Below are positions 1 to 49,671 of a stretch of DNA of 49,671 nt, in pieces. Made by a program: the position numbers and the translations under genes. The notes beneath the pieces are model-generated. The model was not told the origin of the DNA. It saw nothing but the letters and a program-made list of their open reading frames with translations, and did no database searches. Within the stretch, counting starts at the first letter, position 1, and each line of letters opens with the position of its first letter. This DNA is from Chitinophaga pinensis (lineage in GTDB: Bacteria > Bacteroidota > Bacteroidia > UKL13-3), in the NCBI GenBank assembly GCA_945898275.1, contig CAMDHZ010000020.1, positions 1-49,671 on the forward strand, given 5' to 3'.

Positions 1-98
1 GCTGTGGTGCCTAAAACACCAGCTTGTGGAGCAAATTGTGCCCACAAAAACAAAGGTGCTGTGGCTAAAAAAAGTAAAACCCTAAACTTAAAACTCAT
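1..98 (-). CDS. N-terminus of a secreted protein (partial, runs off left edge)
   Basis: Reading leftwards from an ATG whose complement lies at 96-98 gives an uninterrupted reading frame to the window edge. It begins MSFKFRVLLFLATAPLF and continues LWAQFAPQAGVLGTTA. This looks like a Sec signal peptide with cleavage after the WA of LWAQ. The following APQAG..GTTA stretch resembles the mature N-terminus I associate with large Bacteroidota cell-surface proteins that often end in a T9SS sorting domain. Only about 33 residues are inside the window, so the function is unknown. It is transcribed divergently from the gene at 204. Confidence 0.6.
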   Translation of the reverse strand, partial: MSFKFRVLLFLATAPLFLWAQFAPQAGVLGTT

Positions 99-203
99 TG
101 TTGCAAAACTATGCTGCAAAGTAGATACTGCCAAAAAATATAGCGCTCATTCTAATTCCACTCTTTAAGAAGCCTTTCAAATGACTAACTTCGCTCTTGA
201 ATT

Positions 204-980
204 ATGTTAGATAATACGACCCTGAAAGAAATTAAGGATTTTTTAGACGAAAAAGTGATTGCTTATAATCAACCTTTTTTTATTGGTCATGATCCCATTT
301 CAATCCCCCATCGTTTTTCCAAAAAAGAGGACATAGAAATAGCGGGATTTATTGCTGCAACAATTGCTTGGGGAAATCGGAAAAGCATCCTCAAGAATGC
401 CAATGAATTGATGGATAAAATGGGCGAAAGCCCCTTTGATTTTGTAATGTCCGCTTCCTCAAAGCAACTTAAAAACTTAAGCTTTGTTCATCGCACGTTT
501 AACAGCGAAGATTTGCATTGCTTCATCTATTGCTTAAGAAATATATACCAACATCATGGTGGCTTACAGCAAGTATTTGAAAAAAATGCACAAGTAGATT
601 CTATGCAATTGGCAATTTCAAAATTTAAAGAAATTTTCTTTGAAATTCCGCATCCACAGCGCACAGAAAAACATGTAAGCGACCCCCTAAAGGGCAGTTC
701 TGCAAAAAGAATCAATATGTTACTTCGATGGTTTGTTCGAAAAGATAAGCAAGGGGTTGATTTTGGCATTTGGAATGGCAAATTAAAGGCCAAGCAATTA
801 AGCCTTCCTTTGGATGTGCATACTGGAAATATAGCCAGAAAACTAGGCTTATTGAACCGAAAACAAGATGATGCAAAAGCAGTACTTGAATTAGATTCAA
901 TTTTAAGAAGTTTTGACCCAAAAGACCCTGTAAAGTATGACTTTGCCTTGTTTGGACTTGGGGCCTTTGAGAAGTTTTAG
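204..980 (+). CDS. TIGR02757 (DUF2400) family protein
   Basis: A 258-residue soluble protein with no signal peptide or membrane segment. The N-terminal part contains a run around AAT(I)AWGNR (residues 51-59) and the C-terminus ends in DPVKYDFALFGLGAFEKF. Both are characteristic of the TIGR02757/DUF2400 family, which is widespread in Bacteroidota and a few other phyla. The length fits the family. Its biochemical role is not established, and the helical, HhH-like character suggested for the family is inference. The start at 204 is the first ATG of a frame preceded by an AT-rich leader. It stands alone between a divergent gene on the left and a convergent T9SS protein on the right, which it approaches to within about 30 nt. 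Confidence 0.85.
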   Translation: MLDNTTLKEIKDFLDEKVIAYNQPFFIGHDPISIPHRFSKKEDIEIAGFIAATIAWGNRKSILKNANELMDKMGESPFDFVMSASSKQLKNLSFVHRTFNSEDLHCFIYCLRNIYQHHGGLQQVFEKNAQVDSMQLAISKFKEIFFEIPHPQRTEKHVSDPLKGSSAKRINMLLRWFVRKDKQGVDFGIWNGKLKAKQLSLPLDVHTGNIARKLGLLNRKQDDAKAVLELDSILRSFDPKDPVKYDFALFGLGAFEKF

Positions 981-1011
981 GAAAAAACTAGATTAAGAAA
1001 TTAAAAAACTA

Positions 1012-2247
1012 TTAATATTTAAGTATTTTCAAGGGCTTAAACCAATGCTCATTGTTTTCGAGTATTAGAAAATATAATCCAGCCTCAAGCATGCTTAGGT
1101 CTAATTCACAACCATCCAATTTCAGCTTAAATACTAAATCCCCTTTGGTATTTTTTACTTTTAATATACTGTTTTCAATCTTGTTTCCAGAAAGATATAT
1201 TTTGTCATTAAATGGGTTTGGGTAAACTTGAATTTGATTTTCAAGATAAATTTCACTCAAATTTACTGAGAAAGTTGGGTTATAAATATATTCTTCATAA
1301 GGAGCCAAAGGCTCTGTTGGTGTTTTTAAATTATGAACTAATACACTTTTTATTCGTCCGTTTTCATGGGTTTGGCTATAAAAATTCCCCGTACTAAAAA
1401 CAAAACTGCTACCAATCCCCGTCTCTTCAACAAAATACTCGGTTGTTAATGATTTTGGATGAAAATATTTAGTAAATCGAAACTGAGGCTTTAATGTATC
1501 ATTTTCAACAACTAAAACTGTCTCTTGATTACTACCCAAAGAATCTAGGGTTTCTATGGAATACTTCTTGGTTTTCTTCCAAGAGTTGTTTGTAAAGCTG
1601 TATTCCTCATAATGGGATAAAGAAAACGGATTGCCAGTATATTTTCCTTTTAAATTAATATACTTATAAGAGAATTTTAATCCTTGAGACGTATAGGATT
1701 TTACAAACCATTCAATAAATTCTCCTGAGACTGAATCATAAACCAAAGAGTCCTGCCTGTTTTCAAATAAGCTTTGATTTGAAAGTATATCAAAAAATCT
1801 TATAGTCTGTAACTTACCGTTGGTATTATAGGAATGTTTTTTTTGGTTTTTTCCAACCCAGTTATTGGATTCATAGCTTTCTGTAACTTCAACTGATGGC
1901 TTATCTATATAAATCGAGTCATAGGCAACAATTAACCTTCTAAAACCAGAAGCCAATTGCCAGGTGTTATTAAAATATTCCCAATGCGTGTTATGAGTAA
2001 TATTTTCATCTTTATCATATAGATAGATAAACTTGTTTAGGGTGTCTTTACCTCCTTTAACAGAATTGATATGGGAAAGAACCATTCCATTAGAGTTATA
2101 AGAATATAAATGCCATCTATAAAACACCTTATTACCATTTATCAATTGATATACATAAACTTTCTCTGGATTTTGTTCAAAAATTTGAGCAGTTAAAGCA
2201 GCTGAAAAACAAAACAAAAAATAACAACAAAGTAAATTCTTATTCAT
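1012..2247 (-). CDS. T9SS type A sorting domain-containing secreted protein
   Basis: A 411-residue protein beginning with a Sec signal peptide (MNKNLLCCYFLFCFSAALTAQ, cleavage probably after TAQ). The middle is rich in Y, N, S and T with many short beta-like segments of the 'YDSIYID' and 'YSYNSNG' kind, like RHS/YD-type surface repeats in Bacteroidota proteins of unknown function. The last 75 residues carry the T9SS type A signature: a YPNPF motif (VYPNPFNDKIYLSG), a segment with LDLS, then AGLYFLILEN and a lysine-rich end. It should be exported by Sec, moved across the outer membrane by the Por/Gld machinery and attached to the surface. The specific function is not recognisable. Confidence 0.85.
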   Translation of the reverse strand: MNKNLLCCYFLFCFSAALTAQIFEQNPEKVYVYQLINGNKVFYRWHLYSYNSNGMVLSHINSVKGGKDTLNKFIYLYDKDENITHNTHWEYFNNTWQLASGFRRLIVAYDSIYIDKPSVEVTESYESNNWVGKNQKKHSYNTNGKLQTIRFFDILSNQSLFENRQDSLVYDSVSGEFIEWFVKSYTSQGLKFSYKYINLKGKYTGNPFSLSHYEEYSFTNNSWKKTKKYSIETLDSLGSNQETVLVVENDTLKPQFRFTKYFHPKSLTTEYFVEETGIGSSFVFSTGNFYSQTHENGRIKSVLVHNLKTPTEPLAPYEEYIYNPTFSVNLSEIYLENQIQVYPNPFNDKIYLSGNKIENSILKVKNTKGDLVFKLKLDGCELDLSMLEAGLYFLILENNEHWFKPLKILKY

Positions 2248-2410
2248 ATCAAAAAGTCATTAATAAAAACACATTAGTTGCATGTTAATATAATTGTAAA
2301 AATAGAAAATAATAACAACTAATTAAACTGAATAAAAACATGAATGATTAAAAAGTTATCTAAACTCTAAATAAAAGGGAAGGAAAAGATATGTATTGAC
2401 TTAAAAATTA

Positions 2411-2439
2411 TTGCTTTCAAAATAGGTCTATTATATTTG
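2411..2439 (+). promoter_or_regulatory. Bacteroidota-type promoter upstream of the DPP III gene
   Basis: TTG at 2411-2413 is followed, 18 nt later, by TATATTTG at 2432-2439, an exact match to the TAnnTTTG -7 consensus of the Bacteroidota primary sigma factor. The box ends 19 nt before the ATG at 2459. It is one of the better-supported promoters in the window, although transcription has only been inferred. Confidence 0.6.
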
Positions 2440-2458
2440 CCTAATTAACATTAAACCA

Positions 2459-4516
2459 ATGAATTTTAAAAAAGTGATGATGTATGGAGCCATTAGTGCT
2501 GCTGCCTGCTTTGCTGCTTGCAATAGCGACAAGAAAGGTACCGCTGAAAGTGAATCTGCTTTTGAAGTAACCTGTGACGAATTTGCAGACCTGCAAGTGT
2601 TGCGTTACCAAATTCCAGGATTTGAAGAACTCAGTGCCCAACAAAAAGAATTGGCCTATTACCTATATGAGGCAGCTAATTGCGGCAGAGATATTTATTA
2701 CGACCAAAAATACAAACACAATTTAAGGATTCGTAAAACCTTAGAGGCTATTCTTAACAACTATGCTGGTAACAAAGAAAGTGCTGATTGGAAAAAGTTT
2801 GAAACCTATGCCAAGCGCGTTTTCTTCTCTACCGGTATTCATCATCATTATTCAAATATCAAGTTTGTGCCTGAGTTTAACTTTGCTTATTTCAGTGAAC
2901 TTGTAAACACCTTAGATGCAAGCTTGTTGCCATTGGACAACATGAGCAAAGAAGATTTTCTGAAAATGATGCAGCCAATTATGTTTGACCCAAATGTGGA
3001 TGCAAAAACAGTAAACTTAGCTTCTGGAATAGACAATGTAAAAGGCTCTGCCAACAATTTTTACGAAGGCGTAACCCAAGCAGAAGTAGAAGCTTATTAC
3101 GCAGCAAGGATCAACCCAAATGATACAACACCTATAAGTTGGGGATTGAATTCTAAAATGGTGAAGGAAAATGGAACGCTTATAGAAAAAGTTTGGAAAT
3201 CAGGTGGCATGTATGGCGCAGCCATCGACCGCATTGTTTATTGGTTAGAAAAAGCTGTAACTGTTGCTGAAAATGACAAACAGAAAAAAGCCTTAAGTTT
3301 ATTGGTGGAATACTACAAAACAGGCGACCTTAAAAAGTTTGATGAATATAGCATTGCTTGGGTAGAAGACACAGAAAGCAGATTAGATGTAGTTAATGGA
3401 TTCATAGAAGTTTATGAAGATGCTATTGGCAAAAGAGCTTCATTTGAATCGGTAGTGAGCTTAAAAGACATGGAAGCAACCAAACGCATTGCAGCCATTG
3501 CTAAAGAAGCACAATGGTTTGAGGATAATTCCCCTCTTACGCCAGAACACAAAAAGAAAAATGTTAAAGGAATCACAGCCAAAGTAATTACTGTTATTCA
3601 AGAAGCTGGAGCTTCTAATCCTTCAACGCCAATAGGCATCAACTTACCAAATGCCAATTGGATTAGGCAACAACATGGCTCTAAATCGGTTTCATTAGGA
3701 AATATTGTGCATTCATACAATATCGTTGGCGCCAAAAGTCCGATGATGAAGGAGTTTGCCTTAACTGAAGAAGAAATAAAGCGCAATTCAGAACATGGCG
3801 CAATTGCTAGTGATTTGCATACAGACATGCACGAAGTAATTGGACATGCTTCAGGTCAAATCAATCCTGGTATTGGCGACCCAGATCAAACCTTAAAAAA
3901 TTATGCGAGTACTTTAGAAGAAGCTAGAGCAGACTTAGTAGCCTTATATTATGTAATGGACCCTAAATTAGTTGAAATGGGTGTTATGCCAAGCTTAGAG
4001 GTTGGCAAATGTGAATACGACAACTACATTAGAAATGGTTTAATTACACAATTAACGCGCTTACAAATTGGCGAAAACTTAGAAGAAGCGCACATGCGCA
4101 ACAGACAGTTAAATGCCAGCTGGGCTTATGAAAAAGGAAAGGCTGAAAATGTAATTGAGTATGTTAAAAAAGATGGCAAAACCTATGTTAAAGTTAATGA
4201 CTACGATAAATTAAGAGTTATTTTTGGTCAGTTGCTTAAAGAAATTCAAAGAATTAAATCTGAAGGAGATTTTGCAGCGGGACAGGCTTTGGTAGAAAAC
4301 TACGGCGTTAAAGTAGACCAAGCATTATTAAAAGAAGTAAAAAATAGGTTCGAGAAATTAAATGTTGCAGCTTATAAAGGTTTTATTCAACCTAAATTGG
4401 TTCCTGTTATGGACGGAGAAAAAATAACAGACGTTAAAGTAGAATATCCAAGCAATTGGTTGGAAGACCAATTATGGAGAAGTAAAAATTATAGCTTTTT
4501 ACCTGTAAACAACTAA
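2459..4516 (+). CDS. Dipeptidyl peptidase III (M49 zinc peptidase), lipoprotein form
   Basis: A 685-residue M49 family peptidase that releases dipeptides from the N-terminus of oligopeptides. The zinc site is visible as HEVIGH at residues 458-463 (family motif HExxGH) and EEARAD at 487-492 (family motif EExRAD/E). The N-terminus is a lipoprotein signal with a lipobox ending at Cys21 (CFAAC) followed by NSDKK, so the enzyme is probably anchored to a membrane facing the periplasm or surface. Eukaryotic DPP III is cytosolic. Database entries for this Bacteroidota group are sometimes mislabelled dihydrofolate reductase; nothing here supports that. It has its own promoter and is followed by a strong terminator, so it is probably monocistronic. 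Confidence 0.9.
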   Translation: MNFKKVMMYGAISAAACFAACNSDKKGTAESESAFEVTCDEFADLQVLRYQIPGFEELSAQQKELAYYLYEAANCGRDIYYDQKYKHNLRIRKTLEAILNNYAGNKESADWKKFETYAKRVFFSTGIHHHYSNIKFVPEFNFAYFSELVNTLDASLLPLDNMSKEDFLKMMQPIMFDPNVDAKTVNLASGIDNVKGSANNFYEGVTQAEVEAYYAARINPNDTTPISWGLNSKMVKENGTLIEKVWKSGGMYGAAIDRIVYWLEKAVTVAENDKQKKALSLLVEYYKTGDLKKFDEYSIAWVEDTESRLDVVNGFIEVYEDAIGKRASFESVVSLKDMEATKRIAAIAKEAQWFEDNSPLTPEHKKKNVKGITAKVITVIQEAGASNPSTPIGINLPNANWIRQQHGSKSVSLGNIVHSYNIVGAKSPMMKEFALTEEEIKRNSEHGAIASDLHTDMHEVIGHASGQINPGIGDPDQTLKNYASTLEEARADLVALYYVMDPKLVEMGVMPSLEVGKCEYDNYIRNGLITQLTRLQIGENLEEAHMRNRQLNASWAYEKGKAENVIEYVKKDGKTYVKVNDYDKLRVIFGQLLKEIQRIKSEGDFAAGQALVENYGVKVDQALLKEVKNRFEKLNVAAYKGFIQPKLVPVMDGEKITDVKVEYPSNWLEDQLWRSKNYSFLPVNN

Positions 4517-4520
4517 AACA

Positions 4521-4546
4521 AAAAAACCGGCTTAGGCCGGTTTTTT
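4521..4546 (+). terminator. Rho-independent terminator after the DPP III gene
   Basis: CCGGC (4527-4531) pairs with GCCGG (4536-4540) around a TTAG loop. The stem is extended by six A:T pairs (4521-4526 with 4541-4546) and ends in a T-run. The A-rich left arm makes it potentially bidirectional. Confidence 0.9.
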
Positions 4547-4588
4547 TGTTTTTAATCTAAACCTCTTAAATTCGAAAAAAATAAAATA

Positions 4589-5203
4589 ATGAAAAAGCTA
4601 TTCATTCTAACGGTCATATTCTCCTTAAGCCTTGTGGCAGCTAATGCCCAGCTAGAATTTGGAATAAAAGGAGGTTTAAGTGGAAGTAAATTAAACTTAT
4701 CAGAAAAACCAAGTTTTGATTACAGCAACGAGTCAAATAATACCATTAATTTTGGTATTTATTCAAGATTAAAGATACCTGTGGTAGGGCTATATATTCA
4801 GCCTGAGTTAATTTTTAACAATAGGGCAAGTAATTTCAAAGTTTTAAACGAAAAAGCCTTTTTTCACAAAGCCAATTATGTAGATATTCCAGTTTTGGTA
4901 GGAATTAGATTATTGAAATTTGCTAGAATTTATGGTGGACCGAATTTTCAAATTTTGACCAAACAACTAACAGAACTACCTGCCAACAATCCTGATTACA
5001 TAAAAAATGAACTCAGCAAACATTCAACAGGTTTCCAATTAGGAGTTGGCGCAGATTTAGCAAGGCTAAGACTAGATTTGAAATGGGACTTTAATAATGG
5101 ATCAATGGGTTCTCCATTTACCTATAAGGGGCATACGCCAGAGTTAACTTCTAGGTTAATTACGCTGCAAATTGGATTCAAACTTTTCGCATTTTTTGAT
5201 TAA
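4589..5203 (+). CDS. Outer-membrane beta-barrel protein (porin family, PorT-like domain)
   Basis: A 204-residue protein with a clear Sec signal peptide (MKKLFILTVIFSLSLVAANA, then Q). The mature part starts LEFGIKGGLSGSKLNLS and alternates short amphipathic strands. Recognisable elements are FGIYSRLKIPVVGLYIQPELIFNN, ADYVDIP-like VDIPVLVGIR, YGGPNFQIL and GFQLGVGADL. These are typical of the small eight-strand outer-membrane barrel family (OMP_b-brl_2/PorT-like) common in Bacteroidota. Its role is probably structural or in outer-membrane function; it should not be read as T9SS PorT itself. Leader sequence TAAATTCG (4567-4574) is a weak -7 candidate. Confidence 0.75.
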   Translation: MKKLFILTVIFSLSLVAANAQLEFGIKGGLSGSKLNLSEKPSFDYSNESNNTINFGIYSRLKIPVVGLYIQPELIFNNRASNFKVLNEKAFFHKANYVDIPVLVGIRLLKFARIYGGPNFQILTKQLTELPANNPDYIKNELSKHSTGFQLGVGADLARLRLDLKWDFNNGSMGSPFTYKGHTPELTSRLITLQIGFKLFAFFD

Positions 5204-5275
5204 TTTTAATTAGTCGAGGCAATTTTTATAAAAAGTTTCTTTTTTTAGTGGCAGTTTTATTTAATTGCCACAATA

Positions 5276-6292
5276 ATGGTCATTTACCAAAACATATCGC
5301 TAAAGCCCTACAACACTTTCGGACTCGAAGCCAGTGCTTCCGAGTTTGTAGAATGTAATACTATAGAGGAAGTTCAAGTGCTTTGTGCCACATTTAACTT
5401 GAGTGAAAGACCTTTGCTCATTCTTGGTGGCGGAAGTAATATCTTGTTAACACAAGATTTTAAGGGAATGGTTGTTAAGATAAACCTAAAAGGGATTGCA
5501 AAAGTTAAAGAAGATGAAGAACACGTTTGGCTAAAATCCAACAGTGGCGAACTTTGGCATAACTTTGTAATGCATTGCGTAGAGGCAGGATTAGGAGGAG
5601 TAGAAAATTTGTCATTGATTCCAGGCTATATTGGTGCCGCTCCCATGCAAAACATTGGCGCTTATGGCGTTGAAGTGAAAGATACAGTTGAAGAGGTAAT
5701 AGCAGTAGAAATCAATTCGGGAAAACTTGTTACATTTTCAAATGAAGCATGTGAATTTGCCTATAGAGAAAGTGTTTTTAAACATAAACATAAAGGAAAA
5801 TACATCATTGTATCTGTTACCTTTAAACTTAAAAAAAATCCTACTATCAATGCCCAATATGGAGCAATAAAAGAGGTATTGCAACAAAAAGGTATTCTTG
5901 AACCTAGTATAAAGGATATCAGTGACGCTGTAATAGCAATTAGGCAATCAAAGTTGCCCGACCCAAAAGTGCTAGGCAATTCTGGCAGCTTTTTCAAAAA
6001 CCCAGAAATTCCAACTGAGCATTACAATCAATTGAAAATTAATTATCCAGAAATACCCGGGTATGTTTCTGGTGCAGAATTAATAAAAGTGCCTGCAGGT
6101 TGGTTAATTGAACAATGCGGATACAAAGGCAAAGTGGTTGGAAACACTGGTGCGCACAAACAACAAGCCTTGGTTTTAGTAAATTATGGCGAAGCAACTG
6201 GCTATGAAATTTATAGGCTAGCCATGGAAATTCAGAATTCGGTAAGGGATAAATTTGGCATACTCATTGTCCCCGAAGTGAACATCATATAA
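5276..6292 (+). CDS. murB: UDP-N-acetylenolpyruvoylglucosamine reductase
   Basis: Catalyses the NADPH- and FAD-dependent reduction of UDP-GlcNAc-enolpyruvate to UDP-MurNAc in peptidoglycan synthesis. The 338-residue protein has the FAD-binding LILGGGSNILL loop near residues 48-58 and PGYIGAAPMQNIGAYG in the middle. Catalytic residues are visible: Arg164 in FAYRES, Ser238 in GSFFKNP, and Glu334 in the C-terminal VPEVN. This is the standard full-length enzyme. A short inverted repeat, GTGGCA (5248-5253) and TGCCAC (5266-5271), lies just before the ATG and could affect initiation. It is followed by rlmD after 1 nt, so the two are co-transcribed. Confidence 0.95.
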   Translation: MVIYQNISLKPYNTFGLEASASEFVECNTIEEVQVLCATFNLSERPLLILGGGSNILLTQDFKGMVVKINLKGIAKVKEDEEHVWLKSNSGELWHNFVMHCVEAGLGGVENLSLIPGYIGAAPMQNIGAYGVEVKDTVEEVIAVEINSGKLVTFSNEACEFAYRESVFKHKHKGKYIIVSVTFKLKKNPTINAQYGAIKEVLQQKGILEPSIKDISDAVIAIRQSKLPDPKVLGNSGSFFKNPEIPTEHYNQLKINYPEIPGYVSGAELIKVPAGWLIEQCGYKGKVVGNTGAHKQQALVLVNYGEATGYEIYRLAMEIQNSVRDKFGILIVPEVNII

Positions 6293-6293
6293 C

Positions 6294-7703
6294 ATGTCAA
6301 AAAAAAGAAAAGTATTTAATGAATACAACGCACTAACCATTGAAAATGCAGGCAGCGAAGGAAAATGTATAGCACGCCATGAAGGCAAAGTAATTATGGT
6401 TGATTATGCTGTACCTGGCGATATCATAAACGCAAAGGTATATCAAATAAAAAAACGCTTTGAGTTTGCAAGAATTGAAGAGATAGTAAAACCATCAGAA
6501 GATAGAATTGAAACTTTTTGCCAGCACTTTGGCACTTGTGGGGGTTGCAAATGGCAACAAATGAGCTATGAAGCGCAACTTAAATATAAACAGCAACAAG
6601 TAATTGATGCATTTGAAAGGTTAGGAAAATTCCCCTTTCCAACGCTTGAACCCATCATTGGTTCGGTTCAAACCAAATACTACAGGAACAAAGTAGAATT
6701 TAGCTTTACTGACAGAAAATGGCTTAGCAATAAGGAGGATATTGGCACCTTAACCAAAGAAACAAATGCAGGCTTAGGATTTCATATTCCGGGAAGATTT
6801 GACAAAGTTTTTGAAGTAGAAACTTGCTATTTGATGGACCCTTTACAAGATGAAATTAGAAATAGCATCGGCAAATTTTGTAAAGAAAACGACTATGATT
6901 TTTTTAACTTGTATGGAAATACAGGGCTCATGAGAAACCTAATGTTGCGCAACAATAGCAAAGGCGAATGGATGTTAGTATTAAGCTTTGGCTGTGATGA
7001 TGAACCTAAAAGGACCAAGCTACTTGAGCACATTCATAACAACTTTCCTCAAATAACTTCATTGCTATATGTTATCAATGAAAAATTGAACGATACCATT
7101 CACGATTTGGAAGTAAAACTGTTTTCAGGAAATCCTTATTTATTAGAAAATTTAGAGGACTTACAATTTAAAATTGGACCTAAGTCATTCTTTCAAACAA
7201 ATACCTTACAAACACTGAACTTGTATAATGAAGCCAGAAAAATGGCTGGATTAACAGGTAAAGAATTGGTTTATGATTTATATACCGGCGTTGGAACTAT
7301 TGCTTTATTTGTAGCTAAAATGGCTGCAAAAGTGGTTGGAATTGAATACGTTCCTCAAGCCATTGAAGATGCTAAGGTTAACGCTGCCTTGAACCAAATC
7401 ACGCATACTCACTTTTATGCTGGAGATATGAAAGATTTGCTAACCAATGATTTTATTGAGACAAACGGCAAACCTGATGTAGTAATTACGGACCCTCCAA
7501 GGGCTGGCATGCACGAAGATGTAATTCAGCAGTTATTGCTGGTTGAACCAAAAAAGATTGTGTATGTAAGCTGCAATCCAGCAACCCAAGCCAGAGACAT
7601 TGCAATGATGATAGAGAAGTATGAGGTAAAAAAAGTGCAGGCTGTAGACATGTTTCCACATACCCACCATGTTGAAAATATTGCATTACTAGAATTACGT
7701 TAA
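6294..7703 (+). CDS. rlmD: 23S rRNA (uracil-5-)-methyltransferase RlmD-type
   Basis: A 469-residue S-adenosylmethionine-dependent RNA m5U methyltransferase of the TrmA/RlmD family. Domain order: an N-terminal TRAM-like domain (about residues 10-65), an iron-sulfur site with Cys76, Cys82, Cys85 and Cys178, then the Rossmann methyltransferase domain. DPPRAGM precedes the nucleophile Cys427 in VSCNPAT, and Glu461 near the C-terminus fits the general base. The target U position cannot be decided from sequence; Bacteroidota homologues are usually called RlmD. It is sandwiched between murB (1 nt) and the next gene (1-nt ATG/TAA overlap). It contains a GGTTCAAACC word at 6665. Confidence 0.9.
   Translation: MSKKRKVFNEYNALTIENAGSEGKCIARHEGKVIMVDYAVPGDIINAKVYQIKKRFEFARIEEIVKPSEDRIETFCQHFGTCGGCKWQQMSYEAQLKYKQQQVIDAFERLGKFPFPTLEPIIGSVQTKYYRNKVEFSFTDRKWLSNKEDIGTLTKETNAGLGFHIPGRFDKVFEVETCYLMDPLQDEIRNSIGKFCKENDYDFFNLYGNTGLMRNLMLRNNSKGEWMLVLSFGCDDEPKRTKLLEHIHNNFPQITSLLYVINEKLNDTIHDLEVKLFSGNPYLLENLEDLQFKIGPKSFFQTNTLQTLNLYNEARKMAGLTGKELVYDLYTGVGTIALFVAKMAAKVVGIEYVPQAIEDAKVNAALNQITHTHFYAGDMKDLLTNDFIETNGKPDVVITDPPRAGMHEDVIQQLLLVEPKKIVYVSCNPATQARDIAMMIEKYEVKKVQAVDMFPHTHHVENIALLELR
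6665..6674 (+). repeat. Iterated palindrome GGTTCAAACC (copy in rlmD)
   Basis: Read in frame as V-Q-T; flanks extend the symmetry to TCGGTT..AACCAAA. Confidence 0.8.
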
Positions 7704-8074
7704 TGGAAAATCAAGAAATATTAAAGAAGTTATTGGAAGTGCTAAAGGAAGACCTCAACTTCTATAGCCCAATGATTAAAGAAGTATCTCAAGATATGAT
7801 TAAGGAAGGATTTACCTCCTACCCTATTTTTATTGCCCATCAGCATGAGGTGAAATTAGGTGAAGCCATTTTATTAAAGGAAGATTATGCCAGAGATTTT
7901 AGCATTCACGCTACAACTTTGGAGGAAATGGTTGAAAAAAAACTTGTATTGCCCGAAAGAGTTGATGAATTTAAAAGGAATTACAAAAATCCGAAGGAGC
8001 AAATGTGTATCTTTTTAATCACTGCTGCCGGAGCAAGTTTCGTTTTTGCACCTTATAGTAAACAAAAGATTTAA
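7703..8074 (+). CDS. Conserved hypothetical protein, 123 aa
   Basis: A small acidic soluble protein starting MENQEILKKLLEVLKEDLNFYSPMIKEVSQDMIKEGFTSYPIFIAHQ (first segments helical, no signal peptide). The C-terminus ends ITAAGASFVFAPYSKQKI. I recognise the general type as a Bacteroidota-conserved protein but know no function for it. Its ATG overlaps the rlmD stop by one base and it is followed at once by the glycosyltransferase start, so it belongs to the murB-rlmD transcript. Confidence 0.75.
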   Translation: MENQEILKKLLEVLKEDLNFYSPMIKEVSQDMIKEGFTSYPIFIAHQHEVKLGEAILLKEDYARDFSIHATTLEEMVEKKLVLPERVDEFKRNYKNPKEQMCIFLITAAGASFVFAPYSKQKI

Positions 8075-8075
8075 A

Positions 8076-9095
8076 ATGAATTTACCAAAGGTAGCTGTAG
8101 TCATCATCCATTGGAACAATGTTTATCTTTTAGAGAAATTTCTTCCATCTGTTTTACAAAGTACTTATAAAAACTTAGAAATAATTGTAGCAGATAATGC
8201 CTCAACCGACAACTCTGTGCAGTGGTTAAAAGAACATTATCCATCTATCAGAATCATACAACTAGACAAAAATTACGGTTATGCAGGTGGATATAACAGA
8301 GCGCTTAAAGAAGTAAAGGCTGATTATTTTGTTTTACTAAACAATGATGTATCAGTCACCCCAAATTGGATTGAACCCATTGTAAACTTAATGGAGTCGG
8401 ATACTAGCATAGGTTCGGTTCAACCCAAACTCTTGCAATTTAACCAACAAGACCACTTTGAATATGCAGGCGCAGCAGGAGGATTCATTGATAAACTAGG
8501 ATATGTATGTTGTAGAGGGAGATTATTTGAAGCCATTGAAAAAGACGAAAATCAATATGATGATAGTCGTGAGGTTTTTTGGTCAAGTGGCGCATGTATG
8601 TTTGTTCGCGCAAAGGCTTTTTTTGAAGCTGGAGGCTTCGATGAACATTTCTTTGCCCACATGGAAGAAATAGATTTGTGTTGGAGAATGCAACAAGCAA
8701 ATTATAAAATATGGTATTGCGCAGAAAGCAAGGTTTACCATTTGGGTGGAAGCACCTTACAAAAAGGAAATCCACAAAAAACCTACCTCAACTTTCGTAA
8801 CTCCTTATTGATGTTATTGAAAAACATGCCCGCTTCAAAACTTTGGTGGTTCATCCCTTTTCGCTCGTTTTTAGACTTACTTAGTTCCTTCTTTTTTTTA
8901 ATGCGGTCTGAACCAAAACACAGTTGGGCCGTTCATAGAGCACATGCAGACTTCTATTTTAAATTGGGTTTTTGGTTCAAACTAAGAAACAATGGCCTTC
9001 CAAAAAAGGATTGGAAATCATTGAATGGTGTTTATCCTAAAAGCCTTATTCATCAGCATTTCATCAATAAAGTAGAAAAGTTTTCAGATTTATAG
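8076..9095 (+). CDS. Family 2 glycosyltransferase
   Basis: A 339-residue GT-A fold glycosyltransferase that should transfer a sugar from a nucleotide-sugar donor onto a surface glycan or lipid. Residues 5-15 (KVAVVIIHWNN) form the first strand. DNASTDNS (about 40-47) and the LLNNDVS segment (about 89-95) are the nucleotide and metal-binding parts, and the GGFDEHFFAHMEEIDLCWR segment is the acceptor-side ED motif. It resembles the rhamnosyltransferase-like GT2 group. An upstream in-frame start at 8046 exists, but the ATG at 8076 lies directly after the preceding stop and yields the canonical N-terminus. It is the last gene of the murB run. The acceptor is unknown. Confidence 0.88.
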   Translation: MNLPKVAVVIIHWNNVYLLEKFLPSVLQSTYKNLEIIVADNASTDNSVQWLKEHYPSIRIIQLDKNYGYAGGYNRALKEVKADYFVLLNNDVSVTPNWIEPIVNLMESDTSIGSVQPKLLQFNQQDHFEYAGAAGGFIDKLGYVCCRGRLFEAIEKDENQYDDSREVFWSSGACMFVRAKAFFEAGGFDEHFFAHMEEIDLCWRMQQANYKIWYCAESKVYHLGGSTLQKGNPQKTYLNFRNSLLMLLKNMPASKLWWFIPFRSFLDLLSSFFFLMRSEPKHSWAVHRAHADFYFKLGFWFKLRNNGLPKKDWKSLNGVYPKSLIHQHFINKVEKFSDL

Positions 9096-9096
9096 C

Positions 9097-9106
9097 GGTT
9101 TGAACC
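9097..9106 (+). repeat. Iterated palindrome GGTTTGAACC (intergenic)
   Basis: Two bases after the glycosyltransferase stop and 50 bases before the next ATG; flanked by AAAG on the right. Confidence 0.8.
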
Positions 9107-9156
9107 AAAGAACTTTTTAAGTAAAAATTGGTTATACTTAAATTATAAGTAACGCT

Positions 9157-9795
9157 ATGAAATTAAACTTGAAAGTAATCCAACCGCTTCTTTTAATAGG
9201 TCTTTTTTCATTGCAAAGTTGCAGTCCTATTTTTAATGGGATTTATGGTTTTAAAAAGCTAAAAACTTTAACTGAAGATGAAATCATAACAACAGCAGTT
9301 AAGTTCAATATTCCATTGGAGAATTGCCTTGTTTTAGATACAAATTATAAATCATTACTAAAGTCTTTTGATACCTTAACGCAAGCTGAAACGGTAAAAA
9401 ATCATTATCAACCCTTGCAAATGCTTTATTTTAATAAAGATAAAAAGTTAATTTCATTTCATGCTAATTGTTATGCAGGCGGATTTCCCAATTTAAAATG
9501 GGATAGAACAAAAAGTTTTAGCACATTTCCGCCGCAAACAGTTGCGCCTTTGGATTCCTTATTTGGCTATTCAATGATACTTAAGTATACGCATAAACTT
9601 AAGCCAATGGCTCAAAACTTAAATGAGCAAATGGTTGATGAGTATGTTGTATTAGTTTTTTGGAATAGATTTTTAGGAAGACAAAGCAAAAGAATGATTG
9701 CGCTTTTACAACAAAATGCAGCATTAGCTAAAGATAAAAACCTAAAAATTATTTACATAAATAACGATAACTTTTTTGTTCAAAATTTGGACTAG
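9157..9795 (+). CDS. Putative lipoprotein, 212 aa, with thioredoxin-like C-terminal region
   Basis: The N-terminus is a lipoprotein signal with lipobox ending at Cys22 (LFSLQSC). No enzyme family is obvious from the full length. The C-terminal part reads VVLVFWNRFLGRQSKRMIALL and then NLKIIYINND. In layout this imitates a thioredoxin-like strand, the active-site WCxxC helix and the next strand, but here the CxxC position is occupied by LGRQ with no cysteines. This is therefore at best a redox-inactive thioredoxin fold, and the assignment is tentative. It converges on aroQ, overlapping its end by 4 nt. Confidence 0.6.
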   Translation: MKLNLKVIQPLLLIGLFSLQSCSPIFNGIYGFKKLKTLTEDEIITTAVKFNIPLENCLVLDTNYKSLLKSFDTLTQAETVKNHYQPLQMLYFNKDKKLISFHANCYAGGFPNLKWDRTKSFSTFPPQTVAPLDSLFGYSMILKYTHKLKPMAQNLNEQMVDEYVVLVFWNRFLGRQSKRMIALLQQNAALAKDKNLKIIYINNDNFFVQNLD

Positions 9796-10208
9796 TTTAA
9801 AAAACTCTGCAAGGCGAGTTTATAACTATTCAATCCAAATCCAGAAATTACCCCTTTGGCATGGCTTGCAATGTAGGAAACATGTCGAAAAGTTTCACGC
9901 GCAAAAACATTAGAGATATGCAATTCTACAACAGGGGTTTTAATAGCAGCCACAGCATCGCCAATAGCAACAGAGGTATGCGTAAAAGCACCCGCATTTA
10001 GCAAAATGCCATCCCAAGAAAAACCAACTTCTTGTAATTTATTGATAATTTCACCTTCTACATTGCTCTGAAAATAGGAAAGTTGAACGGCAGGAAAATC
10101 ATTCTGCAAACCAACTAAATACTCCTCAAAGCTGCTTTGGCCATAGATTTCTGGCTCTCTAACCCCAAGCAAATTGAGATTTGGACCATTTATTATGATG
10201 ATTTTCAT
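9792..10208 (-). CDS. aroQ: Type II 3-dehydroquinate dehydratase
   Basis: Third step of the shikimate pathway: dehydration of 3-dehydroquinate to 3-dehydroshikimate. It is about 138 residues long, the usual size of the dodecameric type II enzyme. Signature segments run in order: GPNLNLLGVREPEIYG with the active-site Tyr, QSNVEGEI, NAGAFTHTSVAIGDA, then ELHISNVFARETFRHVSYI with the catalytic His and Arg residues. I take the ATG at 10208 (MKIIIINGPN) as the start because the enzyme normally begins there. An ATG four codons upstream at 10220 is possible. It is transcribed alone, divergent from the T9SS gene at 10302. Confidence 0.92.
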   Translation of the reverse strand: MKIIIINGPNLNLLGVREPEIYGQSSFEEYLVGLQNDFPAVQLSYFQSNVEGEIINKLQEVGFSWDGILLNAGAFTHTSVAIGDAVAAIKTPVVELHISNVFARETFRHVSYIASHAKGVISGFGLNSYKLALQSFLN

Positions 10209-10301
10209 AAACTTTTGCAATTATTATAAAATAAAAAATATATTTTTGTCGCAAGTAAATAGAAATTAGTCAAACTATATTTACCCGAAACCTACATTAC
10301 G

Positions 10302-10979
10302 ATGAAAAAAATTATACTTTCTGTTCTTGGACTTATTGCCTTCAACTTTGGATTTGCCCAAGATATTTCGATGAATCCTAAAATAGCCAAGGCTCAAGGA
10401 CCAAGTGGCAATTTTTTGCTTGAAGCCAAATCAATTTTCACTAATAATAGCAATGATTCTGTTTTTGAATGGAATATCATAGAAATTATTATGACCACTG
10501 GTTGGGAGTATGGCATGTGCGACCCATTTAATTGCTTAACTAATCTTGCTGTTGGCAATAAAGGCACATTTACTTTGGGAAAAGGTAAAAGTGGCGAATT
10601 CAAAGGAGATTTCGTTCCAAATGGCAACGGTGGAACAGGAAAAGCAAAAGTTCATGTTTATTCGAAAAGTAATCCTACTATTGATGATACTGTTGAATTT
10701 CAAATTACAGGTTGGGCAACTGGCTTGAAAGAAAATTTATTAGCAAAAGAATTTAGTTTTTACCCTAATCCAGCAAAAGACCGTTTGAACATAAAGTTCA
10801 ACACACGTGATGCGGTAGCAATTGATATTTACAATGTTTTAGGAACTAAAGTGAAATCATTTAGCCATATCGGTTCAGAAAGTGAATTTAACATCAGTGA
10901 TTTGCAAAATGGTGTTTATTTTTTAAGGTATAAAAATGGCTCACAAACCATTTCTAAGCCTTTTACTAAATCTGAATAA
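10302..10979 (+). CDS. T9SS type A sorting domain-containing protein, 225 aa
   Basis: Signal peptide MKKIILSVLGLIAFNFGFA followed by Q. Residues 20-150 form a small beta-rich domain with a TNNSNDSV segment and GKGKSGEFKGDFVPNGNGGTG, like a fibronectin/Ig-type secreted domain. Two cysteines (MCDPFNC) could form a disulfide. The C-terminal 75 residues are a T9SS type A domain with FYPNPAKDRLNIKF, VLGTKV, and NGVYFLRY. Ligand and function are unknown. It is followed by a strong terminator shared with the convergent porin gene. Confidence 0.85.
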   Translation: MKKIILSVLGLIAFNFGFAQDISMNPKIAKAQGPSGNFLLEAKSIFTNNSNDSVFEWNIIEIIMTTGWEYGMCDPFNCLTNLAVGNKGTFTLGKGKSGEFKGDFVPNGNGGTGKAKVHVYSKSNPTIDDTVEFQITGWATGLKENLLAKEFSFYPNPAKDRLNIKFNTRDAVAIDIYNVLGTKVKSFSHIGSESEFNISDLQNGVYFLRYKNGSQTISKPFTKSE

Positions 10980-11002
10980 TTTAGATTTATTTTATATAAA
11001 AT

Positions 11003-11033
11003 AGGGGCTGATGTTAAACATCAGCCCCTTTTT
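11003..11033. terminator. Bidirectional terminator between convergent genes
   Basis: AGGGGCTGATGT (11003-11014) pairs perfectly with ACATCAGCCCCT (11018-11029) around a TAA loop and is followed by a T-run on the plus strand. On the minus strand the run after the stem is weaker (TATTTTAT), so it serves the 10302 gene best and the 11051 gene less strongly. Confidence 0.9.
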
Positions 11034-11050
11034 TATAGGTATTAATTAGG

Positions 11051-12532
11051 TTAAAACCTTACTCCTGTTCCAAACATAAAGTTGAGGGTTAAGCTTTCAT
11101 TCGATGCTGAACTTGGCATCCCATCATAGGAAGTGATGAAGTTCTTGCCAATTAATCCTTGTACTGCAAAGTCAAAAAAGTAGGAATCGTCTAACACCCA
11201 ACCAAAACCTCCACTGATTAAATGTCTTTGGCCGTCTTTTTTGGAAACTACCTGTTCTTGGTAGGGGCTGCCTAAAGAAGCATAACCCAATCTAATCCTG
11301 CTAAATCCTGCGGCAACTTCCAAACCAGTTCTGATGTTGGTTGCTGTTCCATAAGTTGTTTTCATGGCATCATTTGAAAAACTAAAATCTGCTAAACCTT
11401 CTTTGTCATTTAATTTGCCAAGCGAAAAATCAACTCTTTCTATATCTGTTGATATTACCATAAACTTTCCTAAAACAATAGCAGCACTTGCAGTTAATCT
11501 TCCTGGAGTAATAATTTGATAATTGTATTCATCCATTCTTCCTGCATCTTGTGTATAAGTAAAACCATCATAGGTAGCTTTAGTCACTATTTGATATTGT
11601 TTATTTAAGTTCATTCTTACAGGTGTATGATAAGAAATTCCTAATCTAAATGCGTCTATTGGCCTTATAATTGCACCAAACTTCCCTCCTACTCCAGAAC
11701 CTCGGGTTTCAGAGAATTGGTTAATGCTTGAACCATTGTATTGATTATCTGGAAGGCTGCTTTCTTTTAAAACTTCTCTGTAAGTTTTATCTTGTGTGAA
11801 CCTAACTCCTTGCACAACTAAAGATGCTCCAAGGTAAAGCGTATTGCCAATGTTTAATCCACTTGAGGCATACCATTCATTAATTCTACCTCTATTGCTT
11901 ATTTGCTCTGACTGCCGCATGGTATAGTTTGTATCTCCAGAAATGCTTTGCCAAGAACCATAAGTTTTTGGTGAGTTATCATTATAAATCATGCTTAATC
12001 GCCATGCCTGTGCAATGAGATCATTGTCCCTTTCACTTGACAAAAAAGCATTACTATCTAATCCATTCGCTAGCTTAGCTAAATGGTCGCCAACTGTGGT
12101 GTTTTTGCCAATCCCATTATATTGCTCATTGTTTTGAAAATTAGCTAATCGGTTCATCCCAAAGGCAAATGTAATGGCAGAGGCACTGCTGCCTGTGTAA
12201 CCTAAATCTGCATGAAAAGCTGCTCCGAAATTGGGGATATTAAAATTGGTGCGGGTGTCTGAAGCTTCATTCCCATTATAACTCGCTTTGTTAAAAGTGC
12301 TGGTTATGGCCATCGAGCCCATAACTTCATTTCTTTTATAAAAACCCAATCCGGCAGGATTAATTGCAGCGCCGCCTAAGTCGGCACCCACTGCACCCCA
12401 GGCACCTCCTGCGCCTAAAGAGCGCACAGAACCTTGAGTTTGGGTTAAGGTATATCTAAATACTTCTTCTTGATTTTGGGCAAATGCATTCCCTGCAATT
12501 GCCGATAATACTACAAATGCTATTTTCTTCAT
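11051..12532 (-). CDS. OmpP1/FadL-like outer-membrane transport protein
   Basis: A 493-residue outer-membrane barrel with Sec signal peptide MKKIAFVVLSAIAGNAFA. The mature start has EEVFRYTLTQTQGSVRSLGAGGAWGAVGADLGG, then AINPAGLGFYKRNE, the conserved N-terminal plug region of the OmpP1/FadL/TodX family that carries hydrophobic compounds across the outer membrane. The rest is a series of amphipathic strands ending in the C-terminal aromatic FGTGVRF. Bacteroidota members are often annotated as hemin receptor, which is not shown here. The next gene upstream (12551-13909) ends 19 nt away on the same strand, suggesting co-transcription. Confidence 0.8.
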   Translation of the reverse strand: MKKIAFVVLSAIAGNAFAQNQEEVFRYTLTQTQGSVRSLGAGGAWGAVGADLGGAAINPAGLGFYKRNEVMGSMAITSTFNKASYNGNEASDTRTNFNIPNFGAAFHADLGYTGSSASAITFAFGMNRLANFQNNEQYNGIGKNTTVGDHLAKLANGLDSNAFLSSERDNDLIAQAWRLSMIYNDNSPKTYGSWQSISGDTNYTMRQSEQISNRGRINEWYASSGLNIGNTLYLGASLVVQGVRFTQDKTYREVLKESSLPDNQYNGSSINQFSETRGSGVGGKFGAIIRPIDAFRLGISYHTPVRMNLNKQYQIVTKATYDGFTYTQDAGRMDEYNYQIITPGRLTASAAIVLGKFMVISTDIERVDFSLGKLNDKEGLADFSFSNDAMKTTYGTATNIRTGLEVAAGFSRIRLGYASLGSPYQEQVVSKKDGQRHLISGGFGWVLDDSYFFDFAVQGLIGKNFITSYDGMPSSASNESLTLNFMFGTGVRF

Positions 12533-12550
12533 GATTAGATAAAATTAAAT

Positions 12551-13909
12551 TTATGGACGAGGTCTGCTAGGAGCAGGCGCCGAAGGCGCCGGTCTGCTGT
12601 ATGTTGGGGCTGACTGTCTGCTAGGCGTTGGCTGACTTGGAGCGGCGGGTCTTGACGGTGCTGGATTAGAATTTGATGGACGAGAACTTGGTGTGCTATT
12701 TCTTGGTCTATCTGGAGCAGGACTTCCATAAGAAGGTCTTCTTTCTCCAGTTCCATTGTAAGTTGGAGCTGCTTGACGTGGTGCTTCGTTTGTGTTTGTA
12801 GGTGTATTTCTTCTAGGCGGAACATAAGCTGGTCTTCCTTGATTATCATATATTAAATCTCCACCCGGCTTGGTAGTATAGGTTGGCTTTGGCGCTTCGG
12901 TTTGCGGTGCTTGTGGTCTGCTTGGATTATAGGTAGATCTTGTAATTTGTTGAGGTCTATCTGGTCCTTGTTGGTTTACAGCAGGATTTGGCGCTGCGGG
13001 TCTTTGACTTCTATTGCCTGGTACTGGAACCGCAGGACGAGAATTCCCTGATGGTAAGCTTGAACCAATGCCGTTCATTGGGCGCATAAAAGGTCTATTT
13101 GAAACAATGTCGTTCCCCCAACGATTGTTGTTCCAACCACCTCCCCAACCCCAATTATTCCTCCAAGGGTTATATCCCCAGCCAAAGCCGCAGTATGGGT
13201 TCCAAGGGTTGTAACCCCAACCCATGCCACCATAAGGGTTCCAAGGATTGTACCCCCAACCAAAACCACCATATGGATTCCAAGGGTTATAAAAAGGGTC
13301 ATTCCAACCAAAGCCTGGCATACCCCATCCAGTGTTAAAACCAAATCCAGTATTCCAACCGAAACCACTATTCCAACCTAAGCCAATATTAAAACCAGGA
13401 GCGTAACCATAATAGCCAGGGAAAACTGTAACAGGGGTATAAAAATTTGTCCAACCCCAATTTTGGCTCAAAACATCGTAATAAGGGTCATCGTAATAGC
13501 GTGAGCGAGAAGTGCCCATTCTTCTGTTTTCGCGTTCTTCTTCACGATATTCATCAATAACATAATTTGATTCATAAACTGGGCTATCTGCTGTAGTAAC
13601 CATGTTACGCCTTTGTGCCCACAAACGTCCAGCCTCAGCTGCTTGTTCAGATTCAGAAGGGCGAGCATTATATGTGTTAGAATTGGCTTCTACATATTCT
13701 GAACTTCTATTTTCATTTAAATTTGCTTGAGGTCCTTTTTTCTTGTTGTTCCAAGGTTCAACCTCACTTATCGACTTCGGCTTAGCTTTTGATTCCTTTC
13801 TTTTTCCATAAACATCATCGTTTACTCCGTTTACGGGATTAACAATTGCGCTGCATGAAACGGTAATGCTTGTTATAGCAAAAAAAGCTATGGTTGTAAT
13901 TGGTTTCAT
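12551..13909 (-). CDS. Gly/Trp/Asn-rich and Pro-rich putative lipoprotein
   Basis: A 452-residue protein of very biased composition. A lipoprotein signal ends at Cys19 (TVSC). A polar region (residues about 25-150) is followed by a Gly/Trp/Asn/Tyr-rich segment (about 165-275) containing three complete tandem copies of a 13-residue unit, consensus YNPWNPYGGFGWG. The final 170 residues are Pro/Ser/Arg-rich (APSRP, SRPAPSAPAPSRP). It could be a surface-exposed spacer or adhesive element. The bias makes family assignment unreliable. The prolines create long open frames in other registers that are not genes. It lies just upstream of the OmpP1-like gene and diverges from proS. Confidence 0.75.
   Translation of the reverse strand: MKPITTIAFFAITSITVSCSAIVNPVNGVNDDVYGKRKESKAKPKSISEVEPWNNKKKGPQANLNENRSSEYVEANSNTYNARPSESEQAAEAGRLWAQRRNMVTTADSPVYESNYVIDEYREEERENRRMGTSRSRYYDDPYYDVLSQNWGWTNFYTPVTVFPGYYGYAPGFNIGLGWNSGFGWNTGFGFNTGWGMPGFGWNDPFYNPWNPYGGFGWGYNPWNPYGGMGWGYNPWNPYCGFGWGYNPWRNNWGWGGGWNNNRWGNDIVSNRPFMRPMNGIGSSLPSGNSRPAVPVPGNRSQRPAAPNPAVNQQGPDRPQQITRSTYNPSRPQAPQTEAPKPTYTTKPGGDLIYDNQGRPAYVPPRRNTPTNTNEAPRQAAPTYNGTGERRPSYGSPAPDRPRNSTPSSRPSNSNPAPSRPAAPSQPTPSRQSAPTYSRPAPSAPAPSRPRP
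13163..13298 (-). repeat. 39-bp tandem repeat inside the Gly/Trp-rich gene
   Basis: Units start at 13163, 13202 and 13241, with a partial fourth copy from 13280. Each encodes one 13-residue Tyr-Asn-Pro-Trp-Asn-Pro-Tyr-Gly unit on the minus strand. One copy has Cys in place of Gly (NPYCGF), and another has Met in place of Phe (GGMGWG). Confidence 0.9.
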
Positions 13910-13950
13910 AAATCCTAAATTTACTGTTATACAAAGTAACGACTAAAAAC

Positions 13951-13958
13951 TACTTTTG
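13951..13958 (+). promoter_or_regulatory. Candidate -7 box of proS
   Basis: TACTTTTG is an exact TAnnTTTG match, about 40 nt before the proS ATG. No convincing -33 TTG lies at the usual distance. On the opposite strand, TTACTTTG (13932-13939) is a 7/8 match that could serve the divergent gene at 13909. Confidence 0.45.
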
Positions 13959-13998
13959 TGACTTTAACTTAGTTTCAAATATTATTCCAATAAAAATC

Positions 13999-15474
13999 AT
14001 GGACGTAAAAAAAATAAAAAGAGAAGAAGATTATAGTGGTTGGTACAATAATTTAGTGAAAAGTGCTGATTTAGCAGAGCATTCAGACGTAAAGGGATGT
14101 ATGATTATTAAACCATATGGTTATGCTATCTGGGAGAAAATGCAGGCAGAACTAGACAGAAGGTTCAAAGAAACAGGACACCAAAATGCATATTTCCCAC
14201 TTTTTATTCCAAAGTCATTTTTTAGTAAGGAAGCATCCCATGTAGATGGCTTCGCAAAAGAGTGCGCCGTTGTGACACATTATCGCTTAAAAAATGACCC
14301 AGTTACAGGAGAAATAATTGTTGACCCAGATGCCAAGCTAGAGGAAGAGTTAATTGTAAGGCCTACTAGCGAAACCATCATTTGGAATACCTATAGAAGT
14401 TGGATTCAAAGTTACCGTGATTTACCGATTCTTATTAACCAATGGGCAAACGTGGTGCGCTGGGAAATGAGAACAAGATTATTTTTAAGAACAACTGAGT
14501 TTCTATGGCAGGAAGGACATACCGCCCACGCTACAGCCGAGGAAGCCATTGCAGAAACCAAACAAATGTTGGAAGTATATGCAGACTTTGCAGAAAACAT
14601 TATGGCTGTTCCCGTAATTAAAGGTGTTAAATCGGCCAACGAAAGATTTGCAGGTGCTTTAGATACCTATTGCATAGAAGGTCTAATGCAAGATGGCAAA
14701 GCGCTTCAAATGGGAACTTCACACTTTTTGGGTCAAAACTTTGCTAAAGCATTTGATGTAAAATATGTAACCAAAGAAAATAAATCTGAATATGTTTGGG
14801 CCACCTCTTGGGGAGTTTCTACAAGGCTAATGGGCGCGCTCATCATGAGCCATAGTGATGATGAAGGCTTGGTTTTGCCGCCAAACCTTGCACCAATACA
14901 AGTAGTAATAATTCCTATTTTCAGAAAAGACGCCGAAAAAGAATTGGTAATGGAAAAGGCAGATGCCTATTTTGCTACTTTAAAGAAATTAGGCATTTCT
15001 GTAAAAATGGATGACAGGGAAAATATGACTCCAGGGTTTAAATATGCAGAATATGAACTAAAAGGAGTGCCTGTAAGAATTGCTATTGGCCCAAGAGATG
15101 TGCAAAATGGCACGGTTGAAGTAGCCCGCAGGGATACCAAAGAAAAAATGGTTTTACAAGCGGCTGATCTTGAACATAAAATTCCACACCTTTTAGAACA
15201 AATTCAGCAAAACATCTATCAAAAGGCCCTTGATTACCGAAACGAGCACGTTCATGCTGTAAATACGTGGGATGAGTTTGTAGATGCTTTAGACAACAAA
15301 ACAGGTTTTGTAAGCGCTCATTGGGATGGTGAGAGTGCGACTGAAGAAAAAATCAAAGAATTAACAAAAGCTACTATCCGTTGCATTCCATTGAACAATC
15401 CGCAGGAGGTTGGTAAATGTATCTTAACTGGCAATCCATCTAAGGAGAGGGTATTGTTTGCAAGGGCATATTAA
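13999..15474 (+). CDS. proS: Prolyl-tRNA synthetase (archaeal/eukaryotic-type, ProS type 3)
   Basis: Attaches proline to tRNA-Pro. At 491 residues it is the shorter class II architecture without the large inserted editing domain of typical bacterial ProRS (about 570 aa). Segments in order: [33 protein letters not shown] at the start, motif 2-like [26 protein letters not shown], motif 3-like [26 protein letters not shown], then the anticodon-binding domain with IPIFRK and RIAIGPRDV. This is the normal form in Bacteroidota. It has its own promoter region and is followed 36 nt later by an unknown gene. Confidence 0.95.
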
Positions 15475-15510
15475 ACAATTAGTAATTGTTTTTGTTGAAC
15501 CTAAAAAAAG

Positions 15511-16194
15511 ATGGAAAACAAGTTTGAAAAAATAACGCAGCTGTTATTGCAAAAGTCTAGTACCAAGCAATTGGTTTATAGAAATACCCGAGATGCTTTT
15601 GCGCAATTAAAAGAGATTGTTAAAGTAATTGCTGCTAGTTTAAGCCAGTCGGTTCAGCCAATAGACAAAAACGTGGAGGTTAAGTATTACGAGAAAAGCG
15701 AATTTGAAGTGCATCTTAAATTTAGTGGAGATACCTTAGTATTTATGATGCACACCAATATTTTTGACTTCGACCAACATCACTATATACATAACATGCC
15801 TTATGTTAAAGAAGACCCTTTGAGAGAATTCTGTGGCATGGTTCAAATATATAATTTCCTTGCCGATTCCATCAAATACAATAGAGAGGGAGATATTGGA
15901 TATTTAGTAGGGAGATTGTTCCTTAACAAAGACAATCACTTTTTCATAGAAGGAAAAAGAGCCTTATCAATTCAGTTTGGGGAGTTTGGTTCAAACCAAA
16001 TTAATAAAGACACCTTTGAAAGGATTGTAATGGAATCTATATTATATTGTTTAAACTTCGACCTTTTGGCCCCTCCAATTGAAAACATTAGCTATATTAC
16101 CTTAGAGCAAAAAAACATGATGAGTCATAGCAGTGGTATGCCCACAGGAAAGCGCCTTGGCTTTAGAAATCAAATAGACAACGAAAGCGAATAA
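15511..16194 (+). CDS. Conserved protein of unknown function, 227 aa
   Basis: A soluble protein with no signal peptide or membrane segment. Visible features are a Lys-rich N-terminal helix (MENKFEKITQLLLQKSSTKQLVYRNTRDAF), a central alternating beta region with FSGDTLVFMMHTNIFDFDQHHYIHNMPYVKEDPL, and a helical C-terminal half with FERIVMESILYCLNF. I do not recognise a catalytic motif. The paired histidines in the middle (DQHHYIH) could be a metal site, which is speculation. It lies between proS and secA on the same strand and is intact. It contains a GGTTCAAACC word at 15988. Confidence 0.7.
   Translation: MENKFEKITQLLLQKSSTKQLVYRNTRDAFAQLKEIVKVIAASLSQSVQPIDKNVEVKYYEKSEFEVHLKFSGDTLVFMMHTNIFDFDQHHYIHNMPYVKEDPLREFCGMVQIYNFLADSIKYNREGDIGYLVGRLFLNKDNHFFIEGKRALSIQFGEFGSNQINKDTFERIVMESILYCLNFDLLAPPIENISYITLEQKNMMSHSSGMPTGKRLGFRNQIDNESE
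15988..15997 (+). repeat. Iterated palindrome GGTTCAAACC (copy in the 15511 gene)
   Basis: Fully extended form TTTGGTTCAAACCAAA; read in frame as G-S-N-Q. Confidence 0.8.
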
Positions 16195-16404
16195 TTTGAG
16201 AAATAATCGCTTTAAAAATTCTGACAAAAACTCACAATTAGCCAAAAACGTCCTTAGATCTATGGATTTATAGGGTTGAACCAAATATTTGGCTGTCAAA
16301 TTGTCAAACAATTGCCTTGGATTAATTTATGCTGTTGTAAAAAATAAACTTATTTTTACGGCCAATTGCCCATATTGGTGCAATACCGCAGGAGACAACA
16401 CATT

Positions 16405-19400
16405 ATGATTGGAAGTATTTTTAAAGGCCTCACCAAAATTTTTGGAAGTAAATCAGACCGTGATTTAAAGGAAATATACCCATTGGTTGGTAAAATCAAT
16501 GAACAATTTGCAAAGCTGGCTACAATTACAGACCAAGAACTTCGCAATGAAAGCGCAAGGCTAAAGGCAGTTATTGCTACTGCTTTACAGAGCATAGACG
16601 ATGAAATCACCCAATTAAAATCTGATGCCAACGCTGAAAATCTAGATTTACACGACCAAGATGATATCTTTAAAGAAATTGATAAATTAAAAAAGAAGCG
16701 CGATGAACAACTAGAAGAAGTGCTTCTTGAAATTTTACCTGAAGCCTTTGCCGTTGTTAAAGAAACCGCACGCAGATTAAGTGAAAACAAGCAATTGGTT
16801 GTTGAAGCAACTGATTGGGACAAAACTTTGAGTGCCCGTACCAAGCCTAAAAAGCCAGTTTCTATTGAAGGTGAAAAAGCTATTTGGCATAATTCATGGG
16901 AAGCAGCAGGCAGCCCGATTACATGGAACATGATACATTATGATGTTCAGTTGATTGGTGGTATTGTGTTGCATAAAGGTAAAATTTCTGAGATGGCTAC
17001 TGGAGAAGGAAAAACATTAGTTTCTACCCTACCAGCTTACCTCAACGCATTAGCAGGACAAGGTGTTCATATTGTTACAGTAAATGATTACTTGGCTCGA
17101 AGGGATTGCGAATGGAATGCGCCTTTATTCGAATTCCATGGCTTAAGTGTAGATTGTATCGACTATCACCAGCCTAATTCTCCAGAAAGAAGAAAAGCAT
17201 ACTTAGCAGATATTACCTACGGAACCAACAACGAGTTTGGCTTTGATTATCTTAGGGATAACATGGCCAATAGCATTGAAGAATTGGTTCAAAGAAAACA
17301 CCATTTTGCCATGGTGGATGAGGTTGACTCCGTTTTAATTGATGATGCAAGAACACCTTTGATTATTTCTGGTCCAGTTCCTAAAGGAGATGAACAACAA
17401 TTTTATGCCCTCAAACCAAGAATTGAAAAATTAGTAAATGCACAGAAGGCATACTTAAATACAGCCCTAGTAGATGCCAAAAAACTAATTACTGCTGGAA
17501 ACGATAAGGAAGGTGGTTTTAAATTATTACAAGCACAAAGAGGTTTACCTAAAAATAGTGCGTTGATTAAATACCTTGGAGAACAAGGTGTAAGACAAAT
17601 ACTTACAAAAACAGAAAACTATTACATGCAAGACCAACAAAAGGAAATGCATAAAATAGATGCCGACTTATATTTTGCCATTGATGAAAAACTGAACTCT
17701 GTAGACCTTACTGAAAAGGGTGTTGAACTCATTACCTCTTCAGGAGAAGACCCTCATTTCTTTATTATTCCAGATGTTGGTACAGCCATAGCAGAAATTG
17801 AAAAGCTAGGTTTAAGCGAAGATGAAGCGCTTAAGAGAAAGGAACAGTTGATGTTAGATTTTACCATCAAAACAGAACGTATTCACACCATTAACCAACT
17901 ACTCAAGGCTTATTGCATGTTTGAAAAGGATGTGGAGTACATCATTCAAGAAAGCAAGGTAAAAATTGTGGATGAACAAACTGGGCGTGTTTTAGATGGA
18001 AGAAGGTATAGCGATGGTTTGCACCAAGCCATTGAAGCCAAAGAAAATGTAAAAGTTGAAGCTGCAACACAAACTTATGCAACTGTGACTTTGCAGAATT
18101 ACTTTAGAATGTACCACAAATTATGCGGTATGACAGGAACCGCTGTAACAGAAGCTGGTGAATTCTGGGAAATTTACAAATTGGATGTGGTTGAGATTCC
18201 AACTAACAGAGCCATTTCAAGAAAAGATGAAGAGGATGTTATCTATAAAACAAAGAGAGAAAAATACAATGCCGTTATAGATGAAGTTGTTAAGTTAACT
18301 GAAGCTGGAAGACCAGTTCTTGTTGGAACAACCTCTGTGGAAATAAGCGAATTGCTCAGCAGGATGCTTACCATGCGTAAAATAAAGCACAATGTCTTGA
18401 ACGCAAAGCAACACCAACGTGAGGCAGATATAGTTGCAGAAGCAGGCCATAAAAGTGCAGTTACCATTGCTACCAACATGGCTGGAAGGGGAACAGACAT
18501 TAAGCTAGCAGAGGGAGTAAAGGAAGTTGGAGGTTTAGCCATCATTGGTACCGAAAGACATGAAAGCAGGCGTGTAGATAGACAATTAAGAGGTAGAGCT
18601 GGACGTCAAGGTGACCCTGGTTCTTCTAAATTTTATGTTTCTCTTGAAGATGATTTAATGCGCTTATTTGGGTCGGAAAGAATTGCAGGTATCATGGACC
18701 GTTTAGGCATGCAAGAAGGGGAAAACATAGAACATTCTATGATTACCAAAAACATTGAGCGTGCACAGAAACGTGTTGAACAAAATAATTTTGGTATCCG
18801 CAAACGCCTTCTTGAATATGATGATGTGATGAATTCTCAGCGTGAAGTTGTGTATGCTAAAAGAAGAAATGCGTTACACGGTGACAAGCTATCTTTAGAC
18901 ATCAATAACATGTTGGCAGATACTTGTGATGAATTGGTAGAAACCTACAAAGACCAGAAGAACTTCAACGAATTTAAGTTTGAAGTCATGCGAATTTTTG
19001 CTTTTGAAACTAAAATGGATGATGATTACTTCATGGCCAATAAGACAGAAGTTGTTTCAGACAAATTGTATTTAGATTTACAACAGCATTATCAAACTAG
19101 AAACAAAGAAATTGCTCAAGGTGCATGGCCAGTTATCAAAGATGTATATGAAAATAGAGGAAGTCAATTTGAAATGATTGGCGTTCCTGTAACCGATGGT
19201 ATTCACAACATGCAAATTCCTGTAAACCTCAAAAAAGCCTATGAAAATGAGGCAAAAGAGATTACTAAAACCTATGAGAAATTTGCATCGCTATATGTAA
19301 TTGACAATGATTGGAAAGAGCATTTACGCGAAATGGATGAATTAAAACAATCCTCACAAAATGCTGTGTTTGAGCAGAAAGACCCATTATTGATTTACAA

Positions 19401-19734
19401 ACTTGAGTCTTTTAACTTGTTTAAATCAATGGTTTCTAATATTAATAAGCAGGTTTTAGGAATGTTGTTTAAAGCCCATATCCCTCAAGACAATAGCAAA
19501 GATGTAAAAGCCGCAGAGCAACCCAAACGACAAGATACTTCAAAATTAAAGACTTCCAGAACAGATGATTTAGCAGAGGCTCAGCAACAAAATCGTCAGG
19601 CAATGCAGCAAACTCAAGAGGTTCAAAAACCTGCCCAAGTTAAAGGAGTAGTTAAAATTGGCAGAAATGACCCTTGCCCTTGCGGAAGCGGTAAAAAATA
19701 TAAATCTTGCCATGGCAAGGATGAAATAAACTAA
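16405..19734 (+). CDS. secA: Preprotein translocase ATPase SecA
   Basis: Motor ATPase that drives Sec-dependent export through SecYEG, here 1109 residues. The first nucleotide-binding domain has MATGEGKT (Lys203, Thr204) and DEVD (305-308). The preprotein cross-linking domain and the second DEAD-like lobe ([14 protein letters not shown], then [14 protein letters not shown]) follow, then the helical wing/scaffold. It ends in the zinc-binding SEC-C motif, [14 protein letters not shown] with Cys1091, Cys1093, Cys1102 and His1103. An insertion of moderate length in NBD1 (about 330-450) is normal in Bacteroidota. The ATG at 16405 has GGAG 10 nt upstream and begins [15 protein letters not shown]; an upstream start at 16366 is less likely. 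Confidence 0.95.
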
Positions 19735-19744
19735 AACTATTCAG

Positions 19745-20413
19745 ATGACCCTTGCAACTTACATAGAACATACCAACCTAAAAGCAGACTGCACAGCACA
19801 AGATATACTAAAGCTTTGCAAGGAGGCCGAAACATTTGAATTCTATGGAGTTTGCGTTCCCCCATATTTTGTTCAACTAGCTAAAAAAACCTTAAAAAAC
19901 CCAGAGATAAAAATCATTACAGTTATTGGATTTCCATTTGGTTATGGTGCGGTGAGCAGCAAAGTTGAAGAAACTAAAAAGGCCATTAACTCTGGTGCCA
20001 ACGAAGTGGATATGGTGATTAATATTGCCGCCTTCAAAAGCGGGGATTTAACAGCTGTTCAAAATGATGTTCAATCTGTTGTTACAGCTTGTCACCTGCA
20101 AAACAGAAAGGTAAAAGTAATCATTGAAACTGCTTACCTTAATGCTGAAGAAATTAAGGTGCTTTGCAAAATTTGCACTGATTGCGAAGTTGATTTTGTG
20201 AAGACAAGCACTGGTTTTGCCCCAGAAGGAGCCACTGTTGAAAAAGTGAAAATCATGCGCAAAAATTTACCTCAGAAAATTAAAATCAAAGCATCAGGCG
20301 GTATTAAAGAAAAAGCATTTGCCCTTGCACTTATTGAAGCAGGAGCTAGCAGAATTGGAACCTCTTCTGGTGTGATGATGATGCTTGAAGAAAAAGAAGG
20401 AGAAATTGTATGA
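19745..20413 (+). CDS. deoC: Deoxyribose-phosphate aldolase
   Basis: Cleaves 2-deoxyribose-5-phosphate to glyceraldehyde-3-phosphate and acetaldehyde, a step in deoxyribonucleoside breakdown. It is a 222-residue TIM barrel of class I aldolase type. Schiff-base Lys153 sits in FVKTSTGF and the second active-site lysine, Lys182, in KIKASGGI. EVDMVINIAAFK carries the proton-relay Asp. Usual length, and complete. It starts 11 nt after secA and overlaps the next gene by 4 nt, so it is translationally coupled to the SPOR gene downstream. Confidence 0.92.
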   Translation: MTLATYIEHTNLKADCTAQDILKLCKEAETFEFYGVCVPPYFVQLAKKTLKNPEIKIITVIGFPFGYGAVSSKVEETKKAINSGANEVDMVINIAAFKSGDLTAVQNDVQSVVTACHLQNRKVKVIIETAYLNAEEIKVLCKICTDCEVDFVKTSTGFAPEGATVEKVKIMRKNLPQKIKIKASGGIKEKAFALALIEAGASRIGTSSGVMMMLEEKEGEIV

Positions 20414-20796
20414 AAACCATAGGGATGTGCTTGTTTCTTATAATTACAGTATTATCGGCTTCGGGTCAAACCAAGTCAAAAATTAGCACGCCACCTTATT
20501 TGGATTCCTTGGTTCAAAAAAACATTGAAAAACATAAAACCGAGCAAACACGGGATGGATTTAGGATTCAATTATTCTCTGGAACCGAAAGAAATAATGC
20601 AAACAGCCTGAGAAATAAATTTAAAACAGAATACCCCGATGTTCCAATATATTTAATTTACCAACAGCCTTATTACAAACTGCGTGTTGGCGATTTTAGG
20701 AACAAAATAGAGGCTCAACAGCTCTATTTAAAAATAGAAAATGATTACGAACAATTACTCATTATACCAGATAAAGTAAATTTACCACCCTTATAA
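20410..20796 (+). CDS. Secreted or periplasmic SPOR-domain protein
   Basis: A 128-residue protein with an N-terminal signal or anchor (MKTIGMCLFLIITVLSASGQ) and a C-terminal SPOR domain (residues about 45-125: DGFRIQLFSG, a helix with NSLRNKFKTEYPD, then YYKLRVGDFRNKIEAQQLY). SPOR domains bind glycan strands with missing stem peptides at division sites. A role in cell-envelope or division processes is the family expectation, not shown here. It is close-packed after deoC and 2 nt before the FAH-family gene. Confidence 0.8.
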   Translation: MKTIGMCLFLIITVLSASGQTKSKISTPPYLDSLVQKNIEKHKTEQTRDGFRIQLFSGTERNNANSLRNKFKTEYPDVPIYLIYQQPYYKLRVGDFRNKIEAQQLYLKIENDYEQLLIIPDKVNLPPL

Positions 20797-20798
20797 TT

Positions 20799-21803
20799 AT
20801 GAAATTAGTTACCTATACTTTTCAAAACAAGCAAGACCTAGGAATTTACCACAATGGCAATATCTGGTCGCTTCAGGGTTTGAACCCAAGCTTACCCAAT
20901 AACATGCGCGATTTTCTGAATGGTGGCGAATCCTTTATGGCAGAAGCACACAAATTAAACGAGGTAGTTTTATTGGGAAATGCTAATCTCACTCCAGTCA
21001 CTGAAGTAGCTGTGAAACTTGAAGCCCCTGTGCCAAACCCAACTTCATGCAGGGATGGATATGCTTTTAGGCAACATGTAGCTGCGGCGAGAAGAAACAG
21101 AAAAGTGCCCATGATTGAGGAATTTGACCAGTATCCTATTTTCTATTTTACCAATCATAATGCCATTCAAGGTCCAGGAGAAATTCTCTGTATGCCCGAT
21201 CATTTTAACAAATTAGATTTTGAATTAGAGGCAGCCATCGTAGTGGGTAAAAAAGGAAGAAATATCAAGGCAGCAGAAGCAGATGCTTATATTGCTGGAT
21301 ACATGATTATGAACGATATGAGCGCCCGAACTTTGCAAATGGAAGAAATGCTTTTAAATCTTGGACCCGCAAAAGGCAAGGATTTTTCTACTGTCATCGG
21401 ACCCTATTTTGTTACACCCGATGAATTAGAACCTTATAAAGTTTCAGCCAAACCAGGGCATGTAGGCAATAGCTATGATTTATCCATGAAATGTTGGGTA
21501 AATGGCGTACTTGTTAGCGAAGGAAGTGTAGGCGATATGGATTGGACTTTCGCAGAAATTCTTGAGCGTTGCGCTTATGGCGCAGACATTCTTCCTGGTG
21601 ACGTAATTGGGTCTGGAACGGTGGGAACAGGATGCTTTCTTGAACTCAATGGAACTGGACTCTTAAACGACCCAAATTTTAAACCACAATGGCTGCAAGA
21701 TGGAGATGTGGTTGAAATGGAAATAACCGGATTGGGAAAACTAAGCAATACCATTCGCGCCGAGAAAACAGACTTTAGCATTCTTAAGTTGAAGAAAATG
21801 TAG
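20799..21803 (+). CDS. Fumarylacetoacetate hydrolase family protein
   Basis: A 334-residue FAH-family enzyme. The family hydrolyses C-C bonds in acylpyruvates or related oxo-acids, using a metal-bound acidic triad. Seen here are LDFELEAAIVVGKKGRNI, MIMNDMSAR and a C-terminal FAH core. The PGDVIGSGTVGTGC segment is characteristic of the core. The N-terminal extension GLNPSLPNNMRDFL and the length resemble the tyrosine/homogentisate-pathway class, but the substrate cannot be decided. Other tyrosine-degradation genes are not adjacent. It is complete and the last gene of the secA run. Confidence 0.85.
   Translation: MKLVTYTFQNKQDLGIYHNGNIWSLQGLNPSLPNNMRDFLNGGESFMAEAHKLNEVVLLGNANLTPVTEVAVKLEAPVPNPTSCRDGYAFRQHVAAARRNRKVPMIEEFDQYPIFYFTNHNAIQGPGEILCMPDHFNKLDFELEAAIVVGKKGRNIKAAEADAYIAGYMIMNDMSARTLQMEEMLLNLGPAKGKDFSTVIGPYFVTPDELEPYKVSAKPGHVGNSYDLSMKCWVNGVLVSEGSVGDMDWTFAEILERCAYGADILPGDVIGSGTVGTGCFLELNGTGLLNDPNFKPQWLQDGDVVEMEITGLGKLSNTIRAEKTDFSILKLKKM
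20877..20886 (+). repeat. Iterated palindrome GGTTTGAACC (copy in the FAH gene)
   Basis: Symmetry extends to GGGTTTGAACCC; read in frame as G-L-N-P. Confidence 0.8.
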
Positions 21804-21807
21804 GTTT

Positions 21808-21817
21808 GGTTTGAACC
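21808..21817 (+). repeat. Iterated palindrome GGTTTGAACC (intergenic)
   Basis: Lies 5 nt after the FAH gene stop and 21 nt before the methyltransferase ATG. Confidence 0.8.
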
Positions 21818-21838
21818 AATTTTACAATATAATTATAA

Positions 21839-22543
21839 ATGAGTTTTAAGCATAGGTCTTATGAAGCTGAACTCTTGGATGCAGAAGATATTCCAACTGC
21901 TCAGCTGTATAGAAATCTATTGGAGCTTAATACCATCAACACGTTATTGGGAGGCCATAACATTACTTTGGTAGGGCTAAAAGCTTTTAAACTTAAGCAA
22001 AACAAACCCTATCGGATTTTAGACATTGGTTGCGGAGGTGGCGATAATCTTCGTGTGCTAGCTATTTGGGCACGGAAGCACAACTTGACTTTAGAGTTAG
22101 TGGGTGTTGATTTAAAACAAGATTGCATTAATTATGCTAAAATCCAATGTAAAAACTTCCCAGAAATATCATTTATCACAAGTGATTATAGAAATCTACG
22201 AGGGGAAGACTTAAATTTTGACATCATATTTTCTGCCCTATGTTGTCATCATTTTGCAGACCATGATTTAGCATCATTATTGGCGTTTAAGCAAGCCAAT
22301 GCCCGCTTAGGTTTTTTTATAAATGATTTGCATAGACATTCTCTTGCCTATTTTAGTATTAAGTGGTTGACTGCAATATTTTCTAAAAGCCATTTAGTAA
22401 AAAATGATGCGCCACTTTCTGTAAAAAGAGGATTTAGAAAACAAGATTGGAAACATTTTTTAAAACCATTTCCAACTTCCAAGGTGAGTTGGAAATGGGC
22501 TTTCAGGTGGTTGGTAGTGGTAAAAAACAATGAGCAATCCTAA
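21839..22543 (+). CDS. Class I SAM-dependent methyltransferase (UbiE-like)
   Basis: A 234-residue Rossmann methyltransferase. Residues about 60-70 are LDIGCGGGDNLR, the SAM-binding loop. VGVDLKQDCINYAK provides the acidic residue at the end of strand beta-2, and DFDIIFSALCCHHF is the later motif. The C-terminal third is basic. Substrate unknown. It overlaps the following FAD oxidoreductase by 14 nt. This pair is familiar from Bacteroidota as partners of a type III polyketide synthase, but no such synthase precedes it here. Confidence 0.82.
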   Translation: MSFKHRSYEAELLDAEDIPTAQLYRNLLELNTINTLLGGHNITLVGLKAFKLKQNKPYRILDIGCGGGDNLRVLAIWARKHNLTLELVGVDLKQDCINYAKIQCKNFPEISFITSDYRNLRGEDLNFDIIFSALCCHHFADHDLASLLAFKQANARLGFFINDLHRHSLAYFSIKWLTAIFSKSHLVKNDAPLSVKRGFRKQDWKHFLKPFPTSKVSWKWAFRWLVVVKNNEQS

Positions 22544-23663
22544 CTTTCATTATGATGTAGCCATAATTGGCGGAGGACTCGGCGGCCTTACTCTTTCCAT
22601 TCAATTAGCTAAACAAGGCAGAAAAGTTTTGTTAATGGAAAAGGAAAGTTACCCTTATCATAAAGTTTGTGGAGAATACATAGCCATGGAAAGCTTTGAC
22701 TTTCTAGAAAATTGTGGCGTGCCGCTTTCAACCTTGCAATTGCCAAGAATTGAGCGTTTACAGTTGAGCGCGCCCAATGGCAATTCGCTTTATCATAACT
22801 TGAAACCAGGAGGCTTTGGGATCTCTAGGTTTACCTTAGACCATTTACTTGCTCAAATGGCTAAGGAAAATGGCGTACATCTTTTAGAAATGTGTCGCGC
22901 AGATGAAGTGATATTTGAAGCTAATAAATTTTTTATTTCTTCGCAGAAAGGTCAGTTTACAGCCGATTTTGCTTTTGGTTCTTATGGTAAAAAAAGCAAT
23001 TTAGATGTGAAGCTAAAACGAAATTTCACCTTAGAAAAAAAGCAAGGACCTAAAAATTACATTGGCGTTAAATACCATGTTCAATTCCCACAAGATGCCG
23101 ACCTAATAAGTTTACACAACTTTGAAGATGGCTATTGTGGTATTTCTAAAGTAGACAATGAACGCTGGTGTTTATGCTACTTAACAAGTGCTGCTAATTT
23201 AAAAGCCAATGGCAATTCAATTGCACAAATGGAGGAAAATGTCTTAAAAAGAAATCCGCATTTGAAAGAAATATGGAATCATGCTACTTTTTTGTATCAA
23301 TCTCCACTCACTATCTCTCAGGTTCGGTTTGAACCAAAAACACAAATAGAAAATCATTTAGTATTGTTAGGAGATGCGGCTGGGCTTATAACACCTTTAT
23401 GCGGCAACGGCATGAGCATGTCTATGAAAGCAGCATCAATAATTGCACAACTTTTACCAGATAACACCCAATCAAGGGAACAATTTGAATCGGAATATAA
23501 AAAGCAATGGAATAGTGCCTTTAAGGTTAGAATTAGTGCTGGAAGAACTTTCCAATCTTTGTTTGGTTCAAGCCAAATTACAAACGCTGTGGTTGCTTCT
23601 TTAAAAGCTTTGCCTTTTTTAATAAGCCCATTGGTTAGTTTAACCCATGGAAAGAAATTTTAA
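22530..23663 (+). CDS. NAD(P)/FAD-dependent oxidoreductase, geranylgeranyl-reductase-like
   Basis: A 377-residue flavoprotein monooxygenase/reductase. N-terminal GGGLGGLTLSIQLAKQG is the Rossmann dinucleotide motif and MEKESYPYHKVCGEY follows. The later segment LLGDAAGLITPLCGNGMSMSMKAA is the FAD-ribose-binding GD motif with the family GNG turn. This is the FixC/geranylgeranyl-reductase-like branch that also includes aromatic-polyketide modifying enzymes. Its start overlaps the methyltransferase coding end by 14 nt, so the two genes are probably coupled. It contains a GGTTTGAACC word at 23326. Confidence 0.85.
   Translation: MSNPNFHYDVAIIGGGLGGLTLSIQLAKQGRKVLLMEKESYPYHKVCGEYIAMESFDFLENCGVPLSTLQLPRIERLQLSAPNGNSLYHNLKPGGFGISRFTLDHLLAQMAKENGVHLLEMCRADEVIFEANKFFISSQKGQFTADFAFGSYGKKSNLDVKLKRNFTLEKKQGPKNYIGVKYHVQFPQDADLISLHNFEDGYCGISKVDNERWCLCYLTSAANLKANGNSIAQMEENVLKRNPHLKEIWNHATFLYQSPLTISQVRFEPKTQIENHLVLLGDAAGLITPLCGNGMSMSMKAASIIAQLLPDNTQSREQFESEYKKQWNSAFKVRISAGRTFQSLFGSSQITNAVVASLKALPFLISPLVSLTHGKKF
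23326..23335 (+). repeat. Iterated palindrome GGTTTGAACC (copy in the FAD oxidoreductase)
   Basis: Context TTCGGTTTGAACCAAAA; read in frame as R-F-E-P. Confidence 0.8.
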
Positions 23664-23693
23664 ACAATTCTGTGGCAATTGCGTTTGAAGTAC

Positions 23694-24386
23694 ATGAGTA
23701 CATTTATTGTGGTTGGAACAGGGGGAATAGGCTCTGCACTTTCAGAGCAACTTTCATCAATTGGTCATAAAGTTCATGTGTTAAGCAGACAAACTAGCTT
23801 TGGTTCAAACCAAAATATAAGTTTACATACCATAACAGACATTACACAAGAAGGCACAGAACTTCCAACTATAGAAGGGCCAATAAGTGGTTTAATCTAT
23901 TGTCCAGGTACAATCAATTTAAGACCTTTCAAAGCCTTAAAACAGGTAGATTTTTTACATGATTTACAAGTAAATTATCTGGGAGCGATTAAATGCATTC
24001 AAAAGTACTTACCTAATTTATTGCAGCAGGAAGGTTCATCGATAACTTTATTTAGCACAGTTGCTGTACAAAAAGGGATGCCCTTTCATGCCAGCATAGC
24101 AGGAGCAAAAGGCGCAATAGAAGGTTTAACCAAAAGTTTAGCAGCCGAGTTTGCACCAAAAATTAGGGTAAATGCAATTGCTCCCTCTTTAACTCAAACG
24201 CCATTGGCAGACAAACTTTTAAATGCCGATACCAAACTTAAAGCAGCCGAAGACAGACATCCTTTAAAGAAAGTTGGCTCAACCCTTGACATGGTAAAAG
24301 CGGTGCAGTTTTTAATTGATAGTCCTTGGGTTAGCGGACAAATACTAGCAGTTGATGGAGGAATGTCTACCCTCAGCAATGGATAA
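23694..24386 (+). CDS. Atypical short-chain dehydrogenase/reductase
   Basis: A 230-residue SDR. GTGGIGSALSEQL near residue 10 is the NAD(P)-binding glycine motif, and RVNAIAPSLTQTPLA plus SGQILAVDGG near the end are standard SDR landmarks. The catalytic Ser121 and Lys139 are present. The expected Tyr of the YxxxK motif is Ile135 (HASIAGAKGAIEG), so the classical proton donor is missing. I recall this substitution in SDRs located next to photolyases, but that is from memory. The ATG at 23694 follows the TTG candidate at 23679. It starts 31 nt after the oxidoreductase and is followed by a flavin reductase after 2 nt. Confidence 0.82.
   Translation: MSTFIVVGTGGIGSALSEQLSSIGHKVHVLSRQTSFGSNQNISLHTITDITQEGTELPTIEGPISGLIYCPGTINLRPFKALKQVDFLHDLQVNYLGAIKCIQKYLPNLLQQEGSSITLFSTVAVQKGMPFHASIAGAKGAIEGLTKSLAAEFAPKIRVNAIAPSLTQTPLADKLLNADTKLKAAEDRHPLKKVGSTLDMVKAVQFLIDSPWVSGQILAVDGGMSTLSNG
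23802..23811 (+). repeat. Iterated palindrome GGTTCAAACC (copy in the SDR gene)
   Basis: Extended form TTTGGTTCAAACCAAAA; read in frame as G-S-N-Q. Confidence 0.8.
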
Positions 24387-24388
24387 GC

Positions 24389-25000
24389 ATGATTGTTTTA
24401 GATGCCATAGAAATTTCAACTTTGCCAAAGCAGCAAAGAACAAATCTAATAAACGGTTTAAGTGGATTTAAATCTGCTTTGCTTATAGGAACAACTAATG
24501 TTGCAGGGCAACAGAACTTAGCCATTTTCTCCAATGTGGTGCATATTGGCGCCAATCCTCCATTGATGGGCATTATACATAGGCCAGTAAGTGTAGAAAA
24601 GCATACTTACGAAAATATTAAATCAACTGGCTGTTTTACAGTTAATCATGTACCTAGAAAACTGTATAAAAATGCACATCAAACCTCTGCGAGATATGAT
24701 AGAGCAACGAGTGAATTTGAAGCATGTGGGTTTACACCAGAAATAAAAGGTAGTTTACCGGCTCCTTACGTGACAGAAAGTTTTATTCAAGTTGGACTTA
24801 CCCTTGAAGAAGAAATAAAAATCACTTCAAATGACACGCTTTTATTAGTTGGTAGCATCAAGGAAATTTACCTAGCACCAGGAATTATTGACGAAGAAGG
24901 ATTTATTGAACTAGCTAAAGCAAATACGATTTTGGTTCAAGGCTTAGAGACCTATTATACTGCCAATTTTGTTGACCGTTTACCTTATGCAAAACCTTAA
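24389..25000 (+). CDS. Flavin reductase-like domain protein
   Basis: A 203-residue split-barrel flavin-binding protein. The pattern ALLIGTTNVAGQQNLAIFSNVVHIGANPPLMGIIHRPV is the conserved FMN-binding part of the flavin reductase-like family, and a helical/mixed region with AYFKSTG-like NIKSTGCFTVNHVP follows. Such proteins reduce FMN/FAD with NAD(P)H, or simply bind FMN. Its position between the SDR (2 nt upstream) and the FeS photolyase (18 nt downstream) points to co-transcription with these. Supplying reduced flavin to the photolyase is inference. Confidence 0.8.
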   Translation: MIVLDAIEISTLPKQQRTNLINGLSGFKSALLIGTTNVAGQQNLAIFSNVVHIGANPPLMGIIHRPVSVEKHTYENIKSTGCFTVNHVPRKLYKNAHQTSARYDRATSEFEACGFTPEIKGSLPAPYVTESFIQVGLTLEEEIKITSNDTLLLVGSIKEIYLAPGIIDEEGFIELAKANTILVQGLETYYTANFVDRLPYAKP

Positions 25001-25018
25001 AATGGGTATTCAATCTAT

Positions 25019-26551
25019 ATGAAAACCTTAAGATTGCTGCTAGGTGATCAACTAAATCTACAGCACAGTTGGTTCAAACAGAAAGAAGAAAATGTGCTAT
25101 ATGCCATGTTTGAAATGCGGCAAGAAACAGACTATGCCAAACACCATATTCAAAAGATAGTTGGCTTTTTTGTAGCAATGCGAGAAATGGCTGATACACT
25201 TGAAAAAAATGGACATAAGGTTATTTATTATAAAATAAATGATACCAGTAACAAGCAAGATTTAGGTTTGAACCTAACCCAATTGATGTTAGAATTTGAT
25301 ATAACACATTTCGAATATCAAGCACCAGATGAATACCGCTTATCAAGTCAATTAGAAAAGATTTGTAAAAGTCTTGAAATAACACATGAGGTCTTTACAA
25401 CGGAACATTTTTTAGTATCACAAGACTTCTTAGAGAAAATGTTCCAAGGAAAAAAGCAAGTAATCCTTGAAAGCTTCTACCGAACTGTTAGGAAGCAATA
25501 TGGCTTTTTAATGGAGGGAAGCGAACCAGAAGGAGGCAAATGGAATTTCGACCATGATAACCGAAAGAAATGGAATGGCAAACCTGAAGTGCCACAAAAC
25601 TTTCCTGTACATAATGAAGTAAGCGCGGTTTATGAAGAAATTAAAACAAGTGCCTGTGCTTTTATTGGGGAAATAAATACTAAAGACTTTTTATGGCCAA
25701 TTAACCGGAGCCAAAGTTTAACAGTTTTAGAATTCTTTTGCAAAGTAGCCCTCCCCCATTTTGGAAGCTTCCAGGATGCGATGGACCAAAAAGAGCCTTG
25801 GTTGTTTCACTCGCGCTTATCCTTTGCTTTGAACACAAAAATGTTACATCCAAAAGAAGTTGTTGAAGCAGCAGTAAAGGCTTACAAGAAAAATCCGCAG
25901 GCCATTTCGCTTGCACAAGTGGAGGGTTTTGTAAGACAAATTGTAGGTTGGCGAGAATACATGCGAGGCATTTATTGGTGGAAAATGCCTGAGTTTGCTA
26001 AATTAAATTATTTTGGACATGAACGTACCTTACCAAAATGGTTTTGGACGGGCGAAACTAAAATGAACTGTCTATCAAAAAGTATTAAGCAATCTTTAGA
26101 ACATGCTTATGCGCACCATATTCAAAGGTTAATGGTTACTGGGAATTTTGCCTTGTTGGCCGGTATTCATCCAGACGCTTTAGATGAATGGTATTTGGGC
26201 ATTTACATCGACGCAATTGAATGGGTAGAAATTACCAATACGCGCGGAATGAGTCAGTTTGCAGATGGCGGAATTGTTGGCACCAAGCCCTATGTAAGTT
26301 CTGCAAATTACATTCAGAAAATGGGCAATTATTGTTCAAATTGTTTTTATGAGTATGGTAAAAAAACAGGTGAAAAAGCTTGTCCATTTAACAGTTTGTA
26401 TTGGAGATTTTACGAAATAAACAGACCATTGCTAGAGAAAAACCCACGTATTGGAATGATGTATGTTACCCTAAATAAAATGAGTGACACCAATAAAAAG
26501 GAACTTTTTGAGCAAGCAGAAAAATATTTGTCAGGGATTGAAAGTTTATAA
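25019..26551 (+). CDS. Iron-sulfur bacterial photolyase/cryptochrome (FeS-BCP, PhrB-like)
   Basis: A 510-residue member of the cryptochrome/photolyase-related family (formerly DUF523-type 'deoxyribodipyrimidine photolyase-related'). The N-terminal alpha/beta antenna domain begins LRLLLGDQLN. The C-terminal FAD domain has a region with HHIQRLMVTGNFALLAG and IEWVEITNTRGMSQFADGG. Four cysteines at 351, 439, 442 and 455 (NYCSNC, KACPFNSLYWRF) match the [4Fe-4S] ligands known in Agrobacterium PhrB (350, 438, 441, 454) with an offset of one. The family repairs (6-4) photoproducts using light. It lies at the end of the SDR and flavin reductase run. Confidence 0.9.
   Translation: MKTLRLLLGDQLNLQHSWFKQKEENVLYAMFEMRQETDYAKHHIQKIVGFFVAMREMADTLEKNGHKVIYYKINDTSNKQDLGLNLTQLMLEFDITHFEYQAPDEYRLSSQLEKICKSLEITHEVFTTEHFLVSQDFLEKMFQGKKQVILESFYRTVRKQYGFLMEGSEPEGGKWNFDHDNRKKWNGKPEVPQNFPVHNEVSAVYEEIKTSACAFIGEINTKDFLWPINRSQSLTVLEFFCKVALPHFGSFQDAMDQKEPWLFHSRLSFALNTKMLHPKEVVEAAVKAYKKNPQAISLAQVEGFVRQIVGWREYMRGIYWWKMPEFAKLNYFGHERTLPKWFWTGETKMNCLSKSIKQSLEHAYAHHIQRLMVTGNFALLAGIHPDALDEWYLGIYIDAIEWVEITNTRGMSQFADGGIVGTKPYVSSANYIQKMGNYCSNCFYEYGKKTGEKACPFNSLYWRFYEINRPLLEKNPRIGMMYVTLNKMSDTNKKELFEQAEKYLSGIESL
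25265..25274 (+). repeat. Iterated palindrome GGTTTGAACC (copy in the photolyase gene)
   Basis: Extended symmetry TAGGTTTGAACCTA; read in frame as G-L-N. Confidence 0.8.
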
Positions 26552-26579
26552 CACTAATGTTCACGAAAAGTATAAAAGC

Positions 26580-27245
26580 ATGAAAAAATTAATAATTTTA
26601 TTGGCGGGAATTGGACTAACATTGAGTGCATGTGAAGCACAGACTAATCAAAAAAAGAGGGTAATAGAAAAAGAAACTAAAGAACAAATAAACATGGACA
26701 GTACAAGTAATTTAGAGCAAGCCATTTTTGGCGCAGGTTGCTTTTGGTGTGTTGAAGCAGTTTTTCAAAGAGTACCAGGAGTATTAAAAGTTGAATCTGG
26801 ATATAGCGGAGGAAGCATTAAAAATCCAACTTACAGAGAAATATGTAGTGGTTTAACCGGACATGCAGAAGTTTGCAGAATCAGCTTTGATCCAAGTAAG
26901 GTATCTTTTGAAACCTTGCTATCTGTATTTTGGCAAACCCATGACCCAACAACCCTAAACAGACAAGGTGCAGATGTGGGAACTCAGTATCGCTCGGCTG
27001 TTTTTTACACCAATGAAGCACAAAAAACCAGTGCAGAAAAACTTAAAGCAGACCTAGACAATAGCGGTGCATTTAAAGACCCAATTATAACAGAAATAAG
27101 TGCTTTGCAAAACTATTATCCAGCTGAGGATTATCATCAAAACTACTATAACCAAAACAGCGGGCAATCGTATTGCCAATTTGTGATTGCACCAAAACTA
27201 GAAAAGTTTGAGAAAGTATTTGGAGAGCAGTTTAGGAAGAAGTAA
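26580..27245 (+). CDS. msrA: Peptide-methionine (S)-S-oxide reductase, lipoprotein form
   Basis: Repairs methionine sulfoxide in proteins. The 221-residue product from the ATG at 26580 begins with a lipoprotein signal (lipobox ending at Cys18, TLSAC). The catalytic core follows, with GAGCFWCVEAVF (nucleophilic Cys54 and Cys57) and, later, DVGTQYRSAVFY and the C-terminal ENYHQNY-like EDYHQNYY segment. The export signal implies action in the periplasm or at an outer face, not in the cytosol. An upstream in-frame ATG at 26484 would lie within the photolyase coding sequence and lacks a signal; the chosen start preserves the lipobox. It follows the photolyase by 28 nt and may be part of the same stress-response run. 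Confidence 0.88.
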   Translation: MKKLIILLAGIGLTLSACEAQTNQKKRVIEKETKEQINMDSTSNLEQAIFGAGCFWCVEAVFQRVPGVLKVESGYSGGSIKNPTYREICSGLTGHAEVCRISFDPSKVSFETLLSVFWQTHDPTTLNRQGADVGTQYRSAVFYTNEAQKTSAEKLKADLDNSGAFKDPIITEISALQNYYPAEDYHQNYYNQNSGQSYCQFVIAPKLEKFEKVFGEQFRKK

Positions 27246-27336
27246 ATGTTGGCCTAACCTATTTTTTATACCTTTTCATGACTAAATTAGATTTTATGTG
27301 TTTGCGTATGCGCTAAGTATTTAATTCCTTTGTAGC

Positions 27337-27822
27337 ATGATACAAAGAATTCAATCTGTTTTTTTAGTAATGATTATTCTCATTGTAGGTACTTTATGCA
27401 GTATCAAATTGCTCCATTTTGTAACCGTTGAAACCAATGTTAAAACAATAGAATACGTTTTGAACCTATTTTATTTTAACAAATTAGAAAATGGCACTTT
27501 GGTAGAAAGCCATTTACAATTTGGTTTGATCCTAATCGCTAGTATTGTGATTGGCTTAAGTTTATTTACCCTATTTAGCTATAAAGACAGAGTGAAACAA
27601 ATGAAATTCACCCTCATTAACTTAGTTGCCTTGGTAGCACTTATTGCAGCCTTCTTTACCAAAGCCTACTTGTATGCGCCCAATTTTAGTGGTGAAAAAT
27701 TAATGACCTCTTCTATTATAGGTATTGCATTAATTATATTTGTTTTATACCTCAATATCAGGGTATTTTATCTAATAAAAAAAGATGATGCCTTGGTAAA
27801 AAGTGCAGACAGATTGCGTTAA
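27337..27822 (+). CDS. DUF4293 family integral membrane protein
   Basis: A 161-residue Bacteroidota-specific membrane protein. Four hydrophobic segments are visible: about residues 5-27, 62-82, 90-110 and 125-148. Start MIQRIQSVFLVM and end IRVFYLIKKDDALVKSADRLR fit the DUF4293 family. No function is known to me. It lies just upstream of hisS. Confidence 0.8.
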   Translation: MIQRIQSVFLVMIILIVGTLCSIKLLHFVTVETNVKTIEYVLNLFYFNKLENGTLVESHLQFGLILIASIVIGLSLFTLFSYKDRVKQMKFTLINLVALVALIAAFFTKAYLYAPNFSGEKLMTSSIIGIALIIFVLYLNIRVFYLIKKDDALVKSADRLR

Positions 27823-27850
27823 GTCTTTTTGACTATATTCGCAAGCTGTA

Positions 27851-29275
27851 ATGGCAGCAAAACCCACAATACCACAAGGCACCCGCGACTTTGACGCACT
27901 TACGGTGAGAAGACGCAAACACATTCTTCAAACCATCGAGCAAGTTTTCATTAAGTATGGCTACATGCCTCTTGAAACTCCTAGCATGGAATACCTGCAA
28001 ACCCTTACTGGGAAGTATGGAGACGAAGGCGATCAGCTACTTTTCAAAATTTTAAACTCAGGAGATTATTTCAAAAAACTGAAAGAATTCCAAGACCAAG
28101 CCGCCGGACATGATGAGTTGGATCAAACCTACTTGCCTTCTATGAATGGAAAAGTAAGTGCTTTGGATAGCAAGCTAACACTCCCTTTTATTGCTGAAAA
28201 AGGATTACGTTACGACCTAACCGTTCCATTTGCGCGCTACGTGGTGATGAATCGCAATGAAATTACTTTTCCATTTAAACGTTACCAAATGCAACCCGTT
28301 TGGCGCGCTGATAGACCCCAAAAAGGCAGATACCGTGAGTTTTGGCAGTGCGATGCAGACGTAATTGGTTCAAAAAGTCTAATTAATGAAGCTGAACTGA
28401 TAAAGATGTATGATGAAGCTTTTTGCTACCTTAATATCCCTGTAAGTATTCGCATTAACAATAGAAAACTATTGGCTGCCTTGGCCACAAAAATTAATGC
28501 ACCCGACAAATTTATACCGCTGACTGTAGCCCTAGATAAACTAGATAAAACTGGAGAAAGCGGTTTGCTAATCGACTTAGAAAAAGCTGGGTTCAACCCT
28601 ACACAAACTACTCTTGTTTTAGAATTTTTAAGTATCAGTAAATCGGAATCGGTTCTAACTGTCTTGAAAAGTTTCTTTGCCGATGTGCCAGAAGGCCTAA
28701 CAGGAGTGAATGAATTAGAAGAGATTTTTGGGTATACAAATTTACTCACTACCAAAAACTTAGTTAGCATAGACGTAACACTTGCGAGAGGATTAACCTA
28801 TTACACAGGTGCTATTGTAGAAGTAGTAGCCAATGCGGGTAGTTTTAAACCTAGTATTGGCGGAGGTGGAAGATATGACAACCTTACTGGAATTTTTGGA
28901 TTACCTGATGTCTCTGGCGTTGGGATTTCTTTTGGTCTAGATAGAATTTACGACGTGATGGAAGACTTGAATCTATTTCCAATTAACTTGCGTAAAAAAG
29001 AAACACAATTGTTATTTTGCCACTTTGATGAAGCCACTAGAATTCACGCTTTATCGCTTTGTGCTAAAGCCAGAAACAATAATATAGCCGCAGAGGTTTA
29101 TCCAGATGTTACCAAAAAAATTGCCAAGCAACTTGAATACGCAGATAAAAATCAAATAAGATATGCTGTAATTATTGGTAGCAATGAAATGGAAAGTGGA
29201 AATTATGTTAGAAAGGATTTAAGTAATGGAACTCAGGTAGCCCTAAGTGCTGAGGAAATTTATACTAATATTTAA
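27851..29275 (+). CDS. hisS: Histidyl-tRNA synthetase
   Basis: Class II synthetase charging tRNA-His. The 474-residue protein starts AKPTIPQGTRDFDALTVRRRK and has motif 2-like YDLTVPFARYVVMNR and QMQPVWRADRPQKGRYREFWQCD. The histidine-specific LARGLTYYTGAIVEV and GGGGRYDNL follow, then the C-terminal anticodon-binding domain (from QLLFCHF). The insert around 60-100 (SGDYFKKL) is usual for Bacteroidota. The start lies 28 nt after the DUF4293 stop. hutH follows after 6 nt. Confidence 0.95.
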   Translation: MAAKPTIPQGTRDFDALTVRRRKHILQTIEQVFIKYGYMPLETPSMEYLQTLTGKYGDEGDQLLFKILNSGDYFKKLKEFQDQAAGHDELDQTYLPSMNGKVSALDSKLTLPFIAEKGLRYDLTVPFARYVVMNRNEITFPFKRYQMQPVWRADRPQKGRYREFWQCDADVIGSKSLINEAELIKMYDEAFCYLNIPVSIRINNRKLLAALATKINAPDKFIPLTVALDKLDKTGESGLLIDLEKAGFNPTQTTLVLEFLSISKSESVLTVLKSFFADVPEGLTGVNELEEIFGYTNLLTTKNLVSIDVTLARGLTYYTGAIVEVVANAGSFKPSIGGGGRYDNLTGIFGLPDVSGVGISFGLDRIYDVMEDLNLFPINLRKKETQLLFCHFDEATRIHALSLCAKARNNNIAAEVYPDVTKKIAKQLEYADKNQIRYAVIIGSNEMESGNYVRKDLSNGTQVALSAEEIYTNI

Positions 29276-29281
29276 TTATTT

Positions 29282-30793
29282 ATGGAATCAATTTTTGAAA
29301 TTGGCAATATTGAAAATGGGTTTAATGACCTAACTCATGCGATACAAAATGAAACCCAAATAAAATTGCATACAAATGCAATCGAACTTATTGAAAAAGG
29401 AAGAAAGTATCTCGATCAAAAACTACAAAACAGCAATGAAGCCTTTTATGGCATCAATACGGGCTTTGGTTCTTTGTGCGATACAGTAGTTTCAAAGGAT
29501 GAATTGAGCCAATTGCAAGAAAATTTATTGCTTTCACATGCCTGCGGAACAGGAGCTTTTGTACCACACAAGTTGGTTAAAATAATGCTTTTACTTAAGG
29601 TGCAAGGATTAAGCTTTGGCCTAAGTGGCGTACAATTGCAAACCGTAGAGCGCTTAATTGATTTTTACAATAACGATATTCTTCCTGCAGTTTACGAGCA
29701 AGGTTCTTTGGGCGCAAGTGGCGATTTAGCTCCATTAGCTCATTTATGCCTACCTTTGATTGGAAAAGGAAAAGTTTGGGTAAAAGAAAACGGCAACTTT
29801 GTAATTAAAGAAGCCGTTGAAGTGCTGAAAGAAAAGGGTTGGGAACCCATAAAGCTTCAAGCAAAAGAAGGACTTGCACTTATCAATGGTACCCAATTTA
29901 TGAATGCATATGCCATGCATTTAATAATTGAAGTTGCCAATCTTTCTGCTTGGGCAAACGTGATTGCCTGCGCCTCTATTGATGCCTTCAATTGTCGCTT
30001 AGAACCCTTTACCGATTTGGTTCATAAAGCCCGCGGACACCATGGGCAGATCATGGTAGCCAATAATATTCGTAAAATCTTGCAAGACAGTCAACTTGCT
30101 TTATCTCCAAAAACAAGTGTACAAGACCCTTATGCCTTTAGGTGTATTCCTCAGGTGCATGGCGCCTCTAGGGATGTTGTAGGGTTTGTGAAAATGACTG
30201 TAATGACAGAATTTGAGGCAGTAACAGATAATCCATTGATATTCCCAGATGAAGATAAAATTATCTCTGGCGGTAATTTTCATGGCCAACCGCTTGCCTT
30301 AGCTTTAGATTTCTTAGCCATTGCTATGGCAGAATGGGGAAGCATTAGCGAAAGAAGAACCTATCAACTAATATCAGGACAAAGAGGCCTCCCTCCTTTT
30401 TTAACGGCTAACCCTGGACTTAACAGCGGATTTATGATTCCGCAATATACAGCCGCAAGTATTGTTAGTCAGAATAAACAACTTTGCACCCCAGCCGTTG
30501 TAGATAGCATTGTAAGCAGCAATGGACAAGAAGATCATGTGAGCATGGGCGCAAATGCAGCTACTAAAGCCTTACGAGTTTTAGACAATGTATTTACCAT
30601 TTTAGGCATAGAATGGATGTGTGCCACCCAAGCCTTAGAATTTAGAATGCCAACAAAAAGTTCTTCGCTCATCACAGAGCTCATGGAGGACTATAGAACA
30701 AAAGTACCAAAGTTAGAAGCAGACCGCTTGCTTCATGATGATATCATCGCTTCGGTTGATTTTATAAGAAATAGACGTTTACCCGCTAATTAA
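29282..30793 (+). CDS. hutH: Histidine ammonia-lyase
   Basis: Deaminates L-histidine to urocanate, the first step of histidine catabolism. The 503-residue enzyme carries the Ala145-Ser146-Gly147 triad in GSLGASGDLAPL, which cyclises to the MIO electrophile, and YGINTGFG near residue 57 with the conserved Tyr. Histidine specificity over phenylalanine/tyrosine lyases is suggested by close similarity in layout to the HutH family, but a tyrosine/phenylalanine activity is not excluded. It follows hisS by 6 nt and nadC begins 4 nt after it. No other hut gene (hutU, hutI) is in the window. Confidence 0.88.
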   Translation: MESIFEIGNIENGFNDLTHAIQNETQIKLHTNAIELIEKGRKYLDQKLQNSNEAFYGINTGFGSLCDTVVSKDELSQLQENLLLSHACGTGAFVPHKLVKIMLLLKVQGLSFGLSGVQLQTVERLIDFYNNDILPAVYEQGSLGASGDLAPLAHLCLPLIGKGKVWVKENGNFVIKEAVEVLKEKGWEPIKLQAKEGLALINGTQFMNAYAMHLIIEVANLSAWANVIACASIDAFNCRLEPFTDLVHKARGHHGQIMVANNIRKILQDSQLALSPKTSVQDPYAFRCIPQVHGASRDVVGFVKMTVMTEFEAVTDNPLIFPDEDKIISGGNFHGQPLALALDFLAIAMAEWGSISERRTYQLISGQRGLPPFLTANPGLNSGFMIPQYTAASIVSQNKQLCTPAVVDSIVSSNGQEDHVSMGANAATKALRVLDNVFTILGIEWMCATQALEFRMPTKSSSLITELMEDYRTKVPKLEADRLLHDDIIASVDFIRNRRLPAN

Positions 30794-30797
30794 GCAA

Positions 30798-31658
30798 ATG
30801 GAATTATTACAACAACAAGACATCAAAGAACTCGTAGAAATTGCTATCAGAGAAGATATTGGAAATGGAGACCACAGTTCACTAGCCTGTATTCCTGCAG
30901 ATAAAAATGGCCAAGCCTATTGCATCGCAAAAGAAGCTGGTGTGATTGCAGGCATTGACCTAGCAGCCTATATTTTTAAAAGAATAGACCCAAGTCTTCG
31001 GTTTGAACCGAGCGTAAAAGATGGTGATAATATTGAACAAGGAGATTTAATTTTTAATATTTTTGGTTCAGACATAAGCATCTTAACTGCCGAAAGACTT
31101 GTCTTAAATTTTATGCAGCGTTTGAGTGGAATTGCTACCCAAAGTAGAAAAATAAGCACCTTGCTGAAAGATTATCATACTGTTGTTTTAGACACACGTA
31201 AAACCACACCAGGCATGCGTTTGTTAGAAAAATGGGCAGTTAGATTGGGAGGTTCATCCAACCATAGAATTGGTCTGTATGACATGATTATGATTAAAGA
31301 TAATCATATTGATTTTGCAGGCGGAATATCTCAAGCCATCGAAAAAACGCATCAGTATTTAAAGTTTAAAGGACTCGACCTAAAGATTGAAATTGAAACC
31401 AGAAACCTTGAAGAAGTAAAGGAAGTGATTGCCATTGGAGGTATTCATCGAATTATGTTAGATAATTTTAATCCAACACAATTGAAGGAGGCCATTGCAC
31501 TCATAGATAGTAAATTTGAAACAGAAGCCTCTGGCGGTATTACCTTAGATACAATACAAGATTATGCCGCTAGCGGAGTGGATTATATTTCTGTTGGAGC
31601 ATTAACGCATTCCTCTAAAAGTATTGATTTAAGCTTAAGGGTATTAAAAAGTAATTGA
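30798..31658 (+). CDS. nadC: Nicotinate-nucleotide pyrophosphorylase (carboxylating)
   Basis: Converts quinolinate and PRPP to nicotinate mononucleotide in de novo NAD synthesis. The 286-residue protein has the DIGNGDHSSLACIP substrate segment, NFMQRLSGIAT, LDTRKTTPGMRLLEKWAVRLGG and HRIGLYDMIMIKDNH, and the C-terminal barrel with EASGGITLDTI. These are the defining phosphoribosyl-binding and catalytic Lys/Arg motifs. Complete and of usual length. It is the last gene of the hisS-hutH-nadC run. Confidence 0.94.
   Translation: MELLQQQDIKELVEIAIREDIGNGDHSSLACIPADKNGQAYCIAKEAGVIAGIDLAAYIFKRIDPSLRFEPSVKDGDNIEQGDLIFNIFGSDISILTAERLVLNFMQRLSGIATQSRKISTLLKDYHTVVLDTRKTTPGMRLLEKWAVRLGGSSNHRIGLYDMIMIKDNHIDFAGGISQAIEKTHQYLKFKGLDLKIEIETRNLEEVKEVIAIGGIHRIMLDNFNPTQLKEAIALIDSKFETEASGGITLDTIQDYAASGVDYISVGALTHSSKSIDLSLRVLKSN
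31000..31009 (+). repeat. Iterated palindrome GGTTTGAACC (copy in nadC)
   Basis: Extended symmetry CGGTTTGAACCG; read in frame as R-F-E-P. Confidence 0.8.
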
Positions 31659-31689
31659 TATTCATATTGCAAATCTTTGCAATTAACCA

Positions 31690-32595
31690 ATGAGTTGGCA
31701 AATCTACCAAAAAGGGTTTAAAGCCTATCTGCAATTAGAAAAATCATTGTCGGCAAATACCATTGAAAACTATTTGCGCGATGTGGCTAAACTCGAACAA
31801 TACCTTGCTTCTATTAACGATTTGGGTCAACCCAAAACCATACAACTTAAACAACTCAGAGATTTTGTTAAATATATTGCAGAGCTAGGCCTAGAACCTA
31901 GCTCTCAAGCACGCATTGTTAGTGGGGTAAAAGCATTTTTTAACTTCTTATTACAAGAGGATGAAATACAAAAAAACCCTGCTGAATTATTACAATCCCC
32001 AAAACTCAAACGTGCTTTACCTTCTGTTTTAGATGTTCATGAAATTGATGCTATGGCCGCTCAAATAAACATGAGCAAAGACGAAGGACTTAGAAACAGG
32101 ACTATCCTAGAAACCATGTTTAGCTGTGGCTTGCGAGTTAGCGAAGCGGTGGGTTTAGAACAAACTCATATTCACGAGGAGGAAGAATACATTAAGGTTA
32201 AAGGAAAAGGCAACAAAGAACGTTTGGTTCCTATTAGCAAAACTGCCTTATATTGGATAAACCTCTACCGCAAGGAACAACGCAACCACATGACACCTAA
32301 ACCCGGTTGCAATGATATCTTATTCTTGAACCGAAGAGGCGGAAAACTAACACGCGTGATGATTTTTTATATCCTAAAAGACTTGGCACAAAAAGCTGGC
32401 ATCGAAAAGAATATCAGTCCGCATACCTTACGCCACAGTTTTGCAACAGCTTTGGTAGAAGCGGGTGCCGACTTACGCGCGGTGCAACAAATGCTAGGTC
32501 ATGAAAGCATTACCACCACCGAAATTTACACACATTTAGACAGAGAATATTTAAGAGAAGTGGTGCAAACCTTTCATCCGCGGAGTAAAGTGTAA
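31690..32595 (+). CDS. xerD: Tyrosine site-specific recombinase XerC/XerD
   Basis: A 301-residue recombinase that resolves chromosome dimers at dif. The N-terminal SAM-like DNA-binding domain (residues 1-100) includes LEKSLSANTIENYLRD. The catalytic domain has Arg149 (CGLRVSEA), the lysine of GKGNKERLVPI, His245 and Arg248 (HTLRHSF), His271 (LGHESI) and Tyr280 (YTHL). All the required residues are present. XerD versus XerC cannot be settled without the partner; XerD is the usual Bacteroidota annotation for this length. It stands next to housekeeping genes, so it is not an obvious integrase of a mobile element. It carries a related palindrome at 31821-31836 (TTTGGGTCAACCCAAA). Confidence 0.85.
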   Translation: MSWQIYQKGFKAYLQLEKSLSANTIENYLRDVAKLEQYLASINDLGQPKTIQLKQLRDFVKYIAELGLEPSSQARIVSGVKAFFNFLLQEDEIQKNPAELLQSPKLKRALPSVLDVHEIDAMAAQINMSKDEGLRNRTILETMFSCGLRVSEAVGLEQTHIHEEEEYIKVKGKGNKERLVPISKTALYWINLYRKEQRNHMTPKPGCNDILFLNRRGGKLTRVMIFYILKDLAQKAGIEKNISPHTLRHSFATALVEAGADLRAVQQMLGHESITTTEIYTHLDREYLREVVQTFHPRSKV

Positions 32596-32650
32596 TCAGG
32601 TTTTTAGTATTTATTAACTGCATTGACAGATTAAATATCATAAAATTAAC

Positions 32651-32658
32651 TACATTTG
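32651..32658 (+). promoter_or_regulatory. Promoter -7 box of the toxin-antitoxin pair
   Basis: TACATTTG is an exact TAnnTTTG match 11 nt before the ATG at 32670. An upstream TTG (32623-32625) lies 25 nt away, longer than the usual 18-20, so the -33 element is uncertain. Confidence 0.5.
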
Positions 32659-32669
32659 CAAGCCTTAAA

Positions 32670-33239
32670 ATGAGCAACTTACCCTATAGAACATTCAATA
32701 GCGACCAACTTGAAAAGATTGGCAATACCGTCATTTACTTAGCGGAAAAAATCCCTTTTCTTTCAAAAACAAAATTGCTTAAGCTGTTATATATTTTGGA
32801 CGAAATTTCTATTAAGAAAAGTGGCATTCCTTTTTTAAATCTTACTTATAAGGTATGGAAATTTGGGCCGGTTTCAGAAGAGTTGTTTATTGATTTATCT
32901 TCAGATTCAACTTTATTAAGTAGGTATATTACGCGCGATTTTGATGGAAATCATATTAAACCCATTAAGGCATTTGAAGACGAAGAATTTTCTGATAACG
33001 ATATCATATTATTAGATTTTGTAATTGAAAAATTTGGACAACAATCAGCAAAGGAACTGGTTTCTTACACACATAGAATTAATGCACCTTGGTATCAAAC
33101 TGCTAAAGAAAATGCAGTTTTGGAGTTACTAGAAAATGAGCAAATAAACAATACAGAGTATATAGTAAATATGGAACAAATAATTGCTCATGACCAAAGA
33201 AAACTTGAAATTTATAGAGATTATTTAGAGTGTCATTAG
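32670..33239 (+). CDS. Panacea/SocA-like antitoxin domain protein
   Basis: A 189-residue soluble protein. The LSKTKLLKLLYILDEISIKKSGIPF segment followed by YKVWKFGPVSEELF matches the DUF4065/SocA-like (Panacea) domain. A family of antitoxins built on this domain neutralises unrelated toxins, mostly from memory of published work on hyperpromiscuous antitoxins. The C-terminal tail (about 150-189) is the part that would contact the toxin, by analogy. The next gene starts 1 nt after its stop, which fits a two-gene toxin-antitoxin operon. Antitoxin activity itself is inferred; SocA-domain proteins also act as adaptors for proteolysis. Confidence 0.75.
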   Translation: MSNLPYRTFNSDQLEKIGNTVIYLAEKIPFLSKTKLLKLLYILDEISIKKSGIPFLNLTYKVWKFGPVSEELFIDLSSDSTLLSRYITRDFDGNHIKPIKAFEDEEFSDNDIILLDFVIEKFGQQSAKELVSYTHRINAPWYQTAKENAVLELLENEQINNTEYIVNMEQIIAHDQRKLEIYRDYLECH

Positions 33240-33240
33240 A

Positions 33241-33684
33241 ATGTTTAGTGAGGGTACAATTGTTTACTTCGACCCATTCTACTTTAAAAATGGGAATACT
33301 GCAAAACCAAAATATTTCTTGGTATTAAAGCAGTTAAGTTCTTTAAACACCCTTATTGCGTTACTTCCTACAAGAAAAGACAACACACCAACAAATGAGT
33401 CATCAGAATTTGGTTGTCTAGAATTACCTAATAATTATCTGAACTGCTTTGTCATTCCCGCAAATATGTCTATCACTCAATGTGAAAAATCATTTTCTTT
33501 TAAAACATTTCTTTATGGGCATCAAATTGAAGCATACAGCAATCTTATGTTGCAAGAATTATATCCAATAGAGGGTAGTGATTTTATTATTTGGGGAAAG
33601 ATGAAACAATCACTTTTCGAAGAACTTATTGCATGTTTTAAGAACTCAAAATCCGTAAAACGAAAATTCAAACAAGTTCTTTAA
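33241..33684 (+). CDS. Candidate toxin paired with the Panacea protein
   Basis: A 147-residue protein beginning with a GTIVYFDPFYFKNGNTAKPKYFLVLK pattern (first strand, loop, then K-P-[KR]-x-x-L-V-L). The next strand is TLIALLPTRKD, then CFVIPANMSIT, and FLYGHQIEAYSNLM is followed by a helix near WGKMKQSLFEELIACF. This order resembles a divergent PemK/MazF-type fold, in which the first strands hold the substrate site. No database comparison was possible and the resemblance is weak. Ribonuclease activity is a guess. The basic C-terminus (KSVKRKFKQVL) suits a nucleic-acid binder. It is transcribed with the preceding gene and converges on the helicase. Confidence 0.6.
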   Translation: MFSEGTIVYFDPFYFKNGNTAKPKYFLVLKQLSSLNTLIALLPTRKDNTPTNESSEFGCLELPNNYLNCFVIPANMSITQCEKSFSFKTFLYGHQIEAYSNLMLQELYPIEGSDFIIWGKMKQSLFEELIACFKNSKSVKRKFKQVL

Positions 33685-33704
33685 ACAAATTAAATTTTAA
33701 CCCC

Positions 33705-35531
33705 TCACATCAAATCTCTCACCACTTGCTCTGCCATCCAAAAGCCTAAGAGTCGCTGGTCTGCAATGATGTCTGATGTTTTAAGTTTTCTTTTCAATAC
33801 CAATCCTTCTAAGATTCTACAACGACTCAACGCAGTATATACTTGCCCGTTTACAAACGCACCACTGCCCAAATCTACCACCACTTTATCAAAGCTCAAA
33901 CCCTGACTTTTATGAATGGTTAAGGCCCAAGCCAATTTCAAGGGAAATTGCGTAAAAGTTCCTACCACTTCAGAGGCAATCTTGCGGGTATCTCTGTTAT
34001 AAACATACTTGCGATGTTCCCAAGTAGTGGGCTCTAACTTGTGAATGCTACCATCTTGCAGGCGTATTTCAATATAATTCTCACTGATAAAATCTACTTT
34101 GGCCAAAGTGCCGTTTACCCATCGCATAGAAGGTTCATTCTTTAACAAAATTACCTGAGCATGTTGCTTGAGTTCTAAACGCAAAGCTGTTGGATATTTG
34201 TCTTCCTTATAATCTCCAGTAATCTTTGCTTCAAATACATGCGAATTGCCTAGCAAAGCCTCTAACTGACGCCTGTTTTCCGTATCTGCAATCTGGTTGC
34301 TGGTACACAAATTCATTTCAAAATCATCACCCGATGATTGGTAATTTGGCTTTACCCTTTCATTGAGTTCTTCAATCAGATGATAATCTACATTACATGT
34401 TCTAACCTTATCTAACAATTGTACAAAATATAAATCATTGGCTTGCCTGTGACTTTTCTGAAACTCTACAGTAACTGGCGCGGCCACTTTGTAAGCAGGA
34501 GCATCAAAAAAGTACATGCTCTTATATTCCTCCGAAAACAAAATTCTTTCTGCTTCACTGTTTTGGTTTACCACTGGTGGCAACTGAAAAATATCACCAA
34601 CAAACAGCAATTGTTTACCTCCAAAAGGCAGGTTTCTATCGCCCCCATTGATGCGTAAAGAATAATCAATTGCCTCCAAAATATCTGCACGTAACATGCT
34701 CACCTCGTCTATTATAAAGGTGTCTGTTTGATGAATGATTTTATACTTCTCAGAAGTTTTTGCAAAGCGAGTAATCTCATCATCTTGCGGTAGCATGGGT
34801 TTAAACGGAAACCTAAAAAAGGAATGAATGGTTTGCCCACCAACATTAATAGCTGCAATGCCAGTAAAAGCAAGTTTTATTACCTTCTTTCTTGTGGTGG
34901 CATCAAAATAGTGGATAAAGGTAGATTTTCCGGTACCCGCCTTTCCTGTGATAAAAAACGGCTCTTGAGAATACTCTATTCTTTCAAACAATTGTCTAAC
35001 GATGGCATTATCGGCATAACCAGGTGGCAACTGACTTAACTTACTGTAAAAGTCGGGTAGTTTGGGTTCATCAAAAATGGCATATTGCTTTGGCTCACTT
35101 CCTTCATCCAAAGCCACTTCGGCCAAAAATTTCACATAAGCTTCAATGGCAGAAAAAGGTTTGAATATATCAAAGTCGGTACCCGCATGCGCAAATGTTT
35201 TAAGGATAAAATAACAGCTCCTAAAAAACGGTTCCTTTTGATGGGGATGCGCATTTAAAAAAGCTTCTACCTTTTTGGGTTTTAGCTCAATGCCAATAAA
35301 TTGCAAATACACAACAGCCTCTTGCATGGCGGTCAATTCCTGTGCATTTCTTTCTTGGTAAACCAATTGAAAATCGGCAGGCGCTTCTTTAAAATCTCCA
35401 CTGCTGCCAGAGCCATAGAACAGATGGTGTGCCAAAGCTTTATTCAATGCGCCTTCTTCCCTATTTGTAAGCGGTGAGGCCAAGAAGTTTTGCACCCAAG
35501 TACGCAGCAATTTTGAAACGGTATCAGACAT
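33705..35531 (-). CDS. Pif1/RecD-like superfamily 1 helicase
   Basis: A 608-residue helicase. An N-terminal region (residues 1-190) without an obvious motif precedes a Pif1-like core. This core has Walker A GKAGTGKST (196-204, Lys202), TGIAAINVGGQTIHSFFR (motif Ia), IIDEVSML (Walker B, 275-280) and GDIFQLPPV. The later FQKSHRQAN and the C-terminal 2A fold LAWALTIHKSQGLSFDKVVVDL and YTALSRCR complete it. It probably unwinds DNA with 5'-3' polarity in replication or repair; polarity is family knowledge. It ends 20 nt from the TA toxin gene, convergently. Confidence 0.88.
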   Translation of the reverse strand: MSDTVSKLLRTWVQNFLASPLTNREEGALNKALAHHLFYGSGSSGDFKEAPADFQLVYQERNAQELTAMQEAVVYLQFIGIELKPKKVEAFLNAHPHQKEPFFRSCYFILKTFAHAGTDFDIFKPFSAIEAYVKFLAEVALDEGSEPKQYAIFDEPKLPDFYSKLSQLPPGYADNAIVRQLFERIEYSQEPFFITGKAGTGKSTFIHYFDATTRKKVIKLAFTGIAAINVGGQTIHSFFRFPFKPMLPQDDEITRFAKTSEKYKIIHQTDTFIIDEVSMLRADILEAIDYSLRINGGDRNLPFGGKQLLFVGDIFQLPPVVNQNSEAERILFSEEYKSMYFFDAPAYKVAAPVTVEFQKSHRQANDLYFVQLLDKVRTCNVDYHLIEELNERVKPNYQSSGDDFEMNLCTSNQIADTENRRQLEALLGNSHVFEAKITGDYKEDKYPTALRLELKQHAQVILLKNEPSMRWVNGTLAKVDFISENYIEIRLQDGSIHKLEPTTWEHRKYVYNRDTRKIASEVVGTFTQFPLKLAWALTIHKSQGLSFDKVVVDLGSGAFVNGQVYTALSRCRILEGLVLKRKLKTSDIIADQRLLGFWMAEQVVRDLM

Positions 35532-35615
35532 TTAAAAGCAATAAAATGAGAGCACAAATTAACGCTAATTCTTTGGGCTCAGTAGTCATTTTTATTATAA
35601 AGTTTAGTCGGTTTC

Positions 35616-35625
35616 GGTTTGAACC
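35616..35625 (+). repeat. Iterated palindrome GGTTTGAACC (promoter of paralog 1)
   Basis: Preceded by TTTC and followed by AAAAG; 20 nt upstream of the -7 box. Confidence 0.8.
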
Positions 35626-35653
35626 AAAAGAGTGGGAGAATTTAATATATTTG
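35616..35653 (+). promoter_or_regulatory. Promoter of lipoprotein paralog 1, with palindrome
   Basis: TATATTTG (35646-35653) is an exact -7 box. The word GGTTTGAACC at 35616-35625 lies exactly 20 nt before it. No TTG occurs at the normal -33 distance. The unit is nearly identical to that at 36381-36418. Confidence 0.55.
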
Positions 35654-35685
35654 AGATATGCATTTGGTTTATTCCAAGTAAGATA

Positions 35686-36327
35686 ATGAAAAACAGAACA
35701 CTACTTCTTTTGATGGCATTTATATACTTAACTCAAACAGCCTGTAAGCAAAGGCAATTTGGTTATTTGAGTAAGGTTAGGGTGAAGCAAGAAAACGTAG
35801 GATTCTCAAATATGACAAAAGTAAAAACTAATTTACCAACAGATACCAGTTTAGATCATGAAACATTAATTAATGTATTTGCTGCACAGGAACCGCAGTC
35901 AACCTATGGTATTGTTTTATTCCAAGGGGTGCGCCCTAAAATTGGAGCAAATACTAATAGCAATTCGCCTATCGATACGGCCAAAGCTAGGCTCAATACC
36001 AAGGAAAGCAAAAAGCCAAAAACCATCGAACCTAAAAACAATACAGAGGCTGATATTGCAATTATATTAACGGCATTTCATATCATTTCAATATTTGGAT
36101 ATAACGGTTTATTGTTATTGTACAGTGCAGATGATTGGCTAATAATAAGTGCCTTCTTCCTTGTTTTTGGGTTTGGCTTAATCATACTTTATTTTGCTGT
36201 AAAAGGTCTATATTATTATTTTACACACAGAAAAAATAAAGGACTAATATTTTCAAGTTTGGCATTTATTTATGCATCTATTATAGGTGGAATATTTTTC
36301 TACTTTTTATTGTATTACCTTTTTTAA
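35686..36327 (+). CDS. Lipoprotein paralog 1 with C-terminal membrane segments
   Basis: A 213-residue protein from the ATG at 35686. Signal and lipobox end at Cys20 (LTQTAC), followed by KQRQFGYLSKVRVKQE, a stretch nearly shared with the next gene. The middle (residues 35-130) is low-complexity and Lys/Pro/Thr/Asn-rich. The C-terminal third contains three hydrophobic segments with a basic joint (YFTHRKNKGLIFSS), resembling the DUF4190-type membrane module. The combination of a lipid anchor and integral segments is unusual. Function unknown. It lies between a convergent/divergent helicase and its paralog, each with its own promoter. Confidence 0.65.
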   Translation: MKNRTLLLLMAFIYLTQTACKQRQFGYLSKVRVKQENVGFSNMTKVKTNLPTDTSLDHETLINVFAAQEPQSTYGIVLFQGVRPKIGANTNSNSPIDTAKARLNTKESKKPKTIEPKNNTEADIAIILTAFHIISIFGYNGLLLLYSADDWLIISAFFLVFGFGLIILYFAVKGLYYYFTHRKNKGLIFSSLAFIYASIIGGIFFYFLLYYLF

Positions 36328-36380
36328 GATTACTCCTTATAAGAGACTATATAAAAGAAGATAAATAATTATCATGTTTC

Positions 36381-36390
36381 GGTTTGAACC
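36381..36390 (+). repeat. Iterated palindrome GGTTTGAACC (promoter of paralog 2)
   Basis: Flanked by TTTC and AAAAT; 20 nt upstream of the -7 box. Confidence 0.8.
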
Positions 36391-36418
36391 AAAATAGAGG
36401 TAGAATATGATATATTTG
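36381..36418 (+). promoter_or_regulatory. Promoter of lipoprotein paralog 2, with palindrome
   Basis: GGTTTGAACC (36381-36390) sits exactly 20 nt before TATATTTG (36411-36418). The surrounding bases also match paralog 1: TTTC before, AAAA after, and GAAT before the box. Confidence 0.55.
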
Positions 36419-36453
36419 ATTAACTAATATCCTAAATCAAAAAGGCACTTCCC

Positions 36454-37089
36454 ATGAAAAAAAAACTATACTATTTGTTTATTTTGTCTTTATTATTTCA
36501 TCTTAACGCTTGTCAACAAAGGCATTTCGGGTATCTAAGTAAGGTTAAAGTAAAGCAAAACCCTACCCAAAATATTGCCAAAGAGAAGAAAGAAATTAGC
36601 GATAAGAAAGAAACTGAAAACAGTGAAGCTGAAATTGTAGAAGAAATAATTTCTGCTGAAGCAGATTCTACTGCTAACCTAGTTGGTTCAAACCGAAACC
36701 TAATTGGCAAAGAACCAATTGAAACAAAAGAAATTAAACGTAACAAAGAAACTCAAACCAAAAGGAGTTTTCCAAAGGATAAAAAACAATATGACAGCCC
36801 AAACATACCTGCTTATATCGCGCTTGCATTGAGTGTGATTAGTTCTACAGGGATACTACTTGACTTACTCGTATTAGATGAAGGTGTATTTTTTATACTT
36901 GCAATGATATTGGCTATACCTATCTTAATTTTAGGCATCATTGGTTTAAATAAATACAGAAGAGAAAAGGCTAGAGATGGCTATGCTGCCTCGATTATAG
37001 CAATTGTTTATGGGAGTTTAGCAATCCTATTTTTTATAATTCTTCTAATAATTCTGTTAGCGATTCTTTCAACCGGAGGATTTTATTAA
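36454..37089 (+). CDS. Lipoprotein paralog 2 with C-terminal membrane segments
   Basis: A 211-residue relative of the preceding gene. Lipobox ends at Cys20 (FHLNAC) and is followed by QQRHFGYLSKVKVKQN, matching KQRQFGYLSKVRVKQE of paralog 1 in 12 of 16 positions. The middle (40-115) is a charged Glu/Lys-rich linker, where paralog 1 is Pro/Thr-rich. The C-terminal part has three hydrophobic segments around GLNKYRREKARDGYAASIIAIVYG, again DUF4190-like. The products are probably surface- or envelope-bound, but no function is visible. A GGTTCAAACC word is present in the CDS at 36685. It is followed 22 nt later by an S9 peptidase. Confidence 0.65.
   Translation: MKKKLYYLFILSLLFHLNACQQRHFGYLSKVKVKQNPTQNIAKEKKEISDKKETENSEAEIVEEIISAEADSTANLVGSNRNLIGKEPIETKEIKRNKETQTKRSFPKDKKQYDSPNIPAYIALALSVISSTGILLDLLVLDEGVFFILAMILAIPILILGIIGLNKYRREKARDGYAASIIAIVYGSLAILFFIILLIILLAILSTGGFY
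36685..36694 (+). repeat. Iterated palindrome GGTTCAAACC (copy in paralog 2)
   Basis: Context TTGGTTCAAACCGAA; read in frame as G-S-N-R. Confidence 0.8.
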
Positions 37090-37111
37090 AATAACCCTAA
37101 ACCAAGATTAG

Positions 37112-39508
37112 ATGAAAAACTCAATTATTCTCTTATTAATTTTTGCAAGCTTAAAAGGCTTTGCACAAACCTCTTATCAACTACCACCCAAAGAAATTCT
37201 TGAATTGGCAGATGTAGCCGCACCTGCGCAATCTATGGTGAGTAAAAGCAACAAGTACCTTCTATTAATGGAGCGCCCTCTTTACAAAAGCTTGGAAGAA
37301 CTCTCAGAGCCTGAGTTACGCCTTGCAGGTTTACGCATTAATCCTGAAACCTTTGATGCAGCTCGCAGTAGTTATTATACTAAACTTACTTTGCAATTGC
37401 TTCAGGGTAATAAACCCATTGTGTTATACAATTTACCTTATCCCTTAAAAGCAAAAAATATCAGCTTCTCCCCAAAAGAAAACTACCTAAGTTTTATTCA
37501 GGTAAACCCACAAGGTTTATCGCTATGGGTAGTTAATTTAAAAACAGCCCAGGCCAATGAATACTTAAGAAATGAGTTGAATAATGTGCTTGGAAATCCT
37601 TACACTTGGGCAAATGACGAATCGGGTGTTTATGCTCAAAGCAAAAAAGGTAAACTCCCCTATAAAACTAATAATGTCCTGCCAAACGGCCCTTCCACCC
37701 AAGATGCAAATGGATCTAAATCTGCTGCTAGAACCTACCAAGACTTACTAAAAAACAAGCAAGATGAGGCCCAATTTAAATATTACGCGGCTTCAGAAAT
37801 TGTGTTTGCAAGTTTTGATGGCAGCACAAACACTGTACTTCCAGAAGCTATTTACAAGCGATACAGCCTTTCGCCAGATGAAACCTATTTGTTATATGAG
37901 ATCATCAATGAGCCTTATAGTTACTTGTTTCCTTATTCCTTTTTTGCAAGTCAAACCTATATTTTTAATTTAAAAAACAAGACAAATGAGTTGTTCTATA
38001 GTAGACCTTTACAAGACCAAATGCCAATAAGTTTTGATGCGGTGGAAGCTGGCAAACGAAACATCTTTTGGCACCAAGCAAAGCCATCCACTTTAATTTG
38101 GTTTGAAGCGCCTGATGGCGGCAATCCTGCGCAAAAGGCAGACCGTAGAGATGACGTTTATATAAGCGATGCACCATTTAATCAAACAGTACTATTGGGT
38201 TCCTTGCAAAATAGGATTAGAAGTATTACCACTTCTGAAGCAGGGATTTATATTATCAGTGATTTTTGGTATAAAACACGTAACACCAAAACATATTACA
38301 TTAATGAAAGAATTCCAGGCGCTCAAAAAATTATATTTGATAGAAGCACAGAAGATGTATATAGCGACCCAGGTAGTTTTGTTACTGAGAGCAATCAGTT
38401 TAATAGAGAGTCTCTCAAATTAAGTAAAGACGGCCTTAAATGTTATCTTACAGGTGAAGGCTACTCACAAGAAGGCAATAAACCATTTATAGACGAATAC
38501 GACCTAAACTTAATGCAAACCAAACGGCTTTGGCGTGCAGATGGCAAAACCACTTATGAGCGTTTATTGCGTATAACAAATTGGGAAAAAATGATTGCTT
38601 TAACCAGCATCGAAAGTCCAAAAATGTATCCCAATCTTTACCTTAGAAATTTAAAATCGTCTTCAAAACCTATTCAAATTACGTTTAAAGAAAACCCTTA
38701 TAAAGCCTTGATGCAGGTGAGTAAACAAAAGATTTTTTACACTAGAAAGGATGGGGTTAAACTATCGGCCACGCTTTATTTACCAGCAGAATACTCAAAA
38801 GAAAAAATGGGTCGTTTACCTTTGTTAATGGAAGCCTATCCAACAGAGTTTAAAGATGATAAAAACGCTTCACAAGTAAAAGAGTCGCCACATGCTTTTA
38901 TTGCAATCAATTGGGCATCTCCTATTTATTGGGTAACACGTGGTTATGCCGTGTTAGAGGATACTCAGTTTCCAATTATTGGCAAAGGCGACCAAGAGCC
39001 CAACGACACCTACCTTGAACAATTGGTGGCCGACGCAGAAGCTGCTATAAAAGCAGTAGATAGCATGGGTGTGGTTGATCCTAAGCGTTGCGCTGTGATG
39101 GGCCATTCCTATGGTGCATTTATGACGGCCAATTTATTAACTCATTCCAAGTTATTTGCAGCAGGCATTGCACGCAGTGGTGCATACAATAGAACCTTAA
39201 CGCCTTTTGGGTTTCAGGCAGAGGAGCGAAGCTATTGGCAGGCCAAAGAAGTTTATCAAAAGATGTCTCCATTTACTTATGCAGACCAACTCAAAACACC
39301 AATTTTGTTTATCCATGGTGATGCTGATAATAATCCTGGCACTTTTACATTACAAAGCGAAAGGTTGTTTCAGGCCGTTAAAGGAAATGGAGGAACTGCT
39401 AGGTTGGTGTTATTACCATTTGAAAGTCATGGTTACGCAGCAAGAGAAAACATCCTACACATGCTTTGGGAAATGGATACTTGGCTCAACCGCTACCTAA
39501 GCAAATAA
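37112..39508 (+). CDS. S9 family (prolyl oligopeptidase-type) serine peptidase
   Basis: A 798-residue secreted peptidase with signal peptide MKNSIILLLIFASLKGFA. The N-terminal beta-propeller-like region (about 30-540) is followed by the alpha/beta hydrolase domain. Nucleophile Ser666 sits in MGHSYGAF, Asp739 in HGDADNNP and His773 in ESHGYAA. The KLSATLYLP and GYAVLEDTQFPI segments are typical of the glutamyl-endopeptidase-like S9 group of Bacteroidota, though substrate preference is uncertain. It overlaps the convergent porU2 gene by 16 nt. Confidence 0.88.
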   Translation: MKNSIILLLIFASLKGFAQTSYQLPPKEILELADVAAPAQSMVSKSNKYLLLMERPLYKSLEELSEPELRLAGLRINPETFDAARSSYYTKLTLQLLQGNKPIVLYNLPYPLKAKNISFSPKENYLSFIQVNPQGLSLWVVNLKTAQANEYLRNELNNVLGNPYTWANDESGVYAQSKKGKLPYKTNNVLPNGPSTQDANGSKSAARTYQDLLKNKQDEAQFKYYAASEIVFASFDGSTNTVLPEAIYKRYSLSPDETYLLYEIINEPYSYLFPYSFFASQTYIFNLKNKTNELFYSRPLQDQMPISFDAVEAGKRNIFWHQAKPSTLIWFEAPDGGNPAQKADRRDDVYISDAPFNQTVLLGSLQNRIRSITTSEAGIYIISDFWYKTRNTKTYYINERIPGAQKIIFDRSTEDVYSDPGSFVTESNQFNRESLKLSKDGLKCYLTGEGYSQEGNKPFIDEYDLNLMQTKRLWRADGKTTYERLLRITNWEKMIALTSIESPKMYPNLYLRNLKSSSKPIQITFKENPYKALMQVSKQKIFYTRKDGVKLSATLYLPAEYSKEKMGRLPLLMEAYPTEFKDDKNASQVKESPHAFIAINWASPIYWVTRGYAVLEDTQFPIIGKGDQEPNDTYLEQLVADAEAAIKAVDSMGVVDPKRCAVMGHSYGAFMTANLLTHSKLFAAGIARSGAYNRTLTPFGFQAEERSYWQAKEVYQKMSPFTYADQLKTPILFIHGDADNNPGTFTLQSERLFQAVKGNGGTARLVLLPFESHGYAARENILHMLWEMDTWLNRYLSK

Positions 39509-42500
39509 ATCTTCCCTGTATTTTGAATGAAGTACTGCGATTCGTCTTTGGCGCGGGTGGTTCTATGTTCAATGGACTGACCATTTATTTGGGTAAATAC
39601 TTGGTATAAATAAACCCCATTTGCCAATCTATCGCCGTACATGTCTGTGCCATCCCAAGCAAATTCGCTAATGTTATTTCCAATTCGGATTGAACCAAAC
39701 TCCTCTTTGCGAATTTCTCTTACAACCTTACCATTTATCGTTAAAATTCTAACCAAAAGTTGCTCTGGAACCACCGAACCCGTTAAGGTAAAAATAAAGC
39801 GCATTTGTGTGGTAAAAGGATTTGGATAAGGATAAAAATGCGTAATTGAACTTTTGCTAATTACATTAAAATCTATTTCATAATCGTTTGCACCTGCAAG
39901 GTTTCCGCTGGCGTCTTTTGCATTTACTTTTAAGGTGTAAATACCATCCTTTTTAAAGGCAGGTTTATATTCAAGCGCCGCTCTGTTATTAGCATCTAAG
40001 GCCGGAATAAAATTCAATTCGCCATTACCAATAAATACTCTTTGAAACTCAAATTCGCCCGGCACTTTTAAATACAAACTAAAATTAGCAGTGTCTTGCT
40101 GAAGTAGGTAAGGATTTTTGTCCGTAGCACTAATTCTAATAAATGGTGAAGGCGAAACGATGTCGCCATTAAAAATGCGTTGCCCATCAAAAGTTACCTC
40201 CAAATATGGATTTTGTTGGTCGCGCAATACCTCAAAGTCTTGTTGTAAAAAGTTATTGTTATAGCTAATTTCTGGAACAAGTTTGTTTGGATTAAGTTGA
40301 ATGCTGAGCTTATGTTTCCCTTGCAAACTCTTGGTTGGCAAAACCACTTTTATGCGTTCCTTAGACTTAGCAGCAATACCTGGGATTTTCCAATTGGCAC
40401 TCCAAGCATTGAAACGATTGGCATCTGTGGCTTGCGCAAATACCCAAACACTATCCGAAGTTTTATTGCTAATATTTCTAGCAGTAAGTTCTAATCGCAC
40501 TGAATCTCCTTGAGGCAATTGTCCTTTGTAGAAGGTATAATTATCATTTACATCAAGGGTTAATTCGCTTACCGGCGTATAAACCACCTGCGCATAATTA
40601 ATAACATGTGGCGTTCTGTTTATACTGTCTACAAAATGAAATTTTAATTTCAAATAAGGGAAACGTTTTGCGTCAATCGTATTTACTGAAAACTCAGTTT
40701 GGTTCAAACAAACATAAAAAAATGTGTCTACCCCAAGTTGATTTACCCCAATAACGTCATACCACCATCTGCCATTGCCTTGCGCTTCTGTTTCTGATAA
40801 GCTTACTTTAACTTTATCATAGGCCAAGGCTGGACCAATAGGTGAGGTTGTGAAATCGCCTTCGAACCACCTTAATACAAAGTTCTTACGTATGGAAAAC
40901 TTTAAGTTGTCTTGAGGGTCATTTGGCCCTGGAGGAAATGCTGGAAAAAAACCATCATTATAAACGGTATCCTCCACTGCAGAACCGGGTGCATCACCTT
41001 TTTTACCAATAATTGCCCAAGCGGTGTAATCGCTACCAACTTGCCGAACCTTTTGGCCCCCAATTTTCAAAAATGCATTTTTTGTGGCTTGCTCCCACCT
41101 TGGGATACTTGTTTGGTAGCGGCTAAAAGCAGCAACAAAGTATCCATTTGGAACTGAATCTACAAATGTTCTAAATGCTTGTTCTCCTTCTATTGTATTG
41201 GTATTAAAAGGATAATATCTATTGCTTTGCCTATTTTTATTGTTTTGAACATAAGTACAGTTAAAAGGATAATTAGGAAGTTCATAAGGCCAATCTACTT
41301 GAAAGGGCTCAAACACTAAGACCACCGTACCTTGAGACATGCAATTAAAAACACCTTCGTTAAGTAAGTAAGGAATTGTAACACCCATATTTCTAGCATC
41401 CCAACGGCGGTTCTCCATCCCTAGCACTAACTCATTATTGCTAAAGGAAATGCGCTGCAAACTGTCTTCAAACACTATGAATCGGGTTGCACTTGCTTGT
41501 TTTAATTGCGCATACTTATCCTGGTGCCAACCTTCAACATTTGCCTTGATATGCGTAAAACTTTGGCCACTCCAAATGCCACCTTCTGCCTCTGGCAGGT
41601 TTTGTTTCACACGCCAAAACCAAGTTAAGGAATCATTAGCAGGAATGCGCGTTTTCCATTGAACTAAATGCTTGGCTTTTATAACCCCAGAACTCAAATG
41701 GTACATTCCGCTTGAAGCAAAATTTACAGCGGTATCAAGCTCCATCACATACTCTGTTTCTGGCGCAAATAAATTGTTATTTTGAGCCATCAGCGTTAAG
41801 GTATCAGAATTGACAATTGCAAACTTAGCAGGCAACAAAGCTTGCACACCACTGCCTGGCAAAAAGTAACTTAGGGTTGCCTCATTGTTTTGAAAATTAC
41901 TTTCGGCCAAGGACTTTGCCTTATTCAAAATTACCTTAAAGGCATTGTTTCCAATTTCTTCTGTAGATAGGCCTTTTATCCAAAAATAAAAGGTATCTTG
42001 GTTCAAAGGCGCAATAACTTTCAAAGGCTCAAAAGTTATCAGTTTGTTGTTTGCCAAAGTTCTTTCAACTTCAATGACAAGGGTATCATTGGTATTTGCT
42101 TTTCCGTTGTTAGAAAGTATCATTCCAATGGCTAAGGAGTCATTTTGAACCGTTGCATTTTCAGGAAATACAAATAAATTGTTTGCACTCACAGCATAAT
42201 CTGCTAAAGCTGGCGCGTATAAAACTAAAGCTGGGTCTGCTTGCAACAACAATTGCAAGGCATGGGAGCGACCAAAAGGTTCATTGCCTGCAGAACTTTG
42301 TTGTAAAATTGCTTTGAGGTTTTCACCAATAGGCTTGCCGTAACCGGCCCCACTTAATTGCTGGTAAAACAAGCGCATTTGTTGTTCTAAGAAACTTGTA
42401 AAAGTTAAGTTGGTATGCGCCAACCAACCAATTGCGCCTTTATTGGCAGCGCAAATAAAATCTTTGCCATACACCAAGCCTGTGCCCAATGGGTCAACTT

Positions 42501-44526
42501 CATTGGCATTACCAATATTACAACCATTGAAATAATAAAATGCGGGTTTGTTGCTAGGACTTAACTCTTGAATGCCGCCAAAATCCATGTCCAAAACTGT
42601 AAGCGAACCATGACCGTAAAAGGTGAGTAGGTTCAAACCATTATTTTGATGATTGATAAGTGTTTCCTTCAGTTTGTTTTCTGTGGGCTCGGTGCTCGAT
42701 TTAAAATATGAAAGTAAATTAGCACCTACTGGAGCATCTAATACTTCATTACCAATTGAACGAAGTTGGTTCCTAAAATCTGCTTGTTGCCCAGCATTCT
42801 CTCCTCCGCTTAAATGCATGTAATTTTTGCGCCATGAAGCAATACTGTCTGGGCGAGTTTCGTAAGCAATTAGTTTATCTAAATAATTTTGAACTTCGGT
42901 ATTGGAGGCAGCAGGAATTCTTCCAGTGGCAATTGCTGGCGCTCCATCATTTCCTATTAGGCCATTAGTAAACAAATTATCAGAGGAGGGAACACCAATA
43001 GAAGGAACTAAATTTAAATTATAATTTATTGAATTACTTCTAATCAAATTATTCTGATACCCTCTCCCTAACAACAATAAGAAGTTAGGCTTCTTAGATT
43101 GCTTGTCATAAAAATGCGCAGCAAACCTTCTAAGCGCTAAAGGATGCTCATACCCGTAGGCATAAAAATTATATAAGTCGGGGGTAAAGGCCAACAAAGT
43201 TTGAAAACGCTGTGAGCGATAATTTGCATAGGCATTGGCAGATGTCTCTAATTTAGGGTGAGAAACCAATAGAAACTCAATATTGGAAGGAGAAAAATTA
43301 GGGATAGTAACTTTTTGAATACTAGCTGGCACCAAAAAGTCTGAGGCTTCCTGCAAATAAATTGTACGTGGCCCAGATACATAGGGCAATAGCACTTGTG
43401 CAAGGTTACTTTGCTTTTGTCCCACACTTCTAACACCTGCTTTTACATCCCAAGCGATGGGTGTATTACCTGTGAAATTATTGAATTGCAGCAAAGTTTT
43501 TGGAGCATTGATAGGATTTTGTAAAACCAGTTTGGCATGGCTACCTGGCCAATCTGTTCCTTTGCTATAATTAAGTTGCACATAAGAAATACCAATAAAG
43601 TCTGAACCAACCGATAAATCATTCACCACTTCAAACCTAAAACGCAAGGTATTTCCTGCCAAATTTGAAGGTATTTGCTTTTGTATCACACGCGGTCCAT
43701 AACCTCTAAAGGTTGTATCACACATTAAAAATTCTTGGTTGTTTGCAGCTATGGCATAAATCCGCAAATGGTGATTAGGCGCATTGGGATTAGCCAAAAA
43801 GAAATCAGAAGAACCATTTACCTTAATTTCAGCAGTAGCAGTTTGTCCGCCGAGCCAGTTGGGTGTAGCAAAGGTTTGGGTTCTGGTTTGACCCAAGCCT
43901 ATTAAATAACTCATCATGCCCTCGGCACCTCCGTAATCACTGACATAATATTTAGCACTAGCAGGAATGAAACTTCCATAAAAGTAATCTTCCATTGGTG
44001 CCCAAAAATCACTTAGCAAAAACTGGCTTTCTGGCGTGTAGGCATTGTAATCGTTGGCAATATAGTTGGTAAATCTTAGGGGTTGAACCAAAGAAGTATC
44101 TGGCAAAACAGTTAGAAAATATACAGAGGTATCGGTATACTGACTTCTAAAAGTATGCGGTTGTTCTTGGGCATTTACATATAGTTCTTTGTCTAAATTG
44201 CCTGAATTGGGTTCGCCATAAAATGCCAAATAATCTGTTGCATTAAAAACATTATCTGTTGCCCCTTGCAAAAAAATTGGCAGCTCTACCCCATCTCTAA
44301 ATACTTGGAAACGGTTTGGGTTCAACCCGACCAAATTAAAGCCTGCTGCTTGCATTGCAGCTGAATCTAAACGGTAAATGCCCTTATCTATCAACTTTAT
44401 TTTAAGGTAAGGCATATAAGGTCGAAGCCACTCGAAGCCATACTTTTTCTGTGCTTGTAGGCTTGAGGCCAAACTCGTGGCCAAAATAAATAAGGCAATA
44501 CAGGTTAAATTGCAGGTCTTTTTCAT
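39493..44526 (-). CDS. porU2: T9SS C25 peptidase, putative sortase PorU2
   Basis: A 1677-residue protein with a Sec signal peptide (MKKTCNLTCIALFILATSLASSLQA). The C25 (gingipain-like) cysteine peptidase domain, about residues 410-780, has the catalytic His639 in YGHGSL and Cys669 in FNGCNIGN. Immunoglobulin-like and beta domains follow. The C-terminus has YPYPNPFTTQMRF, WDGTDMYGDRLANGVYLYQV, a FlgD-like/T9SS-type end. Typical PorU is about 1150-1300 residues; the greater length and architecture fit the PorU2 group, sortase-like proteins of the T9SS that cleave the C-terminal signal and attach cargo. Sortase activity itself is inferred. It is transcribed in a minus-strand position with no partner por gene. 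Confidence 0.85.
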   Translation of the reverse strand: MKKTCNLTCIALFILATSLASSLQAQKKYGFEWLRPYMPYLKIKLIDKGIYRLDSAAMQAAGFNLVGLNPNRFQVFRDGVELPIFLQGATDNVFNATDYLAFYGEPNSGNLDKELYVNAQEQPHTFRSQYTDTSVYFLTVLPDTSLVQPLRFTNYIANDYNAYTPESQFLLSDFWAPMEDYFYGSFIPASAKYYVSDYGGAEGMMSYLIGLGQTRTQTFATPNWLGGQTATAEIKVNGSSDFFLANPNAPNHHLRIYAIAANNQEFLMCDTTFRGYGPRVIQKQIPSNLAGNTLRFRFEVVNDLSVGSDFIGISYVQLNYSKGTDWPGSHAKLVLQNPINAPKTLLQFNNFTGNTPIAWDVKAGVRSVGQKQSNLAQVLLPYVSGPRTIYLQEASDFLVPASIQKVTIPNFSPSNIEFLLVSHPKLETSANAYANYRSQRFQTLLAFTPDLYNFYAYGYEHPLALRRFAAHFYDKQSKKPNFLLLLGRGYQNNLIRSNSINYNLNLVPSIGVPSSDNLFTNGLIGNDGAPAIATGRIPAASNTEVQNYLDKLIAYETRPDSIASWRKNYMHLSGGENAGQQADFRNQLRSIGNEVLDAPVGANLLSYFKSSTEPTENKLKETLINHQNNGLNLLTFYGHGSLTVLDMDFGGIQELSPSNKPAFYYFNGCNIGNANEVDPLGTGLVYGKDFICAANKGAIGWLAHTNLTFTSFLEQQMRLFYQQLSGAGYGKPIGENLKAILQQSSAGNEPFGRSHALQLLLQADPALVLYAPALADYAVSANNLFVFPENATVQNDSLAIGMILSNNGKANTNDTLVIEVERTLANNKLITFEPLKVIAPLNQDTFYFWIKGLSTEEIGNNAFKVILNKAKSLAESNFQNNEATLSYFLPGSGVQALLPAKFAIVNSDTLTLMAQNNNLFAPETEYVMELDTAVNFASSGMYHLSSGVIKAKHLVQWKTRIPANDSLTWFWRVKQNLPEAEGGIWSGQSFTHIKANVEGWHQDKYAQLKQASATRFIVFEDSLQRISFSNNELVLGMENRRWDARNMGVTIPYLLNEGVFNCMSQGTVVLVFEPFQVDWPYELPNYPFNCTYVQNNKNRQSNRYYPFNTNTIEGEQAFRTFVDSVPNGYFVAAFSRYQTSIPRWEQATKNAFLKIGGQKVRQVGSDYTAWAIIGKKGDAPGSAVEDTVYNDGFFPAFPPGPNDPQDNLKFSIRKNFVLRWFEGDFTTSPIGPALAYDKVKVSLSETEAQGNGRWWYDVIGVNQLGVDTFFYVCLNQTEFSVNTIDAKRFPYLKLKFHFVDSINRTPHVINYAQVVYTPVSELTLDVNDNYTFYKGQLPQGDSVRLELTARNISNKTSDSVWVFAQATDANRFNAWSANWKIPGIAAKSKERIKVVLPTKSLQGKHKLSIQLNPNKLVPEISYNNNFLQQDFEVLRDQQNPYLEVTFDGQRIFNGDIVSPSPFIRISATDKNPYLLQQDTANFSLYLKVPGEFEFQRVFIGNGELNFIPALDANNRAALEYKPAFKKDGIYTLKVNAKDASGNLAGANDYEIDFNVISKSSITHFYPYPNPFTTQMRFIFTLTGSVVPEQLLVRILTINGKVVREIRKEEFGSIRIGNNISEFAWDGTDMYGDRLANGVYLYQVFTQINGQSIEHRTTRAKDESQYFIQNTGKIYLLR
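42630..42639 (-). repeat. Iterated palindrome GGTTCAAACC (copy in porU2)
   Basis: Read on the minus strand in frame as G-L-N. Confidence 0.8.
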
Positions 44527-44622
44527 GCAGAGGGCAATTTAAGAGAAATTAGAGAAATTTGGCATAGTGCATTGAAATTTAACACTTAACCAACAAATCA
44601 GAAAAAAATTGTCTGAAGAAGA

Positions 44623-45999
44623 TTAGGCTTCTGCAAATTTTTCGAAGAAATAAGGAATAGTTTCTATGCCTTTGTAATAGTTAAACAAACCATAGTGCTC
44701 ATTTGGCGAGTGAAGCGCGTCGCTATCTAAACCAAAACCCATCAAGACTGATTTTAACCCTAATTCTCTTTCAAACAAAGCCACAATTGGAATGCTGCCA
44801 CCGCCGCGAGTAGGGACAGGTTTTTTTCCAAAGGTTTTTTCCATGGCATATTCGGCTGCCTTGTAAGCCTTAGAATCTATCGGCGTTAAGACAGGTTCAC
44901 CACCATGGTGCGGTCTCACTACTACTTTTACACCTGCAGGTGCAATGCTTTCGAAATGACGCTTAAATAAATCTGTGATTTCATAGGAAGATTGGTTTGG
45001 TACCAAGCGCATGCTAATTTTTGCAAAAGCTTTCGAAGGCAAAACTGTTTTTGCGCCTTCGCCAATGTATCCACCCCAAATACCATTGCAATCTAAGGTT
45101 GGCCTAATACCTGTGCGCTCTAGCACATTGAAACTTTTTTCACCCCAGATATCATTGATGTCTAGGTCTTTTTTATAGGCTTCCAAATCAAATGGCGCTT
45201 GGTTAAGCAAGGTTCTTTCTTCTTGGCTCAATTCTAATACTTTATCATAAAACCCAGGAATAGTGATGTGGTTATTTTCATCGTGCATGCTGGCAATCAT
45301 TTTGGCCAAAATATTGATAGGGTTGGCTACCGCTCCGCCATAAACACCACTGTGCAAATCGCGGTTTGGACCAGTAACTTCCACTTCAACGTATGACAAA
45401 CCACGCAAACCACAATCTATACTTGGAATGTCATTGGCAATGATAGAAGTATCAGAAATAAGTACTACATCTGCTTTAAGTTTCTCTTTGTTGGCAATGC
45501 AAAAATCGCCAAGGTGGCTTGAACCAACCTCCTCTTCGCCCTCAATCATGAATTTAACATTGCAAGGCAAGGTGTTTTCAGCCATCATCATTTCAAAGGC
45601 TTTGAGGTGCATGTAAACCTGACCTTTATCATCACAAGCACCACGCGCAAAGATGGCCCCATCTGGGTGAATGGCTGTTTTTCTAACTTGTGGTTCAAAA
45701 GGTGGTGTATCCCATAATTCTAATGGCACAGCAGGTTGCACATCATAATGTCCATAAACCAGAACCGTTGGCATTGCAGGGTCTATGATTTTTTCTCCAT
45801 ATACAATAGGATGACCAGCAGTTGGACAAATCTCAACCGCATCTGCACCTGCAGCAATTAATTTATCTTTGATATATATAGCTGCTTTTTCCACATCTCC
45901 TTTAAAAGCAGAGTCTGCACTAATAGAAGGAATGCGCAATAATTCGAATAACTCGTTTAGAAAACGGTCTTTATGTTGGTTTAAATAAGTGGCTGACAT
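44623..45999 (-). CDS. M20 family dipeptidase
   Basis: A 458-residue zinc dipeptidase of the M20 family (CNDP-like). Zinc-binding segments are VLVYGHYDVQPA (His, Asp), GACDDKGQ (bridging Asp), EGEEEVGS (catalytic and ligand Glu), the LISDTS Asp, and the C-terminal DALHSPNEHYG His. The dimerisation domain lies in the middle (GLRGLSYVEVEVTGPNRDLHSGVYGG). It would cleave dipeptides inside the cell; no signal peptide is present. I take the ATG at 45999 (MSATYLNQ). The TTG at 46017 is an alternative. It diverges from the UvrD-type helicase. Confidence 0.9.
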   Translation of the reverse strand: MSATYLNQHKDRFLNELFELLRIPSISADSAFKGDVEKAAIYIKDKLIAAGADAVEICPTAGHPIVYGEKIIDPAMPTVLVYGHYDVQPAVPLELWDTPPFEPQVRKTAIHPDGAIFARGACDDKGQVYMHLKAFEMMMAENTLPCNVKFMIEGEEEVGSSHLGDFCIANKEKLKADVVLISDTSIIANDIPSIDCGLRGLSYVEVEVTGPNRDLHSGVYGGAVANPINILAKMIASMHDENNHITIPGFYDKVLELSQEERTLLNQAPFDLEAYKKDLDINDIWGEKSFNVLERTGIRPTLDCNGIWGGYIGEGAKTVLPSKAFAKISMRLVPNQSSYEITDLFKRHFESIAPAGVKVVVRPHHGGEPVLTPIDSKAYKAAEYAMEKTFGKKPVPTRGGGSIPIVALFERELGLKSVLMGFGLDSDALHSPNEHYGLFNYYKGIETIPYFFEKFAEA

Positions 46000-46097
46000 A
46001 TTATAAAATTTTGTCAAAGCTATTATATTTATCAGAATTTAGATGGGTGTTGAAATTTTAAGGACAAGCACAAACAGAGAAGAGTTACTTTCGTGGG

Positions 46098-48365
46098 GTG
46101 GAGTATTTAGCAACTTTAAATCCGGCGCAGCGCGCAGCCGTTGAACAAATAAAAGGACCTGTAATGATTATAGCTGGCGCGGGCTCTGGAAAAACCCGCG
46201 TGCTCACTTATAGAATTGTGCACATGTTGCGCAGTGGCGCCGATTCGTTTCAAATTTTAGCCCTAACTTTTACCAATAAAGCAGCCAAAGAAATGCGTCA
46301 CCGCATCATGGAAGCTGCTGGCTCAGAAGGCAGAAACGTTTGGATGGGAACCTTTCATAGCATCTTCGCCCGAATCCTACGTTCTGAAAGTGAAAAAATT
46401 GGCTACCCTAAAAATTTTACAATTTATGATACCGACGATAGCAAAAGCTTAATCAAAACTATACTTAATGAAAATAAGTTAGACGATAAAGTTTACAAAC
46501 CTTCGAGCATTTTATCAAGGATTTCTTCGGCTAAAAACAACTTAATAACCGCAGATGAATATATTCAAAATGGCGAACTCACCGAGCAAGACATAAGCAG
46601 TGGCAAACCCAAGTTCTCGCATATATTTAAAGTATATCAGGAACGTTGCTTTAGAGCAGGCGCTATGGATTTTGACGATTTATTGGTAAATACTTTCCGA
46701 CTGTTTCACTTTCATCCAGAAGTATTGCACCGCTACCAGCATCAGTTTAAATATATCATGGTAGATGAGTTTCAGGATACCAACCATGCCCAATACATGA
46801 TTTTGAAAAAGTTGGCCGCAGTACATGAAAATATTGCCGTAGTGGGCGACGATGCTCAAAGTATTTATGCCTTTAGAGGAGCTAATATCAGAAACATCCT
46901 TGGCTTTCAAAAAGACTATACCGATGTAAAAATCTTTAAACTAGAACAAAACTACCGCAGCACCCAAAACATTGTGAATGCTGCAAGTTCTATTATCGAA
47001 AAAAACAAAGAACAAATTGCCAAACAAGTTTGGACCGACAACGAAACAGGTGAGAAAATAAGAGTGTTACGTGCGCTTACCGACAATGAAGAAGGAAAGA
47101 TGGTGGCCTCTTCTATTTTTCAGGATAAAATGAATGGGCAATTGCACCACAAAGATTTTGCAATTCTGTATAGAACCAACGCGCAAAGTAGGTCGATGGA
47201 AGAAGCGCTGCGGAAAATCAATATTCCTTATAAAATCTATGGCGGACTTTCCTTCTACCAGCGCAAAGAGGTGAAAGATTTATTGGCCTATTACCGAGTT
47301 GTGATAAACCCAAATGATGAAGAAGCCCTTAAACGCATCATCAACTACCCTACCCGCGGCATTGGTAAAACTACCCTAGAAAAAATGATGTTGGCCGCAG
47401 ATGAAAACAAGGTAAGCTTGTGGACTTTTATGGACAAAGCGCGAGAGTTTGGAATTAAACTGCAAGGTCCGGTTGAAGATTTTGTGCTTATGATTAAAAG
47501 CTTTCAAACCTTACTCAACCGAAATGCCTATGATGTGGCCATGCACATTGCCAAGCAAAGTGGATTGCTAAAAGCACTTTATGAAGACAAAACCATAGAA
47601 GGAATTGCTCGCTACGAAAACACTGAAGAGCTTCTCAATGGTATCAAGGAGTTTAGCATTGAGGATTTAATTGATGAAGAAGGCGTGGTAAAAACCCGCA
47701 CCTTGGATGAGTTTATGGCAGATGTTGCTTTGCTAACCAACGACGACAAAGACAAGAGCCAAGACCAAGACCATGTGAGCTTGATGACCATTCACTCAGC
47801 CAAAGGTTTGGAGTACAAATATGTGCATGTGGTAGGATTGGAAGAAAATTTATTCCCCTCGCAATTGTCGCTAAATAGCAGGCAAGAACTAGAAGAAGAA
47901 CGCCGTTTGTTTTACGTGGCCATCACCCGTGCTATGAAAAAACTAACGCTAAGTTTTGCTACCAGCAGGTTTAAATTTGGCAACATCATCAATAGTGAAC
48001 CAAGTAGATTCTTGCAAGAAATCGACCCTAAGTTTTTACAATTCGATAATTTGTTTGGCAACCGTGGTGGACAAAGTTTTGGCAAAGATGATGCGCCAAG
48101 AACAGGCACCATGACAGGTTTGCCCAAAAAAGTTCTGGCTTTACAAAAACCAACACCTAAGCCGGCGACGCCTATCAACCCAGATTTTGAAGCAGATGAT
48201 ACAAGTGGGCTAAAAGTAAGTGATAAAGTGGCACACCAACGTTTTGGCAATGGCGAAGTGGTGCTTATGGAAGGAATTGGCGACAATAAAAAAGCAACCA
48301 TAGATTTTATAGAGCATGGCCGAAAAGTGTTGGTGCTTAAGTTTGCGAAGCTCCAAATAAAATAG
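46098..48365 (+). CDS. UvrD/PcrA-type superfamily 1 helicase
   Basis: A 755-residue DNA helicase. Motifs in order: Walker A IAGAGSGKTRVLTYR, motif Ia ALTFTNKAAKEM, VDEFQDTNHAQY (Walker B), VGDDAQSIYAFRGA (motif III), QNYRSTQNI (IV), VSLMTIHSAKGLEYKYVHVVG (V) and YVAITRAMKKL (VI). The C-terminal extension ends VSDKVAHQRFGNGEVVLMEG, the tudor-like tail of PcrA/UvrD. It acts in nucleotide excision and mismatch repair and in removal of RecA. The initiator is GTG at 46098; MEYLATLNPAQRAAVEQIKG is the usual N-terminus of the family. Its stop at 48365 abuts the stop of coaE at 48366. Confidence 0.92.
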   Translation: MEYLATLNPAQRAAVEQIKGPVMIIAGAGSGKTRVLTYRIVHMLRSGADSFQILALTFTNKAAKEMRHRIMEAAGSEGRNVWMGTFHSIFARILRSESEKIGYPKNFTIYDTDDSKSLIKTILNENKLDDKVYKPSSILSRISSAKNNLITADEYIQNGELTEQDISSGKPKFSHIFKVYQERCFRAGAMDFDDLLVNTFRLFHFHPEVLHRYQHQFKYIMVDEFQDTNHAQYMILKKLAAVHENIAVVGDDAQSIYAFRGANIRNILGFQKDYTDVKIFKLEQNYRSTQNIVNAASSIIEKNKEQIAKQVWTDNETGEKIRVLRALTDNEEGKMVASSIFQDKMNGQLHHKDFAILYRTNAQSRSMEEALRKINIPYKIYGGLSFYQRKEVKDLLAYYRVVINPNDEEALKRIINYPTRGIGKTTLEKMMLAADENKVSLWTFMDKAREFGIKLQGPVEDFVLMIKSFQTLLNRNAYDVAMHIAKQSGLLKALYEDKTIEGIARYENTEELLNGIKEFSIEDLIDEEGVVKTRTLDEFMADVALLTNDDKDKSQDQDHVSLMTIHSAKGLEYKYVHVVGLEENLFPSQLSLNSRQELEEERRLFYVAITRAMKKLTLSFATSRFKFGNIINSEPSRFLQEIDPKFLQFDNLFGNRGGQSFGKDDAPRTGTMTGLPKKVLALQKPTPKPATPINPDFEADDTSGLKVSDKVAHQRFGNGEVVLMEGIGDNKKATIDFIEHGRKVLVLKFAKLQIK

Positions 48366-48950
48366 TTACAAATGCAGCAGTTGTTGGTGCAATTGCATCA
48401 CTTGTGGAATTAGCAAATGGCTTTCATCGTTATTGAGCAAATAATCTGCCCTTGCCATTTTTTCTTCTTGCGGCATTTGTTTTTGTAGGCGCTCCAAAAC
48501 AGCCTCCCGCGTGCTGTTATCCCTTTGCATGGTTCGGGCAATGCGCAATTCATCGGGGCAATGCACCACAATGATTTTGTCAAGCTTTTTATAGGAGTCG
48601 CTCTCATACATCAAAGCAGCTTCTTTCAAAATATAAGGGGCGGTTTGAACCAAGACCCAATTATCGTAATCTTTAAAAACGGCAGGATGCACCAAAGCGT
48701 TTAATTCGCTTAACAAGGCTTGGTTTTTAAAAACTAATGAGGCAATATAAGCCCTATCCAAATTTCCATCCCTTAGGTAAGCTTCTGCTCCAAGAAGGGC
48801 AATTAAATCTGCTTTTAAGGAAGAATTTTCTGTCATCACACTTTTAGCGCGGGCATCGGCATCATAAATAGGAATGCCTAAGGTTGAAAAAATCTTAGCG
48901 ACAGTACTTTTACCAGAACCAATATTTCCAGTGATGCCTATTTGTTTCAT
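48366..48950 (-). CDS. coaE: Dephospho-CoA kinase
   Basis: Final step of coenzyme A synthesis: phosphorylation of the 3'-hydroxyl of dephospho-CoA. The 194-residue P-loop kinase has the GITGNIGSGKST loop (residues 5-16), the DADARAKSVM substrate segment (about 35-44), a central HPAV and the C-terminal ADYLLNNDESH that closes the active site. Standard length. It converges on the helicase with no intervening base and lies alone on the minus strand. Confidence 0.93.
   Translation of the reverse strand: MKQIGITGNIGSGKSTVAKIFSTLGIPIYDADARAKSVMTENSSLKADLIALLGAEAYLRDGNLDRAYIASLVFKNQALLSELNALVHPAVFKDYDNWVLVQTAPYILKEAALMYESDSYKKLDKIIVVHCPDELRIARTMQRDNSTREAVLERLQKQMPQEEKMARADYLLNNDESHLLIPQVMQLHQQLLHL
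48642..48651 (-). repeat. Iterated palindrome GGTTTGAACC (copy in coaE)
   Basis: On the minus strand read in frame as V-Q-T. Confidence 0.8.
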
Positions 48951-49027
48951 GGGGCGAAGTTAAGGAAAATTGTGGTTGGTATTTGGCAGCTAGCTTTCAG
49001 GCGCTAACATTAGCCGTTTCTGTGATT

Positions 49028-49074
49028 ATCTGTGCTATCTGTAAGCCACCCTTTTTCTCACAGATGCCACAGAT
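49028..49074. repeat. Imperfect inverted repeat built from ATCTGTG words
   Basis: The arm ATCTGTGCTATCTGTAAG (49028-49045) is the complement, with three mismatches, of the arm at 49057-49074. An 11-nt spacer separates them. Short repeated (A/C)TCTGTG words are known in many Bacteroidota intergenic regions. Confidence 0.7.
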
Positions 49075-49150
49075 TTTCACATATTGGAAAAGACTATAAA
49101 AAAGAGTTTACACAGTCTAATTTACGCTTCCTGAGTGTCGGAAAGTTGTA

Positions 49151-49304
49151 TACCAAGGGAGTACCCATGTTATACCAAGCAGGTACCCATGATACATCAA
49201 GCAGGTACCCATGTTAATCCAAGCGGGTACCCATATTAATCCAAGGGGGTACCTATGTTAATCCAAGGGGGTACCTATGTTAATCCAAGGGGGTACCCAA
49301 ACAG
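49151..49304. repeat. 22-bp tandem repeat, seven units
   Basis: Units begin at 49151, 49173, 49195, 49217, 49239, 49261 and 49283. The core is CCAAGSRGGTACCCATGTTA-like; the palindrome GGTACC is kept in six of seven units. Units 5 and 6 are identical, and the first and last diverge most, as expected from array growth in the middle. No reading frame is evident across the array. Confidence 0.92.
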
Positions 49305-49463
49305 TATGGAGCAAGAGTGAGGAGAAAGAGGGTAGTGTCCCATTAAGTGTGTGAGAGCAGCTAACAGTGAAAAAGAAAGAGTAGCTAAGACACCATCCCC
49401 GGTCGCCAGAACCCCGAGGCCCAGCACCAACGCAGCTATAGGCAGCTATTAGAATACGCCGGT

Positions 49464-49509
49464 CCCCGAGCCTGCCGAGGGGCAGAAATGCGGTCATGGA
49501 GCTTGTCGA
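49464..49509. repeat. Pair of REP-like words GAGCYTGYCGA
   Basis: GAGCCTGCCGA (49468-49478) is flanked by CCCC and GGGG. GAGCTTGTCGA (49499-49509) starts 31 nt after the first word. Both resemble the dispersed TCGACARGCTC repeat seen in many genomes; this is recalled, not checked. Confidence 0.45.
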
Positions 49510-49512
49510 AAC

Positions 49513-49542
49513 AAAAAAGCCTCTGATTTCTCAGAGGCTTTT
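49513..49542 (-). terminator. Terminator for the T9SS gene at the right edge
   Basis: AAAAGCCTCTGA (49515-49526) pairs with TCAGAGGCTTTT (49531-49542), loop TTTC. Read on the minus strand the stem is followed by six T residues. Confidence 0.85.
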
Positions 49543-49578
49543 GCGGTGCGGACGGGACTACTGGGTTCGAGTTCGTTT

Positions 49579-49671
49579 TTACTTTTGAACTATAAATTTC
49601 CCTTGGGTTGACCCAAGACTAGAATATATATGATAGAAGTATAAACCAGCCTCAAAGTTTTGAGATGGAAT
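49579..49671 (-). CDS. C-terminal end of a T9SS cargo protein (partial)
   Basis: The minus-strand frame from the right edge to TAA at 49579-49581 encodes 30 residues ending SSLGSTQGKFIVQK, preceded by FEAGLYFYHIY. The G-L-Y-x-Y pattern followed by GKFIVQK is the last part of a T9SS type A sorting domain. The rest lies outside the window. It contains the palindrome CTTGGGTTGACCCAAG (49602-49617), a close relative of the iterated word. The terminator at 49513-49542 is 37 nt downstream. Confidence 0.8.
   Translation of the reverse strand: MPSQNFEAGLYFYHIYSSLGSTQGKFIVQK

Follow-up and report, generated by a model that had tools for sequence, protein, structure and literature searches.

In an uncultured Bacteroidetes bacterium, two neighbouring lipoprotein genes each lie behind a copy of one promoter, and in both promoters the near-palindromic word GGTTTGAACC precedes the -7 box at the same distance. 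This raises the question of whether the shared spacing is part of a control code, or was inherited when the promoter was copied. We addressed it in the window, i.e. the whole stretch of 49,671 nucleotides that holds the locus, in the genome it belongs to (G000), and in further genomes of the genus, of which we know of no cultured member. According to the preliminary description, GGTTTGAACC precedes TATATTTG by exactly 20 nt in front of each of the two genes, in agreement with the coordinates determined here (Table 1), the distance from the 10-bp core to the box being 20 nt in both promoters. The encoded paralogues share 27% identity over 206 aligned positions, and both carry a lipoprotein-like signal in their sequence.

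Table 1 Features of the duplicated lipoprotein locus, in window coordinates.
Feature	Position	Strand	Remarks
PIF1-like helicase gene, left neighbour	33705..35531	-	also adjoins the locus in G008 and G005
TTTCGGTTTGAACCAAAA, first promoter copy of the word	35612..35629	+	core 35616-35625
TATATTTG, -7 box, promoter 1	35646..35653	+	
Lipoprotein paralogue 1, 213 aa	35686..36327	+	
TTTCGGTTTGAACCAAAA, second promoter copy of the word	36377..36394	+	core 36381-36390
TATATTTG, -7 box, promoter 2	36411..36418	+	
Lipoprotein paralogue 2, 211 aa	36454..37089	+	
Extra word copy (16/18), within the paralogue 2 coding sequence	36681..36698	-	
S9 peptidase gene, right neighbour	37112..39508	+	also adjoins the locus in G008 and G005

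The duplicated promoters agree in the block from word to box, with the 18-mer identical at 18/18 positions, the 20-nt gap at 15/20 and the box at 8/8, as compared to 10/30 directly upstream of the word and 10/26 directly after the box. As the gap is kept at 15/20 positions without insertions or deletions and the next 26 nt at 10/26, word, gap and box are constrained together. The word, previously described as a palindrome, is present at both sites, but it is imperfect, with the arms GGTT and AACC placed around TG, and it therefore has an orientation. Located about 30 nt 5' of the start codon in both genes, TATATTTG is a -7 box of the form TAnnTTTG, which is described as the sigma-A consensus in Flavobacterium psychrophilum (PMC9723704). 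Across 440 upstream regions, TANNTTTG is found in 135 copies versus 42.9 after shuffling, and the most frequent place of TTG in this genome is 18-20 nt ahead of this box (28/135 boxes). Neither of the two promoters has TTG at this usual spacing; the sequence there is CCAAA, adjoining the word, and the sole TTG near the -33 region of both promoters is the word's own, at a gap of 24, which is seen in 8/135 boxes (a figure not broken down further). The word was consequently rejected as the usual -33 element, its TTG lying at gap 24 and the genome peak at 18-20. It is nevertheless placed on or beside the -33 region, so that a local contribution to the promoter is conceivable. A minor role as a local upstream promoter element is possible, because in the four promoters, i.e. 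both copies and those of two sister genomes, the gap region has changed less than the 5' UTR. Most likely, the promoter is an ordinary duplicated promoter of the sigma-A type.

The origin of the spacing becomes apparent from two sister genomes, G008 and G005, in which the same helicase and S9 peptidase genes enclose a single lipoprotein gene. This gene is orthologous to paralogue 2 (76% identity in G008, 49% in G005), while paralogue 1 has its best genus matches, at about 30% identity, in paralogue 2 and in the lipoprotein genes of the two sisters, with nothing closer than about 30% in the genus. The G008 promoter carries the exact word, a gap of 20 and an upstream flank in common with promoter 1, whereas the G005 promoter has the one-base variant GGGTTGAACC and a gap of 19. 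The preliminary description named loss or displacement of the word in sister genomes, at unchanged expression, as refuting evidence; at the sequence level this is observed in part, word and gap being altered in G005 but unchanged in G008. Since the same block with a gap of 20 stands before the single G008 gene, and the flank is common to promoter 1 and G008, the spacing came with the copied promoter, which supports the earlier suggestion of a relic of the duplication. The shared 20-nt spacing was thus most likely inherited and is unlikely to represent a control code. Most simply, promoter and gene were duplicated in tandem in this lineage and the first copy then changed fast; an older duplication followed by losses in G008 and G005 is possible, the timing resting on parsimony. 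As the similarity of the duplicated units starts about at the word, crossing over between two word copies was also considered as the origin of the duplication, but found no support, for neither here nor in the sisters G008 and G005 is the gene followed by a word.

Further features of the locus deserve mention. At the extra word copy inside paralogue 2, the peptide GSNRNLIG is kept in three species, including G008 and G005, and the surrounding linker differs. Among remote homologues, for which the upstream regions of 13 of 15 loci were examined (all except L006 and L009), nine with 23-29% identity to paralogue 2 have no same-strand word close upstream at up to 3 mismatches in 14; two of these nine (L014 and L015) display a 3-mismatch match about 218 nt upstream. 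These word-less homologues refute nothing, their status as orthologues being putative. On the minus strand beyond the locus (39493-44526 of the window), a large protein with Peptidase_C25 and FlgD-like domains is encoded, which we take to resemble the PorU type of secretion peptidase.

The proposal that the word acts as an operator or activator site can be assessed by the recurrence of its spacing, its orientation and its position relative to genes, and these mostly speak against it. In the whole genome, 20 copies of the word have TANNTTTG behind them with a gap of 10-30 nt, and a gap of 20 occurs in two of these 20 combinations, both being the pair described here. Across the genus, 137 such combinations are present in 15/19 genomes, and the gap is 20 in four, compared to a mean of 6.5 per gap class; the four comprise the two promoters described here, that of the orthologous gene in G008 and one case in G006, so that three represent this locus. 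In a 1.25-Mb sample, which includes the window and makes up 35% of the genome, the 80 nt following the 306 words in forward reading hold 23 -7 boxes versus 24 reversed boxes, and the words in reverse reading 27 boxes versus 15 reversed boxes, a mild unexplained excess with no peak at one gap; no gap preference of -7 boxes behind words was detected in this sample. The gap counts, covering 1.25 Mb and 19 whole genomes, rule out a 20-nt spacing rule. Separately, another word is followed by TATATTTG at a gap of 30 in an arrangement near-identical in three species (G000:C5:145186-145233, G008:C26:12238-12285 and G005:C20:29456-29503). Regarding orientation, the 440 upstream regions contain the forward word in 17 and the reverse word in 15 cases, i.e. 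without preference. With respect to position, 14 words fall in the 10.7 kb of intergenic DNA between convergent genes, 14 in the 33.5 kb between divergent genes and 31 in the 53.3 kb between codirectional ones. The density is hence highest between convergent genes (excess p = 0.005), with a deficit between divergent genes (p = 0.10), and this convergent-rich and divergent-poor distribution is the opposite of what is expected of a promoter element.

What, then, is the word? In the whole genome, GGTTTGAACC is present in 391 and 394 exact copies on the two strands (785 in total), as compared to 20 and 9 for the reversed-word control. It exceeds the reversed control in 19/19 genomes of the genus, with 46 to 1318 copies, while 22 genomes outside the genus (6 from other genera of the family, 16 of the class) have 0-20 copies, with 0-33 for the control. 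The window alone includes 14 exact copies of the 10-mer, 37 at up to one mismatch versus 3.66 expected, and 13 matches to the 18-mer at up to three mismatches versus 0.26 expected; this excess is not special to the two promoters, because the 10-mer is abundant across window and genome. In the 1.25-Mb sample, 306 copies are found versus 5.9 expected, and 12/12 of the top-ranked over-represented 10-mers are pieces or variants of the word, including GGTTTGACCC (45 versus 1.4 expected) and GGGTTGAACC (55 versus 2.4). Flanking preferences, such as A at +12 in 95% of copies, extend the word in the sample to about TTTYGGTTTGAACCWAA. Using a simple rule rather than annotation (ATG-started ORFs of at least 90 aa, longest first), 245 of the 306 sampled copies are located in ORFs, 100 on the same and 145 on the opposite strand, and the remaining 61 lie outside ORFs, where there is only 8.6% of the DNA (p = 6e-10). 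The spacing of copies is near-random (mean 3993 nt, CV 1.13). Pairing of words as terminators was rejected, since 10 neighbours are closer than 100 nt versus 7.3 expected, with mixed orientations.

The word sites are moreover kept at the DNA level, whether a promoter is nearby or not, over short evolutionary distances. In G008, of which 67.3 kb of the 563.6 kb given could be aligned with the G000 sample, 17/19 word sites are exact (14/16 coding, 3/3 intergenic) versus 1078/2341 control 10-mers (p = 1e-4). In G005, 5/12 window words are exact versus 10.9% of control 10-mers, 11/12 have at most one change and the twelfth has two, with the changes at positions 3, 5 and 8. Third codon positions within words are identical in 49/50 cases in G008 versus 424/540 in the flanks (p = 3e-4), and in 26/29 versus 190/356 in G005 (p = 1e-4); being more often identical in words than in flanks, they demonstrate retention of the DNA sequence itself. 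The promoter copy is kept no better than other copies, being exact in G008 and with one change in G005. At 64-71% identity, 3/29 sites are exact over G003, G004, G013, G014 and G015, and the retention is therefore a short-range result; the 4,740 nt aligned of G012 hold no word site.

The word also differs between species. The family shares the core GGTTYGAACC, of which GGTTCGAACC is a perfect palindrome. GGTTCGAACC outnumbers GGTTTGAACC in three of the 19 genus genomes, with 300 versus 60 sites in G012, 272 versus 71 in G010 and 186 versus 46 in G016, as compared to 30 versus 785 in this genome. In G017 its count is at or close to the control level, G015 and G018 have few sites (6 each), and the samples of G004 and G014 display words of the CTGAACCAA type beside GGTTCGAACC. 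The string GGTTCGA is also found in the T arms of tRNAs; tRNA genes were rejected as the source of GGTTCGAACC, as 300 sites exceed any tRNA gene set. Other repeated words were noted in the G015 sample, where ATCGCGTCTC/GAGACGCGAT is found 10 times versus 0.0 expected (L113-L117), and in G021, from another genus of the family, where CTACTGATTAC/CTGTCTACTGA words are strongly repeated, perhaps as tandem or dispersed repeats (L133-L137).

Based on these data, we consider it probable that the locus represents a duplicated promoter that passively carries a genus-wide word, with an inherited gap and a role of the word outside transcription. The ancestral promoter would already have possessed one copy, in the TTTYGGTTTGAACCWAA dialect, beside its -33 region, of a word with hundreds of copies per genome in this genus, and the promoter with its TANNTTTG -7 box would have been duplicated in tandem along with its lipoprotein gene. 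As the word is retained at the DNA level in coding as well as non-coding sites, it persisted in both promoters even as the genes grew apart. That the gap is 20 nt in both would stem from the duplication combined with the usual intolerance of promoters to insertions and deletions, in agreement with gap 20 forming no recurring word-to-promoter rule. As for the word, its most likely function is recognition across the genome, outside transcription, through a putative sequence-specific binding protein that possibly acts as a dimer.

For the kind of recognition, two alternatives have to be weighed. The word may be a self-recognition sequence of the DNA-uptake type in a naturally transformable genus with species dialects, the promoter copies being passive residents. 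Such a function is consistent with hundreds of genus-restricted copies on both strands, in coding and intergenic sequence and in excess in permissive intergenic DNA, as well as with the tolerated positions, the dialect changes between species, and DNA-level retention together with site turnover. The machinery argues in a different direction. No full-length type IV pilus ATPase (PF00437, T2SSE/PilB/PilT) was identified in 16/16 genus genomes searched (all except G016-G018), where PF00437 yields short weak matches only, one in G003 covering 54 positions slightly over the cut-off, versus E near 1e-130 in four class-level genomes; a receptor pilus of the Neisseria type is therefore not seen. The ComEC family is present in 25/25 genomes searched, as it would be in a transformable genus, but also in 10/14 controls, e.g. 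E. coli, and is hence uninformative as a competence marker. Considering also the near-palindromic shape and the lack of an excess of close inverted pairs (neighbours of all orientations counted), we regard uptake as a possible but somewhat doubtful function.

Alternatively, the word may be the target of a putative abundant chromosome-binding protein or orphan methyltransferase, a role that may also apply to HIP1 of cyanobacteria, again with passive promoter copies. The palindromic core, perfect in the GGTTCGAACC dialect, would fit a dimeric binder or a modification enzyme, and the near-random spacing of copies is compatible with such a target. A strict methyltransferase site is ill-suited to the extended flank preference and to the many tolerated one-base variants, and we regard this identity of the word, too, as possible but somewhat doubtful.

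Least compatible with the data, and in our view improbable, is that the word is a regulatory element of both promoters (an activator site, operator or upstream promoter element by the -33 region) with the 20 nt kept for function: word, gap length and box are indeed kept in promoters 1 and 2 and in G008, and the gap region is more conserved than the 5' UTR and the flank upstream of the word, but gap 20 does not recur and is 19 in G005, the word has no preferred orientation upstream of genes and is densest between convergent ones, most sampled copies lie in ORFs, and retention of the copy in this promoter does not exceed that of the rest.

Returning to the passively carried word, we tentatively propose, with less than even confidence, a more general principle: the genus would maintain a self-perpetuating, dialect-forming word (GGTTYGAACC family) as a mark of its own DNA, to be recognised in pilus-independent (type IV) uptake, in recombination or in chromosome organisation, via a putative dimeric binder, with promoters and genes as hosts and tandem duplicates carrying copies along. 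The promoter finding itself, a duplicated promoter, is ordinary. The significance lies in the palindrome being a genus-restricted iterated word in Bacteroidota, with species dialects and retention at synonymous positions. Should it truly serve as a code for self-recognition in the absence of type IV pili, it would provide a new setting for the old question of the purpose and spread of such words. In the literature covered, which included few subscription papers, no uptake-type or HIP-type word was found described in Bacteroidota/Bacteroidetes; the letters of the word do turn up in papers, and among the part of these checked by title none is about such a word.

In its distribution, dialects and turnover, the word behaves like two known systems, the DUS of Neisseriaceae and HIP1 of cyanobacteria. 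With DUS (PMC3630211), the likeness includes a 10-mer that is over-represented on both strands, with hundreds of copies, dialects that differ between species but have part of the word in common, frequent occurrence within genes and an intergenic excess. The same source gives about 1900 copies for N. meningitidis, more than the 785 here, and the near-palindromic core is a further difference to DUS. Neisseria DUS also form frequent close inverted pairs at terminators, unlike the word of this genus. With HIP1, the word shares that a short palindromic sequence is iterated genome-wide, with flanks that are extended in some species (PMC4390886). The two differ in the core, GCGATCGC in HIP1 and GGTTYGAACC here, in the imperfect centre of the main dialect, and in the strong dialect change within one genus. 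We therefore file the word under the general kind of genome-wide iterated words, as a member set apart from both DUS and HIP1.
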